The position numbers and the translations under genes were made by a program. 64,000 nucleotides of DNA. Origin: Planctomycetales bacterium 71-10. Lineage in GTDB: Bacteria; Planctomycetota; Planctomycetia; Isosphaerales; Isosphaeraceae. The stretch is from assembly GCA_001898385.1 (NCBI GenBank), contig MKTT01000073.1, positions 1 through 64,000 of the forward strand, in the 5' to 3' direction. Below the pieces are notes generated by a model. It saw only the letters and a program-made list of their open reading frames with translations. It searched no databases and was not told the origin of the DNA. Below are positions 1 through 64,000 of the stretch, piece after piece. How positions within the stretch are numbered: position 1 is the first letter of the stretch; each line of letters starts with the position of its first letter.

Positions 1-2
1 CC

Positions 3-527
3 CCGCCGACGACCACCCAGACGCCGACGACCACCCAGACGCCGACGACCACCCAGACGCCGACGACCACCCAGACGCCGACGACCACCCAGACGCCGAC
101 GACCACCACGGACTCGTCCACCCCGACGACCGGCACGCCGTCGACGACCACGCCGTCGAGCACCGCGCAGCAGGATCAGGCCAACCAGATCATCGCGGCG
201 GTGACGAACCTGGCGACCCAGAACCAGCCGAAGACGACGCTGGGGACGGCCACGCCGTCGGCGGCGGAGGCCCCGGCCGACCCGAGCACCGCCGGCGTCG
301 CGACGACCTCGCCCGCCGCCGTCTCGACCGAGGCCCCGACGACCCCGGCCGCGACGGCCGACGCGAAGTCCGCCGAGACGGCCGCCGCCGAGCTGGCCGC
401 CCAGCAGCAGGCCGCCGCCCAGCAGCAGGCCGCCAAGGCCGCGGCCTACAAGAAGGCCAAGGCCGCGGAGAACAACAAGAGCACGCTCTCGAAGCTCTGG
501 GACGACATCAAGAGCCCGTTCTCCTGA
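3..527 (+). CDS. C-terminal part of a Thr/Pro/Ala-rich repeat protein (left-truncated)
   Basis: The open frame enters from the window edge and ends at TGA 525-527. The visible protein starts with PTTTQT repeats, then a Ser/Thr-rich linker, a short segment around DQANQIIAAVTNLATQ, an Ala-rich stretch with two copies of AAQQQ, and a Lys-rich end that finishes DDIKSPFS. The low-complexity Thr/Pro composition is typical of extended linkers in surface or secreted proteins, but no enzymatic domain is visible. GTG 201 is only an internal codon, because the frame is open without a stop to the left edge. A strong hairpin follows 34 bases after the stop. Function is unknown and the N-terminus lies outside the window. 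Confidence 0.7.
   Translation, partial: PPTTTQTPTTTQTPTTTQTPTTTQTPTTTQTPTTTTDSSTPTTGTPSTTTPSSTAQQDQANQIIAAVTNLATQNQPKTTLGTATPSAAEAPADPSTAGVATTSPAAVSTEAPTTPAATADAKSAETAAAELAAQQQAAAQQQAAKAAAYKKAKAAENNKSTLSKLWDDIKSPFS
5..108 (+). repeat. 18-bp coding tandem repeat (Pro-Thr-Thr-Thr-Gln-Thr)
   Basis: Five exact copies of GCCGACGACCACCCAGAC run from 5 to 94, followed by a partial copy to about 108. In the reading frame of the overlapping gene each copy encodes the hexapeptide PTTTQT. The copies are identical at the DNA level, which implies recent expansion by slippage or unequal recombination. The array starts at the window edge, so the true copy number is unknown. Confidence 0.9.
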
Positions 528-560
528 TCGTCGCCCCGGCATCGCCCCGAGCCGTCCTGA

Positions 561-603
561 CCGGCCGGCCTCGGTCCCCGAAGGGACCGAGGCCGGCCGG
601 TTC
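561..603. terminator. Bidirectional hairpin terminator between convergent genes
   Basis: Positions 561-578 and 583-600 form a perfect 18-bp stem with a CGAA tetraloop, followed on the plus strand by TTCTCTTT. It lies between the ends of the plus-strand repeat protein (527) and the minus-strand fucose isomerase (618), so it can serve both transcripts. Confidence 0.85.
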
Positions 604-617
604 TCTTTGACGACGAC

Positions 618-2411
618 TCAGCCGTAGAGCGGCCCGAAGGTCTCGCACGCGCGGTAGTCGGCCGCCTGCGGCTCCAGCGCCCCGAAGAGGCCCCAGGCGC
701 TGGGCCGGAACAGCTTCTCCGCCGGGACGTTGTGCATGGCCACGGGGATCCGCAGCATCGACGCCAGCGTGATCAGGTCGGCCCCGATGTGGCCGTAGCT
801 GATCGCGCCGTGGTTGGCGCTCCAGTTGGCCATCACGCTGTACACGTCCGCGAACGGGCCCTCGCCGGTCGTGTTGGGGACGAACCAGGTCGTCGGCCAG
901 GTGGGGTTGGTCCGCTCGTTGAGGGCCTCGTGGACCTCGGCGGGGAGGTCGATCGACCATCCCTCGGCGATCTGGAGGACGGGCCCCAGGCCCTTCACCA
1001 GGCTGAGGCGGTTCATGGTCATGGGCATGCCGCCGCGGGAGAGGTAGCACGACGAGTAGCCGCCGCCTCGGAAGTATTCCGAGATGGCTGGCGGCCAAGT
1101 CGTGGCCTTCAGGCAGGCGTTGACCTCGTCGGGCGTGATCTCCCAGAACGGCTTCATCGCGGGCTCGCCCCCGCGCGACTGGCGGCCGGTGCCGTCGAGG
1201 GTGGCGGCCCCGGAGTTGATCAGGTGGATGAAGCCGCCGGCCGCCCGGCCTTCCATCGCGACGCCGGTCGTGCGACGGACGGCCTCGGGGCTCCAATAGG
1301 TCCGGACGTCGGCGAAGATCTGCGCCGTGTTCGTCAGCAGGTAGCCCAGGAGCATGCCGACGCCGTTGAGGCAGTCGTTCTCGGTGGCGAACATGAACGG
1401 CGGCCGGACGCCGTTCCAGTCGAACGACGAGGTGAGGACGGCCTCGGGGAAGTCGCCGTTGGGGGAGTGGTCGGTCCAGGCCCGCTGGCCCTGGAAGCCG
1501 CCGGAGATGGCGTTGCGGCCCAGGGCCTCCTCGCCGTAGCCCAGCTCGGCCAGGCGGGGGTTGCCGATCATCAGGTCGCGGAAGATCATCGTCATCTTCA
1601 CGACGGTCCGCCAGTCCTCGGCCCTGGCCTCGGCCGACTTCCGCGAGCCCTCGGGGTTGTAGTCCTTCCCCTCCGGGCAGTTCTTCTTCACCCAGGCGAG
1701 GGCCCGTTCGAACTCGTCGGGGTCGTAGATCCCCTCCTCGATGCGCCGGGTCACCTCGCTCATGTCGACGCACTCGACCCGCATGCCGAGGTGGCGTTCG
1801 AAGAGCGGCTGGTCGACGATCGATCCGGCGATGCCCATGGAGACGCCGCCGAGGGACAGGTACGACTTGCCGCGCATGGTGGCGACGGCGAGCCCCGCGC
1901 GGGCGAAGCGGAGGAGCTTCTCCCGAACGTCGTCGGGGATGGAGGCGTCGCCGGCGTCCTGGACCTCGCGGCCGTAGATGCCGAAGGCGGGGAGGCCCTT
2001 CTGGTTGTGCGCGGCCAGGACCGCGGCCAGGTAGACCGCGCCGGGGCGTTCGGTGCCGTTGAAGCCCCAGACGGCCTTGGGCGTCAGGGGGTCCATGTCC
2101 ATCGTCTCGCTGCCGTAGCACCAGCAGGGGGTGACGGTGAGGGAGACCCCGACCCCTTCGCGCGCGAACTTGTCGGCGCAGGCGGCGGCCTCGGCGACGC
2201 CGCCGATGCAGGTGTCGGCGACGACGCACTCGACCGGCTCGCCCGTCGGGTGCTTCAGGTTCTCGGACAGGAATCGCGCCGCGTTGCGGGCCATCCCCAT
2301 GACCTGGTCTTCCAGGGACTCCCGCACCCCGCGCCGACGGCCGTCGATGGCGGGCCTGACGCCGATCTTCGGGAGGCGGCCGATCCACGGATTCTTCACG
2401 CTCGCGCTCAT
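618..2411 (-). CDS. fucI: L-fucose isomerase
   Basis: This 597-residue protein matches the L-fucose isomerase family, which interconverts L-fucose and L-fuculose (and D-arabinose/D-ribulose) in the cytoplasm using Mn2+. E. coli FucI is 591 residues. The diagnostic block [20 protein letters not shown] is present, as are ATENDCLNG (Glu near 344) and FADVRTYW (Asp near 368). YGHIGADL carries a His near 541. These three correspond to the family's metal ligands. ATG 2411 is chosen because a GAGG sits 9 bases upstream; an in-frame ATG at 2420 abuts that site. No fuculokinase or aldolase gene lies beside it, so the rest of the pathway must be elsewhere. Upstream lies the stem-loop array. Confidence 0.95.
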
Positions 2412-2621
2412 GACTCGCATCCTCAGGGCGCCGACGCCGGCCGCACAGGTCCCGGCTGGGCCGCGCGCCGGCTCTTCCCCTCCCTTGTACAGGCGAGGGG
2501 CGGGCCGAGGAATAAGCCGGCGATGCCGCGCGAGGGATTCCGCCCGTTCGGGCGTCTCGGGGGATGTCGGCGGAGGATGCGTGGTTCGAAAAAGAAAAAA
2601 CCGGCCGCCGAAAGAGACCCT

Positions 2622-3255
2622 CACGACCGCCTCTCCCTCGGTCGTGAAAATCCCGGCCGACGGGCCGGTTGGCTCGCATTGTAGGGAACCGGACGATGGT
2701 CCAGAAAAGTGTGGCCGCCTCTCCCTCGGCCGCAATCTTCGGGATTCACCGCCGGTTGGATCAAACCGGTCGCGAGCACCGCCCGCCGCGACGACCTCTC
2801 CCTTCGCCGCGACGGACCGCATTCACGAACCGGTTGAATTGGAGGCTCGACGGGTCGCCTGGAGACCCGGAACCGTTGTAGGAAACCGGACGATGGTCCC
2901 GAAGGATGTGGCCGCCTCTCCCTCGGCCGCAGTCTTCGGGGTTCACCGCCGGTTGGCCGCTCGGCTCGACGCCCTCCCGGGCGGAACCTCTTGGATCAAA
3001 CCGGCCGCAAGCCGTGCCGCCGCGACGACCTCTCCCTTCGCCGCGACGATACGCCTCCACGAACCGGTTGGGTCGAGGACTCGACGGGCCGAGGCCCGGA
3101 GCCGGTGTAGGAAACCGGAGGCGATTCGGTGCGCCGCGGCCGCCTCTCCCTCGGCCGCCACAGACTTCCTCATTCCGCCGGTTGGATGAAACCGGTCGCA
3201 GATCCGACCCGCCGTGACGACCTCTCCCTTCGCCGCGACGGATCCTCTCCGCAAA
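2622..3255. repeat. Tandem array of stem-loops with an invariant CCTCTCCCT loop
   Basis: Seven hairpins share the identical 9-base loop CCTCTCCCT (minus strand AGGGAGAGG), at 2630-2638, 2718-2726, 2795-2803, 2915-2923, 3029-3037, 3143-3151 and 3221-3229. Stems are 7-8 bp and differ between copies while keeping pairing. For example CACGACCG/CGGTCGTG at the first is GCGGCCG/CGGCCGC at the sixth, a compensatory change. GGCCG-type and CGACGA-type stems alternate. Between them lie a second palindromic motif around AACCGGTT (CCGGTT-N6-AACCGG near 2752 and 3180) and a TGTAGGAAACCGGA box (about 2680, 2876, 3106). Together these define roughly three diverged units of about 200 bp in the fucI/hypothetical-gene spacer. 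No gene is assigned here. The identity of the element is unknown. Confidence 0.8.
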
Positions 3256-3326
3256 CCGGTTGGCCTGTTCGGGCTCGACGTCCCCCCGCCTTTGGTGCCG
3301 GTCGGGGTTTCGGAGCCGCGGTGTAG

Positions 3327-3370
3327 AAAGGGCGAGCGGGGGGTCGTGCGAGGCATCCCGCTCGCCCTTT
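3327..3370. terminator. Perfect 14-bp inverted repeat, possible terminator
   Basis: Positions 3327-3340 and 3357-3370 pair perfectly over 14 bp (AAAGGGCGAGCGGG and its complement) around a 16-base loop. The stem ends in A/T triplets on each side. It lies just beyond the stem-loop array and could end a transcript running through that array in either direction. Confidence 0.45.
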
Positions 3371-3831
3371 GGCGGGGCAATCGTGTAAAACGATCGTCGC
3401 CAGTGGGGTGGCTTCCTGGAAGTTCTTGTAGTCCGACGAATCCTCACTTACGGATCGTCGCAACCTTGGATCTCGTCTCGGTTTCCTTCGTCGGCTCGTC
3501 TTCGTTTCGACACCAGGGTCTATGGCAAAGGCAGTGCCAGAACCGAAATCCCGTCCCCGATCCGCCCCATCGAAGGGCCCTCCGGCCCGCCCGCCACGGC
3601 CCATTTCCAGGAGCCTCAAAAACTTAGGTCGACGAAAAAAAAGTAGCCCCGCCGGTCGAATCTCGGGGCCTGAAGAGGGCTCCAACATTTATCCATCGTG
3701 CCACCGCGACGCTTCGCACAAGATTCGGGCACGGGTTGCCGAAGACATCATCACGCCCCCGGTCGGAGGCTCCCGGCAAGCTCCCAGGCCCTTCCCGGGA
3801 GCTTTCGACCCTCGGAAGGACGATCGCCATC
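3371..3831. other. Intergenic stretch with no recognisable gene
   Basis: Short open frames exist here in several phases (for example one starting at ATG 3522), but none has a ribosome-binding site together with the codon bias of its neighbours. The stretch is locally less GC-rich and contains an A-run near 3636-3646. The promoter of the gene at 3832 is expected here, but no convincing -35/-10 pair was found. Confidence 0.4.
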
Positions 3832-5037
3832 ATGGACGAGTGCTCGCCGGAGAGATCCCGCCCCTTCGTCGCCCTCTTGGAGGCCCTGGCGTCCTGGCGA
3901 GAGGGGATCGCGGCCCCTCTCGAACGATGGATCGGCGAGGAACTGGACGCGGCGGGCTCGCCCCTGAGGCTCCCCCTGCGCGAGTGGGCGCCGGCGCTGG
4001 GGGCGATCGGGGAGGCCGGAAAGGCGCGGCCCGGCTGGCCCACGGCCGTCGACGAGCGGGCCACAGACTTCGTCCGCATGCTCCTCCGATTCTCCCGCCC
4101 CGACGGGACGACGGCGACGCTGGACGGCCATCCGTCTCGCCCGCGCGCGTTCTGGAAGGCGATCGCGGCGGCCTTCCCGGCGGGCGACGTCGGGAGGGTC
4201 CTCGACTGGTGGTTCCCCGGTCGCGACGTCGAATACGTCCCGCCGCCCCTGCCCGCCTGGTCGGCGGCCGATCGGGTGCTGGGGGCCCTCCGCGCCGATT
4301 GGACGAGACGGGGCGACTTGCTGGCGTTCGACCAGCGCCAAGGGGCGAGCACACGGATCGAACTCTTCGGCTCGGGCGTCTCGTGGCTGGGCCCGTGGTG
4401 GTCGACGACCGGCGATCGGACCGGCACCCCGGCGCGGGTGACGGCCTGGGGGACGAGTTCCAACGCCGACGTCGCCGAATGGTCCTTCGGCTCGGGGGAT
4501 CGCGAAGTCACCCGGCTGGCGCTCATGCTCCGGGGGCGTCGGCTGGCCCTGCTGGCCGACCTCCAACGATCGACCGACGGTGCGACGATGGAGCTGGACG
4601 TCGCCGCCGGCCTGACGCGGGAGCCCCTGCCCATCGCGGGCGCGTCGTCGTTCCGCCCCGGCAAGCCGGGGAAATCGGCCCAGGCGATCCTCCTGACGGC
4701 CGGCGAGGCCGACTTCGACGAGCCATCGCGGCGTCTCAAGCTCCGCGCCGCCTCGGGCGGCCGATGGCTCCCGCTGCTGGTCTCCTGGGACCACTCGCGG
4801 CATCGCAGGCCGCTGACCTGGGTCGAGTTGACCATCGCCGAGCAGGGGAAGCGATGCCCCAAGGACGTGGCCTGGGCCGCCCGGGCGAGCTGGGGACGGA
4901 ACGAGACCTTCGTCTTCTATCGCAGCCTGGCCGAGCCGGCGCGGAGGTCGTTCCTGGGATGCTCGACCACCGCCCGGCTGCTCGTCGGCCGATTCACCCC
5001 CGAGGGGGACGTCGAGCCCATCGTGACGCTCGCCTGA
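3832..5037 (+). CDS. Conserved-looking hypothetical protein (401 aa), unrecognised
   Basis: This 401-residue protein has no family I can name. It has the strong third-position GC of its neighbours and ATG 3832 follows GGAAGGA at 11 bases, so it is very likely real. The N-terminal third is helical and Trp-rich (WREGIAAPLERWIGEE; VLDWWFPGRDVEYVPPP). The C-terminal two thirds look like a beta-rich sandwich with repeated Arg/Leu strands (LALMLRGRRLALLADLQRS, TWVELTIAEQGK). There is no signal peptide or membrane segment. The beta-rich half is reminiscent of the non-catalytic sheet domain of heparinase-like lyases, but that is a weak impression. It ends six bases before a convergent small membrane gene. 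Confidence 0.75.
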   Translation: MDECSPERSRPFVALLEALASWREGIAAPLERWIGEELDAAGSPLRLPLREWAPALGAIGEAGKARPGWPTAVDERATDFVRMLLRFSRPDGTTATLDGHPSRPRAFWKAIAAAFPAGDVGRVLDWWFPGRDVEYVPPPLPAWSAADRVLGALRADWTRRGDLLAFDQRQGASTRIELFGSGVSWLGPWWSTTGDRTGTPARVTAWGTSSNADVAEWSFGSGDREVTRLALMLRGRRLALLADLQRSTDGATMELDVAAGLTREPLPIAGASSFRPGKPGKSAQAILLTAGEADFDEPSRRLKLRAASGGRWLPLLVSWDHSRHRRPLTWVELTIAEQGKRCPKDVAWAARASWGRNETFVFYRSLAEPARRSFLGCSTTARLLVGRFTPEGDVEPIVTLA

Positions 5038-5043
5038 CCGGCG

Positions 5044-5253
5044 TCAGGGGGCGGGACGGCGGGGCTGCGCGAGGATGGCCGACAGCGACAGCGCGACGTA
5101 GACCAGGACGACGACGCCGGTCAGCATTCCGGTATGGAAGTGACTCGTGACCAGCCGGGGGCTGCCGCCGCTCCGGATCAGGAGGCCGAGCACGGCCTGC
5201 ACGGTGATCAGGATCGCCGACAGGATTCCGGTTATGATGATGAGCGGCTTCAT
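5044..5253 (-). CDS. Small two-helix membrane protein
   Basis: A 69-residue protein made of two hydrophobic segments (about residues 4-25 and 41-62) joined by a polar turn, RSGGSPRLVTSHFHTG, with a basic, Pro-rich tail. Two His residues sit at the start of the second helix, a layout seen in cytochrome-b561-like pieces, but nothing proves heme binding. ATG 5253 is the only reasonable start; the ribosome-binding site is weak. It is convergent with the preceding gene and divergent from yggS. Function is unknown. Confidence 0.6.
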   Translation of the reverse strand: MKPLIIITGILSAILITVQAVLGLLIRSGGSPRLVTSHFHTGMLTGVVVLVYVALSLSAILAQPRRPAP

Positions 5254-5359
5254 CGAACGGCGTCGCCTCGGTCCAGAGCCTCCCGGGCCGACGGAGCCGA
5301 CGGCCTCCCGCAGAGTCTCGAATGAGGATACCCCACGCGGCGACCCGCGTCACCCCGTC

Positions 5360-6058
5360 ATGAACAGCGCACGAATCCGCGACAACCTCCTCGCCGTCCG
5401 CGAGCGGATCGCCGCCGCCGCCCGGCGCTCGGGCCGCGACCCCTCGGCCGTCACCCTGGTCGCCGTCACGAAGAAGCGGCCGGTCGAACAGGTCCGCGCC
5501 CTCATCGAAGCCGGCGCGGCCGACCTGGGCGAGAACTACCCGCAGGAGTTGTGGGAGAAGGTCGAGGCCCTGGCCGACGCTCCCCCCGCGCGCTGGCACC
5601 TCATCGGCCACCTCCAGGGGAACAAGGCGAAGCGGACGTTCCCGCTGGTCCGGATGATCCACGCCGTCGACTCGCTCAAGCTGCTGCGCACGCTCGACGA
5701 GATGGCGGCCGACGCGCCGAATCCTCCGGAGGTCTGCCTCCAGGTCAACACCTCGGCCGAGGAGGCCAAGCACGGCTGGAAGGACGCCTCGATCATCGAC
5801 GACGCCGGCGCCATCGCCGAGATTTCGCGGATCCGGGTGGTCGGCCTGATGACGATGGCCGGTTGGGGGACCGACGCCGAGACGGCCCGCCCCTCGTTCG
5901 TCCGCCTCCGGGCCATCCGAGACGCCCTCCGCCGCCAGACCGGCCTGGCGCTGCCGCACCTCTCGATGGGGATGTCGAACGACTTCGAGGCGGCCGTCGA
6001 GGAAGGCGCGACGCTCGTGCGGGTCGGCTCGGCCCTGTTCGACGGGGTCGAGCCGTGA
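5360..6058 (+). CDS. yggS: YggS-type PLP homeostasis protein
   Basis: A 232-residue member of the YggS/PROSC/YBL036C family, a single-domain fold-type III PLP-binding protein that buffers pyridoxal phosphate and affects amino-acid metabolism in the cytoplasm. The PLP lysine is in AVTKKRP (Lys38). The family strings LGENYPQEL, WHLIGHLQGNK, VCLQVNTSAEEAKHG, GLMTMA and LSMGMSNDFEAAVEEGATLVRVGSALF are all present. ATG 5360 gives the standard length. The stop overlaps the GTG start of the next gene, so the two are translationally coupled. yggS beside yggU is a common bacterial arrangement. Confidence 0.95.
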   Translation: MNSARIRDNLLAVRERIAAAARRSGRDPSAVTLVAVTKKRPVEQVRALIEAGAADLGENYPQELWEKVEALADAPPARWHLIGHLQGNKAKRTFPLVRMIHAVDSLKLLRTLDEMAADAPNPPEVCLQVNTSAEEAKHGWKDASIIDDAGAIAEISRIRVVGLMTMAGWGTDAETARPSFVRLRAIRDALRRQTGLALPHLSMGMSNDFEAAVEEGATLVRVGSALFDGVEP

Positions 6059-6360
6059 TCGAGCTGACGCGGAGCAAGGAAGGGGTCCTGCTCAACGTCC
6101 ACGCCCAGCCCGGCGCCCGCCGCAACGGCGTGACCGGCGAGCACGCCGGCGCGATCCGGATCGCCGTCAACGCCCCCCCGGACAAGGGGAAGGCCAACGC
6201 GGCCATCCTCGAAGTCCTGGCCGGGGCCCTCGGCCTCAAGCCCGCCCAGGTCGCCCTGATCTCCGGCGAGACCTCGCGCCGCAAGCGGGTGCTGCTCGCC
6301 GGGCTGGACGTCGACGACGCCGCCCGCCGCGTCGAGGCCGCGTTGACCGCCGCCGGCTGA
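6055..6360 (+). CDS. yggU: DUF167/YggU family protein
   Basis: A 101-residue protein of the DUF167 (YggU) family, small alpha/beta proteins of unknown biochemical role. The family core is plain: VHAQPGARRNGVTGEHAGAI followed by IAVNAPPDKGKANAAI and SGETSRRKRVLLAG. Translation starts at GTG 6055, overlapping the yggS stop TGA (6056-6058). The start is fixed by this overlap and by the family length of about 100 residues. It is the second gene of the yggS operon. Confidence 0.92.
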   Translation: MIELTRSKEGVLLNVHAQPGARRNGVTGEHAGAIRIAVNAPPDKGKANAAILEVLAGALGLKPAQVALISGETSRRKRVLLAGLDVDDAARRVEAALTAAG

Positions 6361-6381
6361 CGTGGGGCCGGGCCCGCCTCC

Positions 6382-6414
6382 TTGACAATCGCACGACGGC
6401 GTGCGACGTTAAAC
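6382..6414 (+). promoter_or_regulatory. Candidate promoter with palindromic operator
   Basis: A perfect -35 hexamer TTGACA lies at 6382-6387. It is followed at once by a perfect inverted repeat TCGCACG-ACGG-CGTGCGA (6389-6406). The -10 is weak: GTTAAAC around 6408-6414 at a long spacing, or GACGTT at 6405-6410 at 17 bases. A repressor bound to the palindrome would sit between the two hexamers. The gene served would be the secreted protein starting at 6513. Confidence 0.45.
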
Positions 6415-6512
6415 CCACGTTGAAGAATCCTTCAAAGGGCGATCCCACCTTGCGCGGCCTCCCACCCGCCGCGACGATCGCACGCACGGCGACCCTGGCT
6501 CGGAGCGGAGTC

Positions 6513-8834
6513 ATGATGCGAACCGGTCGATGCGCCCTGGCGGCGCTGGGCCTGCTGGCGACGACGGCCGTCCAGGCCGACCCGCCCAAGCTGGCGGACG
6601 CCTCGCCCTCCGGCGTGCGTCGCGGCGAGGCGGCGGAGGTGACGCTCTCGGGCGAGCGGCTTGGGGCGAACCCGCGGCTGATCGCGGCGTTCCCGTTCCA
6701 GGTCGAGGCCCTGCCCCCGGAGCGGAGCAAGCCGGAGGCGTGGGCCTTCAGGCTGACCGTCCCCGCGTCGGTGGCCGCCGGGGCGTACCCGATCCGCGTC
6801 CAGACCGACGGCGGCGTCTCCGCCCCCCTGCTCTTCTCCGTCGGCCAGCTCCCGCAGGTCGCCGAGGCCGAGGACAACGGCCGGATCGACGCCGCCCAGG
6901 CCGTGCCGGCGCCGGCGGTGGTGGAGGGCCGCGCGGCGGGGAACGACGTCGACTGCTTCCGGTTCGCCGGCAAGAAGGGCCAGCGGATCGTGGTCGACGC
7001 CCAGTGCGCCCGGATCGGCTCCGGGGTCGACCCGACGGTGCGCCTGTCGCAGGTCGCCCCCGCGCGGCGGTTCATCGCCTCGGCCGAGGACACGCCCGGC
7101 CTGCTGACCGACGCCCGCATGTTCGTGGAATTGCCCGAGGATGGTGACTACGTCGTCGAGCTGTCGGACGCTCGCTACGCCGGCGGCGGCCGGCCGGTCT
7201 ACCGGCTGGTGATCGGCGAGGTCCCCGCCGCGGAGGAGGTCTATCCGCTGGGGGGCCGCGACGGCGAGACGGTGGGGTTCGAGTTGCACGGCGGCACGTT
7301 CGCGGAGCCCCGGCCGGTCGCGGCCCGGTTGGCGTCGCTGCCGCACGTCGCGCGTCACGTCCCGCGATTCGAGGCCGGCGGCCTCGACGCCGAATCGACC
7401 CGGCCGCTGACGGTCTCGGCGTATCCCGAGGTCCGCGAGCCGGCCGACAACGCCGCCGCGCCGATCCGCGTCGCCGCCCCGGTCGTCCTCAACGGCCGCA
7501 TCGAGGCCCCCGGTGACGAGGACCGCTTCGTCGTCGCGACGACGCCGGGCGCGAAGGTTCGCATCCGGGTCGACGCCGCCAAGCTCGGCTCCGCGCTCGA
7601 CGGCTGGCTCCAGGTGCTCAACCCGAAGGGCGCGGCGATCGCCACGGCCGACGACCAGTCGACGGCCGGCCCGACGGTCAACGGCGTCGCCGCGAAGATC
7701 GTCGACGCCGACCCGGCCGCGACCGTCGACGTGCCCGCCGACGTCGATGAACTGACGCTGGTCGTCCGCGACAACGAGAAGCGCGGGGGGGTGGGATACG
7801 GCTACCGCATCGTCGTCGAGCCCGCCGTTCCGAGCTTCGCCCTGACGCTCGACGCGACCGAGGCGAACGTCCCGCGCGGGGGGTCGAACGTGATCGGCGT
7901 GACGGTGGCCCGCGACGGCTACGACGGCCCCATCGCCCTCTCCGTGGTCGACCCGCCGCCGGGCGTCACGGTCCGGCCGGGGAGCGTCGCCGCCGGCCAG
8001 GCCCTCGGCAAGCTCTCGCTCACCGCGACGCCCGACGCCTCGTTCGCCGTGGCCGACCTCAAGGTCGTCGGCGAGGGTCAGGGCCCCGCCGGGCCGATCC
8101 GTCGCGTCGCCGCGGCCCGCGAGGTCTACGCCAAGCAGGACTACGTCGAGACCAACGTCCTCCCGCGCGAGGCCCTGGCGACGGCCCCGTCGACCGCGGA
8201 CGTCGTCGCCCTCGACGCCCCCGCGGGCCCGATCGAGGTGGCGCACGGCCAGTCGGCGACGATCCCGGTGAAGCTCGCCCGGACGGCCGGGGCCGACGCG
8301 GCGGTGGACCTCAACGCCCTGCCCCTCGCCCCAGGCTTCACCGCCGCCGCCGTGAAGGTCGCCGAGAAGGCCGAGGCGGCCGACTTCGTGGTAGCCGTCG
8401 CCCCCGAGGCGGCCCTGGGCGCGACCACGATCGGCTTCTCCGCCAAGGGGAAATTCGCCCCCGGCGAGCGGACGATCGAGGGCCCCGTCGTCACCCTGAA
8501 CGTCGTCCGCCCCGTCGACCTGGCCCTGGAGCCGCCGGCCGTCGAGGTCGCCCCCGGGGCGGTGGTCGAGGTGAAGGGGAAGCTCGTCCGCAAGGGGGCG
8601 TTCAAGGACCTGGTCGTCGTCAAGCTCGACGGCCTCCCCGCCGGCCTGACGGCCGAGCCCGTCACCGTCGCCCCCGAGGCGGCCGACTTCGTCGTCAAGC
8701 TCACGGCCGCCGCCGACGCCAAGCCGGCCGAGGCCGCCGCGAAGGTCCTGCCCGCCTTCCAGGTCGCCGGCAAGGACTATCCTTATCCCCCCGCGACCCT
8801 GACGACGAAGATCGTCGCCCCCCCGGCGAAGTGA
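6513..8834 (+). CDS. Secreted PPC/Ig-like repeat protein
   Basis: A 773-residue exported protein with a signal peptide (MMRTGRCALAALGLLATTAVQA). An IPT/Ig-like domain follows (residues about 25-110, PSGVRRGEAAEVTLSGERLG). Next come at least two PPC-like beta-sandwich domains with the typical DVDCFRFAGKKGQRIVVDAQ and DEDRFVVATTPGAKVRIRVDA strands (about 120-240 and 300-440). The C-terminal half consists of Ig-like repeats (IALSVVDPPPGVTV; DLVVVKLDGLPAGL). Planctomycetes carry many such proteins next to cytochrome c/WD40 or DUF1549/DUF1553 genes. The cytochrome-WD40 gene 146 bases downstream fits that pattern, so a joint periplasmic role is inferred. ATG 6513 is preceded by GGAGCGGAG; an upstream ATG at 6420 would bury the signal peptide. 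Confidence 0.8.
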   Translation: MMRTGRCALAALGLLATTAVQADPPKLADASPSGVRRGEAAEVTLSGERLGANPRLIAAFPFQVEALPPERSKPEAWAFRLTVPASVAAGAYPIRVQTDGGVSAPLLFSVGQLPQVAEAEDNGRIDAAQAVPAPAVVEGRAAGNDVDCFRFAGKKGQRIVVDAQCARIGSGVDPTVRLSQVAPARRFIASAEDTPGLLTDARMFVELPEDGDYVVELSDARYAGGGRPVYRLVIGEVPAAEEVYPLGGRDGETVGFELHGGTFAEPRPVAARLASLPHVARHVPRFEAGGLDAESTRPLTVSAYPEVREPADNAAAPIRVAAPVVLNGRIEAPGDEDRFVVATTPGAKVRIRVDAAKLGSALDGWLQVLNPKGAAIATADDQSTAGPTVNGVAAKIVDADPAATVDVPADVDELTLVVRDNEKRGGVGYGYRIVVEPAVPSFALTLDATEANVPRGGSNVIGVTVARDGYDGPIALSVVDPPPGVTVRPGSVAAGQALGKLSLTATPDASFAVADLKVVGEGQGPAGPIRRVAAAREVYAKQDYVETNVLPREALATAPSTADVVALDAPAGPIEVAHGQSATIPVKLARTAGADAAVDLNALPLAPGFTAAAVKVAEKAEAADFVVAVAPEAALGATTIGFSAKGKFAPGERTIEGPVVTLNVVRPVDLALEPPAVEVAPGAVVEVKGKLVRKGAFKDLVVVKLDGLPAGLTAEPVTVAPEAADFVVKLTAAADAKPAEAAAKVLPAFQVAGKDYPYPPATLTTKIVAPPAK

Positions 8835-8850
8835 GGGACGAGGCTTTTTT

Positions 8851-8918
8851 GTAGGCTGGGTCGAGACCCAGCCCACGCAGGCCAAGGCTCTCCTGGGCTG
8901 GGTCTCGACCCAGCCTAC
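8851..8918. repeat. 25-bp perfect inverted repeat, REP-like
   Basis: Positions 8851-8875 and 8894-8918 are exact inverted copies separated by 18 bases. Each arm is itself nearly palindromic around CTGGGTCGAGACCCAG. It lies just after a T6 run between two same-strand genes. The structure matches dispersed REP-type hairpins. A second element of the same size but different sequence occurs at 37125-37204. Confidence 0.85.
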
Positions 8919-8980
8919 GACGAGCTGGCAAGCCACCCGATCGGTCGCGGTCGAATGCCCGGTGATCTCAGGAGACTCCC

Positions 8981-10384
8981 ATGCCCCGCCCCGCCGCCTC
9001 GCGACGCCTCCTCGCCGCGCTTCTCCTGATGATCGCCCCGGCCGCGTTCGGCGAGGAGCCGCCGGCCGAGAAGCCGGTGAGCTTCATGGGGGACGTCGCG
9101 CCGATCCTGGTGCGGAACTGCATCGCCTGCCACAACCCCAAGAAGCCCGAGAGCAAGTACGTCATGACGAGCTTCGCCAAGCTCGCCAAGGGGGGGAAGG
9201 TCGGCGAGGACGCTACGCTGGAGCCCGGCAAGCCCGACGAGAGCTACCTCATCGAGCTGATCCGCCACGACGGCGAGCCCCGCATGCCCTACAAGCAAGA
9301 TCCGCTCCCCGACGCCGAGGTCGCCCTCCTGGAGCGATGGGTGACGGAAGGGGCGAAGTACGACGGCCAGTCGGCCGACGAGGACTGGACGTTCCTCCTC
9401 CGCAAGACGCGGAAGGTCGACGCCCCCGAATCGTACCCCGTCGCCGTGCCCATCACGGCCGTCGCCTTCACGCCGGACGGCTCCCACGTCGAGGCGTCGG
9501 GCTATCACGAGCTGACCGGCTGGAAGACGGCCGACGGCGCGCTCGACGGCCGGCTCAAGGGCCTGCCCGAGCGGACCTACGACGCCGCCTTCAGCAAGGA
9601 CGGCAAGTGGCTGGCCGTGGCCTGCGGCGACCCGGGGCTCTACGGCCTGGCCAAGCTGTACTCCGTGGAGCCCGGCGCCGAGCCCAAGTTCGTCCGCGAC
9701 CTGGCCGAGGCCCAGGACGCCGTGTTCGCCGTGGCGTTCTCGCCCGACGGCTCGAAGGTCGCGACCGCCGGTGCGGACCGGGTCCTCCGGGTCTACGACG
9801 TCGCCAAGGGAGACCTCCTGTTCCAGGTGGAGGACCACGCCGACTGGATCCTCGACCTGGCGTTCAGCCCCGACGGCAAGCTGCTCGCCACCGCCAGCCG
9901 CGACAAGACGAGCAAGGTCTTCGACGTCGAGAAGAAGGAATCGCTCGTCACCTTCCCGTCCCACGCCCAGCCGGTGTACGCCGTCCTCTTCGCCCCCGAC
10001 GGCAAGGCGGTGGCGTCGGCCGGCGGCGACGCCCAGGTGCGGATCTGGACGATCGACGGCGAGGCCAAGGAGGTCCGCAAGATCGGCGGCCTCGGCGGGG
10101 CCGTCTTCACCACGGCCCTCTCCCCCGACGGCAAGTCCCTGGCCGCCGCCGGGGCGGATCACCGCGTCCGCCTGTTCAACTTCGAGGACGGCAAGGCGTT
10201 GAAGACCCTGGAAGGCCACAAGGACTGGGTCTACTCCGTCGCCTTCTCCCCCGACGGTAAGCAGGCCGCGTCCGGGAGCTGGGACGGCGAGGTCCGCGTC
10301 TGGAACCTGGAAGACGGCAAGGCGTTGCAGTCGATCCTCGCCGCGCCTGGGCTGAAGCCGGCCGGCGACCAGGCCGCCCGCTGA
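8981..10384 (+). CDS. c-type cytochrome fused to WD40 repeats
   Basis: A 467-residue exported protein. The signal peptide (about 1-24) is followed by a planctomycete-type cytochrome c domain with one CIACH heme-binding motif (Cys47, Cys50, His51) and a possible Met axial ligand in the GEPRMPYKQDPL segment. From about residue 150 to the end there is a beta-propeller of WD40 repeats, each with the strand pattern VAFSPDGSKVATAGADRVLR or VAFSPDGKQAASGSWDGEVR. The combination suggests an electron-transfer or substrate-binding scaffold in the periplasm. ATG 8981 has AGGAG at about 7 bases. It probably forms a transcription unit with the PPC/Ig-like gene upstream. Confidence 0.9.
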   Translation: MPRPAASRRLLAALLLMIAPAAFGEEPPAEKPVSFMGDVAPILVRNCIACHNPKKPESKYVMTSFAKLAKGGKVGEDATLEPGKPDESYLIELIRHDGEPRMPYKQDPLPDAEVALLERWVTEGAKYDGQSADEDWTFLLRKTRKVDAPESYPVAVPITAVAFTPDGSHVEASGYHELTGWKTADGALDGRLKGLPERTYDAAFSKDGKWLAVACGDPGLYGLAKLYSVEPGAEPKFVRDLAEAQDAVFAVAFSPDGSKVATAGADRVLRVYDVAKGDLLFQVEDHADWILDLAFSPDGKLLATASRDKTSKVFDVEKKESLVTFPSHAQPVYAVLFAPDGKAVASAGGDAQVRIWTIDGEAKEVRKIGGLGGAVFTTALSPDGKSLAAAGADHRVRLFNFEDGKALKTLEGHKDWVYSVAFSPDGKQAASGSWDGEVRVWNLEDGKALQSILAAPGLKPAGDQAAR

Positions 10385-10504
10385 CGGCCGATCCCGCCTC
10401 ATCGGCCACGTCGCCCCGACGCGACCGCCTCCCCCCGTCGGCATACCGCACGCGAGCGGGACGACCGGCGCCGGGGGGCGACGACGCGCTGCAATTTCTC
10501 AACC

Positions 10505-10531
10505 TTGAGCCATTTCCCCGTGTGATATAAT
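10505..10531 (+). promoter_or_regulatory. Promoter with consensus extended -10 and long leader
   Basis: TGATATAAT at 10523-10531 is a perfect extended -10 (TGN-TATAAT). A possible -35, TTGAGC, lies at 10505-10510 with a short 15-base spacer. Transcription would begin near 10538, leaving a leader of about 300 bases before the protease start at 10844. Apart from this, the 10385-10843 spacer contains no gene I can support. Confidence 0.5.
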
Positions 10532-10843
10532 TGCCGACGACGGGGGGACGGCCGGAGGTGCCGCCCCCCTCGACGAGCGACCGATCACGAGCCGGGCCTC
10601 TGCCGCCGGCCTCCGCGTCCGTCGTGGCCGCCAGACTGATTGACATCCATCGAGTTGCAACAACGGAGCGGTGCGAGCGAACGCAACCCCTAGTCAGCGC
10701 CGGGTTTACCAGAACAGGATGACAGTCGGAGCCTCAGCCGAGAGCCGCCCCAGCCGTCTTCCTCGTCCCCTTGCCAACCCTTAAGGCGCTGGATCCGGGT
10801 CGACCCGCGACAGCATCGCCTCCGCCCGGGAGGACGGTCGACC

Positions 10844-12532
10844 ATGCGCCGGATCGGAACCCCACGCTTGGCCTGGTTGCTCGCGCTGCTGCTCTCCTGG
10901 TCGCCCGTCGCCACGACCCTCGCGGCCCCGCGCGAGGAGCCGGCGGCGTCGGCGCCGGCCGAGCGCGCGACGGTCGAGGTCGACGCCGCGATGGAGCGCG
11001 GCCTGGAGAAGGAGCGGCGCAAGGACTGGTCGGGCGCGATCGAGGTCTACCGCGGTGCCATGGAGAAGTGGCCCGGACGGACGGACTTCCGCCGCCGCCT
11101 GCGGCTCTGCGAGCTGCACTTCAAGCTCGGCAAGCGCTATCACGACGCCAGCTTCCGCACGGTCCTCCTCCGCCTCCCTCGCGAGCAATCGACCGAGTTG
11201 TATTCCGAGGTCCTGGAGCGGATCCAGAGCTTCTACGTCGAGGCCGTCGGCCTGGAGCCCCTGCTCCGCCACGGGCTCGACAACCTGGAAGTGGCCCTCC
11301 GCGACCCGACCTTCCTGAAGCTGAACGCCACGACCACCGAGCCGGAGCGGATCGCCTGGCTGCGCGAGCAGTACAAGGCGATGCGCGGACGCCTGGCCGT
11401 CGCCGACCGCGAGGCCGCCCTGGCCCTGGCCCTCCAGGCCGCCGACCTCGCCCGCCACGGGCTGGGGATCGAGGCGACGCCGATCCTGCTGGAGTTCACC
11501 TACGGCGCCTGCGACGCGCTCGACGACTTCACCAGCTACCTGACCCCGGACAAGCTCGAAGACCTCTACGCCATGATCGACGGCAACTTCGTCGGGCTGG
11601 GCGTCGAGCTGAAGGGGGCGACTGAAGGCTTGAAGCTCGTCGGCGTCATCCGCGGCGGCCCCGCGTGGGAGGCCGGGCTCGTGGCGGGCGACCAGATCGT
11701 CAAGATCGCCGGCCAGCCGGTGAAGGGCCTGGCGCTCGACGAGGCCGCGAACCGCCTCCAGGGGACCGAGGGGACCAGCGTCGACCTGGAGGTCCTGAAG
11801 CGCGACGCCACCGTCGCCGTCGTCCGCCTGATCCGCCGGCACGTCGACGTCGAGAGCGTCACCCGCGCCAAGATCGTCGACGAGGGGCGCGGGATCGGCT
11901 ACGTCCAGCTCGCCGGCTTCCAGAAGAGTTCGACGGACGAGCTGGACCAGGCGATCTCCGGGCTGGTGAACCTGGGGATGAAGACGCTGGTGCTGGACCT
12001 CCGCGGCAACCCGGGCGGGCTGCTGAACGTGGCCGTGGACATCGCCGACCGCTTCATCGACTCCGGCGTCATCGTCTCCACCCGCGGCCGGGCCACCGGG
12101 CAGTCCCAGGTCTTCCAGGCCGGCGGCCGGGCGCGGTGGCGGATGCCCATGTACGTCCTGACCGACCGCGACAGCGCCTCGGCCAGCGAGATCCTCGCCG
12201 GGGCGTTGCAGGACCACAAGCGGGCCGTCATCGTGGGCGACCGCACCTACGGCAAGGGCTCGGTCCAGAGCATCTTCTCGCTCCGCTCCGCCCCGGCCGG
12301 CCTCAAGCTCACGACGGCCAAGTTCTACTCGCCGACCGACCGCGCGTACAGCGAGCGCGGGGTGACCCCGGACATGCCCGTGAAGGTCCACGTCGCCGCC
12401 AGGCCGGTCGACGGGGCCGAGCCCGAGGGGCTGGACGAGACCCAGCTCGGAGACCCCCGCACCGACCCGGTCCTGGCCGCGGCCATCCGCGCCTCGGACG
12501 AAGGGGCGCGGGCCCAGGCGTCGGCCCGCTGA
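10844..12532 (+). CDS. S41 carboxy-terminal processing protease with N-terminal extension
   Basis: A 562-residue exported serine protease of the S41/CtpA family, which cleaves the C-termini of envelope proteins in the periplasm. The signal peptide is about residues 1-28. A helical N-terminal region (about 45-210, TPR-like WSGAIEVYRGAMEKWPGRTDFRRRL) precedes a PDZ domain (about 240-320, GLGVELKGATEGLKLVGVIRGGPA) and the S41 catalytic domain. The Ser/Lys dyad is visible as DSASASEI (Ser446) and TYGKGSVQ (Lys471), with the 25-residue spacing of E. coli Prc. ATG 10844 follows GGGAGGA at 9 bases. A second, Prc-like protease lies 1.1 kb downstream on the opposite strand. The substrate is unknown. 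Confidence 0.92.
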   Translation: MRRIGTPRLAWLLALLLSWSPVATTLAAPREEPAASAPAERATVEVDAAMERGLEKERRKDWSGAIEVYRGAMEKWPGRTDFRRRLRLCELHFKLGKRYHDASFRTVLLRLPREQSTELYSEVLERIQSFYVEAVGLEPLLRHGLDNLEVALRDPTFLKLNATTTEPERIAWLREQYKAMRGRLAVADREAALALALQAADLARHGLGIEATPILLEFTYGACDALDDFTSYLTPDKLEDLYAMIDGNFVGLGVELKGATEGLKLVGVIRGGPAWEAGLVAGDQIVKIAGQPVKGLALDEAANRLQGTEGTSVDLEVLKRDATVAVVRLIRRHVDVESVTRAKIVDEGRGIGYVQLAGFQKSSTDELDQAISGLVNLGMKTLVLDLRGNPGGLLNVAVDIADRFIDSGVIVSTRGRATGQSQVFQAGGRARWRMPMYVLTDRDSASASEILAGALQDHKRAVIVGDRTYGKGSVQSIFSLRSAPAGLKLTTAKFYSPTDRAYSERGVTPDMPVKVHVAARPVDGAEPEGLDETQLGDPRTDPVLAAAIRASDEGARAQASAR

Positions 12533-12602
12533 ATCTTCCCCTCGCAAACCAACCACGCCCCCGGCCGCCCGGGGGCCTTCTCTTTTCGAAGGATGACGCA
12601 CC

Positions 12603-13559
12603 GTGAAGATCGTCGTGCTCGACGGCCGGACGCTCAACGAGGACCCCCGGGCCTGGTCCGGGCTCGACGCCTACGGCGAGGTCGTTTACCACCCCATCAG
12701 CGAGCCCGACGAGGTCTTCGATCGCGCCGTGGGGTCCGACGTCCTCATCGTCAACAAGTGCCCGGTCCGCGAGCCCCTGATCGCCAGGCTGCCGGACCTG
12801 AAGTTCATCGCGGTGACCGCCACCGGCTTCGACTGCGTGGACGTCGCCGCGGCGAAGGCGAGGGGCGTGGCGGTGTCGAACGTGCGCGGGTACAGCACGG
12901 ACTCGGTCGCGCAACTGACCTTCGCGCTGCTGCTGGAGCTGACTCTCCACGTCGGCACCCACTCCGACGCCGTGTTCGCGGGCGAGTGGGCCTCGCAGCC
13001 CGACTTCTCGATCCGCAAGACGCCGCTCGTCGAGCTGGCGGGGAAGACGATGGGGATCGTCGGCCTGGGCCAGATCGGCCGGAAGGTCGCGGGCGTCGCC
13101 GAGGCGTTCGGCATGTCGACGATCGCCCACCGCCCCAGCGGCCGGACGCCCGACCCGTCCGACCCGATCCCGGCCGTCGGCCTCGACGAGCTGTTCGAGC
13201 GGGCCGACGCCATCAGCCTCCACTGCCCGCTCACGCCGACAACCCAGGGCCTGGTGAACGCCGATCGCCTCAAGAAAGCGAAGCCCACCGCCTACCTCCT
13301 CAACACCGGCCGCGGCCCGCTGATCGTCGAGCAGGACGTGGCCGATGCGCTCAACGCCGACGTCATCGCCGGGGCCGCGGTCGACGTCGTCTCGCGCGAG
13401 CCGATCAGCCCCGACAACCCGCTCTTGAAGGCGAAGAACTGCATCATCACCCCCCACATCGCCTGGGCCACCGCCGAGGCCCGCGAGCGGCTGATGGAGG
13501 CCACCATCGCCAACGTCGCCGCCTTCGCGACCGGCAGGCCGATCAACGTGGTGGGATGA
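12603..13559 (+). CDS. D-2-hydroxyacid dehydrogenase (glycerate dehydrogenase-like)
   Basis: A 318-residue NAD(P)-dependent D-isomer-specific 2-hydroxyacid dehydrogenase, cytoplasmic. The Rossmann motif GIVGLGQIGRKVAG is at about 145-158. The catalytic signature residues lie in NTGRGPLI (Arg), DVVSREPI (Glu) and ITPHIAWAT (His). The PHIAW context and overall length are closest to hydroxypyruvate reductase/glycerate dehydrogenase (HprA-like), but substrate choice within the family cannot be read from sequence. The start is GTG 12603 with GAAGGA at about 9 bases. It follows the protease gene by 70 bases and ends at a strong shared hairpin. Confidence 0.9.
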   Translation: MKIVVLDGRTLNEDPRAWSGLDAYGEVVYHPISEPDEVFDRAVGSDVLIVNKCPVREPLIARLPDLKFIAVTATGFDCVDVAAAKARGVAVSNVRGYSTDSVAQLTFALLLELTLHVGTHSDAVFAGEWASQPDFSIRKTPLVELAGKTMGIVGLGQIGRKVAGVAEAFGMSTIAHRPSGRTPDPSDPIPAVGLDELFERADAISLHCPLTPTTQGLVNADRLKKAKPTAYLLNTGRGPLIVEQDVADALNADVIAGAAVDVVSREPISPDNPLLKAKNCIITPHIAWATAEARERLMEATIANVAAFATGRPINVVG

Positions 13560-13598
13560 CGAGAGGAACGGGCCGGGCGAAACCCGGCTTCGAAATGC

Positions 13599-13630
13599 AG
13601 CGAGCCGGCCGAGACTTCGGCCGGCTCGCT
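13599..13630. terminator. Bidirectional hairpin terminator
   Basis: AGCGAGCCGGCCGA (13599-13612) and its exact complement (13617-13630) form a 14-bp stem with a 4-base loop. It sits in the 87-bp gap between the convergent hydroxyacid dehydrogenase and Prc-like protease genes. Only a short pyrimidine tail follows, so termination efficiency is uncertain. Confidence 0.75.
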
Positions 13631-13646
13631 CTGGGATCGATCCGAC

Positions 13647-15722
13647 TCAATCGTTGGCCACGTCGGCCGCCTTGACGGGGGCGGCGGCGAGGGCCTTGGA
13701 GCCGAGGGTCAGGTAGTCGCCGACGATGCGGAGGATCTCGTCGTTGTAGAAGTCGGAGATCCAGACCTCGCGCTCGACGTACTTCTTCTTGGCGCGCTTG
13801 TCCTTCTTCTCCTTCTCCTCGGCGGCCTTCTCCTCGTCGTCGGGGATGAACTCGGCCTTGAACTTGGCCTCCTCAAGCGGGATCTGGTGCTTGGCCTTGC
13901 GGTCGAGGTACTGCTTGATGCGGGACTCCAGCTTCTGGAAGCCGGCGTCGTCCTTGCGGCGCTCGGCGGAGCGGGCGTTGAGGGCGGCGACGAGGTCGTC
14001 GGCCGTGCGGTTCCACTCGTCGTGGGCGAGCGGGGCGACCTTCTGGAACTTCAGGGCGTTGTCCATCTTCCCCTCGCCGACGTCCATCGAGTCGCGGAGC
14101 GACGGCAGGTGGACGTGGGGGGCGACGCCGTTGATCTGGGTGCTGTCGCCGTTGGCCCGGAAGAACTGCTGGATTGTGAGCTTCAGGGCCCCGCGGTTCT
14201 TCGCCTTCTCGCGGCGGCGGGAGGATTGCTCGCCGATGTTGACGATGCTCTGCACCGTCCCCTTGCCGAAGGTGCTGGCGTCGCCGATGATCAGCCCTCG
14301 GCCGTAGTCGGCGATCACGCCGGCGAAGATCTCCGAGGCGCTGGCGCTCGACTTGTTGATCAGGACCGCCAGCGGGCCGTCCCAGGCCGTCCCGTCCTCC
14401 TCGTCGCGCAGCGGCTTGACGCCGACGGCGTCCTTCACCTGGACGACCGGGCCCTTGTCGATGAACAGGCCGGAGAGCGTCTTGGCCTCTTCGAGCAGGC
14501 CGCCGCCGTTGTCGCGGAGGTCGACGATGACCGCCTCGACGCCCGCCGCCTTGAACTCGTCGAGCAGCCGCCGGCAGTCGACGGTGGCGGAGACGGCGTT
14601 CGGGTCGCCGCGGAGGATGGCCATGGTGTCGCCGTAGAAGGCCGGCAGGTTGATGACGCCGATCTTGACGTCGCGGCCCCCGACCTTGGAGTCCAGGATC
14701 TTCCCCTTGGCGTGCTGCTCGGTCAGCTCGACCCGGCCGCGGGTGATGGCGTACTCCTTCAGCTCCTTGGTCTCCCCGGTCTGGACGATCAGCTTGACGA
14801 CCGTCTTGCTGGGCCCGCGGATGTGGCGGACCACGTCGCTGAGCTTCTTCTCGACCAGGCTGGTCTCCGTGCCGTCGTCGTTCCGGATGCCGACGATCTT
14901 GTCGTCGGGCTGGAGCCGGCCGTCCTTGTCGGCCGGGCCGTTGGGGACGATCTCCTTGACGACCGCGTAGCCGTCCTCCGACCCGAGCGACGCGCCGATG
15001 CCCTCCAGCGAGAGGTGGAGCTGCTGGCTCAGCAGGTCTTCCAGGTTCTTGGGGCCCAGGTAGGCCGAGTGCGGGTCGAACGTCCGCGTCAGGCTGGACA
15101 GGTAGATTTCGAGGAGTTCGCCCGAGTCGAGCTGGTGGAAGACGCGATTGCGGTCGCGGTAGCGGACGATCAGCTTATGGACCACCTCTTCCGGCTTCAG
15201 GGAGCCGTCCATCCGGAAGCCGAGCTGCTCGAACTTCAGCTTCTTGGCCCAGCGCTCGTCGGCCTCGGCCTTGGTGGCCGGGTAGTCGATCTTGTCGGGA
15301 TCGTCGACCAGATACTCATCGACGGTGAAGTCGAACGGCTTGGAGAGCAGGTCCATGACGGTCTTGTACCGCTCATCCTGGCGCTGGAGGAAGCGGTCGA
15401 AGACCTTGCGGGCGAAGCTCACGTCGCCCTGACGGATCTGGTCGTCCAGGTCGGTCGCGTCCTTCTTAAACTCCTCGACGTCCCCCTTCAGGAAGTAGTA
15501 CTTCTGGGGGTCGAGATCCTTGAGGAAGTTGTCGCACCACTTGATCGCGATCTCGTCGTTGATCTCCGGGTGGGCCATGTGGCCCCGCTCCAGGAGTGCT
15601 ACGACGGTGCGCGCGATCTCCTGCTCCTCGTCCACGGGGGTGGGAGCTTGAGCGCCGACGATCGCGGCCATCAGGAACAGGATCGCGACCAGCGAGAGGG
15701 GACGTAATGCAAGTCGGGGCAT
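13647..15722 (-). CDS. prc: Tail-specific protease, Prc/CtpA family
   Basis: A 691-residue periplasmic S41 protease with the architecture of E. coli Prc (Tsp). It has a signal peptide (1-24), an N-terminal helical domain (about 25-220, LLERGHMAHPEINDE, LSSLTRTFDPHSAYLGP), a PDZ domain (about 235-330) and the S41 domain. The dyad is in SSASASEIFAG (Ser461) and TFGKGTVQ (Lys487). The C-terminal DUF3340-type region ends in a Lys/Glu-rich stretch (EEKAAEEKEKKDKRAKKK) and a final ISDFYNDEILRIVGDYL segment. Prc degrades or trims envelope proteins with nonpolar C-termini. ATG 15722 has AGGA about 10 bases upstream. The other S41 protease in the window is smaller and lacks the DUF3340 tail. Confidence 0.95.
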   Translation of the reverse strand: MPRLALRPLSLVAILFLMAAIVGAQAPTPVDEEQEIARTVVALLERGHMAHPEINDEIAIKWCDNFLKDLDPQKYYFLKGDVEEFKKDATDLDDQIRQGDVSFARKVFDRFLQRQDERYKTVMDLLSKPFDFTVDEYLVDDPDKIDYPATKAEADERWAKKLKFEQLGFRMDGSLKPEEVVHKLIVRYRDRNRVFHQLDSGELLEIYLSSLTRTFDPHSAYLGPKNLEDLLSQQLHLSLEGIGASLGSEDGYAVVKEIVPNGPADKDGRLQPDDKIVGIRNDDGTETSLVEKKLSDVVRHIRGPSKTVVKLIVQTGETKELKEYAITRGRVELTEQHAKGKILDSKVGGRDVKIGVINLPAFYGDTMAILRGDPNAVSATVDCRRLLDEFKAAGVEAVIVDLRDNGGGLLEEAKTLSGLFIDKGPVVQVKDAVGVKPLRDEEDGTAWDGPLAVLINKSSASASEIFAGVIADYGRGLIIGDASTFGKGTVQSIVNIGEQSSRRREKAKNRGALKLTIQQFFRANGDSTQINGVAPHVHLPSLRDSMDVGEGKMDNALKFQKVAPLAHDEWNRTADDLVAALNARSAERRKDDAGFQKLESRIKQYLDRKAKHQIPLEEAKFKAEFIPDDEEKAAEEKEKKDKRAKKKYVEREVWISDFYNDEILRIVGDYLTLGSKALAAAPVKAADVAND

Positions 15723-16076
15723 AGGGATGTGTTCCTGAAAGCCTGACCCGAACGGGGAACGGAGGCGACCCGGACCGTCAGGCCAATCTTAGCCCTGCCT
15801 AGGGATTCGGACAAGGTCGTCCGTGCAATCGACCCATCCGTCCCCGTCGACGTCATCGGCCCTGCGGTACGAAGGATCATTCCTCCTTCGTCGAGGGGAG
15901 CGGGACGGTTCGGCGAAATCCGGCCCGCCACGGCCCTTTCGCATGGGTCACGTCCCCGGGCGGCATCGCGCCGCGTCGCCCCCGAATCGCGTCGGATTCA
16001 AGTCCGGGAGTTCCGCGACCGATTCATTAAGGATGAGGCGAGATCCTCCGAGCCCGCCCCCACCGAGCCGAGCATC
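15723..16076. other. Divergent promoter region, no gene seen
   Basis: This 354-base gap separates the minus-strand prc from the plus-strand anchored protein. It must hold both promoters, but I see no good consensus pair. Open frames within it lack ribosome-binding sites and coding bias. Confidence 0.4.
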
Positions 16077-16811
16077 ATGAACCGCCAAGTCCTCCCCAGC
16101 ATGCTGCTGAGCGTGTTCATCGTCTGCTTCTTCGCGGTCGTCCTGCGGCCCGTCGAGCCGATCGGGGGGCGTACGGCCGCGGCTCCCCCCCGCGACACGC
16201 CGCCCCTGGAGCCCATCGAGCCTCCCGACGTCGCGGTCGACGAGGTCGGCTCGAAGGCCGAGGCGACCCCGCGCCCCTCGGCCGGGCCGAGGCCGACGCC
16301 CGTCGCGAAGGCCGAGGCGACGCCCGAGGCGGCCCTGAATCCCCCGCCTCCCGCCACCGCGACGGCGGCCGTGGAGGCCGTCCCCCCGATCGAGTCGGGC
16401 GCGCCCGCCTCGGCCTCGCGGCCTCCCGGCCCGCCCGAGCCCGCTCCGGTCGTCCACGTCGCGCCTCGCGTCGTGAGCCCGCCTCCCGCCCCTCGCCTCG
16501 ACGAGCCGGCCGAGGTGCGGATCGCCAGCACGCCCGCCCCCCGACGCTCTCCCGCACCGCCCCCCGCGCCCGCCCCCGAGCCGGTCGCGAAGGCGGACGT
16601 CCCCGCTCCGGCTCCCGCGAAAGAGGTGGAGATGACGACGATCCCCCGGGGGGAGCCGGAGACCACGGTGGCCGCCGCGGGGGAGACGCTCGAGGACGTC
16701 GCGTTCCGCGTCTACGGCACCCGCGCCGCGGCCGCGACCCTGCGCGACGCCAACCGCGGGCTGGTCGGCCGCCTCCGCCCCGGCGCCCTGCTCTGGACGC
16801 CCCCGCGTTAA
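16077..16811 (+). CDS. Membrane-anchored Pro/Ala-rich protein with C-terminal LysM-like domain
   Basis: A 244-residue protein with one N-terminal hydrophobic helix (about residues 8-25, uncleaved anchor or signal). A long Pro/Ala/Glu-rich linker (about 30-195) follows. The C-terminal segment ETTVAAAGETLEDVAFRVYG plus TLRDANRGLVGRLRPGALLWTP has the LysM pattern (GETL at the start, YG in the middle, ANR, and a final PG-hydrophobic-W-P). A LysM domain would bind peptidoglycan-like glycans across the periplasm. The start ATG 16077 is the first in the frame. It ends 5 bases before the convergent transglutaminase gene. Confidence 0.75.
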   Translation: MNRQVLPSMLLSVFIVCFFAVVLRPVEPIGGRTAAAPPRDTPPLEPIEPPDVAVDEVGSKAEATPRPSAGPRPTPVAKAEATPEAALNPPPPATATAAVEAVPPIESGAPASASRPPGPPEPAPVVHVAPRVVSPPPAPRLDEPAEVRIASTPAPRRSPAPPPAPAPEPVAKADVPAPAPAKEVEMTTIPRGEPETTVAAAGETLEDVAFRVYGTRAAAATLRDANRGLVGRLRPGALLWTPPR

Positions 16812-16815
16812 GTCG

Positions 16816-19080
16816 TCAGCCGGGAGCCGGCTCGGACAGGCGGGCTTCCAGGAGGTCGAGGCTCTTTTCCAGGTCTTCCAGGGTCTCCGTCGCCAGCTCG
16901 CGGTGGCCGAAGCGCACCTGATAGAACGCCTCCACCACCTTCTCCGGGAGCGCGGCGACCTCGCGGGCCCCGTCCTCCCGGCCGCTGAGGAACCGGAAAG
17001 CCCGGTGCGCGAACTCGCCCTGGGTCTCCGCCGGCGCACGCTTCAGGTCGTAGTCGGCGAGGAGCTGGACCAGGCGGCGATAGAAGAGGACTCCGGAACT
17101 CCCCTGCAAGTCGTCGATCGGGCCTCGCCACAGGGCGAGGAGCCGCTTGAATAGCCAGACGGCCCCCCGGAACAACGCCACCACCAGCGACAGCACGAGG
17201 AACGAGACGACGAAGCCGCGGAAACTGATGAGCGACCGGAAGCTCTGGAAGTCGAAGAGCTTGGAGAACGTCTCGCTCCCCCACTTCCAGATGATGCCGT
17301 AGCCCTCGCGGATCTCCTTGAACAGCTCCCGGACCGGGCTGTAGAGCTTGGCCTGCCGGTTGGAGTCGTAGCCCAGGATGTAGAAGACCCAGACGTAGCG
17401 GAAGAGGTCGGTGACGCCCCGGAAGTGGGAGGCGAGGCCGCCGATCTGGGCGATGGACTTCTCGCGCTCGTTCCCCGGCGTGGGGTCCAGCGAGAGCCAG
17501 CGGGCGCGGCCCTCCTTGTCGCGGCCCAGGTACGCCTCGACCCACGAATGGGCGTGCTTCTGCCGGACGGTCATCGTCTGGGTGAAGTCGTTCCAGTCCC
17601 CCCCCTTGAAGCCGTTGATCATCCGCGAAGGGATCCCCGCCGACCGCAGCAGCATCGCCAGGGCGCTGGCGAAATACTCGCAGTGCCCCTCCTTGCGGTT
17701 GACCAGGAAGTCGACCACCGGGTCCAGCGACGCGTCGACCTGGCGCATCTCCAGCGAGTACGCGAAGACGCCGGGGTCCAGGAGGTAGGCTTCCAGGGCC
17801 TTGGCGCGGGCCCTGACGGCCTCGGGGCCGTCGCCGGGGTGCGCGGCGACGACCGGCCGGGCGATGGGTTCGAGCGCGGCCCGGATGTCGTCGGGGATCT
17901 CCAGCAGGACGTTCTTGATCCGATCGTCGCTGGGGGGGTCCTCGCTGAGCTGGGGGAGGTCCGGGTCCAGCTCCGAGACGATCTCATAGTCGTAAGGCCC
18001 GCGGGCCTCGTTGCGGTAGAGGGTCCCGTCGACGGGGTTGAGCTGGGGCCCCTGGCCCAGGCGATAGGCCGACTCGATCCCCACGAACGGTCGGATGCCG
18101 AAGAGGGTGGGCGAGTCGTTGGCCTCAAGCTTGATGAGCTGGCGGAGGGCCGGCCGCCGGTTCGCCGACCTCCCGCGATAGCTGGCCAGCGTGCGCTGGG
18201 AGCGATAGTTCTGCCGGCGCCAACGCCCCTTCTCGTAGGTGTTCAGCGTGGCGCCGCGCCAGAGCGGCTCGGCGGGCGGCCGGGTCGGGATCTTGTCGCC
18301 GTCGGTGAACTCCACGGTCATGACCGCCGTGTCGTTCTCCAGGATCTCGCCGAGCTGCCCCAGCTCGACCTCCTCTTCGAAGCCGGTCAGGTGCTTCGCC
18401 GTCGTCGGCCCGAACCGCGACCGCGTCACCCCCTGCTGCCGCGGCAGCAGCAGGAACACGAAGAATCCCAGCCCCAGCGTCAGGGCCAGGACCCGGGCGG
18501 TCGCCCAGAAGTAAGGGGCGTCGAACAGGCTGCGGTACGGGTCCTCCTCCAGGGGCTCCAGGGGCGCGCGGGCGTTCGCGACCGTCCCGGCCGGGGCCAG
18601 GAAGCGTCGCGCCTCGCGCTGGAGGAAGAACTGGCCCAGCACCCAGACGGCCAGCACGGCCCAGAGGAACAGCCAGATCCCCACCTGGTCGCCCACGTTG
18701 ATGACCGCCCCGATCAGCACCTGCATCAGGCCGACCATGAACAGGACCCAGTCGTCCTCGATCCGCTTGGGGAGGAAGTACTTGATGAGCTGGAGGGAGA
18801 TCAGCCAGTGCCCCAGGCAGCGGATGGCCTGGGTCTCGTCCATCGTGTACTCGGCGTACAGCAGCCCGAGCGAGCCCACCCCCAGCAGCGTGGCCAGGCC
18901 CGACGGCAGCGACCACTCGGGCTTGCGGTCGACGGTCAGGAACGCGGCCAGGCCGGCGGCGGCCACGACGGGGGGGAGGAACCAGCCGCCGCGGTCGTCG
19001 GTCGGGTCGGCGCACAGGGCGGTGGTGGCGACCGTCATCATCAGGTAGAAGCTGGCCCGATAGACGAGGTAGCTGTTCAC
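16816..19080 (-). CDS. TgpA-like membrane transglutaminase (DUF3488-transglutaminase-DUF4129)
   Basis: A 754-residue inner-membrane protein. The N-terminal third is a DUF3488-type bundle of membrane helices (about residues 5-200). A periplasmic transglutaminase-like core follows, with the papain-type triad Cys467 (EGHCEYFASALAMLLRSAGIP), His511 (HAHSWVEAYL) and Asp532 (LDPTPGN). After a further transmembrane helix near 620-645 there is a DUF4129-type C-terminus. The start is GTG 19080, overlapping the stop of the DUF58 gene (TGA 19079-19077), so the two are coupled. moxR-DUF58-transglutaminase operons are widespread; the substrate of the transglutaminase is usually unknown. The longer open frame upstream of GTG is only a shadow of the DUF58 gene. 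Confidence 0.93.
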   Translation of the reverse strand: MNSYLVYRASFYLMMTVATTALCADPTDDRGGWFLPPVVAAAGLAAFLTVDRKPEWSLPSGLATLLGVGSLGLLYAEYTMDETQAIRCLGHWLISLQLIKYFLPKRIEDDWVLFMVGLMQVLIGAVINVGDQVGIWLFLWAVLAVWVLGQFFLQREARRFLAPAGTVANARAPLEPLEEDPYRSLFDAPYFWATARVLALTLGLGFFVFLLLPRQQGVTRSRFGPTTAKHLTGFEEEVELGQLGEILENDTAVMTVEFTDGDKIPTRPPAEPLWRGATLNTYEKGRWRRQNYRSQRTLASYRGRSANRRPALRQLIKLEANDSPTLFGIRPFVGIESAYRLGQGPQLNPVDGTLYRNEARGPYDYEIVSELDPDLPQLSEDPPSDDRIKNVLLEIPDDIRAALEPIARPVVAAHPGDGPEAVRARAKALEAYLLDPGVFAYSLEMRQVDASLDPVVDFLVNRKEGHCEYFASALAMLLRSAGIPSRMINGFKGGDWNDFTQTMTVRQKHAHSWVEAYLGRDKEGRARWLSLDPTPGNEREKSIAQIGGLASHFRGVTDLFRYVWVFYILGYDSNRQAKLYSPVRELFKEIREGYGIIWKWGSETFSKLFDFQSFRSLISFRGFVVSFLVLSLVVALFRGAVWLFKRLLALWRGPIDDLQGSSGVLFYRRLVQLLADYDLKRAPAETQGEFAHRAFRFLSGREDGAREVAALPEKVVEAFYQVRFGHRELATETLEDLEKSLDLLEARLSEPAPG

Positions 19081-20528
19081 GACCCGCCCCCCTTCCGCGC
19101 CCGCCATGCGGGGACGCCGTCCGACGAGACGGTCTCCTCGATGATGACGCCCTCGTCCTCGGCCTCGCCCGAGAAGATCCCCCGCCGGCGCTCGTCCTGG
19201 GTGGTGAAGCGGTCGGCCTCGGCGGTGGAGAGCCGCTGCTCCAGCAGGCCCCTGGTGTCCTCCTCGGCGAACTGGATCAGCCCGTCCAGCTCCCCCTGGG
19301 CCGCGTTGAACGCCAGGACCCGCCCCATGAGGCTGCGGGCCGACGTCGCGTTCAGCCGCGCCGACCGCTCGGCCTCCTCCATCAGGTTCAGGGGCCGGGT
19401 CCCGACGACGATCAGCAGCGCGTCGCGGAGCGTCGGGGGGGGCAGGGCGTCGATCAGGTCGGCGAGCCCCCCCTCGTTGACCGGGCGGAGGACGGCGAGC
19501 TGTTCCAGCAGCTCGTGCAGCAGCTTGACCGACGCCGGGCCCTGGATCACGCCCGGGGCCGGGCCGGTCCAGCCCAGGACGAGCCGGCGGCCCTGGCGGC
19601 GGCAGGTCTCCAGGCAGACGGTCGCGGCGAACGAGATGGCCTGCTCCACCGCCTCGCGCTGCTCGGGCGGGACCTTCGTCCGGGGGAGCCACGGGTCGAT
19701 CAGGATGGCCAGGTCCTGCTCGTTCTGCTGTTCGAACTCCTTGACCATCAGCTCGCCGCGGCGGGCCGACGTCCGCCAGTGGATCCAGCGCGGGCTGTCG
19801 CCGGAGCGGTAGTCGCGCAGGCCGTGGTATTCCTCCTGCTGGGCCGAGCGGTCGTGGCGGCGGCCCAGGCGGTTCTCGCTGGTCTGGCGCTGGAGCTGGA
19901 ACCATCGCCGCGTCAGCCGGCCGATACGCGGGTACACGAACAGCGACTCTGGCAGCGGCACGGTCACCCGGCGCTCCACGATCCCGAACGGGGCGCGCGT
20001 CCCCAGGTCCAGGTTCTGGAACCGGTAGTTCCCCCGCCGCGGCGGCTCCCCCTCCCATCGCATCCGGGCCCGGTCGCGAGCGACCACGCGCGGGAAGAAG
20101 ACCTTGGGGGTCAGCACCGCCCCGGACGCCCCGCGCTCGGCGGAGACGAGCTGGTCTTCCAGGAACAGGGCCAGGGCGGCCATGCGGCGGCGGCCGTTCT
20201 CCAGCGTGTAGTCCACGACCAGCGGGTCGCCCGCGAAGACGTAGCCGGGGCTGCGCCGCAGGACGCTCAGGCGCCGCAGCATGGCCCGGCTGCCGAACCA
20301 CGAGGCCACGAACGGCCCGGCGGCCGTGGTGGCCACCAGGAGGATGAGGTTGATCTGCTGGAGCATGCCCGCCGCCAGCAGGACCAGCATCACGCCGAAG
20401 TAGCCGAACCCCTCGCGGGTGACGAGGGTCCGCTCGGTCGGCACCAGGGCCTGGATCAGCCCCCTGGCCAGGCCGCCGGCCCGCCGCTTCTTCGGGCGCG
20501 AGGCCCTGGGTCGCTCGTCCGCGATCAT
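19077..20528 (-). CDS. DUF58 domain protein
   Basis: A 483-residue membrane-associated protein. A basic N-terminus is followed by two closely spaced hydrophobic helices (about 42-80) and a beta-rich region. The DUF58 core contains the family signature EEYHGLRDYRSGDSPRWIHWRTSARRG, then LMVKEFEQQNEQDLAILIDPW, which starts a vWA-like fold. DUF58 proteins work with MoxR AAA ATPases, probably as substrate or adaptor, in envelope or metal-cofactor maturation. ATG 20528 is the start. The gene lies 73 bases downstream of moxR and overlaps the transglutaminase gene by four bases. Confidence 0.92.
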   Translation of the reverse strand: MIADERPRASRPKKRRAGGLARGLIQALVPTERTLVTREGFGYFGVMLVLLAAGMLQQINLILLVATTAAGPFVASWFGSRAMLRRLSVLRRSPGYVFAGDPLVVDYTLENGRRRMAALALFLEDQLVSAERGASGAVLTPKVFFPRVVARDRARMRWEGEPPRRGNYRFQNLDLGTRAPFGIVERRVTVPLPESLFVYPRIGRLTRRWFQLQRQTSENRLGRRHDRSAQQEEYHGLRDYRSGDSPRWIHWRTSARRGELMVKEFEQQNEQDLAILIDPWLPRTKVPPEQREAVEQAISFAATVCLETCRRQGRRLVLGWTGPAPGVIQGPASVKLLHELLEQLAVLRPVNEGGLADLIDALPPPTLRDALLIVVGTRPLNLMEEAERSARLNATSARSLMGRVLAFNAAQGELDGLIQFAEEDTRGLLEQRLSTAEADRFTTQDERRRGIFSGEAEDEGVIIEETVSSDGVPAWRARKGGGS

Positions 20529-20601
20529 CGCTCGATCCCCCCCGGCCGCGCCGATGGTCCGATCATGGCTGCCCGCGCCCGCGTCGATCCTCGCGGCCGG
20601 C

Positions 20602-21579
20602 TCAGGTCGGGACCTTCACGCGGTCGATGATGTCGCGGATGATCGCCTCGGCCGCGCCGAACTCGCCCGCCTGGAGGAACGACTTGCCCAGGACGCGGTG
20701 GGCCAGCACCGGCACCGCCAGCGCCTTCACGTCGTCGGGGACCACGAAGTCCCGCCCGGAGACCATCGCCAGGCTCTGGGCGGCCCGATAGAGCGTCAGC
20801 GCGCCGCGGGTGCTCACGCCGACGTGCAGGTCCTCGCTCCGGCGGGTCAGGTGGACGACGTCCAGCAGGTAGTCGGCGATCGCCTCGTCGACCCGCACCT
20901 TCCGCACGCCCTCCTGGAGCCGCACCACGTCGGCCGCCGTCAGGACGGGCTTCAGGGCCTTGACCGGCTCGCCCGCGCGATGGTCGTGCAGCAGCCGCTT
21001 CTCCTCCGCCCGGATCGGGTAGCCCATCCGCAGCCGGATCATGAAGCGGTCGAGCTGGCTCTCCGGCAGGACGTAGGTCCCCTCGAACTCGTAGGGGTTC
21101 TGCGTCGCCAGGACGATGAACGGTTGTTCGAGGGGGTAGGTGACCCCCTCCACGGAGACCTGGCGGTCGGCCATGGCTTCCAGCAGGGCGCTCTGGGTGC
21201 GCGGGGTGGTGCGGTTGATCTCGTCGGCCAGGACCACGTTGGCGAAGACGGGGCCGGGCTTGAAGACGAACTCGCCGGACGGCGCGTGGAAGACGCTCGA
21301 CCCCAGGACGTCCGAGGGAAGAAGATCGGGCGTGAACTGGATTCGGCGGAACGAACAGTCGATACTGGCCGCGAGGGCCCGCGCCAGCAGGGTCTTGCCG
21401 ACGCCCGGCACGTCCTCCAGGAGGACGTGCCCCTGGGCGAGCAGGGCGACCACGGCGAGCTTGATGGTCTCGGCCTTGCCGAGCACCACCTGACCGACGT
21501 TCTCCAGCAGCCGGCTCGTCAGGGCGTAGAGGTCTTCCTGGGCGGACGACGCGACTTCGGTCGATTGCGGTGGGGTCAT
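20602..21579 (-). CDS. moxR: MoxR-family AAA+ ATPase
   Basis: A 325-residue cytoplasmic AAA+ ATPase of the MoxR family. Walker A is EDVPGVGKT (residues 55-63) and Walker B is VVLADEINR (about 113-121). Other family blocks are RIQFTPDLLPSDVLGS, TPRTQSALLEAMADRQVSVEG, FIVLATQNPYEFEGTYVLPE and LDRFMIRLRMGYP. MoxR proteins act as chaperone-like motors with vWA-domain partners, here most likely the DUF58 protein encoded next. It is the first gene of the three-gene operon and is divergent from the glycosyltransferase at 21722. Confidence 0.95.
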   Translation of the reverse strand: MTPPQSTEVASSAQEDLYALTSRLLENVGQVVLGKAETIKLAVVALLAQGHVLLEDVPGVGKTLLARALAASIDCSFRRIQFTPDLLPSDVLGSSVFHAPSGEFVFKPGPVFANVVLADEINRTTPRTQSALLEAMADRQVSVEGVTYPLEQPFIVLATQNPYEFEGTYVLPESQLDRFMIRLRMGYPIRAEEKRLLHDHRAGEPVKALKPVLTAADVVRLQEGVRKVRVDEAIADYLLDVVHLTRRSEDLHVGVSTRGALTLYRAAQSLAMVSGRDFVVPDDVKALAVPVLAHRVLGKSFLQAGEFGAAEAIIRDIIDRVKVPT

Positions 21580-21640
21580 TCCGTGGGCTCGTCGGGTGCT
21601 CGGGCGCGACCGCCGGATCCGGACCGGTCCGGCCCACCAC

Positions 21641-21646
21641 TATAAT
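21641..21646 (+). promoter_or_regulatory. Consensus -10 (TATAAT) upstream of the GT4 gene
   Basis: A perfect TATAAT stands at 21641-21646 in otherwise very GC-rich sequence, 76 bases before the GTG start at 21722. No good -35 is visible at 16-18 bases upstream. The site lies in the 142-bp divergent spacer shared with moxR. Confidence 0.45.
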
Positions 21647-21721
21647 CCACGCACGCCGCGGATCCAACGCCCGCACGCACCCGAATCGACAAGCGTCCCC
21701 GGGTGCGGGGAGAGGGGGCCG

Positions 21722-22816
21722 GTGACGGACGAAGACGCCTCGACGCCCCTGGACGTCGTGATCCTGGCCGGACGGCTCGGGCTCGACGACGACGGCTGGC
21801 CGCTCGGCCCGCTGCTCGACCGCCTGGAGCGGCGCGGGGTCGCCCCCCGGGTCGTCTGCACCGGCCGCGCCGACCAGCGCGAGGACCCCCGCATCGTGGT
21901 CGCCCCGGCGCTGGGCCGGCGCTGGCTGAAGGCCCTGGCCGTCCGTCGGGTCGCCGGAGGCCGGGCCGCCCCCCGGCCGGCCGTCCTGCACGCCCTCCAC
22001 GAGGAGACCGCCGACGTCGCCCTGGCCCTGGCCGAGACCTGGCGCGTCCCCTACCTCCAGACGGTCGACGACTTCCTCGTCGCCGAGGACGGCCTCCGCA
22101 TCAGCCGCCGATGGCTGCACGCGTTCATCGCCTCCAGCGACGAGCTGCGCGACATCCTGACCGGCGAGCTGGGCGTCCCCCTCGGCTCCATCGCCGTCAT
22201 CCCGCCCGGCGTCGTGGTCGATCCCCTCCCCCGCCCCCCCGGCGGCGCGGCGGTCCCGGTCGTCGGCGTCGCCGGCCCTCCGCTGCTGGAGACCGGCTTC
22301 GCCCCGTTCCTGGAGGCCGCCGGCCTCGTCCTGGGCCGCGGCCGCGACGTCGAGTTCCTGATCGCCGTCCAGGGGGGCGATTCGATCGAGGTCCGCCGCC
22401 ACGCCCAGGCCCTGAAGATCCAGGAGCGCGTGACGGTCGCCGACTTCGACCTCGTCGGCCCCCGGCTCTGGTCGGTGCTCGACGTCTACTGCCAGCCGTC
22501 GCTGGAGCCCAGCGCCGGCCGCACGCTGACGCTCGCGCTGGTCCAGGGGGTCCCCAGCATCGCCTCCAACGTCCGGGGCCTCCGCGGGCTGATCCGTCCG
22601 GGCCGATCGGGGATGCTCGTCCCCCCGGACGACGCCCCCGCGCTGGCCGACGCCATCGCCCGACTGCTCGACGACCGCGACGCCGCCCGCGCGCTGGCCG
22701 ACGCCGCCCAGGCCGACCTCCGCTCCCGCTTCGACATCGACGCCGAGGCCGACAAGCTCGCCGACCTCTACCGCAAGGCCGCCGCGTCCGAGGCCGGTAC
22801 GTCGTCCACATCCTGA
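21722..22816 (+). CDS. Family 4-type glycosyltransferase
   Basis: A 364-residue protein with the GT-B fold of family 4 glycosyltransferases, which transfer a sugar from a nucleotide donor and retain the anomeric configuration. The C-terminal donor domain shows VYCQPSLEPSAGRTLTLALVQGVPSIASNVRGLRG, the usual Glu-rich donor-binding loop, then GMLVPPDDAPALADAIARLLDD. The N-terminal half is less typical and has lost most recognisable acceptor motifs. Translation starts at GTG 21722, directly after a GGGGAGAGGGGG stretch. The C-terminal 49 bases overlap the end of the convergent membrane-protein gene. Substrate unknown. Confidence 0.82.
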   Translation: MTDEDASTPLDVVILAGRLGLDDDGWPLGPLLDRLERRGVAPRVVCTGRADQREDPRIVVAPALGRRWLKALAVRRVAGGRAAPRPAVLHALHEETADVALALAETWRVPYLQTVDDFLVAEDGLRISRRWLHAFIASSDELRDILTGELGVPLGSIAVIPPGVVVDPLPRPPGGAAVPVVGVAGPPLLETGFAPFLEAAGLVLGRGRDVEFLIAVQGGDSIEVRRHAQALKIQERVTVADFDLVGPRLWSVLDVYCQPSLEPSAGRTLTLALVQGVPSIASNVRGLRGLIRPGRSGMLVPPDDAPALADAIARLLDDRDAARALADAAQADLRSRFDIDAEADKLADLYRKAAASEAGTSSTS

Positions 22817-23847
22817 CGCAGCAGCAGGTAAGCCCGCGCCGCCGCGCTCCAGAAGAAAGCGTAGGTCCACGCAGGGCAAGCGAGCCCCACCAGCGTCGAC
22901 CCCGGCCCCTCGAACAGCCCGCCCAGCGAGCCCGGCGCGTCCGGGTACGCCGCCAGGCCCGCCCCCCAGACGGCCTGGTGGACCGAGGCCGAGAGGAAGA
23001 CCTCGAACGCCGCCAGCCCGAGCGTCCCCAGCCCCCATGAAACCAGCACGCACGCCGCAAAGCCCATCGGCCGGCGGCGGACGTAGCCGAAGGTCCGCCC
23101 GATCGCCTCGACGGCCCGGTCGGACTCCGCGGCGACCGCGACCGGGACGAGCGGCCAGGTGGCGACCATCAGAACCAGCAAGGTGGCGCTCGCCAGCCCC
23201 AGCAGGAGCGGGCCGACGGTGAGGAGCGCCGCCATCGCCGGGGGGAGTTGCGGGACCATGCGAGCGACCAGCCCGAACGCCGCCGATCCGACGCCGAGGG
23301 CCAGGGCGATCGCCAGGGGGTGCAGCGGCGCCGCGATCACGCTCCCCGCGCGGCCGATCCCGAGACCGAGAGCCTCGCGCAACGTCGGCCGCCGGCCGGT
23401 CGCCGCCTCGACGACCGCCAGGCGGGCGATCGCGGAGCCGGCCGCCCCCAGGACGGCGATCGCCCACAGCAGCCGCAGGAAGGCCGTCGGGGCGCGGTCG
23501 CGACGGCCGTCGATCGCGAACGCCTCCATCAAGGGCCCGACCAGCACGCGGATTGGGGCCGTCAGGTTCCACGCCGGGCGGCGGATCGCCTCGGCGAAGT
23601 CGGCCGTCGACCGGAACGGGAAGCCGTAAAGGCTGTGGAACTCCAGCGCCCGAGGCGTGGGGCCCATGCGCGACGGCGGCGAGATCGACTCGACCGCCGA
23701 CCATCCCGCCTGCACCAGCACTAGGGCCGCCGCCGCCAGGACGAGCTTGCGCACGTCGAACGCCGACGGGACGGCGCGGGCCAGGCGGAGCCAATCTTGC
23801 AGGCCGATGCGGTCGGGGCGGGGCGGGGTCTTGGGTTCCTCGGACAT
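22768..23847 (-). CDS. Multi-pass membrane protein, unrecognised
   Basis: A 359-residue membrane protein with about six hydrophobic segments (near 35-50, 125-145, 170-190, 205-240, 260-285, 320-340) and a cytoplasmic N-terminus. Between helices lie RLLWAIAVLGAAGSAIARL and the Arg-rich AIGRTFGYVRRRPMGFAACVLVSWG. The latter resembles the helix-turn-helix of DUF975/glycerophosphoryl-type integral membrane proteins, though I cannot assign a family. ATG 23847 has GGAG 12 bases upstream; GTG 23865 is an alternative. It overlaps the convergent glycosyltransferase gene by 49 bases and lies 64 bases downstream of manA, so it may be its operon partner. Confidence 0.75.
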   Translation of the reverse strand: MSEEPKTPPRPDRIGLQDWLRLARAVPSAFDVRKLVLAAAALVLVQAGWSAVESISPPSRMGPTPRALEFHSLYGFPFRSTADFAEAIRRPAWNLTAPIRVLVGPLMEAFAIDGRRDRAPTAFLRLLWAIAVLGAAGSAIARLAVVEAATGRRPTLREALGLGIGRAGSVIAAPLHPLAIALALGVGSAAFGLVARMVPQLPPAMAALLTVGPLLLGLASATLLVLMVATWPLVPVAVAAESDRAVEAIGRTFGYVRRRPMGFAACVLVSWGLGTLGLAAFEVFLSASVHQAVWGAGLAAYPDAPGSLGGLFEGPGSTLVGLACPAWTYAFFWSAAARAYLLLRQDVDDVPASDAAALR

Positions 23848-23911
23848 GCTGCGGGGCGGCTCCACGGCGGGCTTCGGTCGACGCCGGCCCGCCGTGGCGT
23901 GCGCGGGCGGC

Positions 23912-24895
23912 TCAGGGCTGCTGGCAGGCCAGGACGACGGCCCGGCCGACGGGATAGATCATCGTCGCGCCGATCGACGACGGCAAGAGGACGGTCTCGC
24001 CGCGGCGGAACGACAGGTCGCCGCGAGGACTTCGGACGCGGGCCTCGCCGTCCAGGACCATCAGGATCGTGAACCGGTCGTCGCGGCCGATCTCGGTCGC
24101 CGCCGTGAGGGTCCAGCGCTCCAGCTCGAAGTACGCGCACTTCGCCAGCGGTTCGCGGACGTCGCCGTTCTCCAGGACCTGGGGCACGGGGACGACCGGG
24201 TCGACGGGCCCGCGATCGAAGTCGATGCAGCGCATGGCCTTCTCGACGTGCAGCTCGCGCGGGCGGCCGTCGGCGCCCACCCGGTTCCAGTCGAACACGC
24301 GGAACGTGGCGTCCGACATCTGCTGGAACTCGGCGATCACGACCCCCTCGCCCAGCGCGTGGACCGTCCCGGCCTCGACGAGGATGCAGTCGCCGGGCTT
24401 CGGCTCGATCCGGTGCAGCAGCGGCTCGACCTCGCCGTTCGCGATCCCCCGCTCCAGCGCCCGGCGGTCGACGCCCGGCTTGAGGCCGGCGTAGAGGACC
24501 GACCCGGGCTCGGCGTGGAGGACGACCCAGGCCTCCGTCTTGCCGCTGTCGTTCGCCAGCTCTCGGCCCAGGGCGTCGTCGGGGTGGACCTGGACGGACA
24601 GGTTCTCGCGGGCGTCCAGCAGCTTCACCAGCAGCGGGAACTGCTCCTGGCCGGCGCGGGCCTTGCCGAAGAGGTCGGCGGGTCGCTTCCGGACGAAGTC
24701 GCGGAGGGTGATCCCGGCGTACATGCCGTCGCGGACGACGCTGACCTCGTCGTGGTAGTCGGCCAGCTCCCAGCTCTCGGCGTAGTCCTCCCCCTCGCCG
24801 ATGGGCTTGCCCAGCAGCGTCCCCAGCTTGCGACCGCCCCAGACCAGCCGGCGGAGGATCGGCGTGAAGGCGAGCGGTTCGAGCGGCGCCTGCAT
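23912..24895 (-). CDS. manA: Mannose-6-phosphate isomerase, class I
   Basis: A 327-residue cytoplasmic zinc enzyme that interconverts mannose 6-phosphate and fructose 6-phosphate. The cupin core carries the zinc ligands in VQVHPDD (Gln102, His104), KTEAWVVL (Glu121) and AGTVHALG (His179). It is of the short Bacillus-like type rather than the 390-residue E. coli type. ATG 24895 is preceded by GGAGG at 6 bases, which settles the start. It can feed mannose into glycolysis or supply GDP-mannose for polysaccharides, which fits the sugar-transferase cluster at the right of the window. Confidence 0.94.
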   Translation of the reverse strand: MQAPLEPLAFTPILRRLVWGGRKLGTLLGKPIGEGEDYAESWELADYHDEVSVVRDGMYAGITLRDFVRKRPADLFGKARAGQEQFPLLVKLLDARENLSVQVHPDDALGRELANDSGKTEAWVVLHAEPGSVLYAGLKPGVDRRALERGIANGEVEPLLHRIEPKPGDCILVEAGTVHALGEGVVIAEFQQMSDATFRVFDWNRVGADGRPRELHVEKAMRCIDFDRGPVDPVVPVPQVLENGDVREPLAKCAYFELERWTLTAATEIGRDDRFTILMVLDGEARVRSPRGDLSFRRGETVLLPSSIGATMIYPVGRAVVLACQQP

Positions 24896-25274
24896 GATGG
24901 GCCTCCATCCCCGGCGCGAAAATCCCCGTGCGAGCGAGGGCGACGGCGTATCGACCTGGTGCGTCTTCATGGTTCGGGTCGGCTCCATGCCTGGGGATGC
25001 GGCTCCTTGGGGGGCCGCGCGAGGGCGCGGCGACCGCCATTTGTAACGCGACGCCGGCGCGGCGTCCATCGCGACTGGCGTTCCGGGGGGACCGCTGCTA
25101 GACTCGACGGCACAGGAACGCCCCCGCGCGCCCGGCCGTCCCCGCGAGGCCGACGCGCGGCGCCGCCCGCCAAGGGCTCCGGCCTCGGGACCGGCCGTCG
25201 CAGCCCGCGTCTCCTCCGCCTCGAATCGTCGCCCCGCCCATCGCGGCGGGCCCACCCCCGTTGGTCCACGTCCA

Positions 25275-26294
25275 ATGCCCAGCGATCGCGACCTGTTTGT
25301 CGAAGAGCAGTCGATGGTGACGATGAGCTTCGGCGAGCACCTGGAGGAGCTGCGCGTGCGGCTCATCCTGGCGCTGGCCGGCCTCATGGTCGGCGTCCTG
25401 ATCGTCTTCGTCCCCCCGCTCGACATCGGCAAGCGCGTGATGGAGAAGATGGAGTCGCCGGCCAAGCGGGCCCTCACCGACTTCTACGCCAGCGAGTACG
25501 CCAAGAAGCGGTCCGCCGCCGAGGCGGAGAAGGCCGTCTCCCCCGAGCTTCGCGCCCAGGTCCCCGCCGCGTCCTTCATCGACGCCCTCCGGGACCTCGC
25601 CCCCGACCTGAAGCTCCCAGCCGCCGAGGCGCTCCAGGGCCGGACGCTCAACTTCCCGATCCGCTACGACATGTCGGACATGATCGGCGTCACCGAGAAG
25701 TCGGCGTTCCAGATCGACAATTCGCTGATCTCGCTCGGCCCGCTGGAGACGATCACCATCTATTTCCTGGTGTGTTTGGTCTCGGGCCTGGTGATCGCCA
25801 GCCCCTGGGTCTTCTACCAGATCTGGGCGTTCATCGCGGCCGGGCTGTACAGGCACGAGCAGCACTACGTCATGAGGTTCCTGCCGGTGTCGCTCGGCCT
25901 GTTCATCGGCGGCGTGCTCCTCTGCTTCGTCTTCGTGCTGCCGCTGACCCTGGCGTTCCTGCTGGACTTCAACGTCTGGCTGGGCGTCGCGCCGACGCTC
26001 CGGCTCAGCGAGTGGATGAGCTTCGCCACGATCCTCCCGCTGGTCTTCGGCCTGGCGTTCCAGACGCCGCTGGTGATGCTGTTCCTCCAGCGGATCGGGA
26101 TCTTCTCGGTCGACGACTACCGGAGCAAGCGGAAGTTCGCGATCCTGGTCATCACCATCGCCGCCGCGGTCCTCACCCCCGGCCAGGATCCGATCAGCAT
26201 GACCCTGCTCGCGCTGCCGATGGTCCTCCTGTACGAGTTGGGCATCATCCTGATCGCCCGTGGCGCCAAGGGGGGCGTCCCGGCGACGCGGTGA
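25275..26294 (+). CDS. tatC: Sec-independent translocase TatC with enlarged first periplasmic loop
   Basis: A 339-residue inner-membrane protein, the core receptor of the twin-arginine translocase that exports folded proteins. The N-terminal signature MSFGEHLEELRVRLI is present, as are the conserved helices (PWVFYQIWAFIAAGLYRHEQ; LPLVFGLAFQTPLVMLFLQRIG; SKRKFAILVITIAAAVLTPGQDPISM). Helix 1 ends near residue 49 and helix 2 starts near 158. That leaves a periplasmic loop of about 105 residues, far longer than in E. coli TatC, containing a Lys/Glu-rich helical stretch. ATG 25275 is the first start. A possible extended -10, TGCTAGACT, lies at 25096-25104. Confidence 0.95.
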   Translation: MPSDRDLFVEEQSMVTMSFGEHLEELRVRLILALAGLMVGVLIVFVPPLDIGKRVMEKMESPAKRALTDFYASEYAKKRSAAEAEKAVSPELRAQVPAASFIDALRDLAPDLKLPAAEALQGRTLNFPIRYDMSDMIGVTEKSAFQIDNSLISLGPLETITIYFLVCLVSGLVIASPWVFYQIWAFIAAGLYRHEQHYVMRFLPVSLGLFIGGVLLCFVFVLPLTLAFLLDFNVWLGVAPTLRLSEWMSFATILPLVFGLAFQTPLVMLFLQRIGIFSVDDYRSKRKFAILVITIAAAVLTPGQDPISMTLLALPMVLLYELGIILIARGAKGGVPATR

Positions 26295-26326
26295 GGCGGC
26301 CCGGCGCGGACGCCCCTCCGCTCGGC

Positions 26327-26355
26327 TTGCGGGTCGGGCGGGGGCGTCCTAAACT
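26327..26355 (+). promoter_or_regulatory. Candidate promoter of homoserine dehydrogenase
   Basis: TTGCGG (26327-26332) and TAAACT (26350-26355) are separated by exactly 17 bases. Initiation would be near 26362, giving a leader of about 60 bases before ATG 26424. Confidence 0.5.
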
Positions 26356-26423
26356 GGCTTGACGCGCCCCGGCGGGCGAGTCGGCCACTTCTCAATTCCT
26401 TTGGGCGCTCGACGGCGAACGCA

Positions 26424-27734
26424 ATGCAACAACTCAGCGTGGGGATGGTCGGACTGGGGACCGTGGGCGCCGGCGTGGCCCGGATCCTCACGCAGCACGT
26501 CGGCCGGATCGCCCGCCGCGCGGGGCGGCCGGTCGAGCTGAAATGGGCCGTCGTCCGCGACCTGAAGAAGCGTCGCGACGCCGACTTCGAAGGCGTCCGC
26601 GTCGTCGACGACGTCCGCAAGGTGATCGAAGACCCCGAGGTCGGCGTCGTCGTCGAGCTGATCGGCGGCGTCGACGCGGCGCGGCGGATCGTCCTGGACG
26701 CCCTGGCGGCCGGCAAGCACGTCGTCACGGCGAACAAGGCGCTCCTGGCCGAGCACGGGCCCGAGATCCTCGCCGCCGCCCGCGCGGCCGACCGCGCCGT
26801 GGCGTTCGAGGCCAGCGTCGCCGGCGGGATCCCGATCCTCGGGGCGATCGACGTCGGCCTGGCCGCGAACCAGGTGCAGTCGCTCGCCGCGATCCTCAAC
26901 GGCACCTGCAACTACATCCTGACCCAGATGACCCAGGGCGGGATCGCCTACTCCCAGGCCCTGGCCGACGCCCAGGCGCTCGGCTTCGCCGAGGCCGACC
27001 CGACCCTGGACGTCGACGGCACCGACACCGCCCACAAGCTCGCGGTCCTGGCGCAGATCGCCTTCGGCGCCGACGTCCGCACGGCCGACATCCCCCGCGA
27101 GGGGATCGACCGCCTGGAGATCGCCGACCTCACCTACGCCCGCGAGTTGGGATACACGATCAAACTCCTGGCCCACGCCCGGCTCGCCGACGGCGGCCTG
27201 GAACTCCGCGTCGCCCCCAGCCTCGTCAAAAACGATCGCCCGCTGGCCCAGGTCCACGGACCTTACAACGCCGTCCGCGTCGTCGGCGACGCCGTCGGCG
27301 ACACCCTCTACTACGGCCGCGGCGCCGGCATGATGCCCACCGCCTCCGCCGTGGTCGCCGACCTGATCGACGTGGCCACCGGCCGCGCGGCGATCACCTC
27401 GCGCGTCCTCGACTTCTGGTCTCCCGACGCCCCGCCCGTCCCGCTCCTGCCGGCCAGCCGGACCCGACGGCGGAACTACCTGCGGTTCCTGATCGCCGAC
27501 CGCCCCGGCGTCATCGCGTCCATCGCCACGATCCTGGGCCACAAGGGGATCAGCATCGCCAGCGTCATCCAGCACGAGCCGACCCCCGCCGACGAGAACG
27601 GCGAGCCCGGGCCCGTCCCGCTGGTCATCATGACCCACCTGGCCGTCGAGGAAGACCTCCGCGACGCCATCCGCGAGATTGACCGCCTCGACGTCGTCCG
27701 CGCCCCCAGCGTCCGCCTGGGCGTCGAGGAATAA
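26424..27734 (+). CDS. hom: Homoserine dehydrogenase with C-terminal ACT domain
   Basis: A 436-residue monofunctional homoserine dehydrogenase, which reduces aspartate semialdehyde to homoserine for threonine and methionine synthesis. The nucleotide-binding motif GMVGLGTVGAGVARI is at 7-21. VTANKALLAEHG and ILNGTCNYILTQM are family blocks. The catalytic segment DVDGTDTAHKLAVLAQIAFG holds Lys205. A linker with YYGRGAGMMPTASAVVADL leads to an ACT domain (about 350-430, LRFLIADRPGVIASIATILG). ACT domains here usually mediate feedback inhibition by threonine. The next gene, 40 bases downstream on the same strand, likely encodes the following pathway step. Confidence 0.96.
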   Translation: MQQLSVGMVGLGTVGAGVARILTQHVGRIARRAGRPVELKWAVVRDLKKRRDADFEGVRVVDDVRKVIEDPEVGVVVELIGGVDAARRIVLDALAAGKHVVTANKALLAEHGPEILAAARAADRAVAFEASVAGGIPILGAIDVGLAANQVQSLAAILNGTCNYILTQMTQGGIAYSQALADAQALGFAEADPTLDVDGTDTAHKLAVLAQIAFGADVRTADIPREGIDRLEIADLTYARELGYTIKLLAHARLADGGLELRVAPSLVKNDRPLAQVHGPYNAVRVVGDAVGDTLYYGRGAGMMPTASAVVADLIDVATGRAAITSRVLDFWSPDAPPVPLLPASRTRRRNYLRFLIADRPGVIASIATILGHKGISIASVIQHEPTPADENGEPGPVPLVIMTHLAVEEDLRDAIREIDRLDVVRAPSVRLGVEE

Positions 27735-27774
27735 CCGGCCCCCCTAACCATCCCGCCGAGCCGAGGACCCCGCC

Positions 27775-29007
27775 GTGGCCGCCTCCCCCAAGTTCGTCAT
27801 CGTGATCCCCGACGGCGCGGCCGACGAGCCGTTCGAGGCCCTGGGGGGCCGGACCGCCCTCCAGGCCGCCGACATCCCGGCCATGGACGCCGTCGCCGCC
27901 CGGGGGATCGTCGGCCGCTCGCGCAACGTCCCCGACCGCTTCCTCCCCGCCAGCGACGTCGCCACCCTCAGCCTCTTCGGCTACGACTCCGAAAAGTATT
28001 ACACCGGCCGCGCCCCGCTCGAAGCCGCGGCCGTCGGCGTCCCCCTCGGCCCCGACGACTGGGCCGTGCGCTGCAACCTGATGACCATCGAGGACGGCCG
28101 CCTCGCCGACTTCACCGCCGGCCACATCACCAGCGAGGAGGGCGGCCCGATCATGGCCACCCTCCAGGCCGCGCTCGGGTCGCCCGAGTTCGAGTTCCAC
28201 CCCGGCGTCAGCTACCGCAACCTGCTGGCCTACCGCGGCAAGCCGGGCTCGCCCCTGTTCACCCGCGAGACGACCACCGTCCCGCCCCACGACCACCCCG
28301 ACCAGCCCGCCGCGAATTACCTGCCGAATGGCCCCGGGGCCGACGCGCTCATCGACCTGATGGAGCGGGCGCGGCCGATCCTGGCCGACCACCCGGTCAA
28401 CCGGGCGCGGGTGGCCTCCGGCAAGAAGCCCGCGAGCGCCATCTGGCTCTGGGGCCAGGGCGAAGCCCCCCACATGCCGCCGTTCCGGGAGCTGCACGGC
28501 CTGAAAGGGGCGATCATCTCGGCCGTCGACCTGGTGCGCGGGGTCGGCGTCCTGGCCGGCTGGGACCGGATCGACGTCCCCACGGCGACCGGCTACCTGG
28601 ACACCGACTACGCCGCCAAGGGCCGCGCCGGCATCGCCGCGCTGGCCGACCACGACGTCGTCTGCGTGCACGTCGAGGCCCCCGACGAGGCCAGCCACGA
28701 GGGCCGCGCCGACGCCAAGGTCGAGGCGATCGAGCGGATCGACCGCGACATCGTCGCCCCGATCGTCGCCCACCTAGAGGCGACGTACCCGCAGTGGCGG
28801 ATCCTGATCTCCCCCGACCACTCCACCCTGCTCCGCACCCGCGCCCACGATCGCGCCCCGGTCGCCTGGACGATCGCCGGGACGAACCTCCCCCCCTCCG
28901 GCCTCCGCTACGACGAACCGCACGCCCGCGACGGCGGCGGCCCCTTCTTCGACCAGGGGTGGCGGCTGATGGAGAAGTTCCTGGACCTGGGCTGGTCGGG
29001 GATGTGA
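27775..29007 (+). CDS. ApgM-like protein, proposed homoserine kinase
   Basis: A 410-residue alkaline-phosphatase-superfamily protein of the archaeal-type cofactor-independent phosphoglycerate mutase family (ApgM, COG3635). Metal-site blocks are visible: FVIVIPDGAADEPFE at the start, SDVATLSLFGYDSEKYYTGRAP in the first third, then VHVEAPDEASHEGR and ISPDHSTLLRTRAHDRAPV near the end. A bacterial subgroup of this family, found beside threonine-pathway genes, has been proposed to be the homoserine kinase in species lacking ThrB. The position 40 bases behind hom supports that here; a glycolytic mutase role remains possible. The start is GTG 27775 with GAGGA about 8 bases upstream. Confidence 0.85.
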   Translation: MAASPKFVIVIPDGAADEPFEALGGRTALQAADIPAMDAVAARGIVGRSRNVPDRFLPASDVATLSLFGYDSEKYYTGRAPLEAAAVGVPLGPDDWAVRCNLMTIEDGRLADFTAGHITSEEGGPIMATLQAALGSPEFEFHPGVSYRNLLAYRGKPGSPLFTRETTTVPPHDHPDQPAANYLPNGPGADALIDLMERARPILADHPVNRARVASGKKPASAIWLWGQGEAPHMPPFRELHGLKGAIISAVDLVRGVGVLAGWDRIDVPTATGYLDTDYAAKGRAGIAALADHDVVCVHVEAPDEASHEGRADAKVEAIERIDRDIVAPIVAHLEATYPQWRILISPDHSTLLRTRAHDRAPVAWTIAGTNLPPSGLRYDEPHARDGGGPFFDQGWRLMEKFLDLGWSGM

Positions 29008-29848
29008 GCCGCGAGGGGTGTCCTCGCAATGGGTCTGTTCGTCATCGACGACCGCGCCCGCGAACGCCGCAACCCTATTTAGTGAAACGCCATACGATCG
29101 AAAACGCTCGGGTCCGTTCGTCGTTTTGCGATGCTTGAAAGTGCGCCCCGCCCCCGGCGTCGGATGCCGGACCGGCGGGCCTCGTCGGCGGGCTTGCGTC
29201 GCGCAAGTCTCCCCGATCCGGCGCGAGCCAGGTCCCTGGGCTGCCCGAGCCTGGGCCTCCTCACCGCGGACGAGTTGTCAAAGATCCGAGAGGGCGCCCC
29301 CCCCCATCTCGATATACTCACCGGGCGGGGCGTCCGGATTTCAAGATTCCGCAAGATCGCCCCGAATATCGGGAGGCTCCTCGCGGTATACCCACCGCGA
29401 TTCATCGGGGGACGATCCTGTCCCACGAATCGGCCCTCGGACTCGCCGCCGGTCCCGATCGATCCCGGTGGGGTTTCGCGAGGCGTGTCCCTTTTTTTCG
29501 ATTTCGCGCGAACCGGGGCCCGAGTTAAGATGTCTACGGGCATGAACCGACCGCGGAGGTTCCCCATTCAGGGGCCGTGCGAGCTGCGCACGGGCCTCGC
29601 GGCCGGACGAGGTTTGTTGGTTTGAAGGGGACGGGCGCGTGCCCGGCCCCATCGAGCACCGGAGGTCATAGGATCCCGACTCGGTAAGCGCTCTCGGGGA
29701 CGGTCGAGCCGCCCCCTTCCTCGCGGGTCCTCGCCGCCGTTGCGAACCCCGGGCCCGGCTTCATCGGCCGGCCCGCAGGCGCGACGACCCCGGCGACGAC
29801 CCGCACCGTGATCCCGCCCCCACTGAGGGCGGATGCGAGGGTAATGCC
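29008..29848. other. Gene-poor 0.8-kb region with a possible micro-ORF and hairpin
   Basis: This stretch is less GC-rich than the average and shows no convincing protein gene. A 31-codon frame (ATG 29530 to TGA 29625, preceded by a weak GAGTTAAG) is followed directly by a hairpin, GGGG-A-CGGGC-GCGT-GCCCG-G-CCCC (29628-29651). Together they could be a leader peptide with an attenuator or terminator. A lone -10-like TATACT is at 29313-29318. I looked for RNase P RNA, tmRNA and 6S-like signatures and did not find them. Confidence 0.35.
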
Positions 29849-30349
29849 ATGTTGAACCGCAACAACCTGACGCTGTCGGCTCTTTCCAACCGGCTGAATC
29901 TCGGGACGCGGTCGCTCGTGCTCAACACGGGCGTCAACAACGGTACGGCCCTGCGCATCCGTCACGCCCATCACGACGTCATGCGCGAGTCCATGGTGGT
30001 ATTCGAGGTAGGCGAACCCTTCGTCGTCGCCTATCCCGCGCCGCCCATTACCGACCCGGCGATTTCGGATTCGCCACGCCCCGCGTGCGATCCGACCTCG
30101 CCGGCCGACGCGTCCCCGAGGCCGTCCCAAGCGTGGCAGACCTGGCGACAGCGCCAGGGATCCCAGCTCGGGGCCTGCCGGACGCCGTCCTCCCGATGCC
30201 GACGGGCCGCCGCATATGCAGCGGCCGTCGCTACCAGTCCCCGGCTCGGCCGGGGTCTCGGTAAAGGCATCGGTAAGGCCGGCGCGGCCGGGGCCGCAAG
30301 CCGTCGGACGGCGAACTCCGTCGCGTTAGCGACGATCGCCGGGTCTTGA
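29849..30349 (+). CDS. Orphan hypothetical protein with decaying coding bias
   Basis: A 166-codon frame from ATG 29849. The first 55 or so codons (MLNRNNLTLSALSNRLNLGT, then VLNTGVNNGTALRIRHAHHD and MRESMVVFEVGEPFVVAYP) have the third-position GC preference of real genes here. The second half (SRCRRAAAYAAAVATSPRLG, with many Arg and Ala) does not. This suggests a short real gene whose end has been altered by a frameshift, or a gene that once ended earlier. I recognise no family and see no signal peptide. A GAGGGTAATGCC precedes the start. Confidence 0.35.
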   Translation: MLNRNNLTLSALSNRLNLGTRSLVLNTGVNNGTALRIRHAHHDVMRESMVVFEVGEPFVVAYPAPPITDPAISDSPRPACDPTSPADASPRPSQAWQTWRQRQGSQLGACRTPSSRCRRAAAYAAAVATSPRLGRGLGKGIGKAGAAGAASRRTANSVALATIAGS

Positions 30350-30771
30350 ACGGGTCGAATCTCTCGGATTGAACGCTCGCCGACGGCCGTCGGCGGGGCG
30401 AAGCTCGTGGTGAGGGGACCGTCCCCGATCCGCCCGCGCGTCCCGTCTGTGCAGCCGAAGGCCGGTTGGACGATCCGACGGAACACGACTCGCCGCGGGT
30501 GCAGCCGAACCGGGTTCCTCGGACTCGAACGGCCGCGCCGCGCTCGCGCATCCACCGCGTCGCCGCGTCCCGGACGCGCCGAACGCCCCGGAGGCCCCCC
30601 ATCGCGGGGAGGTCGCCGCGCAGGCCGTTCCGCGTCCGCATCGCGAGCGTTACAGGTCCGTGACGTCGCCGGAGCCTCGCCAACGAAGGACGGCCCAGGG
30701 AAAACGGGCCGGTCGCGCGAGGTCCCCGGCCTCCCCCCGGAGCGGGGAAGGTGGGTCCCTTGTTCGCCACG
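30350..30771. other. Spacer upstream of the ECF sigma gene
   Basis: I find no gene here. The decamer GTGCAGCCGA occurs twice, about 60 bases apart (near 30447 and 30509), each time followed by an AGGCCGGTTGG or ACCGGGTTCC segment. The sigma-gene promoter should lie here, but no standard hexamers were found, which is compatible with autoregulation by an alternative sigma factor. Confidence 0.35.
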
Positions 30772-31434
30772 ATGCAGGAGCGAGAGGAAGAAACGCAGGG
30801 GTGGATCGAAGTCGCGGCCCTGGTCCGGCAGGCCCAGGCCGGGGACCGCGACGCCTTCGGCCGCCTGGTCGAGCAGTTCGAGCCGACGGTCCGGGCGATC
30901 GCCCTGCGCCGGCTGGGGAACGTCGGCGAGGCGATGGAGCTGACGCAGGAGGTCTTCCTGCACGTCATGCGGCGGCTGGGCCAGCTCCGCGAGCCCGAGC
31001 GGTTCGCCGGCTGGCTGCGGCAGGTCGCCGTGCGGATGGCGATCAACCACGTCACCCGCCGGCCGGCCGCGTTCACGGTCGAGTCGGTCGTCCTGGAAGG
31101 GGCCTCCGAGACCGAGGACGAGCCGATCGACGCCCTGATCGCCCGCGAGCGGGCCCAGCGGCTGTGGGAGGCGCTCGGCCGCCTGAAGGCCCTGGACCGC
31201 GAGACCCTCGTCGCCTTCTACATCCGCGACCTGTCGCTGATCGAGATGGCCGAGGAGCTGGACGTCCCCCTGGGCACCATCAAGCGCCGGCTCCACACCG
31301 CCCGCAAGCGGCTCAAGGCCGAGCTGGAAGCTTCCTCCCCCGACGACGAATGGTCCGAGCGGATCGACGCCGACGAGGGGGACGAGGACGAGGCCCTGGA
31401 CTGCGTCGGGGCCGGCTATTCGCGGGCCTGGTGA
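30772..31434 (+). CDS. ECF-type RNA polymerase sigma factor
   Basis: A 220-residue sigma-70 family factor of the extracytoplasmic-function class, which directs RNA polymerase to alternative promoters. Region 2 spans about residues 10-85: LVRQAQAGDRDAFGRLVEQF, then AMELTQEVFLHVMRRLGQLR and WLRQVAVRMAINHVTRR. Region 4 spans about 125-180: ALGRLKALDRETLVAFYIRD, then LSLIEMAEELDVPLGTIKRR and LHTARKRLKAEL. An acidic tail follows. ATG 30772 is the likely start; GTG 30751 in the same frame abuts GGGGAAG and would be poorly spaced. No anti-sigma gene lies next to it. A hairpin ends the transcript at 31453. Confidence 0.92.
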   Translation: MQEREEETQGWIEVAALVRQAQAGDRDAFGRLVEQFEPTVRAIALRRLGNVGEAMELTQEVFLHVMRRLGQLREPERFAGWLRQVAVRMAINHVTRRPAAFTVESVVLEGASETEDEPIDALIARERAQRLWEALGRLKALDRETLVAFYIRDLSLIEMAEELDVPLGTIKRRLHTARKRLKAELEASSPDDEWSERIDADEGDEDEALDCVGAGYSRAW

Positions 31435-31452
31435 ATGACGACGAGTGACGAT

Positions 31453-31482
31453 CGAGGCCCCCGTCGCAAGGCGGGGGCCTCG
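31453..31482 (+). terminator. Terminator hairpin after the sigma gene
   Basis: CGAGGCCCCCG (31453-31463) pairs perfectly with CGGGGGCCTCG (31472-31482) around an 8-base loop, 19 bases after the sigma-factor stop. It is followed by GCGTTTCG. Confidence 0.7.
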
Positions 31483-31569
31483 GCGTTTCGAAGGCGACGC
31501 CGCATCAAGACCGTCGGTCGATCCGAGCGGCGCATCGCCGAAGGGCAGGGTCGCCGGGTATGCTCTCCA

Positions 31570-31598
31570 TTGACGATATATCGAACTCGATATACACT
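31570..31598 (+). promoter_or_regulatory. Toxin-antitoxin promoter with embedded palindromic operator
   Basis: TTGACG (31570-31575) and TACACT (31593-31598) are 17 bases apart. The spacer carries a perfect palindrome, TATATCGA-AC-TCGATATA (31577-31594), which overlaps the -10. The region is strikingly AT-rich for this genome. This is the classical layout for autorepression by the antitoxin's HTH domain. The start would be near 31605, about 22 bases before the toxin's GTG. Confidence 0.75.
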
Positions 31599-31626
31599 GG
31601 ACACGGACATACGGGGGTCTAAAGCC

Positions 31627-32007
31627 GTGTCTCAAGGTGGCGAGTCGCCTCGAAAGCCCGTCGTGTGGCTCGCCGGCCGGGAGCACATCCGGTCCCCGCC
31701 CCTGAGCCGAGAGGCGAGGGTGGAGGCGGGGGCGTTGTTGCGCATGATCCAGGATGGGGACATGCCGACGATGCCTCACTCGCGACCCATGCCCAGCATC
31801 GGCACGCACTGCCACGAGTTGAGGGTGCGGGACGAGAATCGGACCTGGCGGCTCGTCTATCGGATCGATGAGGACGCCGTGGTGGTAGCCTCGGTGTTCT
31901 CCAAGACGACGAGGGTGACGCCGAAACGAGAGATCGACGCCTGCAAGGCCCGCCTGTCCCAGTACGATCGCGCGGCCCGGGGCGACGGTGATGGAGGCGG
32001 CCGATGA
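31627..32007 (+). CDS. RelE/HigB-type toxin (phage Gp49-like)
   Basis: A 126-residue protein of the RelE/ParE superfamily, closest to the HigB/Gp49-like branch, whose members cleave mRNA on the ribosome. The core is visible as EARVEAGALLRMIQDGDMPT, then HELRVRDENRTWRLVYRIDE and AVVVASVFSKTTRVTPKREI; the Arg-Val-Tyr-Arg strand and Lys-Thr-x-Thr-Pro end are typical. GTG 31627 is chosen because GGGGG lies 9 bases upstream and the promoter at 31570 would start transcription only about 22 bases earlier. The stop overlaps the antitoxin start (ATGA). Toxin-before-antitoxin order is normal for this group. Confidence 0.85.
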   Translation: MSQGGESPRKPVVWLAGREHIRSPPLSREARVEAGALLRMIQDGDMPTMPHSRPMPSIGTHCHELRVRDENRTWRLVYRIDEDAVVVASVFSKTTRVTPKREIDACKARLSQYDRAARGDGDGGGR

Positions 32008-32309
32008 ACGAGGCGAAGCGGAAGGCTCTCGAGGCAGCCGGTTGGACCGTCGGCGACGCCGAGGGTTTCCTGGGGCTTACCCAGGAAGAGCGTGGGCTCG
32101 TCGAGTTGCGCGTCGCCCTCAGCCGTGCGGTGCGGGCGGCCCGCGCCTGCCGGGGACTGACCCAGGCGCAGGCGGCGCAGGCCCTGAAGACCAGCCAGCC
32201 CAACGTCTCCAGGATCGAGGGGGCGGCCCCCGGCGTCTCGCTGGACTTGATGTTCCGGAGCCTGTTCGCCCTGGGGGGTACGCTACGCGACGTCCTGCCG
32301 GTTGAATAG
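32004..32309 (+). CDS. XRE-family antitoxin
   Basis: A 101-residue DNA-binding antitoxin. The helix-turn-helix lies at about residues 45-75 (AVRAARACRGLTQAQAAQAL, then KTSQPNVSRIEGA), with a C-terminal VSLDLMFRSLFALGGTLRDV tail. It should neutralise the RelE-like protein encoded just upstream and repress their shared promoter through the palindrome at 31577-31594. ATG 32004 overlaps the toxin stop and follows GGAGG at about 6 bases. Confidence 0.9.
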   Translation: MNEAKRKALEAAGWTVGDAEGFLGLTQEERGLVELRVALSRAVRAARACRGLTQAQAAQALKTSQPNVSRIEGAAPGVSLDLMFRSLFALGGTLRDVLPVE

Positions 32310-32351
32310 CCCCCAGCAGTGGACGAGAACTTCCGGGCCTTCGAACGCGAA

Positions 32352-32387
32352 GACGCCCCGCCGGTGGTTTCCCACGGGCGGGGCGTC
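32352..32387. terminator. Hairpin between the toxin-antitoxin module and the YTV gene
   Basis: GACGCCCCGCC (32352-32362) and its complement (32377-32387) form an 11-bp stem. It lies 42 bases after the antitoxin stop, between convergent genes. There is no T-run, so termination is presumptive. Confidence 0.5.
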
Positions 32388-32478
32388 GGTCGCCGTTTCA
32401 GGGAGCGCCGAAGGTTCTCCGGCCTGAAGCGGGGGTTGATGAAGGCCGGGCGGTCCGACCGCCCGGCGTAGGGTCAGG

Positions 32479-34752
32479 TCAGTGGAAGATCCCGAACTTC
32501 TTCTTGGCGAAGAAGGGGTGCTTGGCGTCGCAGGCGTCGCAGGCCGGGAGGGTGGTCACCGGCAGGCTCGTGGCCTGGGGCGAGGCGACCACGCTCTGGG
32601 ACGACGGCATCACGACGGGCTCGCAGGCGACCACGACCGGGACCTTGACGCAGACCTCGACCGGGACCTGCTTGCAGACGGTCTTCGGCACGCAGATCGT
32701 CTTGACGTCGGTGACCTGCTTGCAGACGGTCACCGGGCAGTGGACGACCTTGGTGTCGACGACCTGGCGGCAGGTCGTGTACGGGACCTGTCGGGTGCAG
32801 ACGACCTGCTGGGTCTCGCAGATGGTCTGCGGGACGCACTTGGTGCGCTGCTCCGTCACGGTCTCGCAGATGGTCTGCGGGACCTGCTTGACGCACTGCT
32901 CCTGGACCATCCGGCAGGTCGTCACCGGCACCTGGCACGAGCGGGTCTCGGCGACCATCCGGCAGGTCGTGACCGGCACCTGCTTGGAGCAGGTCTCGGT
33001 GACGATGCGGCAGGTGGTGATCGGGACGCGCTTCACGCAGGCCTGGGGCACCATCTTGGTGATCGTGCACGGCACCTGCTTGGCGCGGGTCTCGCGGACC
33101 ATGCGGGTGTAGGTGTACGGCACCTGCTTGGTGAGCCGCTCGGGGACGTAGGTCGTGACCTGGTACGGGTCCTGGCGGAACTCGGTCTTGTTGCACAGCT
33201 TGGTCACGCTGACCGGGACGCAGCGGGTCCGGGTCTGGGAGACCATGTTGCAGACCGTGTACGGCACCGTCTTCGTGCAGGTCTCCTGGACCGTCTTGCA
33301 GACCGTGACCGGCACCTGCTTGACGCACTCCTGCGGGATGTACTCGCAGACCGTGTACGGGACCTGCTTCGACTGGACCTCCTGCACGGTACGGCAGACG
33401 GTGACGGGGACCTGCTTGACGACCTCCTCGGAGACGTACTGGCAGGTCGTGACCGGGATCTGCTCGGTGGTCGTGACGGGGACCTTCTTGCAGATCGTGA
33501 CCGGGACCTGCTTCGTCACCGACTGCCGCTCATACACGGTGCACTCGACGTTCTCGACGACCGTCTGGGGGCAGTTGACCGTCCGCTGGCACCAGGTGCC
33601 GGGCGTCTCGACCAGGCAGCCGTTGATGCAGACCGTCTTGCCGGGGACGTAGTAGCTCTGGACGACCGGCACGCAGACCGTCTTGGAGACCTGCTTGACG
33701 ATCGTCCGGGGGACGCAGACCGTCTCGCAGACGTCCTTCATGACGGTCTCGGAAGAGGTCTGGTAGACCGTCTTGCAGACCGTCTTCATGGTGGTCGTCT
33801 GGACCGGGCGGCAGACGGTGTACCGGCACTCCTTCATCACGGTCTCTCGCACCGGGCGGCTGACCGTGTAGGTGCAGGTCTTGTACTCGGTCCGCCGGAC
33901 CGGCACCTGCACGGTGTACCGGCACTCCTTCATGACCGTCTCGCGCACCGGGCGGCTGACCGTGTAGGCGACCTGCTTGTAGGCCGTCGACTTCACGGGG
34001 ACCATCACGGTGTACGGCTGCTGCTGCATCACGGTCGACTGGACCGGCACCTGCACCGTGTAGGGGACGGTGCGGTAGCAGGTCTTCTGCACGGGACGGT
34101 TCACCGTGTAGCAGACCGTCTTGTACGCCGTCTCCTGGACCGGGGTGCAGATCACCTCGTTGACGGTCTTGAGGATCGTCTCCTGGACCGGGCGGCAGAC
34201 GGTGTACGTGACGTCCTTGAACGACGTCTCGCGCACCTGGCGGTTCACGTTGTAGTACTGCGTCTGGAGGTGCGTCTCCCGCACGGGACGCTGGACGGTG
34301 TACGTCCGGGTCTCGTAGTGGGTCTCGCGCACCGGCTTGCTCACCGTGTACGCGACGTCCTTCCAGACCGTCCGCGTGACCGGCCGCTGGACGGTGTAGT
34401 TCACCGTCTGGTTGACCGTGCGGTACACCGGCTTGCTGACCGTGTACTGCTCCTCGCGGACGTGGTTCTCGACGACGTTCCGGACCGTCTGGACCGTCTT
34501 CGGCTGCATCACCGTCTCGGCGACGGTGCGCGTGACCGGGACCTGCTGCGTCTCATAGACGGTCTCCTGCACGTTGCGCAGGACCGTCTGACGCTGGATC
34601 TGATATTCGACGTGCTGCCCCCCACACTCCTGGGGGGCCGGGCAGCCGCGCAACGAGGCGCCGCCGCCGTAACTGGCCTGGGCCGGGCGCGCGGCGTGCC
34701 CCAGTCCCAATCCTAGGACCGTCAGGGCGAGCCACGGTAGTTTTCTCAACAT
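32479..34752 (-). CDS. YTV-repeat cell-surface protein
   Basis: A 757-residue exported protein with a signal peptide (MLRKLPWLALTVLGLGLGHA). Next comes a short Gly/Cys segment, then roughly forty degenerate repeats built on YTVxRPVxET and VPVTxCxxV. The end is a Ser/Thr segment and a tail DACDAKHPFFAKKKFGIF. The YTV repeat is a planctomycete hallmark, found in very large proteins of the proteinaceous cell wall. The N-terminal half is Tyr-rich and the C-terminal half is Cys-rich, which suggests extensive disulfide cross-linking outside the cell. ATG 34752 has GGAG at 7 bases. It is monocistronic and convergent with the toxin-antitoxin pair. Confidence 0.92.
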   Translation of the reverse strand: MLRKLPWLALTVLGLGLGHAARPAQASYGGGASLRGCPAPQECGGQHVEYQIQRQTVLRNVQETVYETQQVPVTRTVAETVMQPKTVQTVRNVVENHVREEQYTVSKPVYRTVNQTVNYTVQRPVTRTVWKDVAYTVSKPVRETHYETRTYTVQRPVRETHLQTQYYNVNRQVRETSFKDVTYTVCRPVQETILKTVNEVICTPVQETAYKTVCYTVNRPVQKTCYRTVPYTVQVPVQSTVMQQQPYTVMVPVKSTAYKQVAYTVSRPVRETVMKECRYTVQVPVRRTEYKTCTYTVSRPVRETVMKECRYTVCRPVQTTTMKTVCKTVYQTSSETVMKDVCETVCVPRTIVKQVSKTVCVPVVQSYYVPGKTVCINGCLVETPGTWCQRTVNCPQTVVENVECTVYERQSVTKQVPVTICKKVPVTTTEQIPVTTCQYVSEEVVKQVPVTVCRTVQEVQSKQVPYTVCEYIPQECVKQVPVTVCKTVQETCTKTVPYTVCNMVSQTRTRCVPVSVTKLCNKTEFRQDPYQVTTYVPERLTKQVPYTYTRMVRETRAKQVPCTITKMVPQACVKRVPITTCRIVTETCSKQVPVTTCRMVAETRSCQVPVTTCRMVQEQCVKQVPQTICETVTEQRTKCVPQTICETQQVVCTRQVPYTTCRQVVDTKVVHCPVTVCKQVTDVKTICVPKTVCKQVPVEVCVKVPVVVACEPVVMPSSQSVVASPQATSLPVTTLPACDACDAKHPFFAKKKFGIFH

Positions 34753-35165
34753 CGGACGCTCCACGGTACACTCCCGACGAACTTCGGCGCTCAACGGCCT
34801 CAGCATCCGAGACTCCGCCTCGGGACCCTGGGCCGCCAACCACCCTTACTGTTCGTCTCTCCCCGATCCCCCCCTTCAGGGAGTTTGACTAAATTCCCCA
34901 CTGCCCCAAACCTCCCAAAACGCACGCTGATTACATGCGTCACCTAAGGAACGCAACCATCCTCAATCCCCGCAAGGTCTCCGGAGTCGAAAGAGCCCGC
35001 AAAGCCGGATCGGCCGTCGCCAGCGAACCGATCGGCCCGCGCCGGGGTCGGGAGGGGAAGTCGGCGGCTCCTGGTCGCCGGGGCCGTCCAGGGGGTATCC
35101 TTCGAGAGGGCGGGCGACGAAGTCGCCGCGCCGATCCGGGGTCCGGTAGCGAGGTGTCAGGGTCC
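34753..35165. other. Divergent spacer between the YTV gene and argJ
   Basis: I see no gene. Around 34850-34960 the sequence is AT-richer with pyrimidine runs and must hold the YTV promoter, but no clear hexamer pair stands out on either strand. No ARG-box-like palindrome is visible upstream of argJ. Confidence 0.4.
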
Positions 35166-36353
35166 ATGAGCGAAGCGTCGTCGATCGTCGTCCCGAAGGG
35201 TTTCCGGGCGTCCGGTGTGAAGGCGGGCGTGAAGCCGTCGGGGGGGCTGGACCTGGCGCTGATCGCCTCCGACGTCCCCTGCTCCGCGGCCGGCACCTTC
35301 ACCACGAACCGGGTCTGCGCCGCGCCGGTGAAGTGGTGCCGCGACATCGTGCCGACCGACGGCGTGCGGGCGATCGTGGTCAACGCCGGGAACGCGAACG
35401 CGGCGACCGGCGCCCAGGGCGAGGCCAACGTCCGCCGCACGGCCGAGTCCGCCGCGGCGCTGATCGGCTGCGACGCGCGCCAGGTGCTGATCGCCTCGAC
35501 CGGGGTGATCGGCCATCAACTGCCGATGGAGAAGATCGAGGCCGGCCTCCGCGCCGCGGCCCCCGCCCTCTCGGCCGACGCCGAGAGCTTCCGCACGGCC
35601 GCCCAGGCGATCCTGACCACCGACACCCGGACGAAGATCGTCTCGGAATCGCGCGACGGCTGGGCCCTGTTCGGGATGGCGAAGGGGGCGGCGATGATCG
35701 GGCCCCGGATGGCCACGATGCTCGCCTTCCTGACGACCGACGCCCGGGTCTCGCCGATGACGCTGAAGTCGATCCTCTCGGAGTCCGTCGAGGAGAGCTT
35801 CAACTGCGTCTCCGTCGAGGGCCACACCAGCACCAACGACACGGTGCTGCTCCTCGCCTCCGGCCTGGCCGGCGACGAGCTGTCGGGCGCGGGGCTCGAC
35901 CGATTCGCCGCCACGCTGCACGACGCCTGCCAGACGCTGGCCCAGGAGATGGCCGCCGACGGCGAGGGCTCGACGCACTTCATCGCGATCGACGTGGAGG
36001 GCTGCACCGACCGCGAGGAGGCCCGGACGCTCGCCCGCGCCGTGGCCGACAGCCCGCTCGTGAAGACGGCCATCCACGGCGCCGACCCGAACTGGGGCCG
36101 GATCGTCTCGGCCGCGGGCTACGCCGGGATCCCGTTCGAGGAGAACGAGCTGTCCCTCTGGATCAACGGCGTCTGCGTCTACGACCACGGCACCCCGACG
36201 GCCTTCGACGCCAACGCCCTCTCCTCAAACCTCCGCGCCAATCGCGACGTCCACCTCCGCCTCCTCTTCCAGCGCGGGGACGCTTCGATCCGCTTCTGGA
36301 CCTGCGACCTCACGGCCGAGTACGTCCACCTGAACGCGGACTACACGACCTGA
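35166..36353 (+). CDS. argJ: Glutamate N-acetyltransferase/amino-acid acetyltransferase (ArgJ)
   Basis: A 395-residue self-cleaving enzyme that transfers acetyl from N-acetylornithine to glutamate, closing the cyclic arginine pathway. Family blocks include GFRASGVKAGVKPSGGLDLA, VVNAGNANAATGAQGEAN and ASTGVIGHQLPMEKI. The autocleavage site is GPRMATMLAFLTTDA, with the nucleophile Thr184. HTSTNDTVLLLASG and IHGADPNWGRIVSAAGYAGI follow. The subunits after cleavage would be about 183 and 212 residues. ATG 35166 gives the usual family length. No other arg gene is adjacent. It converges on the small hypothetical gene 10 bases downstream. Confidence 0.96.
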   Translation: MSEASSIVVPKGFRASGVKAGVKPSGGLDLALIASDVPCSAAGTFTTNRVCAAPVKWCRDIVPTDGVRAIVVNAGNANAATGAQGEANVRRTAESAAALIGCDARQVLIASTGVIGHQLPMEKIEAGLRAAAPALSADAESFRTAAQAILTTDTRTKIVSESRDGWALFGMAKGAAMIGPRMATMLAFLTTDARVSPMTLKSILSESVEESFNCVSVEGHTSTNDTVLLLASGLAGDELSGAGLDRFAATLHDACQTLAQEMAADGEGSTHFIAIDVEGCTDREEARTLARAVADSPLVKTAIHGADPNWGRIVSAAGYAGIPFEENELSLWINGVCVYDHGTPTAFDANALSSNLRANRDVHLRLLFQRGDASIRFWTCDLTAEYVHLNADYTT

Positions 36354-36363
36354 CCATCCCGGG

Positions 36364-36780
36364 TCAGTCTTCCTCATCGTCGTCATCCATCGCGAATCCG
36401 CCGGTCTCGATCCGGCCGGCGGGGTCGCCCGAAAAGTAAGCATCGGCGCACCCGAAGGCGTATTCGTGGAACGAGAACGATTCGGACGGGACGTAGACGT
36501 CGCCGATGGCGTCCGGGGCCGTGTCCGTGTTGAGGAATTCCGTCGAGAAGCCCAGCAGCGGGTACAGGCGAGCCCCGTCGGCCTCCGCCTTGAACCAGCC
36601 CTGATCGTGGAAGTTCCCCATCGCGGCCAGGAAGCCCCGGCCGATCTCCTCGCGCGCGGTCGGGTCGTCGACGCCGTGCTCCTTGAGGACCCCGTCGAGC
36701 CGATCGAGCAGGATGCACTGATAGGCCGCGCCCATTTCCTCGTAAGCATCGTCGCGGACCAGCTTCGTCGGCTTCGCCAT
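36364..36780 (-). CDS. Acidic hypothetical protein (138 aa)
   Basis: A 138-residue soluble protein without a recognised family. It contains YEEMGAAYQCILLDRLDGVL, the segment EEIGRGFLAAMGNFHDQGWF, and ends in an acidic DDDDEED tail. Codon use matches the surrounding genes. Two adjacent ATGs exist (36783 and 36780); the second is better spaced from GGAAGGG. It lies 20 bases downstream of a small membrane-protein frame, with which it may be cotranscribed. Confidence 0.65.
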   Translation of the reverse strand: MAKPTKLVRDDAYEEMGAAYQCILLDRLDGVLKEHGVDDPTAREEIGRGFLAAMGNFHDQGWFKAEADGARLYPLLGFSTEFLNTDTAPDAIGDVYVPSESFSFHEYAFGCADAYFSGDPAGRIETGGFAMDDDDEED

Positions 36781-36800
36781 CATGCCCTTCCGACCGTCCG

Positions 36801-37013
36801 TCAGTGGAAGTCCGAAGTCGTGTGAGCCTTCGCATCGCTCCGTCCCGGCGACGCGACGAGGATCGACGTCGAGACCAGCCCCCCGGCCGCCAGGATCGAC
36901 CCGGCCACGAACCCCGCCGCGCAGGCGAATGTCTCCACCCCTCCGACGACGAGCAACAGCAGGAAACTCACGGCCATCCCCAGGACGCCGACGATGAAGG
37001 TGAGGCAGGCCAC
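36801..37013 (-). CDS. Small two-helix membrane protein, tentative
   Basis: A 70-residue frame starting at GTG 37013, just after an in-frame stop. It encodes two hydrophobic helices (about residues 3-24 and 29-54) and a polar, basic tail. The hydrophobic pattern favours a real protein, but no family or strong ribosome-binding site is evident. The short gap to the next gene suggests an operon. Confidence 0.45.
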   Translation of the reverse strand: MACLTFIVGVLGMAVSFLLLLVVGGVETFACAAGFVAGSILAAGGLVSTSILVASPGRSDAKAHTTSDFH

Positions 37014-37124
37014 GACCGTCCAGGCGGTTCAAAGCGTCGACGTCGAGATCATCAAGGCGTCTTCCCCCTGTCCAAAAAATGAGACTCCTCGCTCGACTCC
37101 ACCGAGACCCCAGGAGACTTGAGG

Positions 37125-37204
37125 AAGGGTGGTCCGGGCGGTCCGCCCGAACGTCTCCATTTCGGGGGCCGCCGACGTCCGGGCGGACCGCCCGGACCAC
37201 CCTT
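37125..37204. repeat. 25-bp perfect inverted repeat, REP-like
   Basis: Positions 37125-37149 and 37180-37204 are exact inverted copies around a 30-base loop. Each arm contains the inner palindrome CGGGCGGTCCGCCCG. The layout (25-bp arms, intergenic) matches the element at 8851-8918, although the sequences differ, so these may be two families of dispersed hairpins. Confidence 0.85.
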
Positions 37205-37353
37205 CACCTCCGTTCGGCCCCCCCTCGTTTCCTGTGGCAGTCGTGATCCCCGGGGTTATGCCTGGCTCCGGTGGGGTTGCTTGAGGAAGGCCCAGAATTG
37301 GGTCCGATCGTAGGAAGCAACCTTCGCGGCCAACGAACGCAAAGCATTAATCT

Positions 37354-37368
37354 ACAGTATTTTACTGT
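37354..37368. promoter_or_regulatory. Palindromic operator candidate ACAGTA-TTT-TACTGT
   Basis: A perfect 6-bp inverted repeat with a 3-base centre sits in an AT-rich island (AAAGCATTAATCTACAGTAT...). It lies in the 680-base spacer between the small membrane gene (minus strand, 37013) and the lyase-like gene (plus strand, 37695). The rest of the spacer after the hairpin at 37125-37204 shows no gene. The binding protein is unknown. Confidence 0.35.
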
Positions 37369-37694
37369 CGCCACAAGCTGGCTTCGATCGTCGGTTTTCG
37401 AAGATTCGTCCGCATCGCCTCTCGACGACCGTCCCGCCGCATACGGTAGGGCCGCACGGGCGAGACATCAAGCCGACTCGCGGCGCGACGGCCTCGCGAG
37501 GCCACTCGGCCGGGGCGGCTTCCGAAGTCGAGTTTTCAAAGATCGAAGTCCCGTCGTCGAAGAAGATCGCGACGATCGACGCCCGGATTTCAGGAATCCG
37601 GAAAGATGGCCGGAAAGACGGAGACGTCCCCGGTTCTGATATCCTCGGCGGGAGGACGAGGCATCGATGACCCCGTCGCGCGAGGAGGTCGATG

Positions 37695-39695
37695 ATGACG
37701 GACCGGTCACGACGATGGCGGTTGTTCCTGACGGCGACGCTGGCGACGGCCCTGGCCGGCGCCGACGAGCCCCGCTTCTCCAGGCCCGACCCGGCCGCGG
37801 CGCTGGGCGAATACAAGGTCTATACGCAGCCCGGCGACCCCCTCCGCCCGGTCGTCGAGGACTGGGAAGGCGCGCGCCGTCGCGCGGCGGATCCCGCCTG
37901 GGACGACTGGGTCGCCGCACGTCGGGCCGAGGTCGACGACTGGATGGCCCGTCGTCGCGATCGGGTCGAGTGGCGGGCCGGCTGGCATCACGACTTCGTC
38001 AGCCCCAGGGACGGCTCGTTCCTGATCTGGACGGCCGACGAGCCCGGCCCTGATACGCTCCGCAGCCGGAACGACCCGGTGACGCCCGTCGCGCTGACGC
38101 CGACGCTGCACGCCGCCTGGGTCGGCCGCTTCCGCACCACGAACGCCTCGATGATGGGCGAGGCCGCCCGGCTGTTCCGCCTCACCGACGAGCGGGCTTA
38201 CGCCGACTGGGCCGCCGGCCAGCTCGACTTCTACACGGCGAACTACACGAAGTTCCCCCGCCTGCCCAAGCCCAACCCCGGCACGCAGATGATGTGGCAG
38301 TCGCTCGACGAGGCCACCATCCTGACCCGCTTCGTCGACGCCGCCCGCCTGCTCGACGGCTTCGCCGAGGCGGATCGCAAACGGGCCTGGCTCGACGGCC
38401 TGTTCCGGCCCCAGTGCGACTTGCTCGCCCAGACGCGCCGCGACATCCACAACATCGCCTGCTGGCAACGCTCGGCCGCGGCCCAGGTCGCCCTGCTGTA
38501 TCACGACGACGCCTTGTGGAAGCAGGCCGTCGACGGCCCGTTCGGCGTCCGGCAGCAGGTCCGCGAGGGGATCACCGGCGACTACCTCTGGTACGAGCAG
38601 TCGCTCGGCTACAACACCTACACGGCTTCCGCCCTGATGCCGCTGTTCGAGGCCGCATGGCTGGCCGGCCGCGCGGGGGAGCTGCGCGAGGAGATGCTCT
38701 GCGTGCAGAACCTGATCCTCGCCCCGATGGCCCTGCGGTTCCCCGACGGCCGCCTCCCCACCCCCGCGGATCAGAACGGCACCGGCAGGGTCCCCAACCG
38801 CAGCAACCTGGCCGACGCCGCCCGCCTGTTTCCCAACCCGATCGGCCTGGAGGAAGCGGCCGGGCGGCGGTCCTGGGCGACGCTCGTCGACCCGTCGCCC
38901 GCCCCGCCCGGCGACCGCTACGTCCTCCCGCCGGTCGTCTCGCGCGACCTGGAGTCGAGCCGCATGGCCGTGCTGGCGGCCGATGGCTGGCAGGTCTTCT
39001 TCCACTACGGCCAGCTCACACCGTCGCACGCGCAGGCCGAGGCCCTGAACTTCGAGGCGACCTATCGGGGCGTCGACGTGACCCACGACCCGGGGACGGT
39101 CGGCTACGGCTCGCCGCTGCACAAGGGCTGGTATCGCACGGCCCCCGCGCACAACGTCCCGATGGTCGACGGCCGAGGCCAGGTCGGCTGGGACCCGGGC
39201 GAACGCTCGGCCTTCTCGACGACCTCCATCGCCGCCGCCCAACCGCGCTACGGCCCGGACGCGACGGCCTCGCGCCGGCTCGCCATCGAGGGCGGCAGGC
39301 TCGTCGACGAGGCGACCGTCGAGGCCCCGCACGCGAATGCCGGCGATTCGCACCACGCCGGCCTGACGCTGCACGTCCAGGGCCGCGTGGAAATCCCCGA
39401 GTCGTTCCGCGCCGATCCCTCCTTCGCCGAATCGCGGCCCGACCCGTTCCGGCACTGGAAAGACGCCCGGACCGCGACGTCCACCGACCGGGCCGAGTTC
39501 GTCGTCGCCTACCCGAAGGGCGTCCGGATCCGCGTGGTTTTCGAGACGCCGGGCCCGTTCCGCGTCACCCTGGCGAACACCCCCGACGCGCCCCCGAAAC
39601 GTCGCGAATCCTTCTACCTGGAAACCGACGCCCCGAAGGCCGTCTTCCGCACGACCTTCGAGCCGCTGGAGGGCGAGGGCAAGCCGAGACCGTGA
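37695..39695 (+). CDS. Secreted heparinase/alginate-lyase-like protein
   Basis: A 666-residue exported protein. After the signal peptide (about 1-22) the N-terminal half is an alpha/alpha-toroid typical of alginate lyase and heparinase II/III families (YADWAAGQLDFYTANYTKFP; ACWQRSAAAQVALLYHDDAL; GDYLWYEQSLGYNTYTASAL). The second half is a beta-rich domain of the heparinase II/III type (FFHYGQLTPSHAQAEALNFE; THDPGTVGYGSPLHKGWYRT, then APAHNVPMVDG). Catalytic Tyr/His candidates fall in these blocks. It would cleave uronic-acid polysaccharides by beta-elimination; the substrate cannot be assigned. GAGGAGG at 37682 favours ATG 37695 over ATG 37692. No transporter genes are adjacent. Confidence 0.82.
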   Translation: MTDRSRRWRLFLTATLATALAGADEPRFSRPDPAAALGEYKVYTQPGDPLRPVVEDWEGARRRAADPAWDDWVAARRAEVDDWMARRRDRVEWRAGWHHDFVSPRDGSFLIWTADEPGPDTLRSRNDPVTPVALTPTLHAAWVGRFRTTNASMMGEAARLFRLTDERAYADWAAGQLDFYTANYTKFPRLPKPNPGTQMMWQSLDEATILTRFVDAARLLDGFAEADRKRAWLDGLFRPQCDLLAQTRRDIHNIACWQRSAAAQVALLYHDDALWKQAVDGPFGVRQQVREGITGDYLWYEQSLGYNTYTASALMPLFEAAWLAGRAGELREEMLCVQNLILAPMALRFPDGRLPTPADQNGTGRVPNRSNLADAARLFPNPIGLEEAAGRRSWATLVDPSPAPPGDRYVLPPVVSRDLESSRMAVLAADGWQVFFHYGQLTPSHAQAEALNFEATYRGVDVTHDPGTVGYGSPLHKGWYRTAPAHNVPMVDGRGQVGWDPGERSAFSTTSIAAAQPRYGPDATASRRLAIEGGRLVDEATVEAPHANAGDSHHAGLTLHVQGRVEIPESFRADPSFAESRPDPFRHWKDARTATSTDRAEFVVAYPKGVRIRVVFETPGPFRVTLANTPDAPPKRRESFYLETDAPKAVFRTTFEPLEGEGKPRP

Positions 39696-39734
39696 AGGTG
39701 CAGGCCCATCGCGAGAAGTCCGCCGAAGCCCGCG

Positions 39735-39838
39735 TCGGCCCGATCGGGCGGTCTTCGGATCCCGATGGCGACCGTGCTTCGCGTCCCCCTCATCTGACGC
39801 CTTCGGCGTCTGTCTTCCCCCGCGAGGGGGGAAGACGT
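39735..39838. repeat. Half copy of the MITE-like repeat
   Basis: About 104 bases here match 44748-44851 closely. Both share CCCGATCGGGCGG, CGTGCTTCGCGTCCCCCTCA and a terminal hairpin GTCTTCCCCC-gcgag-GGGGGAAGAC (39812-39836). Only the right half of the element is present. The hairpin lies between convergent genes and may act as their terminator. Confidence 0.75.
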
Positions 39839-39866
39839 CACACCGTTGGATCTTCGTTGCAGTCGC

Positions 39867-41837
39867 TCACTTCGCCTCGGCCTTGGCGGCCTCGCCGCCG
39901 GCCTTGCCCTTGATGCGGGGCTGGCCGTAGGGCATGGTCACGGGGGCGTCGGCGGGCTCGACGAGCTTGTGCTCCTTGTCGAGTTCGGGCCTGTCCAGGA
40001 CCGTGACGCGGCCGGTGGGCCAGACGAGGGTCAGCTTGTCGATGGGGCCCTCGCCGACGCCGATGGTGAGTCGGGGGTCGTTGGACGATTCCATGCTCAC
40101 GCCCCCCTTGCGCTGGCGGTAGATGGTGCGCCCCGGGGTCTCGACGATCGCCAGCGCGCCGACGGCGTCGCGGCTGCTCTTGGTCCCCTGGAGTGCCAGG
40201 CGGATCCAATGGTGCTTGGTCGGCGTGTCGTTGCGGAGGACGGCGGCCGGGCGGTCCTTGTCATTGACGACGATGTCGACGTCGCCGTCGTCGTCGAGGT
40301 CGCCGAAGGCCGCGCCGCGGCCGACGTACTTGCCTTCGAAGTAGGGGCCGGCGTCGCGCGTGGCCAGGCGGAACCGCTTGCCGTGGTCGTTGCGGAAGAG
40401 GAGCGGCGGCTCCTCGTAGTCGATCGGCTGGCCGAGGAGGCGGCGGTTGTCGTCGACGTGGCCGTTGGTCGTGAAGACGTCGGGCCAGCCGTCGGCGTCG
40501 AAGTCGACCAGCCCGGTCCCCCAGCTCACGAACGGCATGGAGTCGGAGGCCAGGCCGAAGTACGGGGTGTTGTCGAAGAAGCCCGCCTTGCCGAGGTTCT
40601 GGTACAGCGTGTTGTACTCGTGGGCGAAGTTGGTGACGAACAGCTCGGGCAGGCCGTCGCCGTCGACGTCCTCCGCGTCCACGCCCATCCCCGACTGCGC
40701 CGAGCCGTGGTAATCGAACGCCGCGCCGGACAGCTCGGTGGCGTCGTCGAAGGTGCCGTCGCCGCGGTTGATGAACAGGAAGTTGGGGGTCATGTCGTTG
40801 GCGACGTACAGGTCGACCAGGCCGTCGTCGTTGACGTCGACGGAGACCACGCCGAAGCCGTGGCCGTCGGAGCGCGGGCGCGGGACGCGCTTCTTGGCGC
40901 CGGAGGGCTCGTCGACCTCGGCGGTGATGACCTGGTCGTAGACGTCGGTGAAGGTGCCGTCGCCGTTGTTGCGGTAGAAGAAGTGGGGGACGCCGACGAC
41001 CGTGCGCGGCGAGGCGTAGAGCCAGATCTTCTTCTCCGGGTCGCCGACGCGGTGGTGGTCCTCCGGGTAGTTCCAGCGGCCGTAGTTGGAGACGTAGAGG
41101 TCCAGGTCGCCGTCGTTGTCGTAGTCGATCGTCGCCCCGCCCGAGGACCACGACGCCCTGTCGACGCCCGCCTCCTTGGAGACGTCCTTGAACGTGCCGT
41201 CGCCGTTGTTGCGGTAGAGGACGTTCGCGCCGTAGTTGCAGAGGAAGACGTCCTGGTCGCCGTCGTTATCCAGGTCGCCGACGATGATCCCGTGGCAGAA
41301 GCCGCGGTAGCCCAGGCCGGACTTCTCCGTGACGTCTTCGAACTTGCCGCCGCCCAGGTTCTTGAACAGTCGGTTCGGGCCCTTCACGGCCGTCCCCAGC
41401 GGGAGGACGGTCTGGGAGGCGAAGTAGAGGTCCATGCGGCCGTCGCCGTCGTGGTCGAAGATCGCCACGCCCGAGCCGTTGGCGGTGGGATAGTGCTTCT
41501 CCTCGACCATGCCGGAGAAGTGGACGAAGTCGACGCCCGACTCCTTGGCGACCTCGGCGAAGCGGAAGGGGCTGGGCTCGGCCTGCTTGGAGAGCGTGAC
41601 GGTCTCGGACATGAGGGTGACGCGGTCCCCCTCGATCCCGGAGACCGCCTGGGCCGGCTTCTTGGCCTCGGCGGCCCTGGTGGGGCGCTTCTTCTCGCCC
41701 TTGGCGGGTGCCGAGGCGGCCCCCCGGCCGGTCGCGGGGCCCTCGCCGCCCCCCCCGCAGCCCGCCGCGGCCAGGGCCGCGAAGGCGCACAACCAGGCCC
41801 GGACGGGCGTCGATCGCGTCGTGGATCGCATGGACAT
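39867..41837 (-). CDS. CRTAC1-family FG-GAP/VCBS lipoprotein
   Basis: A 656-residue exported protein with a lipoprotein signal (ALAAAGC at the cleavage site). After a Lys/Ala-rich linker, a seven-bladed integrin-alpha-like propeller carries repeated calcium-binding FG-GAP/VCBS motifs (FDHDGDGRMDLYF, VGDLDNDGDQDVFLCNYG, IDYDNDGDLDLYVSNYG, VDVNDDGLVDLYVAND, EDVDGDGLPELFVTNF, VDFDADGWPDVFTTNG). An ASPIC/UnbV domain lies at the C-terminus (IRLALQGTKSSRDAVGALAI). Such proteins are abundant in planctomycetes and are thought to bind polysaccharides or other ligands. ATG 41837 follows GGAG at 5 bases. Confidence 0.92.
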   Translation of the reverse strand: MSMRSTTRSTPVRAWLCAFAALAAAGCGGGGEGPATGRGAASAPAKGEKKRPTRAAEAKKPAQAVSGIEGDRVTLMSETVTLSKQAEPSPFRFAEVAKESGVDFVHFSGMVEEKHYPTANGSGVAIFDHDGDGRMDLYFASQTVLPLGTAVKGPNRLFKNLGGGKFEDVTEKSGLGYRGFCHGIIVGDLDNDGDQDVFLCNYGANVLYRNNGDGTFKDVSKEAGVDRASWSSGGATIDYDNDGDLDLYVSNYGRWNYPEDHHRVGDPEKKIWLYASPRTVVGVPHFFYRNNGDGTFTDVYDQVITAEVDEPSGAKKRVPRPRSDGHGFGVVSVDVNDDGLVDLYVANDMTPNFLFINRGDGTFDDATELSGAAFDYHGSAQSGMGVDAEDVDGDGLPELFVTNFAHEYNTLYQNLGKAGFFDNTPYFGLASDSMPFVSWGTGLVDFDADGWPDVFTTNGHVDDNRRLLGQPIDYEEPPLLFRNDHGKRFRLATRDAGPYFEGKYVGRGAAFGDLDDDGDVDIVVNDKDRPAAVLRNDTPTKHHWIRLALQGTKSSRDAVGALAIVETPGRTIYRQRKGGVSMESSNDPRLTIGVGEGPIDKLTLVWPTGRVTVLDRPELDKEHKLVEPADAPVTMPYGQPRIKGKAGGEAAKAEAK

Positions 41838-42326
41838 ACAGTCTCCGTCGACCGCCCTCGGCCGTCGCTGGACGAAATTATGGATCGCGAATGAAGTCCG
41901 AGATCGGACGCCGTGCGGCTCCGAATCCCACGACCGGCGCGGCCCCTCGCACCCGACGGGCCGGCCCCTGGATCGTATCACGGCCCCCCCGCGGTTGAGA
42001 ACGGGCCCGTCGTCGGCGCGGGCGGCGACGATTCTCCGCGACTGGAACGCCGTTCGCATTGGCCCGGTCGCCATGAACGGCAAATGTCGCCCAACCCTCG
42101 CGGACGCCGATCGCGGGGACGGCGACGTCCTTACGCACATGGTACAGTCTGTGTATCTTGCGGCGAGGCGTCCGGGGACGATTCCTTACATCCGTTGGGA
42201 CGGTCAGGTCGCGACGCCCGCGTCGCCGATCGGCCGGGAATCGGTCAACCGGGACGTCGCACGCACGCGATAGAGCGTCTTACGGGCCCTCGCGCCGGGG
42301 CGCGTCATCAACCTGGGAGTGAACCT
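41838..42326. other. Divergent spacer, no gene seen
   Basis: This 489-base gap separates the CRTAC1 lipoprotein and the large secreted protein. An AT-richer patch at 42130-42160 (TTACGC, TACAGT, TATCTT) may hold the promoter for the plus-strand gene, with TATCTT 42154-42159 as a possible -10. The -35 match is poor. Confidence 0.35.
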
Positions 42327-44564
42327 ATGCAACGTCTGGTGCCGACCGCGTTCCTGGGGGCGATGGCCCTCGCCCTGGGGACCTTCGGAGGGTCGCGCCT
42401 CTCGGCCGCGCCGGCCCCCTCGACCTACGCGAACGTCGAGAAGGCGATCAAGGACGTCACGGACGCCTGGTCGAACCCCGAACGGCCCAAGGATCCCAAC
42501 GCCCCCGGGTGGGGCCTGTTCTTCGACGCGATCCGGACCCAGCTCAAGGCGTACACGGACGCCCAGACGCCGGAGGACCGCCTCGTCCCGCTCAACCAGC
42601 TCTACCAGATGTCGGCCGCGATGGCGCCCGTCCCCTGGCAGCCCGCCCAGACGATCCGCGAGGAGCTGCGGGCGTGGCTCCGCCCGCGAGTCCGGCTCGC
42701 CTGGGCCGAGCGCCGCATCAACGACCGCCTGGCGAGCCTGCCGCCGACGAGCGACCCCGCCGTCGACGCGAACCGGAAGAAGTGGGCGTCGTTCGTGGGC
42801 GAGGACCTGGGCAAGGCCCTGACGAGATACCAGTCGGCGGGCAACGTCACGCAGCGTCAGGAGGGGTTGAAGGAGATCCACCGCACGCTGGCCTCGCTGG
42901 GCGAGCGGAACGCGACCCAGCCGTGGCAGCCCGCGGCGGAGCTCCAGGACGCCATCAACGGCCTGTTCAACCAGCCGAACCTGGACATCACGGCCGACGT
43001 CTCCATCGTCCAGCCGATCTTCGACAACAACCTGGTGACGACCGGGCCCATCTACCGCAAGGGCTACTGGTCGCAGGTGACGGCCGGCCCCAAGACGGGC
43101 TTCGGCCTCCTGCCCAGCGACCAGGGGATCGCGTTCTACAACAGCCAGGCCCTCACCAGCACGACGCCGATCACCGATTTCCAGAACCAGATCGCGGCCG
43201 ACCCCCAGGGCCAGCGGGCGGCGAAGATGTACCAGTTCTCGGCCACCAGCTTCGACTGGGCCGAGCAGACGATCTACGCTCTCATCAGCACCTCGGGCCT
43301 GTCGCTGACGCCGGCCTCGACGCACAACGTCAACATCCAGGTCTGCTCCGCGCCCCAGCCTGGCGGCGGCCTGACCCGGGCCATCGCCGGCCTGGTCGGA
43401 TACGGCCAGGACCGCATCAATAACGAGGTCTATCGGAACGCCCTCCCCCAGTTCCAGGCCCGCATCCCCCAGGAGGCCCAGGAGGAGGCCCAGGAGCGCA
43501 TCGCCGGCGAGCTGGCCCAGCGGAACGCCAACATCCAGCGATTCCTGATCGGCAACGACATCCTGGCGATCCAGGAGTTCCTGGTCTCCGGCCTGTCGCT
43601 GCGGTCGCGGCCGGATGCGGTGTACGTCGGCGGCCTGTTCCAGTCCCGCGACGGCCAGGTCCAGCGCGGGGCCGACGCGCCGCAGCCGGCCCGGCTCGCC
43701 GCCCCCGACGCCGGCCTGACCGCCGACATCCACGTCGGCTCGGTCCTGACCAGCGCGGTCGACGCCCTGTTCCGCCGGCCCGGCGTCCAGGAGCTTCAGA
43801 ACTTCATGATCGTCACCCACGACGTCCCCCCCGGCACGCCGCCGGCCCAGGCCGTGACCGTGACGAAGAACGCCGACTTCCCGACCTACCTGAAGGCCGT
43901 CGACGAGGCCCGCGCGGCGAACAACCCCAAGGTCCAGGCCATCCGGATCCGCCGGCCGTCGCAGCCCCCCGAGTTCGCCGCCGACGCCCGCGGCTTCCTC
44001 GTCGCGCTGGTGAAGGACGTCGAGATCGACGTCCCCGCCCCCGACCCCAACAGCCAGGCGGGCTCGGCCGTCGGGGCCAACGCCAAGGTCCTGCGCATCA
44101 AGCTGCCGCAGACGGAGATCGCCCTTTCCTACCAGGTCGAGCCCCGCGCGGCCGACTCGTACCACGTCCACGCGAAGATCGAGGACATCACCGTCCCGAC
44201 CAACGCCGAGGTCGTGGCGATCAACGAATCGGAGTCGGACGCGCGGCCGCTGAACCGCTTCAGCGGGGCGCTGGTCATCACGGCCCTGCTGGGCAAGCTG
44301 CGGACCCAGCCGATCGACACCGACCTGAACAACGTCCGGATCCCCGGGCTGGCGATCACCTCGGTCTCGCCGGTCGACCCCTCGGGCTGGATGCGGATCA
44401 ACCTCGCCCGCACGGCCGAGCCGGTGGCGGTCCCGCCCGTCGTCCCGCCGCCGATCGACCCGCAATCCCAGCCGATCTCGCCCGAGGCGGCTCCCGCCGC
44501 CGCGACGTTCCCGGTCCAGGTCGAGGTCCCGGCCCAGGCCGCCGTGGTGACCGAGGGCGACTGA
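42327..44564 (+). CDS. Large secreted protein of unknown function (745 aa)
   Basis: A 745-residue exported protein with a signal peptide (about 1-27, ending RLSAAPA). The N-terminal part is helical (ANVEKAIKDVTDAWSNPE, RIKDRL-like REERK segments). The middle has beta-rich motifs such as VSIVQPIFDNNLVTTGPIYR. A helical stretch follows (YRNALPQFQARIPQEAQEEA, then QERIAGELAQRNANIQRFLI). The C-terminal third is beta-rich and ends in a Pro/Ala-rich tail. I recognise no family. It resembles exported planctomycete proteins of unknown role. ATG 42327 has GGGAG at 7 bases, and an intrinsic terminator follows, so it is monocistronic. Confidence 0.82.
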   Translation: MQRLVPTAFLGAMALALGTFGGSRLSAAPAPSTYANVEKAIKDVTDAWSNPERPKDPNAPGWGLFFDAIRTQLKAYTDAQTPEDRLVPLNQLYQMSAAMAPVPWQPAQTIREELRAWLRPRVRLAWAERRINDRLASLPPTSDPAVDANRKKWASFVGEDLGKALTRYQSAGNVTQRQEGLKEIHRTLASLGERNATQPWQPAAELQDAINGLFNQPNLDITADVSIVQPIFDNNLVTTGPIYRKGYWSQVTAGPKTGFGLLPSDQGIAFYNSQALTSTTPITDFQNQIAADPQGQRAAKMYQFSATSFDWAEQTIYALISTSGLSLTPASTHNVNIQVCSAPQPGGGLTRAIAGLVGYGQDRINNEVYRNALPQFQARIPQEAQEEAQERIAGELAQRNANIQRFLIGNDILAIQEFLVSGLSLRSRPDAVYVGGLFQSRDGQVQRGADAPQPARLAAPDAGLTADIHVGSVLTSAVDALFRRPGVQELQNFMIVTHDVPPGTPPAQAVTVTKNADFPTYLKAVDEARAANNPKVQAIRIRRPSQPPEFAADARGFLVALVKDVEIDVPAPDPNSQAGSAVGANAKVLRIKLPQTEIALSYQVEPRAADSYHVHAKIEDITVPTNAEVVAINESESDARPLNRFSGALVITALLGKLRTQPIDTDLNNVRIPGLAITSVSPVDPSGWMRINLARTAEPVAVPPVVPPPIDPQSQPISPEAAPAAATFPVQVEVPAQAAVVTEGD

Positions 44565-44598
44565 CCGCAGGGACGTTCGGATTCGGACAACACACCCG

Positions 44599-44629
44599 GC
44601 CGAGGCACCCCGGGGCGCCTCGGCTTTTT
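44599..44629 (+). terminator. Intrinsic terminator
   Basis: GCCGAGGC (44599-44606) pairs with GCCTCGGC (44617-44624). An inner CCCC/GGGG stem extends the hairpin past one A-C mismatch. TTTTT follows at 44625-44629. This is the most canonical rho-independent terminator in the window, 35 bases after the secreted-protein stop. Confidence 0.9.
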
Positions 44630-44638
44630 GCTGAACGT

Positions 44639-44884
44639 CCCGGAGTTTGGGGCAGCCATCATGACGGCCTTCCCCCCTCGCGGGGGAAGGTGGCCCGGAG
44701 GGCCGGATGAGGGGGAAGACGAGCAGGACGGCCGTCGGGAGCCCGAAGCGGCCCGATCGGGCGGGCTTTCGAATCCCGACGATGCTCGTGCTTCGCGTCC
44801 CCCTCATCTGACCCCTGCGGGGTCTGTCTTCCCCCGCGAGGGGGGAAGACCGTCGTCATCGCAGGCCGCCCCAAAATCCGGGAC
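44639..44884. mobile_element. MITE-like element with long terminal inverted repeats, no transposase
   Basis: The left end (from CCCGGAGTTTGGGGCAGCC at 44639) and the right end (to about 44884) are imperfect inverted copies over roughly 75 bases. Each end carries a hairpin (CCTTCCCCCC-tcgc-GGGGGAAGG; GTCTTCCCCC-gcgag-GGGGGAAGAC) and a GGATGAGGGGG/CCCCCTCAT segment. The internal 90 bases code for nothing. A half copy occurs at 39735-39838 and a sister family at 46117-46285. The structure suggests a non-autonomous element mobilised in trans or a REP-type repeat. Confidence 0.65.
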
Positions 44885-44900
44885 GATCACGCCTTTTGCG

Positions 44901-45965
<1,065 letters not shown>

Positions 45966-46116
45966 CAGCGGGCCTCTCTTGAACGTGGTGCGGTGTCGTC
46001 GAGATTTTGATTGTCCGCCCGCAACGTCCGCCGGGTCAATCGGTCGACGCGACGCCCGCTTTGGCGTATCCTTGGCCTTTCGCGCCCGACCCGCCCCATG
46101 GACGACTCCTCGCCCG

Positions 46117-46285
46117 CTCCTCCCCTCGTGGGAGAAGGGGGCCCGAAGGGCCGGATGAGGGGGCCGGAACCGAGCGCCGTAGCCCCGACTCCCACGCCCG
46201 CCGAGACCGCCGCCGGGCCGATCTCGCATCGCCGATCGCCCCCCTCATCCGGCCTTCGGCCACCTTCTCCCACGAGGGGAGAAGG
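46117..46285. mobile_element. Second MITE-like element with inverted ends
   Basis: The left end (about 46117-46162) and the right end (about 46239-46285) are inverted copies. Each is built from a CCTTCTCCC-type hairpin arm, a GGCCGAAGGCC-type palindrome and GGATGAGGGGG. The architecture matches the 44639-44884 element, but the hairpin sequence differs (CTCGTGGGAGAAGG instead of CTCGCGGGGGAAGG). It lies in the 381-base divergent gap between ltaE and the UbiD-family gene, which is otherwise empty. Confidence 0.65.
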
Positions 46286-46346
46286 ATGATCGTCGTCGGC
46301 CTGGGGGTGGACTCGACGGACGTCCAATCCTCAAGGACCCGCCCGG

Positions 46347-48176
46347 ATGGGCTACCGTTCGCTCGCCGATTGCGTCCAGGATCTCCGCCGGACCGGCCGA
46401 CTCGTGGTCGTCGACCGCGAGGTCGATCCCTATCTGGAGGTCGGCGCGATCCAGCGCCGGGTGTACCAGGCCGGGGGCCCCGCCCTGCTCTTTCCCAGGG
46501 TCAAGGGGACGGCGTTCCCGATGGTCGGCAACCTGTTCGGGACCATCGAGCGGGCCCGCTTCCTGTTCCGCGACACCCTCGACGCCGTCGCCCGGCTCGT
46601 CGAGTTGAAGGTCGACCCGTCGTCCGGCTTCAAACGGCCCTGGCGCTATCGGGGCGTCCCGCGGACCGGGCTCTCCCTGCTGCCGAAGACGGTCCGGCGG
46701 GGGCCGATCCTGGCGCATCAGACGACCGTCTCGAAGCTCCCCGCGCTCACGTCCTGGCCGAAGGACGGCGGGCCGTTCGTGACGCTGCCGCTGGTCTACA
46801 CCGAGGATCCCGACCGCCCCGGCCTGGCGAGGTCGAACCTGGGGATGTACCGCGTCCAGCTCTCCGGGAACGCCTACGAGACCGACCGCGAGGTCGGCCT
46901 GCACTACCAGATCCACCGCGGGATCGGCGTCCATCACGCGGCGGCGATCCGCCGCGGCGAGCGCCTGCGCGTGAACGTGGTCGTCGGCGGGCCCCCCGCG
47001 ATGACCGTCGCCGCCGTGATGCCGCTGCCGGAGGGGCTGCCGGAGTTGGCCTTCGCCGGGGCGCTCGGGGGGCGTCGCGTGGCGATGGTCGCGCCGGAGG
47101 GCCGGCTGGCGATGCCCGCCGAGGCCGACTTCGTCATCTCCGGCTACATCGACCCCGACGCCCGCAAGCCCGAAGGGCCGTTCGGCGACCACCTGGGCTA
47201 TTACAGCCTGGCCCACGACTTCCCGGTGCTGAAGGTCGAACGCGTCTACCATCGCGAGGGGGCCATCTGGCCGTTCACGACGGTCGGCCGGCCGCCGCAG
47301 GAGGACACGTCCTTCGGGGAGCTGATCCACGACCTGACCGGGCCGATCATCCCGACCGTCGTCGCGGGGCTGCACGCCGTCCACGCCGTCGACGCCGCGG
47401 GGGTCCACCCCCTGCTCCTGGCGATCGCGTCGGAGCGCTACGTCCCCTACGCCGAGGTGCGCCGGCCGCAGGAGATTTTGACCGTCGCCAACGCCGTGCT
47501 GGGCCAGGGCCAGCTCTCGCTGGCGAAGTACCTGCTGATCGTCGCCCGCGAGGACGACCCCGGCCTGGACGTCCACGACGTCGCCGGCTTCCTCCGCCAC
47601 CTGCTGGAAAGGGTCGACTGGCGTAACGACCTCCACTTCCAGACCCGGACCACGATCGACACGCTGGACTATTCGGGCCACGGCCTGAATCAGGGCTCCA
47701 AGCTGGTGATCGCCGCCGCCGGGCCGAGGCGCCGGGAACTCCCGGCCGAGCTTCCCTCCGGCTTGCGCCTCCCCGACGGCTTCCGCGACGCCCGCCTGGT
47801 CCTCCCCGGCGTCCTGGCCGTCGCCGCCCCGAAGTACGACCCGGCCGCGAGGCGGATCGAGGCGTTCACGGAGTCGTTCGGCCCCGACGACCCGATCCGG
47901 GCGTTCCCGCTGATCGTGCTGGTCGACGACGCCGAGTTCACGGCGCGATCGCTCCGCAACTTCCTGTGGGTCGTCTTCACGCGATCGAACCCGGCCGCCG
48001 ACGTCCACGGGATCGGCTCGTTCATCGAGGACAAGCACTGGGGCTGCACCGGCCCCCTGGTGATCGACGCCCGCATCAAGCCCCACCACGCCCCCCCCCT
48101 GGAGGACGACCCCGACGTCGAGCGCCGCGTCGACGCCCTCGCCGCCCCGGGGGGGCCGCTGCACGGGATCTATTGA
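46347..48176 (+). CDS. UbiD-family decarboxylase
   Basis: A 609-residue member of the UbiD family, prenylated-FMN-dependent (de)carboxylases acting on aromatic or unsaturated acids, for instance in quinone biosynthesis. The active-site block ARKPEGPFGDHLGYY is present, with Glu276 in the family's conserved E-G-P-F-G-D-H motif. Other family strings are HYQIHRGIGVHHAAA and VNVVVGGPPAMTVAAVMPLP near the prFMN/metal site. It is longer than E. coli UbiD (497 residues), with an extended C-terminal part ending in the DDPDVERRVDALAAPGGPLHG segment. ATG 46347 has AAGGA at 9 bases. No ubiX flavin prenyltransferase lies in the window. Ubiquinone or menaquinone synthesis is plausible but not shown. Confidence 0.88.
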   Translation: MGYRSLADCVQDLRRTGRLVVVDREVDPYLEVGAIQRRVYQAGGPALLFPRVKGTAFPMVGNLFGTIERARFLFRDTLDAVARLVELKVDPSSGFKRPWRYRGVPRTGLSLLPKTVRRGPILAHQTTVSKLPALTSWPKDGGPFVTLPLVYTEDPDRPGLARSNLGMYRVQLSGNAYETDREVGLHYQIHRGIGVHHAAAIRRGERLRVNVVVGGPPAMTVAAVMPLPEGLPELAFAGALGGRRVAMVAPEGRLAMPAEADFVISGYIDPDARKPEGPFGDHLGYYSLAHDFPVLKVERVYHREGAIWPFTTVGRPPQEDTSFGELIHDLTGPIIPTVVAGLHAVHAVDAAGVHPLLLAIASERYVPYAEVRRPQEILTVANAVLGQGQLSLAKYLLIVAREDDPGLDVHDVAGFLRHLLERVDWRNDLHFQTRTTIDTLDYSGHGLNQGSKLVIAAAGPRRRELPAELPSGLRLPDGFRDARLVLPGVLAVAAPKYDPAARRIEAFTESFGPDDPIRAFPLIVLVDDAEFTARSLRNFLWVVFTRSNPAADVHGIGSFIEDKHWGCTGPLVIDARIKPHHAPPLEDDPDVERRVDALAAPGGPLHGIY

Positions 48177-48294
48177 CCCGGGCCGGGGCCCGGCATCGCG
48201 ATTGCAACGGTGGAACGCGCGGGCCGCGGACCTGGCGGCCCCGGGCGCGTCGTCGCGCCCGCGCCACGGCCCCGAGCGGAGGTCTTCGTCGACC

Positions 48295-51200
48295 ATGGAC
48301 GTCTCGCGCTGGATCGTCGACCTGGAGCATGTGCGGACGTCTTACCTTCTGCTGGGGACGCTGGCCTTCGGCGGGATCGCGGCCGGCGTGCTGCTCAAGC
48401 TGGGGGTGGTCGGCTGGGTGCTCCGGGTGTTCGGGCTGATCGTCCGGACGTGCGTGGAGTTGGGGTTCCGGACGTGGGAGGCCATCCTCGGCTGGGCCTC
48501 GTGGGAGCACTTCTTGGCGATCGCCCTGGCCCTGCTGGTCGGCGGCGAGGCCGCGGGCCTCGGCTTCCCGGCCGCGCGGATCCCCTGCGGCCTGGCCCTC
48601 ATCGTCATCGGGGCGTCGGCCTGCTTCGCGTACATGTTCATCGACCGCGAGCGGAACGAGGTCGAACGAGGGTACAAGTCGATCCACAACGTCCAGAAGG
48701 GCCAGCGCCCGGCCGAGCACCTGAAGCGCCACGGGCGGCAGGTCCGGATCCCGCTGCTGATCTGCGCCTCGTTCGCCGCGATCACCGGCTTCGCGATGCT
48801 GAACCAGGGGCTGTACGAGACGGCGGGGCGGAGTTGGTACGCCGTGCCCGAGGGCGTGGGGACGCCCGGCTTCGTCGACTTCCTGGCGTTCGCCGTCACC
48901 CTGGTGATGAACCTGGTGGACGTGCTGGACGTGGCGAGGACGCACCACATCCTGGGGGCGCAGACGGTGGTCGCGGCGGCCCCCCCCGCGAAGGCGCTCG
49001 CGGCGGGGTTCAAGGTCTTCTTCACGTTCGTCCTGCTCCACCAGGTCTTCGCCTCGCTGCGGCAGGGGAAGGTGCTGGCGGAGACGATCGCCGACTTCTG
49101 GAGCCCCCACGAGCCGATCCACGAGCGGGCCCGCAGCACCCTGCCGGTCTTCGGGGTGATGGCGATCGACCCGTTGCTGCGATCGGTCCGGTCGGCGGCC
49201 TCGCTGACGCAGGAGCAGCGCGACCGGCTGCCGCTGGTGATGGAGACGATGGGCCCGGCGATCATCCCCTCGCTCGCCCGCCACCTGAAGGACCCGCACG
49301 AGCACGTCCGCGAGATCTCAGCCGCGGTCCTCGGCCGGCTCCACGCGATGGAGGCGCTCGATCGCCTGATCGCCCTGATCGACGACCGCAGCGACCCCGT
49401 GCGCGAGGCCGTCGCGGAGGCGCTCGGCCGGCTGGGCGAGCATGCGGCGACGAGCGCGCGCAAGCCGGCCCCCGCGCGGCCGTCGGGCTGGCGGGGCCGA
49501 TGGTTCACCCGGAGTCTGGTGGCGGCGAGGGCCGTCGCGCCCCCCAGGAGCCCCGTGGAGTCGATCGTGGCCGCCCTGGGCGCGGCGCTGGGCGACGAGT
49601 CGACGGCCGTCCGGATCGCGGCGGTGGCGGGGCTGGGGATGGTCGGCGACGCCGCCTCGCCGACCGCCCCGAGGCTCATCGCCCTGTCGATGGAGGGGGA
49701 CGAGACGTTCCGCTGCGAGATCGCCCGCGCGTTGGGGACGATCGGCGGCGAGGCCGGGCCGACGCTCGATGCGCTGGTCGCCCTGCTGGCCGACCCCGCG
49801 GCGGACGTGAAGTGCGCCGCGGCGAAGGCCCTCGGATCCCTCGGCGAGGCGGCGAAGCCGGCGGTCTCGGCCCTGGCGGAGGCGCTCCAGGACCGCGAGG
49901 AGGTCGTGCGCGAGGCCGCAGCCGAGACCGTCGCCCGGATCGGGCCGCTCGACGAGGCCGCGGCCGACTCGCTGGCCGAGGGCCTGGCGAGCCCGGATAC
50001 CGAGGTCCGCGCCCAGACGGCCCAGGCCCTCGGAGCCATCGGCGCGGCGGCCGAGGAGGTCGCCCCCGCGCTCGTCGAGGCGCTCGACGACGACAGCGAC
50101 CGGGTCCGCGCCGAGGCCGTCGAGGCCATCGGCAAGATCGGCGAGGGGGCGGCCGAGGTCGCCGTCCCCGGCCTGGTGCGCTCGCTGGACGACGAGGACG
50201 CGGCCGTCGTGGCCCTCGCCGCCGAGGCCCTCGGCCGGATGGGCGACGCCGCGGCCGACTCGGTCCCGGCCCTGATCGAGGCCCTCGGCCATCTCAACGT
50301 CCGGGCCCGCCTCAACGCCGCCGAGGCCCTCGGGGCGATCGGCGTCGCGGCGGCGCCGGCGCGCGAGGCCCTCGAACGCGCGGCCGAGGACGAGGACGGC
50401 GGCGTGAGGGCCGCCGCGGTCCTCGCGCTCGGTCGCCTCGGCGGCCCCGCGCGGATCCGGGGCGTCCTCCTGCGATCCTTCGCCGACGACGACCCGGCCC
50501 CCCGCGCCGCGGCGGTCGTCGCGGTCGGGTTCCTGGAGGATGCGGACCCGTCGACCCTGCAGGCCATGCGACCGCTTCTCGACGACCCCAACGACCAGGT
50601 CAAGATTGAGGTCGCCCGGGTCCTGTCCCGCCTGGCCGGGGAGGCCGAGTGGGTCGTCGAGGGGCTGTGCCGTCAACTCCTCGACGACGACGGCCCGCAC
50701 GTGCAGGCCAGCGCCGCCCTGGCCCTGGGGAAGATCGGGCCGACCGCCGCCGCGGCCGGCGAGGCCCTGGTGCGTGCCGCCCAGACCGGGTCGGCGGAGG
50801 TGCGGGAGCAGGCCATGCGCGCCGTGGCCATGATCCGCCCCCCGGAGGCCGCCGCGGCCTTCGCGGTCGGGCTCAGCGACGCCTCCGAGGAGGTCCGCAT
50901 CCTGGCCTCGGCCGGCCTGCTCAACGGCGAGGCCGTCCCCCCGGAAGTCGTCCCCTCGCTCGTCGAGGCCCTGAGCGACCCGGAGGTCCGGGTCCGGGCC
51001 AATTCCGCCGGATGCCTGGCCCGCCTGGAAGCGATCCCGGCCGACGCCGTCCCCGCGCTCATCGAGGGCGTCGCCGACCCTAACGACGCGCTCCGGCTCA
51101 ACGCGGCGCGCGCCCTGAAGCTCGCCCCCGCGGACGTCGTCGCCGAGGTCATGGAGCACCTGACGGCCGACCCCAACGCGCGCGTCCGCCTCGAGGCGGC

Positions 51201-51405
51201 CCGGGCCCTGCTCCACCAGGGGGCCGGCAACGCCGCCGCCGGCTCCGTCCTGCTCGACGCCATGGCCGATGCTTCGCCCCGGGTGCGCGAGGAGGCCCTC
51301 GACATCTTCGAAGCCCTGGGCGACGACGGCGGCACCGTCCTCGAAGCCGTCCGCGAGGGTGCTTCGGGCGATGCGAACGCCGAGGAGCCGTCCGCGACCC
51401 CCTGA
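48295..51405 (+). CDS. Membrane protein with long C-terminal HEAT-repeat solenoid
   Basis: A 1036-residue protein. The N-terminal 300 residues contain about six membrane helices (LLLGTLAFGGIAAGVLLKLG; HFLAIALALLVGGEAAGLGF; IPCGLALIVIGASACFAYMF; ILLICASFAAITGFAML-like; FLAFAVTLVMNLVDVLDVA; FKVFFTFVLLHQVFASL). From about residue 320 to the end there are some twenty HEAT repeats of about 31 residues with the pattern VPALIEALDDxxxxVRAEAVEALGKIG. HEAT solenoids bind proteins, so this is probably a membrane-anchored scaffold, in the cytoplasm if the termini are inside. ATG 48295 follows GGAGG at 12 bases. A terminator hairpin follows the gene. Confidence 0.88.
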   Translation: MDVSRWIVDLEHVRTSYLLLGTLAFGGIAAGVLLKLGVVGWVLRVFGLIVRTCVELGFRTWEAILGWASWEHFLAIALALLVGGEAAGLGFPAARIPCGLALIVIGASACFAYMFIDRERNEVERGYKSIHNVQKGQRPAEHLKRHGRQVRIPLLICASFAAITGFAMLNQGLYETAGRSWYAVPEGVGTPGFVDFLAFAVTLVMNLVDVLDVARTHHILGAQTVVAAAPPAKALAAGFKVFFTFVLLHQVFASLRQGKVLAETIADFWSPHEPIHERARSTLPVFGVMAIDPLLRSVRSAASLTQEQRDRLPLVMETMGPAIIPSLARHLKDPHEHVREISAAVLGRLHAMEALDRLIALIDDRSDPVREAVAEALGRLGEHAATSARKPAPARPSGWRGRWFTRSLVAARAVAPPRSPVESIVAALGAALGDESTAVRIAAVAGLGMVGDAASPTAPRLIALSMEGDETFRCEIARALGTIGGEAGPTLDALVALLADPAADVKCAAAKALGSLGEAAKPAVSALAEALQDREEVVREAAAETVARIGPLDEAAADSLAEGLASPDTEVRAQTAQALGAIGAAAEEVAPALVEALDDDSDRVRAEAVEAIGKIGEGAAEVAVPGLVRSLDDEDAAVVALAAEALGRMGDAAADSVPALIEALGHLNVRARLNAAEALGAIGVAAAPAREALERAAEDEDGGVRAAAVLALGRLGGPARIRGVLLRSFADDDPAPRAAAVVAVGFLEDADPSTLQAMRPLLDDPNDQVKIEVARVLSRLAGEAEWVVEGLCRQLLDDDGPHVQASAALALGKIGPTAAAAGEALVRAAQTGSAEVREQAMRAVAMIRPPEAAAAFAVGLSDASEEVRILASAGLLNGEAVPPEVVPSLVEALSDPEVRVRANSAGCLARLEAIPADAVPALIEGVADPNDALRLNAARALKLAPADVVAEVMEHLTADPNARVRLEAARALLHQGAGNAAAGSVLLDAMADASPRVREEALDIFEALGDDGGTVLEAVREGASGDANAEEPSATP

Positions 51406-51450
51406 TGCCCGGGTTACGGGATGCGGCGGCAATCGGGCCTCAAACGCAAA

Positions 51451-51487
51451 CGACGCGAGCCTATGCGTAGGCCTCGCGTCGTCTTTG
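51451..51487. terminator. Terminator hairpin between the HEAT gene and tRNA-Val
   Basis: CGACGCGAG plus CCTA (51451-51463) pairs with TAGG, one bulged C, and CTCGCGTCG (51468-51481) around a 4-base loop. TCTTTG follows on the plus strand. It can end the plus-strand HEAT gene and, in reverse, the minus-strand tRNA transcript. Confidence 0.75.
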
Positions 51488-51505
51488 TTCCGGGATCGTT
51501 TGGAG

Positions 51506-51579
51506 TGGGCGATACAGGATTCGAACCTGTGACCTCATGCGTGTCGAGCATGCGCTCTAGCCAACTGAGCTAATCGCCC
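51506..51579 (-). tRNA. tRNA-Val (anticodon GAC), with C at position 33
   Basis: All 74 bases fold as a tRNA: acceptor GGGCGAT/ATCGCCC, D-arm GCTC-AGTTGGCTA-GAGC, anticodon stem CATGC/GCATG, variable AGGTC, and T-arm ACAGG-TTCGAAT-CCTGT. The anticodon loop is TCGACAC, giving anticodon GAC for valine codons GUC/GUU. Position 33, nearly always U, is C here. CCA is not encoded. The identity follows from the anticodon and from the close match of the body to bacterial tRNA-Val(GAC). Confidence 0.93.
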
Positions 51580-51683
51580 GGGCTTTTGGTTTGGAGCCTT
51601 TCGCCCCGGGGAGACTTACTATAGGGGATTGCGGCCGGAGGATCAAGGGGGTGGATCGGAATTCCGCCCCCTCGCCGCGAGGA

Positions 51684-52244
51684 TCAGGATTCGAGGATCT
51701 CGGCGGACTTCTTCTCGGCCAGGTCGTTGACCCTGGCTTCGAACTTCTTGGTCAGGCCCTGGATCTCTTCCTTGCAGGTCGCGACGTCGTCCTCGGTGAG
51801 GATCTTGTCGGCCTGCTCCTGGTCGGCCTGCTTGTTGGCGTCGCGGCGGATGTTGCGGATGGAGACGCGGGCCTCCTCGGCGAGGTCCTTCACGCGGCCG
51901 ACGAGCTTCTTGCGGTTCTCGACCGAGAGGGGCGGGATGTTCAGGCGGACGGCCTTGCCGTCGGAGTTGGGGGTCAGGCCGAGGTCGCTGGTCTGGATGG
52001 CCTTGACGATGTCGCCGACGACCGAGGGGTCGAAGGGGCGGATGAGGATCTGCTGGGGCTCCGGCGTGCTTAGGTTCGCCAGCTGCTTCAGGGGCGTCGA
52101 CGAGCCGTAGTACTCGACGCGGACCGACTCCACGAGGCCCACGTTGGCGCGGCCGGTGCGGATGCCCCGCAGCTGGTCGACCAGCAGGGCGACGGACTTC
52201 TCCATCCGGTCTTCGGCTTCGAGCGCGATCTCTTCGATGCTCAT
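51684..52244 (-). CDS. frr: Ribosome recycling factor
   Basis: A 186-residue protein of the RRF family, which with EF-G splits post-termination ribosomes. The whole family pattern is present: LRGIRTGRANVGLVESVRVE, then YYGSSTPLKQLANLSTPEPQ, IRPFDPSVVGDIVKAIQTSD, LGLTPNSDGKAVRLNIPPL, and the C-terminal three-helix bundle (RRDANKQADQEQADKILTED). ATG 52244 gives the standard length of 185 residues. It is the last gene of the rpsB-tsf-pyrH-frr block, 103 bases after pyrH. Confidence 0.97.
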   Translation of the reverse strand: MSIEEIALEAEDRMEKSVALLVDQLRGIRTGRANVGLVESVRVEYYGSSTPLKQLANLSTPEPQQILIRPFDPSVVGDIVKAIQTSDLGLTPNSDGKAVRLNIPPLSVENRKKLVGRVKDLAEEARVSIRNIRRDANKQADQEQADKILTEDDVATCKEEIQGLTKKFEARVNDLAEKKSAEILES

Positions 52245-52347
52245 CGGGACGGCTCCCTGGCAGGGCGGCGTTCGCTTGGGGATCGGTGGCGGGGGGATAT
52301 TCTACCAGCGTCGCGACGGCCCGGGGAAGGACCCGGGCGCGGGCGGC

Positions 52348-53106
52348 TCAGGCGGGACGGGGGCGGGGGACCGAGGCGACCCAGGTGCCGACGGGGTCGC
52401 CGCAGACGGCCCGCTCGATGTTGCCGTCCTTCTTGAAGTTGAAGACCAGGATCGGCAGGTTGTTCTCCTTGCACAGGCTGATGGCGGCCATGTCCATGAC
52501 CTTCAGCTCGTCGCGGAGGATCTTGTCGAAGGCGAGTTCCTGGTAGAGGATGGCGTGCGGGTTCTTCTCGGGGTCGGCCGAGTAGATGCCGTCGACGCGG
52601 GTGGCCTTCATGAGCACCTCGACGCCCAGCTCCTTGCCGCGGAGGGCGGCGGCGGTGTCGGTGGTGACGAAGGGGCTGCCGGTGCCGGTGGCCAGGATGA
52701 TGATCCGGCCCTTGCCCAGGTGCGAGAGGGCGCGGCGGCGGATGAAGGGCTCGGCGACCTCGTCCATGCGGATCGTGGTCATCAGCCGGGTGGGGAAGCC
52801 CATCCCTTCGAGGGCGTCCTGGAGGGCGAGGCCGTTGATGACGGTGGCCGTCATGCCCATGTAGTGGGCGGTGGCCTCCTTGATGACGTCGGAGCCGCGG
52901 CTGAGCTGGGCCCCGCGGAGGATGTTGCCGCCGCCGACCACGACGGCCACCTCGACGCCGAGGGAGGCGACGCGGGAGACCTGGCCGGCGATCCGGCTGA
53001 CTTCCTCGACGCTGATGCCCCCCTCGCCGGGGCGGCAGAAGCCCTCGCCGGAGAGCTTCAGGAGGATGCGGCGGAAGGCGGCGGCACCGGTCGGGGCGGG
53101 TTCCAT
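52348..53106 (-). CDS. pyrH: UMP kinase
   Basis: A 252-residue amino-acid-kinase-fold enzyme that phosphorylates UMP to UDP with ATP. The signature [81 protein letters not shown] and [10 protein letters not shown] are all present. The N-terminus carries a dozen extra residues ([13 protein letters not shown]) compared with E. coli PyrH. ATG 53106 is the only ATG before the core. It lies in the conserved order rpsB-tsf-pyrH-frr. Confidence 0.97.
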
Positions 53107-53215
53107 GTCCTGGTCCTTCGTTGCGAGGCGGGGCGGGGCGACGAATCCGTCCGGCCGCCGGGGGAGGATCCGCGCCGGGCGTGGGCCGAGGCCGCCCGGC
53201 GCGGGGCCTACAACC

Positions 53216-53812
53216 TCAGCGGTCCTCGCCGACGACGAAGCGGGCGAAGCGGGCGACGGCGATGTTCTCGCCGGTGCGGGCGTTGACGCCGGTGATGACG
53301 TCCTTGACCTTCTTGGAGTCGTCGCGGATGAACGGCTGCTCCAGCAGGACGGACTCGGCGTACCAGGCGTCGAGCTTGCCGACGGCGATCTTCTCCTGGA
53401 TGGCCTCCGGCTTGTCGCCGACCTGGCTCATGAAGATCCGCTTCTGCTCCTCGACGATGTCGGCCGGGACGTCCTCGCGGCGGACGTACTTCGGGTTCGC
53501 CGCCATGACGTGCAGGGCCAGGTCCTTGGCGAGCTGCTTGAACTCGTCGTTGCGGGCGACGAAGTCGGTCTCGCAGTTCAGCTCGATCAGGACGCCCGAC
53601 TTGGAGTCGTGGTGGATGTAGACGTCGACGCGGCCGGCCTTGGCGGCGCGGCCGGCCCGCAGCTCGGCCTGCTTGAGCCCGCGCTCCTTGGCCAGGGTCT
53701 CGGCCTTGGCCAGGTCGCCGCCGGCTTCGGTCAGGAGCTTCTTGCACTCCATCAGGCCCAGCCCGGTCTTCTTGCGGAACTCGTTGACGACCTGAGCCGT
53801 GATCTCGGCCAT
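53216..53812 (-). CDS. tsf: Elongation factor Ts
   Basis: A 198-residue nucleotide-exchange factor for EF-Tu. The N-terminal EF-Tu-binding domain is clear ([20 protein letters not shown]). The conserved [21 protein letters not shown] and [31 protein letters not shown] blocks follow. At 198 residues it is of the short type with a single core subdomain, as in Thermus and many other bacteria, compared with 283 in E. coli. ATG 53812 is the start. Confidence 0.97.
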
Positions 53813-53941
53813 CGAATGTCTCTCCCTAATAGCTTTCGACGAAGCGGTATTCGGTGTGCGTTCGGATATCGGAAGGGGCCGGCGTGCGACGACCCGGCCG
53901 CACCTCGCGGGGCGGCCGGGTCGATTCGGTCGTGCCGGGAG

Positions 53942-54964
53942 TCAGGCGTTCTCGGCGGCCGGGGCCTCGGGGGCCGCCTCGGCCGGGGCGGGCGTCTCGG
54001 CCGGGGCCGGCGTCTCGACCGGAGCCTGCTCGGCGGGCGTCTCGACCGGGGCGGGGGCCTCGGCCGGGGCCTGCTCGGCGACGGGGGACGGGGCCGCCTC
54101 GGCGGCGGCGGCGGGGGCCGGGGCCGAGGGGCGGGCCGGGGGCTGCGGGCCGCGAGCGCCGCCCATCCGGATGCCGTCGCGAGGGCCGCCGGGGCCGCGA
54201 CGATCGCCGCGACGGTCGCCGCCGCGCCCGCGGCTGGGCCGGTCGTCGCGCTCGTCGCGCTCGGGCTGCGGCGGGAGGTCGGGGGCGATGGCCTTGCCGT
54301 CGATCACGGCGTCGGTCAGCCGCTTGATGACCAGCTCGATCGACCGCATGCTGTCGTCGTTGCCCGGGATCGGCAGGTCGACCAGGTCGGGGTCGCAGTC
54401 GGTGTCGAGCAGGGCGACGACCTTGATGCCCAGCTTGCGGGCCTCGGCCACCGCGATGTGCTCGCGGCGCGGGTCGACCACCAGCAGGGCCTCGGGGAGC
54501 CGGGTCATGTTCCGGATGCCGCTCAGGTTGCGCTCGATCTTCTTGCGCTCGCGGGTGAGCGTGGAGATCATCTTCTTGGAGTAGCTCGACGCCATCTCGC
54601 CGTCGAGGGTCTGCTCCAGCTCCTCCAGCCGCTCCAGCCGGCTGCGGATCGTCCGGAAGTTGGTCAGCGTGCCGCCCAGCCAGCGCTCGGTGACGTAGGG
54701 CATGCCGCTGCGGGCGCATTCTTCGGCGATCGTCTCCGACGCCTGGCGCTTGGTCCCGACGAACAGGATCAGGCCGTTGTTCGAGGCGACCTTGTGGAAG
54801 TACTTCGTCGCGCGGAGCAGGCCGCGGACGGTCTCCTTCAGGTCGATGATGTGGATCAGGTTGCGCTTGCCGTAGATGTACGGCTTCATCTTCGGGTTCC
54901 AGCGGCTGGCGCGATGGCCGAAGTGCACGCCGGCGTCGATCAGATCTTTGACGACCAGGGCCAC
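53942..54964 (-). CDS. rpsB: Ribosomal protein S2 with long C-terminal extension
   Basis: A 340-residue S2 of the small ribosomal subunit. The core (residues about 1-235) is typical: [73 protein letters not shown] and [19 protein letters not shown]. About 105 residues follow the usual end: first an Arg/Gly-rich stretch ([16 protein letters not shown]) and then Ala/Pro/Glu repeats ([20 protein letters not shown]). The start is GTG 54964 with AGAGAGG at 8 bases; it places the conserved start of the core at residue 5. It is the first gene of the rpsB-tsf-pyrH-frr block. Confidence 0.95.
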
Positions 54965-55381
54965 GAATCCCACCTCTCTTGACGACGAAACCGGATCCGG
55001 CCGAGACCCCCGGGCGTCGCGCCCGGGGCGGCCTTGCAGGGGTCCGATGCTCATGGAATCGGACGCAAAACGAACGCTGACCGCGAATTACGCGAGGCCG
55101 AAGGCCCGGCGTGGGCGGCGTCCGCACGCGACGGACGGCCCGCCGGAGGCCGGGCGGGGGCCTCGCAGCCGGCCGCGCATCGCCCCTTCTCGAAGGGGAG
55201 ACTCAGTTTATCGGCCGCGGGCCCCGGCGTCAAACGCGCCGGGAGCGCGACACGATCGTCGCGGCCCGCGACCGCGCACTTGAGCGACCAGCGTCGGCGA
55301 CGCGGGCAGGATTCGGCGTTCGGCGGCACGACCGGCGAAATCATTCAATTTTGCCATCGGTTCGGCCGATAAGAATGGACG
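54965..55381. other. Divergent spacer between rpsB and the porin
   Basis: No gene is supported here. The left part carries the rpsB leader. An AT-richer segment at 55338-55380 (CATTCAATTTTGCCATCGG) precedes the porin, with TTGCCA 55351-55356 as a -35 candidate but no matching -10. No S2-type autoregulatory stem could be identified by eye. Confidence 0.35.
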
Positions 55382-57175
55382 ATGGGGACGTCCCGAATCG
55401 ACATTCAACGAGCCCGAATTTCGGCCCACGGCGCGGCGGCGCGGGGTCCGTCCCGGGCGACTCGCTGCGCCCATCTCCGATCCAGGTCGGCGGCCCGCCT
55501 CCTCATCGGCCTCTGGTGCCTCGCGTCCGCCGCCTCGGCCGCTTCCGGCCAGAGCGCGCCCACGGCCCCCGCCGCGGGGCCCCCGCCGACGTCGGTCGAG
55601 GAACGCCTCCGCAAGATGGAGGAGATGAACGCGAGGATGGCCGAACAGGTCGAGGCCGTCACCCGGCAGCTCGAAGCCGTCACCCGCCGCAACAAGGACC
55701 TGGAGGCGAAACTCGACGGCATCAACGCCGGTTCTTCCGCCCCCGCGGCCGGCGCGATGGATTCGGACGACGACGATGACGACCTGGGACAGCCCGACGA
55801 CATCCGCACCGACGACCTCGAGGCCATCCCCCGCCCCCCCCGAAGGACGAGGAGCGGCGGGGCCGCGGCCGACGCCGCCGATGAAACGGACGACGACGAG
55901 GGCCAGCCCGGCGACATCCGCACCGACGACCGCGAGGCGAGCACGGGGCTCAGGCCGACGCGCTCGTTCCACGAGCACGGTTTCCGTTGGCACACCGGCG
56001 ACGAGGAGTTCGAACTCCAGTTCCACAACGAGACCCAGCTCGACTTTCGCGCGTACGAGCAGGCGAACTCGTCGCCCGTCGACCAGGTGGGCTTCTACAT
56101 CAACCGGATGCGGCTCTACTTCAACGGCCGGCTCACCAAGCCGATCGAGTACAGCGTCTCGGTGAACAAGGGGCTCGCCGATCTCGACCTGCTCGACGCC
56201 TACCTGAACTTCAACTACGACCGCCGGTTCCAGCTCCGCGTCGGCCGCTACCGGGTCCCCTTCACCTATGACTGGTACGCCCTCAGCAACCAGTTCCTGC
56301 CGACCCCCGAGCGCTCGATCTTCGCCCTCAACTACGGCTACAACCGCAACTTCGCCTTCATGGGCCACGGCGAGCTGTTCGACGACCGGGTCGATTATGC
56401 GGTGGCCGCCGCCAACGGCCCGCGAAACTCCTATTATGACGACAACAGCCACAAGGATGTGCTGGCCTACGTCAATTACCGCCCGTTCGAAAGATCGGAG
56501 CGGCTGAAGGCGCTGAAGCATCTGAACGTCGGCGGCTCGATGGCCTACGGCATCCAGGACCAGGATCCCTTCCCCCGGTTCTTCCGCACCTACACCAGCA
56601 CCTCGAACAGCCCCGGCCAGTTCAAGGCCGGTCCCACGTTCCTCGAACTCAACGACGACGTCCTGGAACGCGGCGGGCGCAAGCTGTGGGAGCTGCACGC
56701 GGCGTATTACTACAAGGGCCTCACCCTGATGGGGGCCTGGGACTCGGGCCTCAACACCTACGGCGTCGAGGAGGGGGGGCGGGCTCGCTCGGTCGCGCTG
56801 CCGACCAGCGGCTACCACGCCCAGTTCGCCTACCTGCTGACCGGCGAGGAGGTCGAGCGACGGTACTTCATCACGCCGCTCCGGCCGTTCGATCTCCGCA
56901 AGGGCAAGTTCGGCCTCGGCGCGTTCGAGATCCAGGCCCGTTACGACCACTTCCAGGTCGGGGACGAGGTGTTCACGGGGGGCTTGGCCGACCCCAACCT
57001 CTGGACGAACCGGGTGTCCACGGTGGACTTCGGGGTCAACTGGTATCTGAACAAGTACACGAAGATCTACTTCGACTGGCAGCACACGATGTACGGCCAG
57101 CCCGTACCGTACCGGCCCGGCGGCTTCCAGTCCACCAGCGACCTCTTCTGGATGCGGTTCCAGATCTACTTCTGA
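55382..57175 (+). CDS. OprP/OprO-type outer-membrane porin
   Basis: A 597-residue exported protein. A basic N-terminus precedes the hydrophobic signal segment (about residues 38-56, LLIGLWCLASAASAASGQSA). A coiled coil follows (about 70-115, VEERLRKMEEMNARMAEQVE), then an Asp-rich linker with two copies of GQPxDIRTDD. The rest is a 16-strand-type barrel of the phosphate-selective porin O/P family (FYINRMRLYFNGRLTKPIEY; LLDAYLNFNYDRRFQLRVGR, then YRVPFTYDWY; YFDWQHTMYGQP). It ends in FQIYF with the aromatic terminal residue that BAM recognises. The start ATG 55382 leaves an unusually long N-region; a start further in is possible. Confidence 0.88.
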   Translation: MGTSRIDIQRARISAHGAAARGPSRATRCAHLRSRSAARLLIGLWCLASAASAASGQSAPTAPAAGPPPTSVEERLRKMEEMNARMAEQVEAVTRQLEAVTRRNKDLEAKLDGINAGSSAPAAGAMDSDDDDDDLGQPDDIRTDDLEAIPRPPRRTRSGGAAADAADETDDDEGQPGDIRTDDREASTGLRPTRSFHEHGFRWHTGDEEFELQFHNETQLDFRAYEQANSSPVDQVGFYINRMRLYFNGRLTKPIEYSVSVNKGLADLDLLDAYLNFNYDRRFQLRVGRYRVPFTYDWYALSNQFLPTPERSIFALNYGYNRNFAFMGHGELFDDRVDYAVAAANGPRNSYYDDNSHKDVLAYVNYRPFERSERLKALKHLNVGGSMAYGIQDQDPFPRFFRTYTSTSNSPGQFKAGPTFLELNDDVLERGGRKLWELHAAYYYKGLTLMGAWDSGLNTYGVEEGGRARSVALPTSGYHAQFAYLLTGEEVERRYFITPLRPFDLRKGKFGLGAFEIQARYDHFQVGDEVFTGGLADPNLWTNRVSTVDFGVNWYLNKYTKIYFDWQHTMYGQPVPYRPGGFQSTSDLFWMRFQIYF

Positions 57176-57199
57176 CCCGGCCGACCGGGGCCGTCGCGC

Positions 57200-57239
57200 A
57201 GGCCGCACGCCTCGGTTCGAGAGGCGAGGCGTGCGGCCT
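57200..57239. terminator. Bidirectional hairpin terminator
   Basis: Positions 57200-57214 and 57225-57239 form a perfect 15-bp stem with a 10-base loop, between the convergent porin and cyclophilin genes. No T-run follows on the plus strand. Confidence 0.75.
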
Positions 57240-57254
57240 CGGCCCGAGGGGCGA

Positions 57255-57749
57255 TCAGAGCTGGCCGCAGTCCTCGACGACGACCTTGGCCGAGGTCCGG
57301 CCGCTGGACGAGCCCAGGGCCTCGATCGCCTTGACGACGTCGGAGCCCTCGGTCACCTCGCCGAAGACGACGTGCTTGCCGTCGAGCCAGGGGGTGACGA
57401 CGGTCGTGATGAAGAACTGCGAGCCGTTGGTGTTCGGGCCGGCGTTGGCCATCGACAGCAGGAACGGCCGGTCGTGCTTCAGCTGGAAGTTCTCGTCGGC
57501 GAACTTCGCCCCGTAGATCGACTTGCCGCCGGTGCCGTTGTGGTTCGTGAAGTCGCCCCCCTGGAGCATGAACTGGGGGATCACCCGGTGGAACGAGGAG
57601 CCCTTGTAGCCGAAGCCCTTCTCGTGGGTGCAGAGCGCCCGGAAGTTCTCGGCCGTCTTGGGGACGACGTCGTCGAACAGTTCCAGGACGATGCGGCCGG
57701 ACGGCTTGCCGTCGATGGTGACGTCGAAATAGACCTTGGGTCGGGCCAC
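57255..57749 (-). CDS. Cyclophilin-type peptidyl-prolyl isomerase, eukaryote-like
   Basis: A 164-residue cytoplasmic peptidyl-prolyl cis-trans isomerase. All active-site landmarks of cyclophilin A are present: [16 protein letters not shown] (Arg, Phe, Met, Gln), [17 protein letters not shown], and the Trp of [14 protein letters not shown]. It also keeps the [20 protein letters not shown] insertion typical of eukaryotic cyclophilins and missing from E. coli PpiA/PpiB. There is no signal peptide. The start is GTG 57749. It folds proteins generally; no partner is implied by the neighbours. Confidence 0.95.
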
Positions 57750-57868
57750 GGTGGTATCCCTGCCTGTGCTGGAGTCTGGGTAGAGGCCAAGACGGCCAGG
57801 GTACCCTCAAGGCCGCCGATCCTCAACCGCGAGCCGGGCGCTCCGCCCGAACCGCCCCGCGCCGGGGG

Positions 57869-59806
57869 TCAGCCGGGGCGGCCGGCCTTCCCCTTCGCCG
57901 CCCCGCCCTTCCGGGCCGGCTCCAGGGGCCCGACGCGGGCCTGGATGGCCCACATGGCGTCGCGCGCGGCCGACTGGACGATGAACTGCGGGTCGGCCGG
58001 CATGGCCGACATGGCCTCCAGCGTCGGCTTGCCCCCCACCTGCGCCAGGATCTCGCACGCCCGCGCCCGGATCGTCCATTCGGGGTTGCGCAGGAGGCCG
58101 ATCAGCGCGGGCTCGGCGGCGGGGCCGAGGGCCCGCAGGGCCGGCTCGACGGCGATGCCGTCCTCCTTGATGCGCGCCGCCAGGGGCTCGCCGGCCCTCG
58201 CGTCGCCCAGCTTGCCGAGCTGCTCGGCGGCGGCCCAGCGCAGGTTATGCTCGGGACGGTCGAGCACCTTGATCAGGGCCGGGACGGTGTCGTCGGTCCG
58301 CCAGAGGACCATGGCCTTCATGGCGTCCGTCACCAGGAAGATGTCCGGGCCGGCCAGGATCGCCGCGAGCGGCCCGTGGACCTCGGCGCGGCGGCCGTCG
58401 ACGGGCGTGATCCGGGCGATCTGGGCGATCCCGTCCTTCCGCCTGTCGGCGCTGGCCGAGCGCAGGGCGAACACCGCTCTCGTCACGTCGTCGGCGTCGG
58501 CCGGGGGCTTGGGGTCGTCGTCCTCCGGCTTCGGCATGGGCTTCTTCATCGCCGCGACCGCGGCGTCCAGCTTATCCTGGCGCTCCTTGAGGACCTCCTG
58601 CGCGGCGGCGAGTTCGTCCGCCGGGACCACCTCGCCGGTCACGAAGATCCGGCGCCCCTTCACGACGGCCTTCGCGGAGGGGATCCGCCCCGCGAACCAC
58701 GACGGATCGTCGACCGGCCAGACCCGGCACGAGGCGCGATGGACCTCGCCCCCGGTCTGGCGGGTCATCTGCACGCCCTTGGAGCCGTCCACCGACTGCT
58801 CGAACTTGTGCTGGAAGTAGGCCGCGTCCTCGGGCCCGCGGAACTGGAGGTAGATCTCGACGTAGGGCTCCGGGCCCGAGGGCGGCTTGAAGTTCTCGGC
58901 GTCCTTCAAGGCCTGCTCGGCGGGGCCGGCGAGGACCGAGGACAGCTGAGACAGCTGGATGCCGGCGGTCCCGATGCCCGGCAGGTTCGCGAGCCGCTGG
59001 GATTCGTCGCGGACGCGTCGCATCGCCGCGCGCATCTCGTCGGCGTGGCGGCGGGTGACTTCGGCGTTCTCCGCGACGGTGAGCCGGAACGGCGGCGGGT
59101 TCCGGGTTTGCTCCTCCGTCAGCCGCCTCTTCACGTCTTCGAACTGCGGCCCGGCCGCCTGGAGCGACGACAGGTCGTGGATGCTCGCCATGATCCCGGC
59201 CATCCGGTCGATCGCCGCGATGTACGACCGGGACTGCCGTTCGTGGGCGGCGAGGTCGCGCAGCGGCGGGGGCGGGACCAGCGGGGGCGGCAGCGGCCCG
59301 AGCGGCGGATAGCCGGCGACCGACTCCGTCGCATCGGTCGCGTCCGATCCGGACACCGCGTCCATGACGCGCTGGAACATCCCCGGCCCGGACGGGCCGG
59401 GCGCGGCGGGGGGGGCCGGGTTCGGGCCGGCGGGCGCGGGGCCCATGCCCTGGTTGAGGACGACGGCCATCCCGATCACCAGCGCGAGCAGGGTCGCGGC
59501 GCCGGACGCGATCAGGACGGTCTGCGTCGTCGAGGGGCCGCCGCCGGCCCCCGCCGGTCGCGGCCGCGACCGGGGCATGACCGGGGATGCGGGCTCCCCC
59601 TCGGCCCCTTCGTCCAACCACGAGGCGTCGGGCGCGGCTTCGGCCTGGGGGCGGGGGCGGGCCCCCGCGGCCGGGAAAGACCCGGTCGACGTCCCCGAGA
59701 CCTGGAAGACGGTCTCGCAGCCCTTGCAACGCACCCGCTTGCCGACGAGCGCCGAGTCCACGTTCGAACGCTTGCCGCATCCTGGACAAACAGCCTGCAA
59801 CTTCAT
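57869..59806 (-). CDS. Zinc-ribbon membrane protein with HEAT repeats
   Basis: A 645-residue protein. The N-terminus is an MJ0042-type zinc ribbon (Cys7, Cys10, Cys27, Cys30: CPGCGK...CKGC). A Pro-rich linker, one transmembrane helix (about 96-117) and a Gly/Pro stretch follow. A helical domain (about 165-330, ERQSRSYIAAIDRMAGIMAS) comes next, then a beta-rich middle (VEIYLQFRGPEDAAYFQHKF). The C-terminal HEAT/armadillo part (about 470-620) includes VPALIKVLDRPEHNLRWAAA and EQLGKLGDA. The zinc ribbon would be cytoplasmic and the rest outside, a common layout of planctomycete hypothetical proteins. ATG 59806 is preceded by GGAGGGGG. Function unknown. Confidence 0.85.
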   Translation of the reverse strand: MKLQAVCPGCGKRSNVDSALVGKRVRCKGCETVFQVSGTSTGSFPAAGARPRPQAEAAPDASWLDEGAEGEPASPVMPRSRPRPAGAGGGPSTTQTVLIASGAATLLALVIGMAVVLNQGMGPAPAGPNPAPPAAPGPSGPGMFQRVMDAVSGSDATDATESVAGYPPLGPLPPPLVPPPPLRDLAAHERQSRSYIAAIDRMAGIMASIHDLSSLQAAGPQFEDVKRRLTEEQTRNPPPFRLTVAENAEVTRRHADEMRAAMRRVRDESQRLANLPGIGTAGIQLSQLSSVLAGPAEQALKDAENFKPPSGPEPYVEIYLQFRGPEDAAYFQHKFEQSVDGSKGVQMTRQTGGEVHRASCRVWPVDDPSWFAGRIPSAKAVVKGRRIFVTGEVVPADELAAAQEVLKERQDKLDAAVAAMKKPMPKPEDDDPKPPADADDVTRAVFALRSASADRRKDGIAQIARITPVDGRRAEVHGPLAAILAGPDIFLVTDAMKAMVLWRTDDTVPALIKVLDRPEHNLRWAAAEQLGKLGDARAGEPLAARIKEDGIAVEPALRALGPAAEPALIGLLRNPEWTIRARACEILAQVGGKPTLEAMSAMPADPQFIVQSAARDAMWAIQARVGPLEPARKGGAAKGKAGRPG

Positions 59807-59955
59807 CGCGCCCCCTCCGCCGGACCCGCGGGGCCGGCCGGCCCCGCTCGCATCCTCGACTCCTAACATGGATCGAAGGGGCGAACAAGTCGCCGAGGTC
59901 AAAACCCCGTCCGACCGTCCGAACCGCCGAAGCCCCCGACGATCGAATCCAGGAG

Positions 59956-60171
59956 TCAAGCCGGGACGGAGATGGTCCCCGCCTCGACGGTGGGCTCGGG
60001 GACGGGCTCGCCGTCCATCACCAGCCCCTCGATGTGGAAGGCGATGGCCTCGCGGATCCGTTGCTCGACTTCCTCGCGCGTTTTCCCGGTCGCCACGCAG
60101 CCGGGAAGATCGGGGACGTAGGCCGACCAGTTCCGGTCGCCCCGTTCGTAAAGGACCGCATACGCTTTCAT
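59956..60171 (-). CDS. hicB: HicB-family antitoxin
   Basis: A 71-residue protein with the partial RNase-H-like HicB fold: MKAYAVLYERGDRNWSAYVP, then DLPGCVATGKTREEVEQRIR and EAIAFHIEGLVMDGEPVPEP. HicB proteins bind and neutralise the HicA mRNA interferase. It lacks the C-terminal DNA-binding domain found in longer HicB proteins, so autoregulation may depend on the complex or be absent. ATG 60171 overlaps the hicA stop (ATGA). Confidence 0.93.
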   Translation of the reverse strand: MKAYAVLYERGDRNWSAYVPDLPGCVATGKTREEVEQRIREAIAFHIEGLVMDGEPVPEPTVEAGTISVPA

Positions 60172-60362
60172 GGCTCGTCTCCCAATTGAGCCTGCCGCCG
60201 GATGCTGGCCAGTGCCTTGGGGTGCACGTCATCGCCGGGATGTCCCGAAACCGTGACCGTCCCCGCCTTGTCGGGATGCTTCAACTGGCGGTGCGAGCCC
60301 CGCGTGCGGACCACGGTCCAGCCGTCTCGCTCAAGCCGCCTGAGCACATCGCGAACGGTCAT
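60168..60362 (-). CDS. hicA: HicA-family toxin
   Basis: A 64-residue mRNA interferase of the HicA family with a double-stranded-RNA-binding-like fold: MTVRDVLRRLERDGWTVVRT, then RGSHRQLKHPDKAGTVTVSG and HPGDDVHPKALASIRRQAQL. The catalytic His is in GSHRQ. ATG 60362 is used, giving the usual size; ATG 60374 in the same frame is an alternative. The gene overlaps hicB by four bases in the common toxin-first order. Confidence 0.92.
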   Translation of the reverse strand: MTVRDVLRRLERDGWTVVRTRGSHRQLKHPDKAGTVTVSGHPGDDVHPKALASIRRQAQLGDEP

Positions 60363-60513
60363 GCTCGGATCCATTCCCGGGGAGCCGAGGGGCTCGCGCC
60401 CGGGCCGTCGGCCCTCCGCATGCGTCCCCGGGAAGCTCCTCCAATTCAGCATAGCTCGTGAGGAAGACCCAACCCAGGGCAACCGACGCCCGATCGCTCG
60501 GCCCGGCCCCTCG

Positions 60514-61581
60514 TCAATGACGAGCTTCGGGAGCCTGCGCCGATGTCTCCCGAGGCCGTCTCAGGTGGTCGACGACCTTCTCGATCGAGCCGAGGCCCAT
60601 CGGGAAGTGCGGCGGGCGGACCGATCGGCGGGCGAGGTCGGCGCGGGCGCGGCGGCGGGCGGCGAGGGTCGGCAGCTCGCGGAGGGCGTCGACCTTGCCG
60701 AGGTAGAACGGGATGAAGCGCAGGCGGGCCAGCCGCCACGCGGCCTGCGCCGCGAGCAGCGCCAGGTGCGGGCCGACCGCCAGGGCCAGCTTGCGGGCGG
60801 GGAGGTTCGACCAGAAGACCAGTTCCGCGTTGCGGGCCATCATGCGCTGGAGGCGAGGGCTGCGGTGGTCGGCCGTGGCGGAGATGTCGTGGAGGATCCG
60901 GCAGCCGGCGGCGAAGACCGTCCGATAGCCCGCCCACCGCAGCTTGAAGCCGACGTCCACGTCCTCGTAGTACGAGCCGAACGCAGGGTCGAACCCGCCG
61001 ATCGCCCGCAGCACGTCGGCGCGGTAGAACGAGGCCGAGCCGCTGGGGGTCATGACGTCCTCGACGGGCCGCCGCTCCCATCGCGCGGCGGGCTGGCCGT
61101 GGCCGCGCTTGGAGGGCCAGCCGGCCAGGCCGTAGTCGTCGCCGGCGGAGTCGACGCGGTCGGGCTGCGAGCGCACCAGCACCAGCGGCGAGACCGCGCC
61201 GACGGTCGGGTCGCGGAACGGCTCCAGGCCGGCCTCGATCCAGCCCGGGGTCAATTCGGTGTCGTCGTTGAGCACCTGGACGAACCGCCCGCGCGCGGCC
61301 TCGACGCCCGCGTTCGCGGCGCGGCAGAAGCCCTGGCCGGGGGCCAGTCGGACGACGCGGACCTGGGGATAGGCGTCGGCGAGCCAGGCGCGCGTGGAGT
61401 CGTCCGGCCCATTGTCGGCGACGACCACCTCGCAGGCGATCGCCGGGCCTTCGGGCAGGTGGCGGAAGAGGCTGGCGAGGCAGGTTTCCAGCAGGCGCCG
61501 GCCGTGGTAGGTGGGGATGACGATGGAGCAGTCGGGCCGGTTCAGGCTTCGGGCTTCTTCGGGGCCGGCGAGTTGTTCCAC
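60514..61581 (-). CDS. Family 2 glycosyltransferase
   Basis: A 355-residue GT-A glycosyltransferase of family 2 (rhamnosyltransferase-like). The nucleotide-binding start CSIVIPTYHGRRLLETCLAS, ADNGPDDSTRAWL and VQVLNDDTELTPGW (DxD-type metal site) are visible. GSASFYRADVLRAIGGFDPAFGSYYEDVDVGFKLRW is the acceptor/catalytic block. A C-terminal helical region holds LALLAAQAAWRLARLRFIPF. The start is GTG 61581 with GGGGAAG at 5 bases; it overlaps the upstream sugar-transferase gene by 40 bases in another frame. It is part of the polysaccharide cluster that continues to the right. Confidence 0.88.
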   Translation of the reverse strand: MEQLAGPEEARSLNRPDCSIVIPTYHGRRLLETCLASLFRHLPEGPAIACEVVVADNGPDDSTRAWLADAYPQVRVVRLAPGQGFCRAANAGVEAARGRFVQVLNDDTELTPGWIEAGLEPFRDPTVGAVSPLVLVRSQPDRVDSAGDDYGLAGWPSKRGHGQPAARWERRPVEDVMTPSGSASFYRADVLRAIGGFDPAFGSYYEDVDVGFKLRWAGYRTVFAAGCRILHDISATADHRSPRLQRMMARNAELVFWSNLPARKLALAVGPHLALLAAQAAWRLARLRFIPFYLGKVDALRELPTLAARRRARADLARRSVRPPHFPMGLGSIEKVVDHLRRPRETSAQAPEARH

Positions 61582-62654
61582 GAGATCTTCCCCCAGGCGA
61601 CGTGCTGGATCGTCATGAAGAGGATGCGGAAGTCGATCCAGAACGACCAGCGGTTGATGTAGTCCAGGTCGTACTGGATCCTCTTGCGGAGCGAGGTCCG
61701 CCCGCGCCAGCCGTGGACCTGGGCCCAGCCGGTCATGCCGCAGGGGACGGCGTGCCGCAGGTTGTAGTCGGGCATGGCGGCGGAGAACTGCTCGACGAAC
61801 ATCGGCCGCTCGGGCCGGGGGCCGACGAGGCTCATGTCCCCCTTCAGGACGTTGAAGAGCTGGGGCAGCTCGTCGACGTTGGTGGTGCGGAGCCAGTCGC
61901 CGACGCGGGTGCAGCGGGCGTCGTGGTCGGAGGCCCAGATGGGGCCGGTGGCGGCCTCGGCGTCGCTCCGCATGCTGCGGAACTTGATGATCCGGAACCG
62001 CCGCCCCCCCTGCCCCACGCGCTCCTGGGTGTAGAAGATCGGCCCGCCTTCGGTGAGCAGGATGGCCAGCGAGACGACCAGGAACAGGGGCGAGAACAGG
62101 GCGAGGAGCGCGGCCGAGACCAGGACGTCGGTGGCCCGCTTGGCCAGCCGGGCGCCGTCGGTCCGCAGCCACTTGCCGACGCCCGCCGCGAGGCCGCGGA
62201 GGTCGGGGGCCGGGCGGGCGACCGAGTCCGGGGCGTCGAGGTCGAGGCCGGCGAGGTCGGGGGCCTCGCCGCCGACGGCGACCCAGTGGACGGTGACGCC
62301 GCCGGCCAGCCGGGCGAGCCGGGGCCGCAGGTGCTTGCGCGGCCGCGAGTGCGCCACCAGGACGTGCGTCGCCCCGGAGAGGTCGACGATCTCGTCGAGG
62401 CGGTCGATGTCGCCCAGGACCGGGAGCGGCCGGGTGCGCGGGTTGACGGCCAGGTGACGGTCGCGGGCGCGGGGCCCGCGCTTGCGATGGTGGCCGGCGT
62501 CGACGAAGCCGATGATCGGCACGGGCCGCGCGTGGAGGTCGCGCAGCAGCTTGCGGGCGTCCCGGGGCGCGCCCACGATCACGATCCGCTTGCGGGATCG
62601 CGCGGCCAGGCCCGCGACCCGGTCGGGCCCCGCGATATCCAGGGAATCATTCAT
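61542..62654 (-). CDS. Initiating polyprenyl-phosphate sugar transferase
   Basis: A 370-residue bacterial sugar transferase (WcaJ/CpsE/PssA family) that links the first sugar phosphate to undecaprenyl phosphate at the membrane. The N-terminal part (about 20-150) is a Rossmann-like domain (KRIVIVGAPRDARKLLRDLH). One membrane helix (about 185-205, VLVSAALLALFSPLFLVVSL) leads into the catalytic core: GGPIFYTQERVGQGGRRFRI, KFRSMRSDAE, NVDELPQLFNVLKGDMSLVGPRPERP and GMTGWAQVHGWRG. The N-terminal four-helix membrane region of long family members is absent. ATG 62654 has no strong ribosome-binding site; a start further upstream cannot be excluded. Confidence 0.92.
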   Translation of the reverse strand: MNDSLDIAGPDRVAGLAARSRKRIVIVGAPRDARKLLRDLHARPVPIIGFVDAGHHRKRGPRARDRHLAVNPRTRPLPVLGDIDRLDEIVDLSGATHVLVAHSRPRKHLRPRLARLAGGVTVHWVAVGGEAPDLAGLDLDAPDSVARPAPDLRGLAAGVGKWLRTDGARLAKRATDVLVSAALLALFSPLFLVVSLAILLTEGGPIFYTQERVGQGGRRFRIIKFRSMRSDAEAATGPIWASDHDARCTRVGDWLRTTNVDELPQLFNVLKGDMSLVGPRPERPMFVEQFSAAMPDYNLRHAVPCGMTGWAQVHGWRGRTSLRKRIQYDLDYINRWSFWIDFRILFMTIQHVAWGKISWNNSPAPKKPEA

Positions 62655-62878
62655 GAGGCGCCACCGATCCCTCGGCTCGGACTCCGGGAGTCCCGCGGGC
62701 CATCGGCCGCCCGATTGGCTTTGCGGATCTCCGCCGTTCCCCGTACCATCCTTGGCGAACGCCGCCCTCGCGGCCTTTGGTTCAAGGTTCTCCATCGGCC
62801 CGGCCGACGGAATCATCCAGTCAAAGCGGAAATCCGCCGGGCCCGGCGAGGCCGGCGAACCTGGAGAGGTCCACCCCC

Positions 62879-63937
62879 TTGGCCGATTCCCCGCGACCCC
62901 CCGCCCCCGCCGAGCCCCGGCTCGCCGTCGTCGTGGTCAACTACGACGGCTGGCCGGACGTCCTCGGCCTGGCGGGCCGGCTGGCGTGCGAGCCCGAGTT
63001 CCTCTCGGGCGCGTGCCGCGTCGCGGTCGTCGACAACGCCTCGCCTTCGCCGGCCCCGGACGCGGAGGTCCTCCGCAGCCCCGGGCTCCGGCTCGTGATG
63101 CGGCCCGATAATGGCGGATTCGCCGCCGGTGTCAACGCGGGTTGGCGAGCCTGCCGCGCCCCCTGGCTCCTCCTGCTCAACCCCGACGTCGACGTGGAGC
63201 CCGGCCTCCTCGCCCGGATCCTCGCCCGGATCGACGCCTACGAGGCCCGGCTCGAGGGGCCGCCGGGGGTCGTCGGCTACGCCCTGCGGAACGAGGACGG
63301 CACGCCCCAGGGGTCGGTGGGCGTCTTCCCCGGGCTCCTCCGGTCGCTCCGCGAGCAATTCGCCCCGCGACGGAGCCGGAAGTACGTCCCGGAGCGACGG
63401 CTCCGCGCCGGCCGGGCCGACTGGGTCACGGGGGCCTGCCTGCTGATCGACGGCCGGCTGATGGCCGAGGCGGGCGGGTTCGATGAGGAGTTCTTCCTGT
63501 ACCACGAGGAGGTCGCGTTCTGCCGCGTCGCGGCCGACCTGGGGTACGCCGTGGAGTACGACCCGGCCGTCGCCGTGGTCCATCGAAAGCCCTTGCAGGA
63601 TCGGGCGATTTCGCCCAAGATGCGCGTCGTCATCCGGCACAGCAAGCTCCTGTACTTCCGCAAGCACCTGCCCCGCCCGCAGTTCCTCGCCCTGTCGGCG
63701 ATCGTCACCCTGGAGGCGGCCGTCCGGGGGGCCTGGGCCGCGATCCGCGGGAGGGACGCCGAGCGGGGCGCCTGGCGGGAGGTCGCCGCGACGGCCCGGG
63801 AGCTTCGCCGCGGCGGCGGGCCCCTCGGCCGCGAGGTCATCGAGCGGGCCGAGCGCGCGACGGCCGAGGCCCGATGGCCCGGCCCGGGACCGAATCGGAC
63901 CCGGGCGACGCGAGCACGCCCGGCCCCGCGTCGCTGA
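62879..63937 (+). CDS. Family 2 glycosyltransferase
   Basis: A 352-residue GT-A enzyme of family 2, close to rhamnosyltransferases. The N-terminus RLAVVVVNYDGWPDVLGLA, the FAAGVNAGWRACRAPWLLLLNPDVDVEPG block with its metal site, and TGACLLIDGRLMAEAGGFDEEFFLYHEEVAFCRVAADLGY are family hallmarks. Translation seems to start at TTG 62879, with GGAGAGG at about 9 bases; no ATG lies close by. It is divergent from the sugar-transferase gene, and both probably belong to one exopolysaccharide locus. The Arg/Pro-rich last 25 residues are low complexity. Confidence 0.88.
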   Translation: MADSPRPPAPAEPRLAVVVVNYDGWPDVLGLAGRLACEPEFLSGACRVAVVDNASPSPAPDAEVLRSPGLRLVMRPDNGGFAAGVNAGWRACRAPWLLLLNPDVDVEPGLLARILARIDAYEARLEGPPGVVGYALRNEDGTPQGSVGVFPGLLRSLREQFAPRRSRKYVPERRLRAGRADWVTGACLLIDGRLMAEAGGFDEEFFLYHEEVAFCRVAADLGYAVEYDPAVAVVHRKPLQDRAISPKMRVVIRHSKLLYFRKHLPRPQFLALSAIVTLEAAVRGAWAAIRGRDAERGAWREVAATARELRRGGGPLGREVIERAERATAEARWPGPGPNRTRATRARPAPRR

Positions 63938-63950
63938 CCGGGCGTGACGA

Positions 63951-64000
63951 CGGGCGGAGGATCCGCCCGCAGGCGACCGAAAGGACGGAACCGACGTGAC
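63951..64000 (+). other. Hairpin and probable start of a further gene at the right edge
   Basis: CGGGCGGA (63951-63958) pairs with TCCGCCCG (63962-63969) around a 3-base loop. AAAGGACGGA then precedes a GTG at 63996-63998. This looks like the ribosome-binding site and start of a downstream cluster gene cut off by the window end. Confidence 0.4.

Follow-up and report, generated by a model that had tools for sequence, protein, structure and literature searches.

A Predicted Sigma-54-Dependent RNA With Invariant-Loop Hairpins in the Isosphaeraceae

Introduction

Several described bacterial RNAs resemble the locus considered here in part. CrcZ of Pseudomonas is an Hfq sponge under the control of CbrAB and sigma-54 and offers A-rich Hfq sites, and small RNAs of alphaproteobacteria expose pyrimidine-rich CCUCCUCCC loops. 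The csrA gene is usually present as a single copy in model bacteria. The binding consensus of CsrA is A(N)GGAX (PMC4005645). GlmY/GlmZ and Qrr are sigma-54-dependent small RNAs with a -24/-12 promoter and an upstream activator site (PMC7073468, PMC10162802).

The window analyzed here is the first 64,000 nucleotides of contig MKTT01000073.1 from Planctomycetales bacterium 71-10, a member of the Isosphaeraceae. An earlier note, made from its sequence alone, had described an array of seven hairpins near one end. The reading that is considered probable is that this array belongs to a minus-strand RNA of approximately 920 nt under a sigma-54 promoter, representing an uncatalogued family of the Isosphaeraceae, in which GGGAGAGG loops would capture a partner and the array would act as a multivalent sponge. 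No Rfam family matched up to E = 1, and no paper on small RNAs of Isosphaeraceae was found among the open-access papers searched.

An Array of Hairpins Read From the Minus Strand

The window contains exactly seven copies of the motif CCTCTCCCT, all on the plus strand within 2630–3229, against an expectation of 0.88 in shuffled sequence (none of 100 shuffles reached seven). The corresponding hairpin units, all on the minus strand, lie at 3190–3261 (unit 1, with loop AGGGAGAGG at 3221–3229), 3113–3183 (unit 2, loop at 3143–3151), 2999–3069 (unit 3, loop at 3029–3037), 2884–2954 (unit 4, loop at 2915–2923), 2764–2835 (unit 5, loop at 2795–2803), 2687–2757 (unit 6, loop at 2718–2726), and 2599–2670 (unit 7, loop at 2630–2638), the last followed by a U-run. 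On the RNA strand the loop is identical in all seven, and each contains AGGGAG. The earlier account of two stem classes with boxes between them holds, and the AACCGGTT palindromes and TGTAGGAAACCGGA boxes prove to be the opposing strands of an outer helix by which every unit is closed.

Structure was evaluated on 30 hairpins from six species of the window’s genus, whose alignment folds into the outer helix AACCGG/CCGGUU and a stem of 16 bp, with 92.4% of cells paired and both partners altered in 14 of 22 pairs. Covariation reaches a score of 0.508, compared with 0.229 in shuffles (equaled in 0 of 500) and at most 0.18 in slid controls, and compensated stem differences among congeners include acgacta/tagtcgt, acgacga/tcgtcgt, and ggccg/cggcc. 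Together with the motif count, this covariation bears out the original description of seven hairpins with identical 9-nt loops on covarying stems. The same 30 hairpins settle which strand is the RNA, a question that the earlier note had left open. Read on the minus strand, wobble-type positions in the 16-bp stems comprise 72 G·U and only 15 A·C combinations, and although relatedness among the copies means that the 87 cases cannot all count as independent, the bias is evident; the minus strand is therefore the RNA strand, and the asymmetry rules out the plus strand.

The Larger RNA Element and Its 5′ Domain

The region from 2622 to 3255 that was first singled out does hold a real array, but it covers only the 3′ part of an element that extends to approximately 3513. 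The predicted non-coding RNA of about 920 nt (2590–3513, minus strand) runs from the promoter to the U-run and has a folding energy z-score of −4.2. Across the family the element is ordered as an upstream motif, a sigma-54 promoter, a 5′ domain with a CCUCGCACGACC loop, and one or more hairpins with a NGGGAGAGG loop, often followed by a U-run.

The conserved 5′ domain (3272–3415, minus strand), captured by models R2 and R3, has a mean column identity of 91% within the genus. Its helices covary: among 46 copies, 98.2% of cells are paired and 15 of 18 pairs show changes in both partners. Within it, a long hairpin (3327–3370, minus strand) with a covarying stem exposes the loop CCUCGCACGACC at 3342–3353, which is nearly invariant across the 46 copies. 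Downstream of the domain, hairpins with the apical loop NGGGAGAGG are present in 41 of the 46 copies and number from one to seven, and the octamer GGGAGAGG is invariant in these 41 loci. A U-run follows the last hairpin in many relatives, so that this hairpin probably doubles as a terminator. Judging from the sequence, window unit 7 would probably also serve as a terminator stem, as it precedes the U-run TTTTTTCTTTT (2590–2600, minus strand), the probable end of transcription.

Five domain copies (L140, L134, L136, L115, and L112) are without the GGGAGAGG hairpin, and the 5′ domain must therefore have a role of its own. These hairpin-less copies, possibly a second subtype of the RNA, are found partly in tandem (L134 and L136), and the genomes that hold them mostly carry a hairpin-bearing copy as well; two domains are likewise present in L114. 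The two loops could conceivably kiss, through pairing of CCUC with GAGG, but copies without the second loop retain the first, which argues against it.

Promoter and Upstream Motif

Ahead of the 5′ domain lies a predicted -24/-12 promoter, TGGCACTGCCTTTGCC (3524–3539, minus strand), from which transcription would start near 3513. Its pattern, TGGCAC-N5-TTGC, is the sigma-54 consensus (PMC12316311). It is conserved ahead of the domain in the alignment of six congeners and is found in 44 of the 46 family copies, nearly always 83–137 nt before the domain. The gene for sigma-54, rpoN, is present as a single copy in the window’s genome.

An expectation-maximization (EM) search further identified a motif shared by 44 of 44 copies, located 161–214 nt ahead of the -24 element; some of the scores are weak. 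In the window it is GTGCCCGAATCTTGTGCG (3715–3732, minus strand), a candidate site for a sigma-54 activator. In each congener genome the genus version of this motif matches exactly at a single site, the RNA locus, and no other promoter in these genomes is accompanied by it at zero mismatches. From this arrangement we infer that an enhancer-binding protein may act at the upstream motif to activate transcription of the RNA.

Distribution and Array Evolution

In the Isosphaeraceae, the covariance model of the 5′ domain finds a match in 39 of 45 genomes, representing 20 of 21 genera, and that of the hairpin matches 26 of the 45, directly downstream of the domain. The genomes compared include Singulisphaera acidiphila DSM 18658, Singulisphaera sp. 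GP187, and Tautonia sociabilis, and the RNA is present in the cultured species S. acidiphila DSM 18658, near 7.09 Mb of the chromosome, and T. sociabilis. Among 298 genomes of the class, the 5′ domain was not found in the approximately 250 from outside the family, in a search whose filters drop weak matches, so that distant relatives may exist beyond the family; some draft genomes are also incomplete. Two weak non-family matches (G187 and G256) were rejected as homologs because both conserved loops are absent, as was L151, a Gemmatimonadaceae bin in which the pattern occurs outside the element’s context. The earlier suggestion that the array is a structure read as RNA thus gains strong support from covariation, the sigma-54 promoter, the terminator-like end, and conservation across the family.

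Most genera have one GGGAGAGG hairpin, and the window’s genus has three to seven. Homologous arrays were detected by BLAST in all five other genomes of this genus, with 5, 3, 4, 5, and 6 intact loops, all identical. Genus g7 is mixed, with four hairpins in each of two genomes and a single one in another. A decayed extra unit with one changed loop base (CCTCTCCGT, plus strand) ends the array of G003 (L050:6298-6396), which indicates that arrays lose units too. Genus g6 of the family (G010, G027, G036, and G064) is without the RNA; csrA is retained there, and a search for rpoN succeeded in three of the four genomes.

Neighboring Genes

Of 28 loci examined, 21 have a divergent gene (3832–5034 in the window, plus strand) next to the RNA. 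The four genomes of g6 have neither this gene nor the RNA, and the four of g9 lack the gene but have the RNA. The encoded protein evolves fast and has no Pfam or NCBIfam match; other families of the class carry longer homologs. Structure prediction (pLDDT 90.4) gave the protein a heparinase III-like fold, which offered no clue to regulation, and this neighbor is not counted as part of the RNA system. On the other side, positions 2414–2600 of the window constitute a rearrangement breakpoint: here the array is followed by an L-fucose isomerase gene (fucI), and four congeners have a different conserved gene in that place.

Proposed Function and Alternative Explanations

In the probable reading, a signal sensed via a sigma-54 activator would lead to synthesis of the RNA, whose identical GGGAGAGG loops would then capture a partner, either an RNA-binding protein or another RNA. 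The loops vary in number from one to seven with their sequence unchanged, which fits titration of a partner. Since most genera have a single hairpin, the core function does not require multivalence, and tandem duplication to three to seven copies in the window’s genus may have turned the RNA into a multivalent titration device, or sponge. The 5′ loop CCUCGCACGACC would probably be a second, separate recognition site. More tentatively, and with somewhat less confidence than doubt, the RNA may represent a new class of multivalent Planctomycetota sponge RNA that is switched by sigma-54, whose GGGAGAGG hairpin is read by a dedicated protein or RNA and has been amplified in some lineages for capacity.

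The main alternative assigns the regulatory role to the 5′ loop, which as an antisense seed would pair with mRNAs in trans, leaving the GGGAGAGG hairpin mainly as a terminator and stabilizer and its duplication as incidental. The loop is indeed exposed, C-rich, and nearly invariant in the 46 copies, and it is kept where the GGGAGAGG hairpin is missing. In six genomes, however, its perfect complements are not in excess over a reversed-pattern control, and the invariance of the GGGAGAGG loop in every array unit is left unexplained, so this account appears rather doubtful.

The earlier note had instead proposed a CsrA decoy, in which the loops bind at least one CsrA paralog and free its target mRNAs, in the manner of CsrB/RsmZ in gammaproteobacteria. 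Parts of this proposal hold: csrA, whose presence the note had asked to be checked, occurs in nine copies in the window’s genome, the AGGGAG of all seven window loops formally satisfies A(N)GGAX, and the array looks like a multi-site sponge. The first loop base is A in both genera with arrays, where all loops read ANGGA, but the consensus A is missing in 28 of the 41 loop-bearing loci (first base U, G, or C), and of the four single-hairpin transcripts examined, three are entirely without A.GGA. The invariant GGGAGAGG moreover extends to GAGG, beyond what CsrA needs, and the loop exceeds the preferred hexaloop in length. Nor do the nine genes discriminate, since each of the 69 relatives carries several csrA copies, RNA present or not, with no link between csrA copy number and presence of the RNA; throughout the class, csrA gives 2 to 17 matches per genome. 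Since most single-loop relatives are without ANGGA, CsrA capture is probably not the ancestral function; it is possible in the genera with arrays, and as an explanation of the RNA it is unlikely.

The two remaining explanations carry very little weight. A cis-acting leader of the downstream gene would account for the position of fucI, which lies on the array’s strand and starts approximately 180 nt past it, but in congeners fucI maps away from the array, which is followed there by another gene, and the array closes with a terminator-like U-run; contradicted by synteny, this reading is highly improbable. Scarcely credible is the other possibility raised by the earlier note, a dispersed DNA repeat or once-coding sequence that expanded in place, for although the units are tandem copies crossed by long open reading frames, they show strong covariation and are conserved over 20 genera together with a promoter, and in eight arrays the unit spacings (77–135) do not keep to a multiple of three throughout, so that the array is not coding. 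A dispersed repeat is likewise contradicted by its confinement to one locus: a test for REP-like elements found no scattered copies, only the seven at the array, the longer pattern CCTCTCCCTYSGNCG is restricted to it in the whole 7.73-Mb genome, and it is the sole match there (G000) to the hairpin covariance model.

An RNA conserved over 20 genera, with a recognizable promoter and two nearly invariant loops, offers a handle on sigma-54 and RNA-based control in the Planctomycetota. It is possibly relevant to the control of the unusually many planctomycete CsrA paralogs, and its natural copy-number series, from one to seven hairpins, bears on how sponge capacity evolves.

Comparison With Known Systems

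In architecture, the array recalls CsrB/CsrC and RsmX/Y/Z, where several hairpins also expose the same GGA-containing loop and the number of sites varies by species. It differs from them in its fixed nonamer loop, its sigma-54 promoter, and its conserved 5′ domain, and most relatives have a single loop without ANGGA. As there is no Rfam match and CsrA is only a candidate partner, the element is regarded as a new RNA family, of a general type already known, and not as a member of CsrB/RsmZ. The alphaproteobacterial RNAs with CCUCCUCCC loops similarly expose a short conserved loop motif, but in the present case the RNA is read from the strand opposite the CU-rich one, and its loop is GGGAGAGG.

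CrcZ shares with this element a sigma-54-type promoter and a likely protein-titrating role, without any match in sequence or structure and without GGGAGAGG hairpins. GlmY/GlmZ and Qrr are similar in having a -24/-12 promoter and an upstream activator site, here a candidate one; they differ in that the present RNA matches no Rfam family, and we know of no array of identical hairpins in either group. By analogy with these systems, the RNA would work most like a sponge of the CsrB/RsmZ or CrcZ kind placed under a promoter of the GlmY/GlmZ, Qrr, and CrcZ type.
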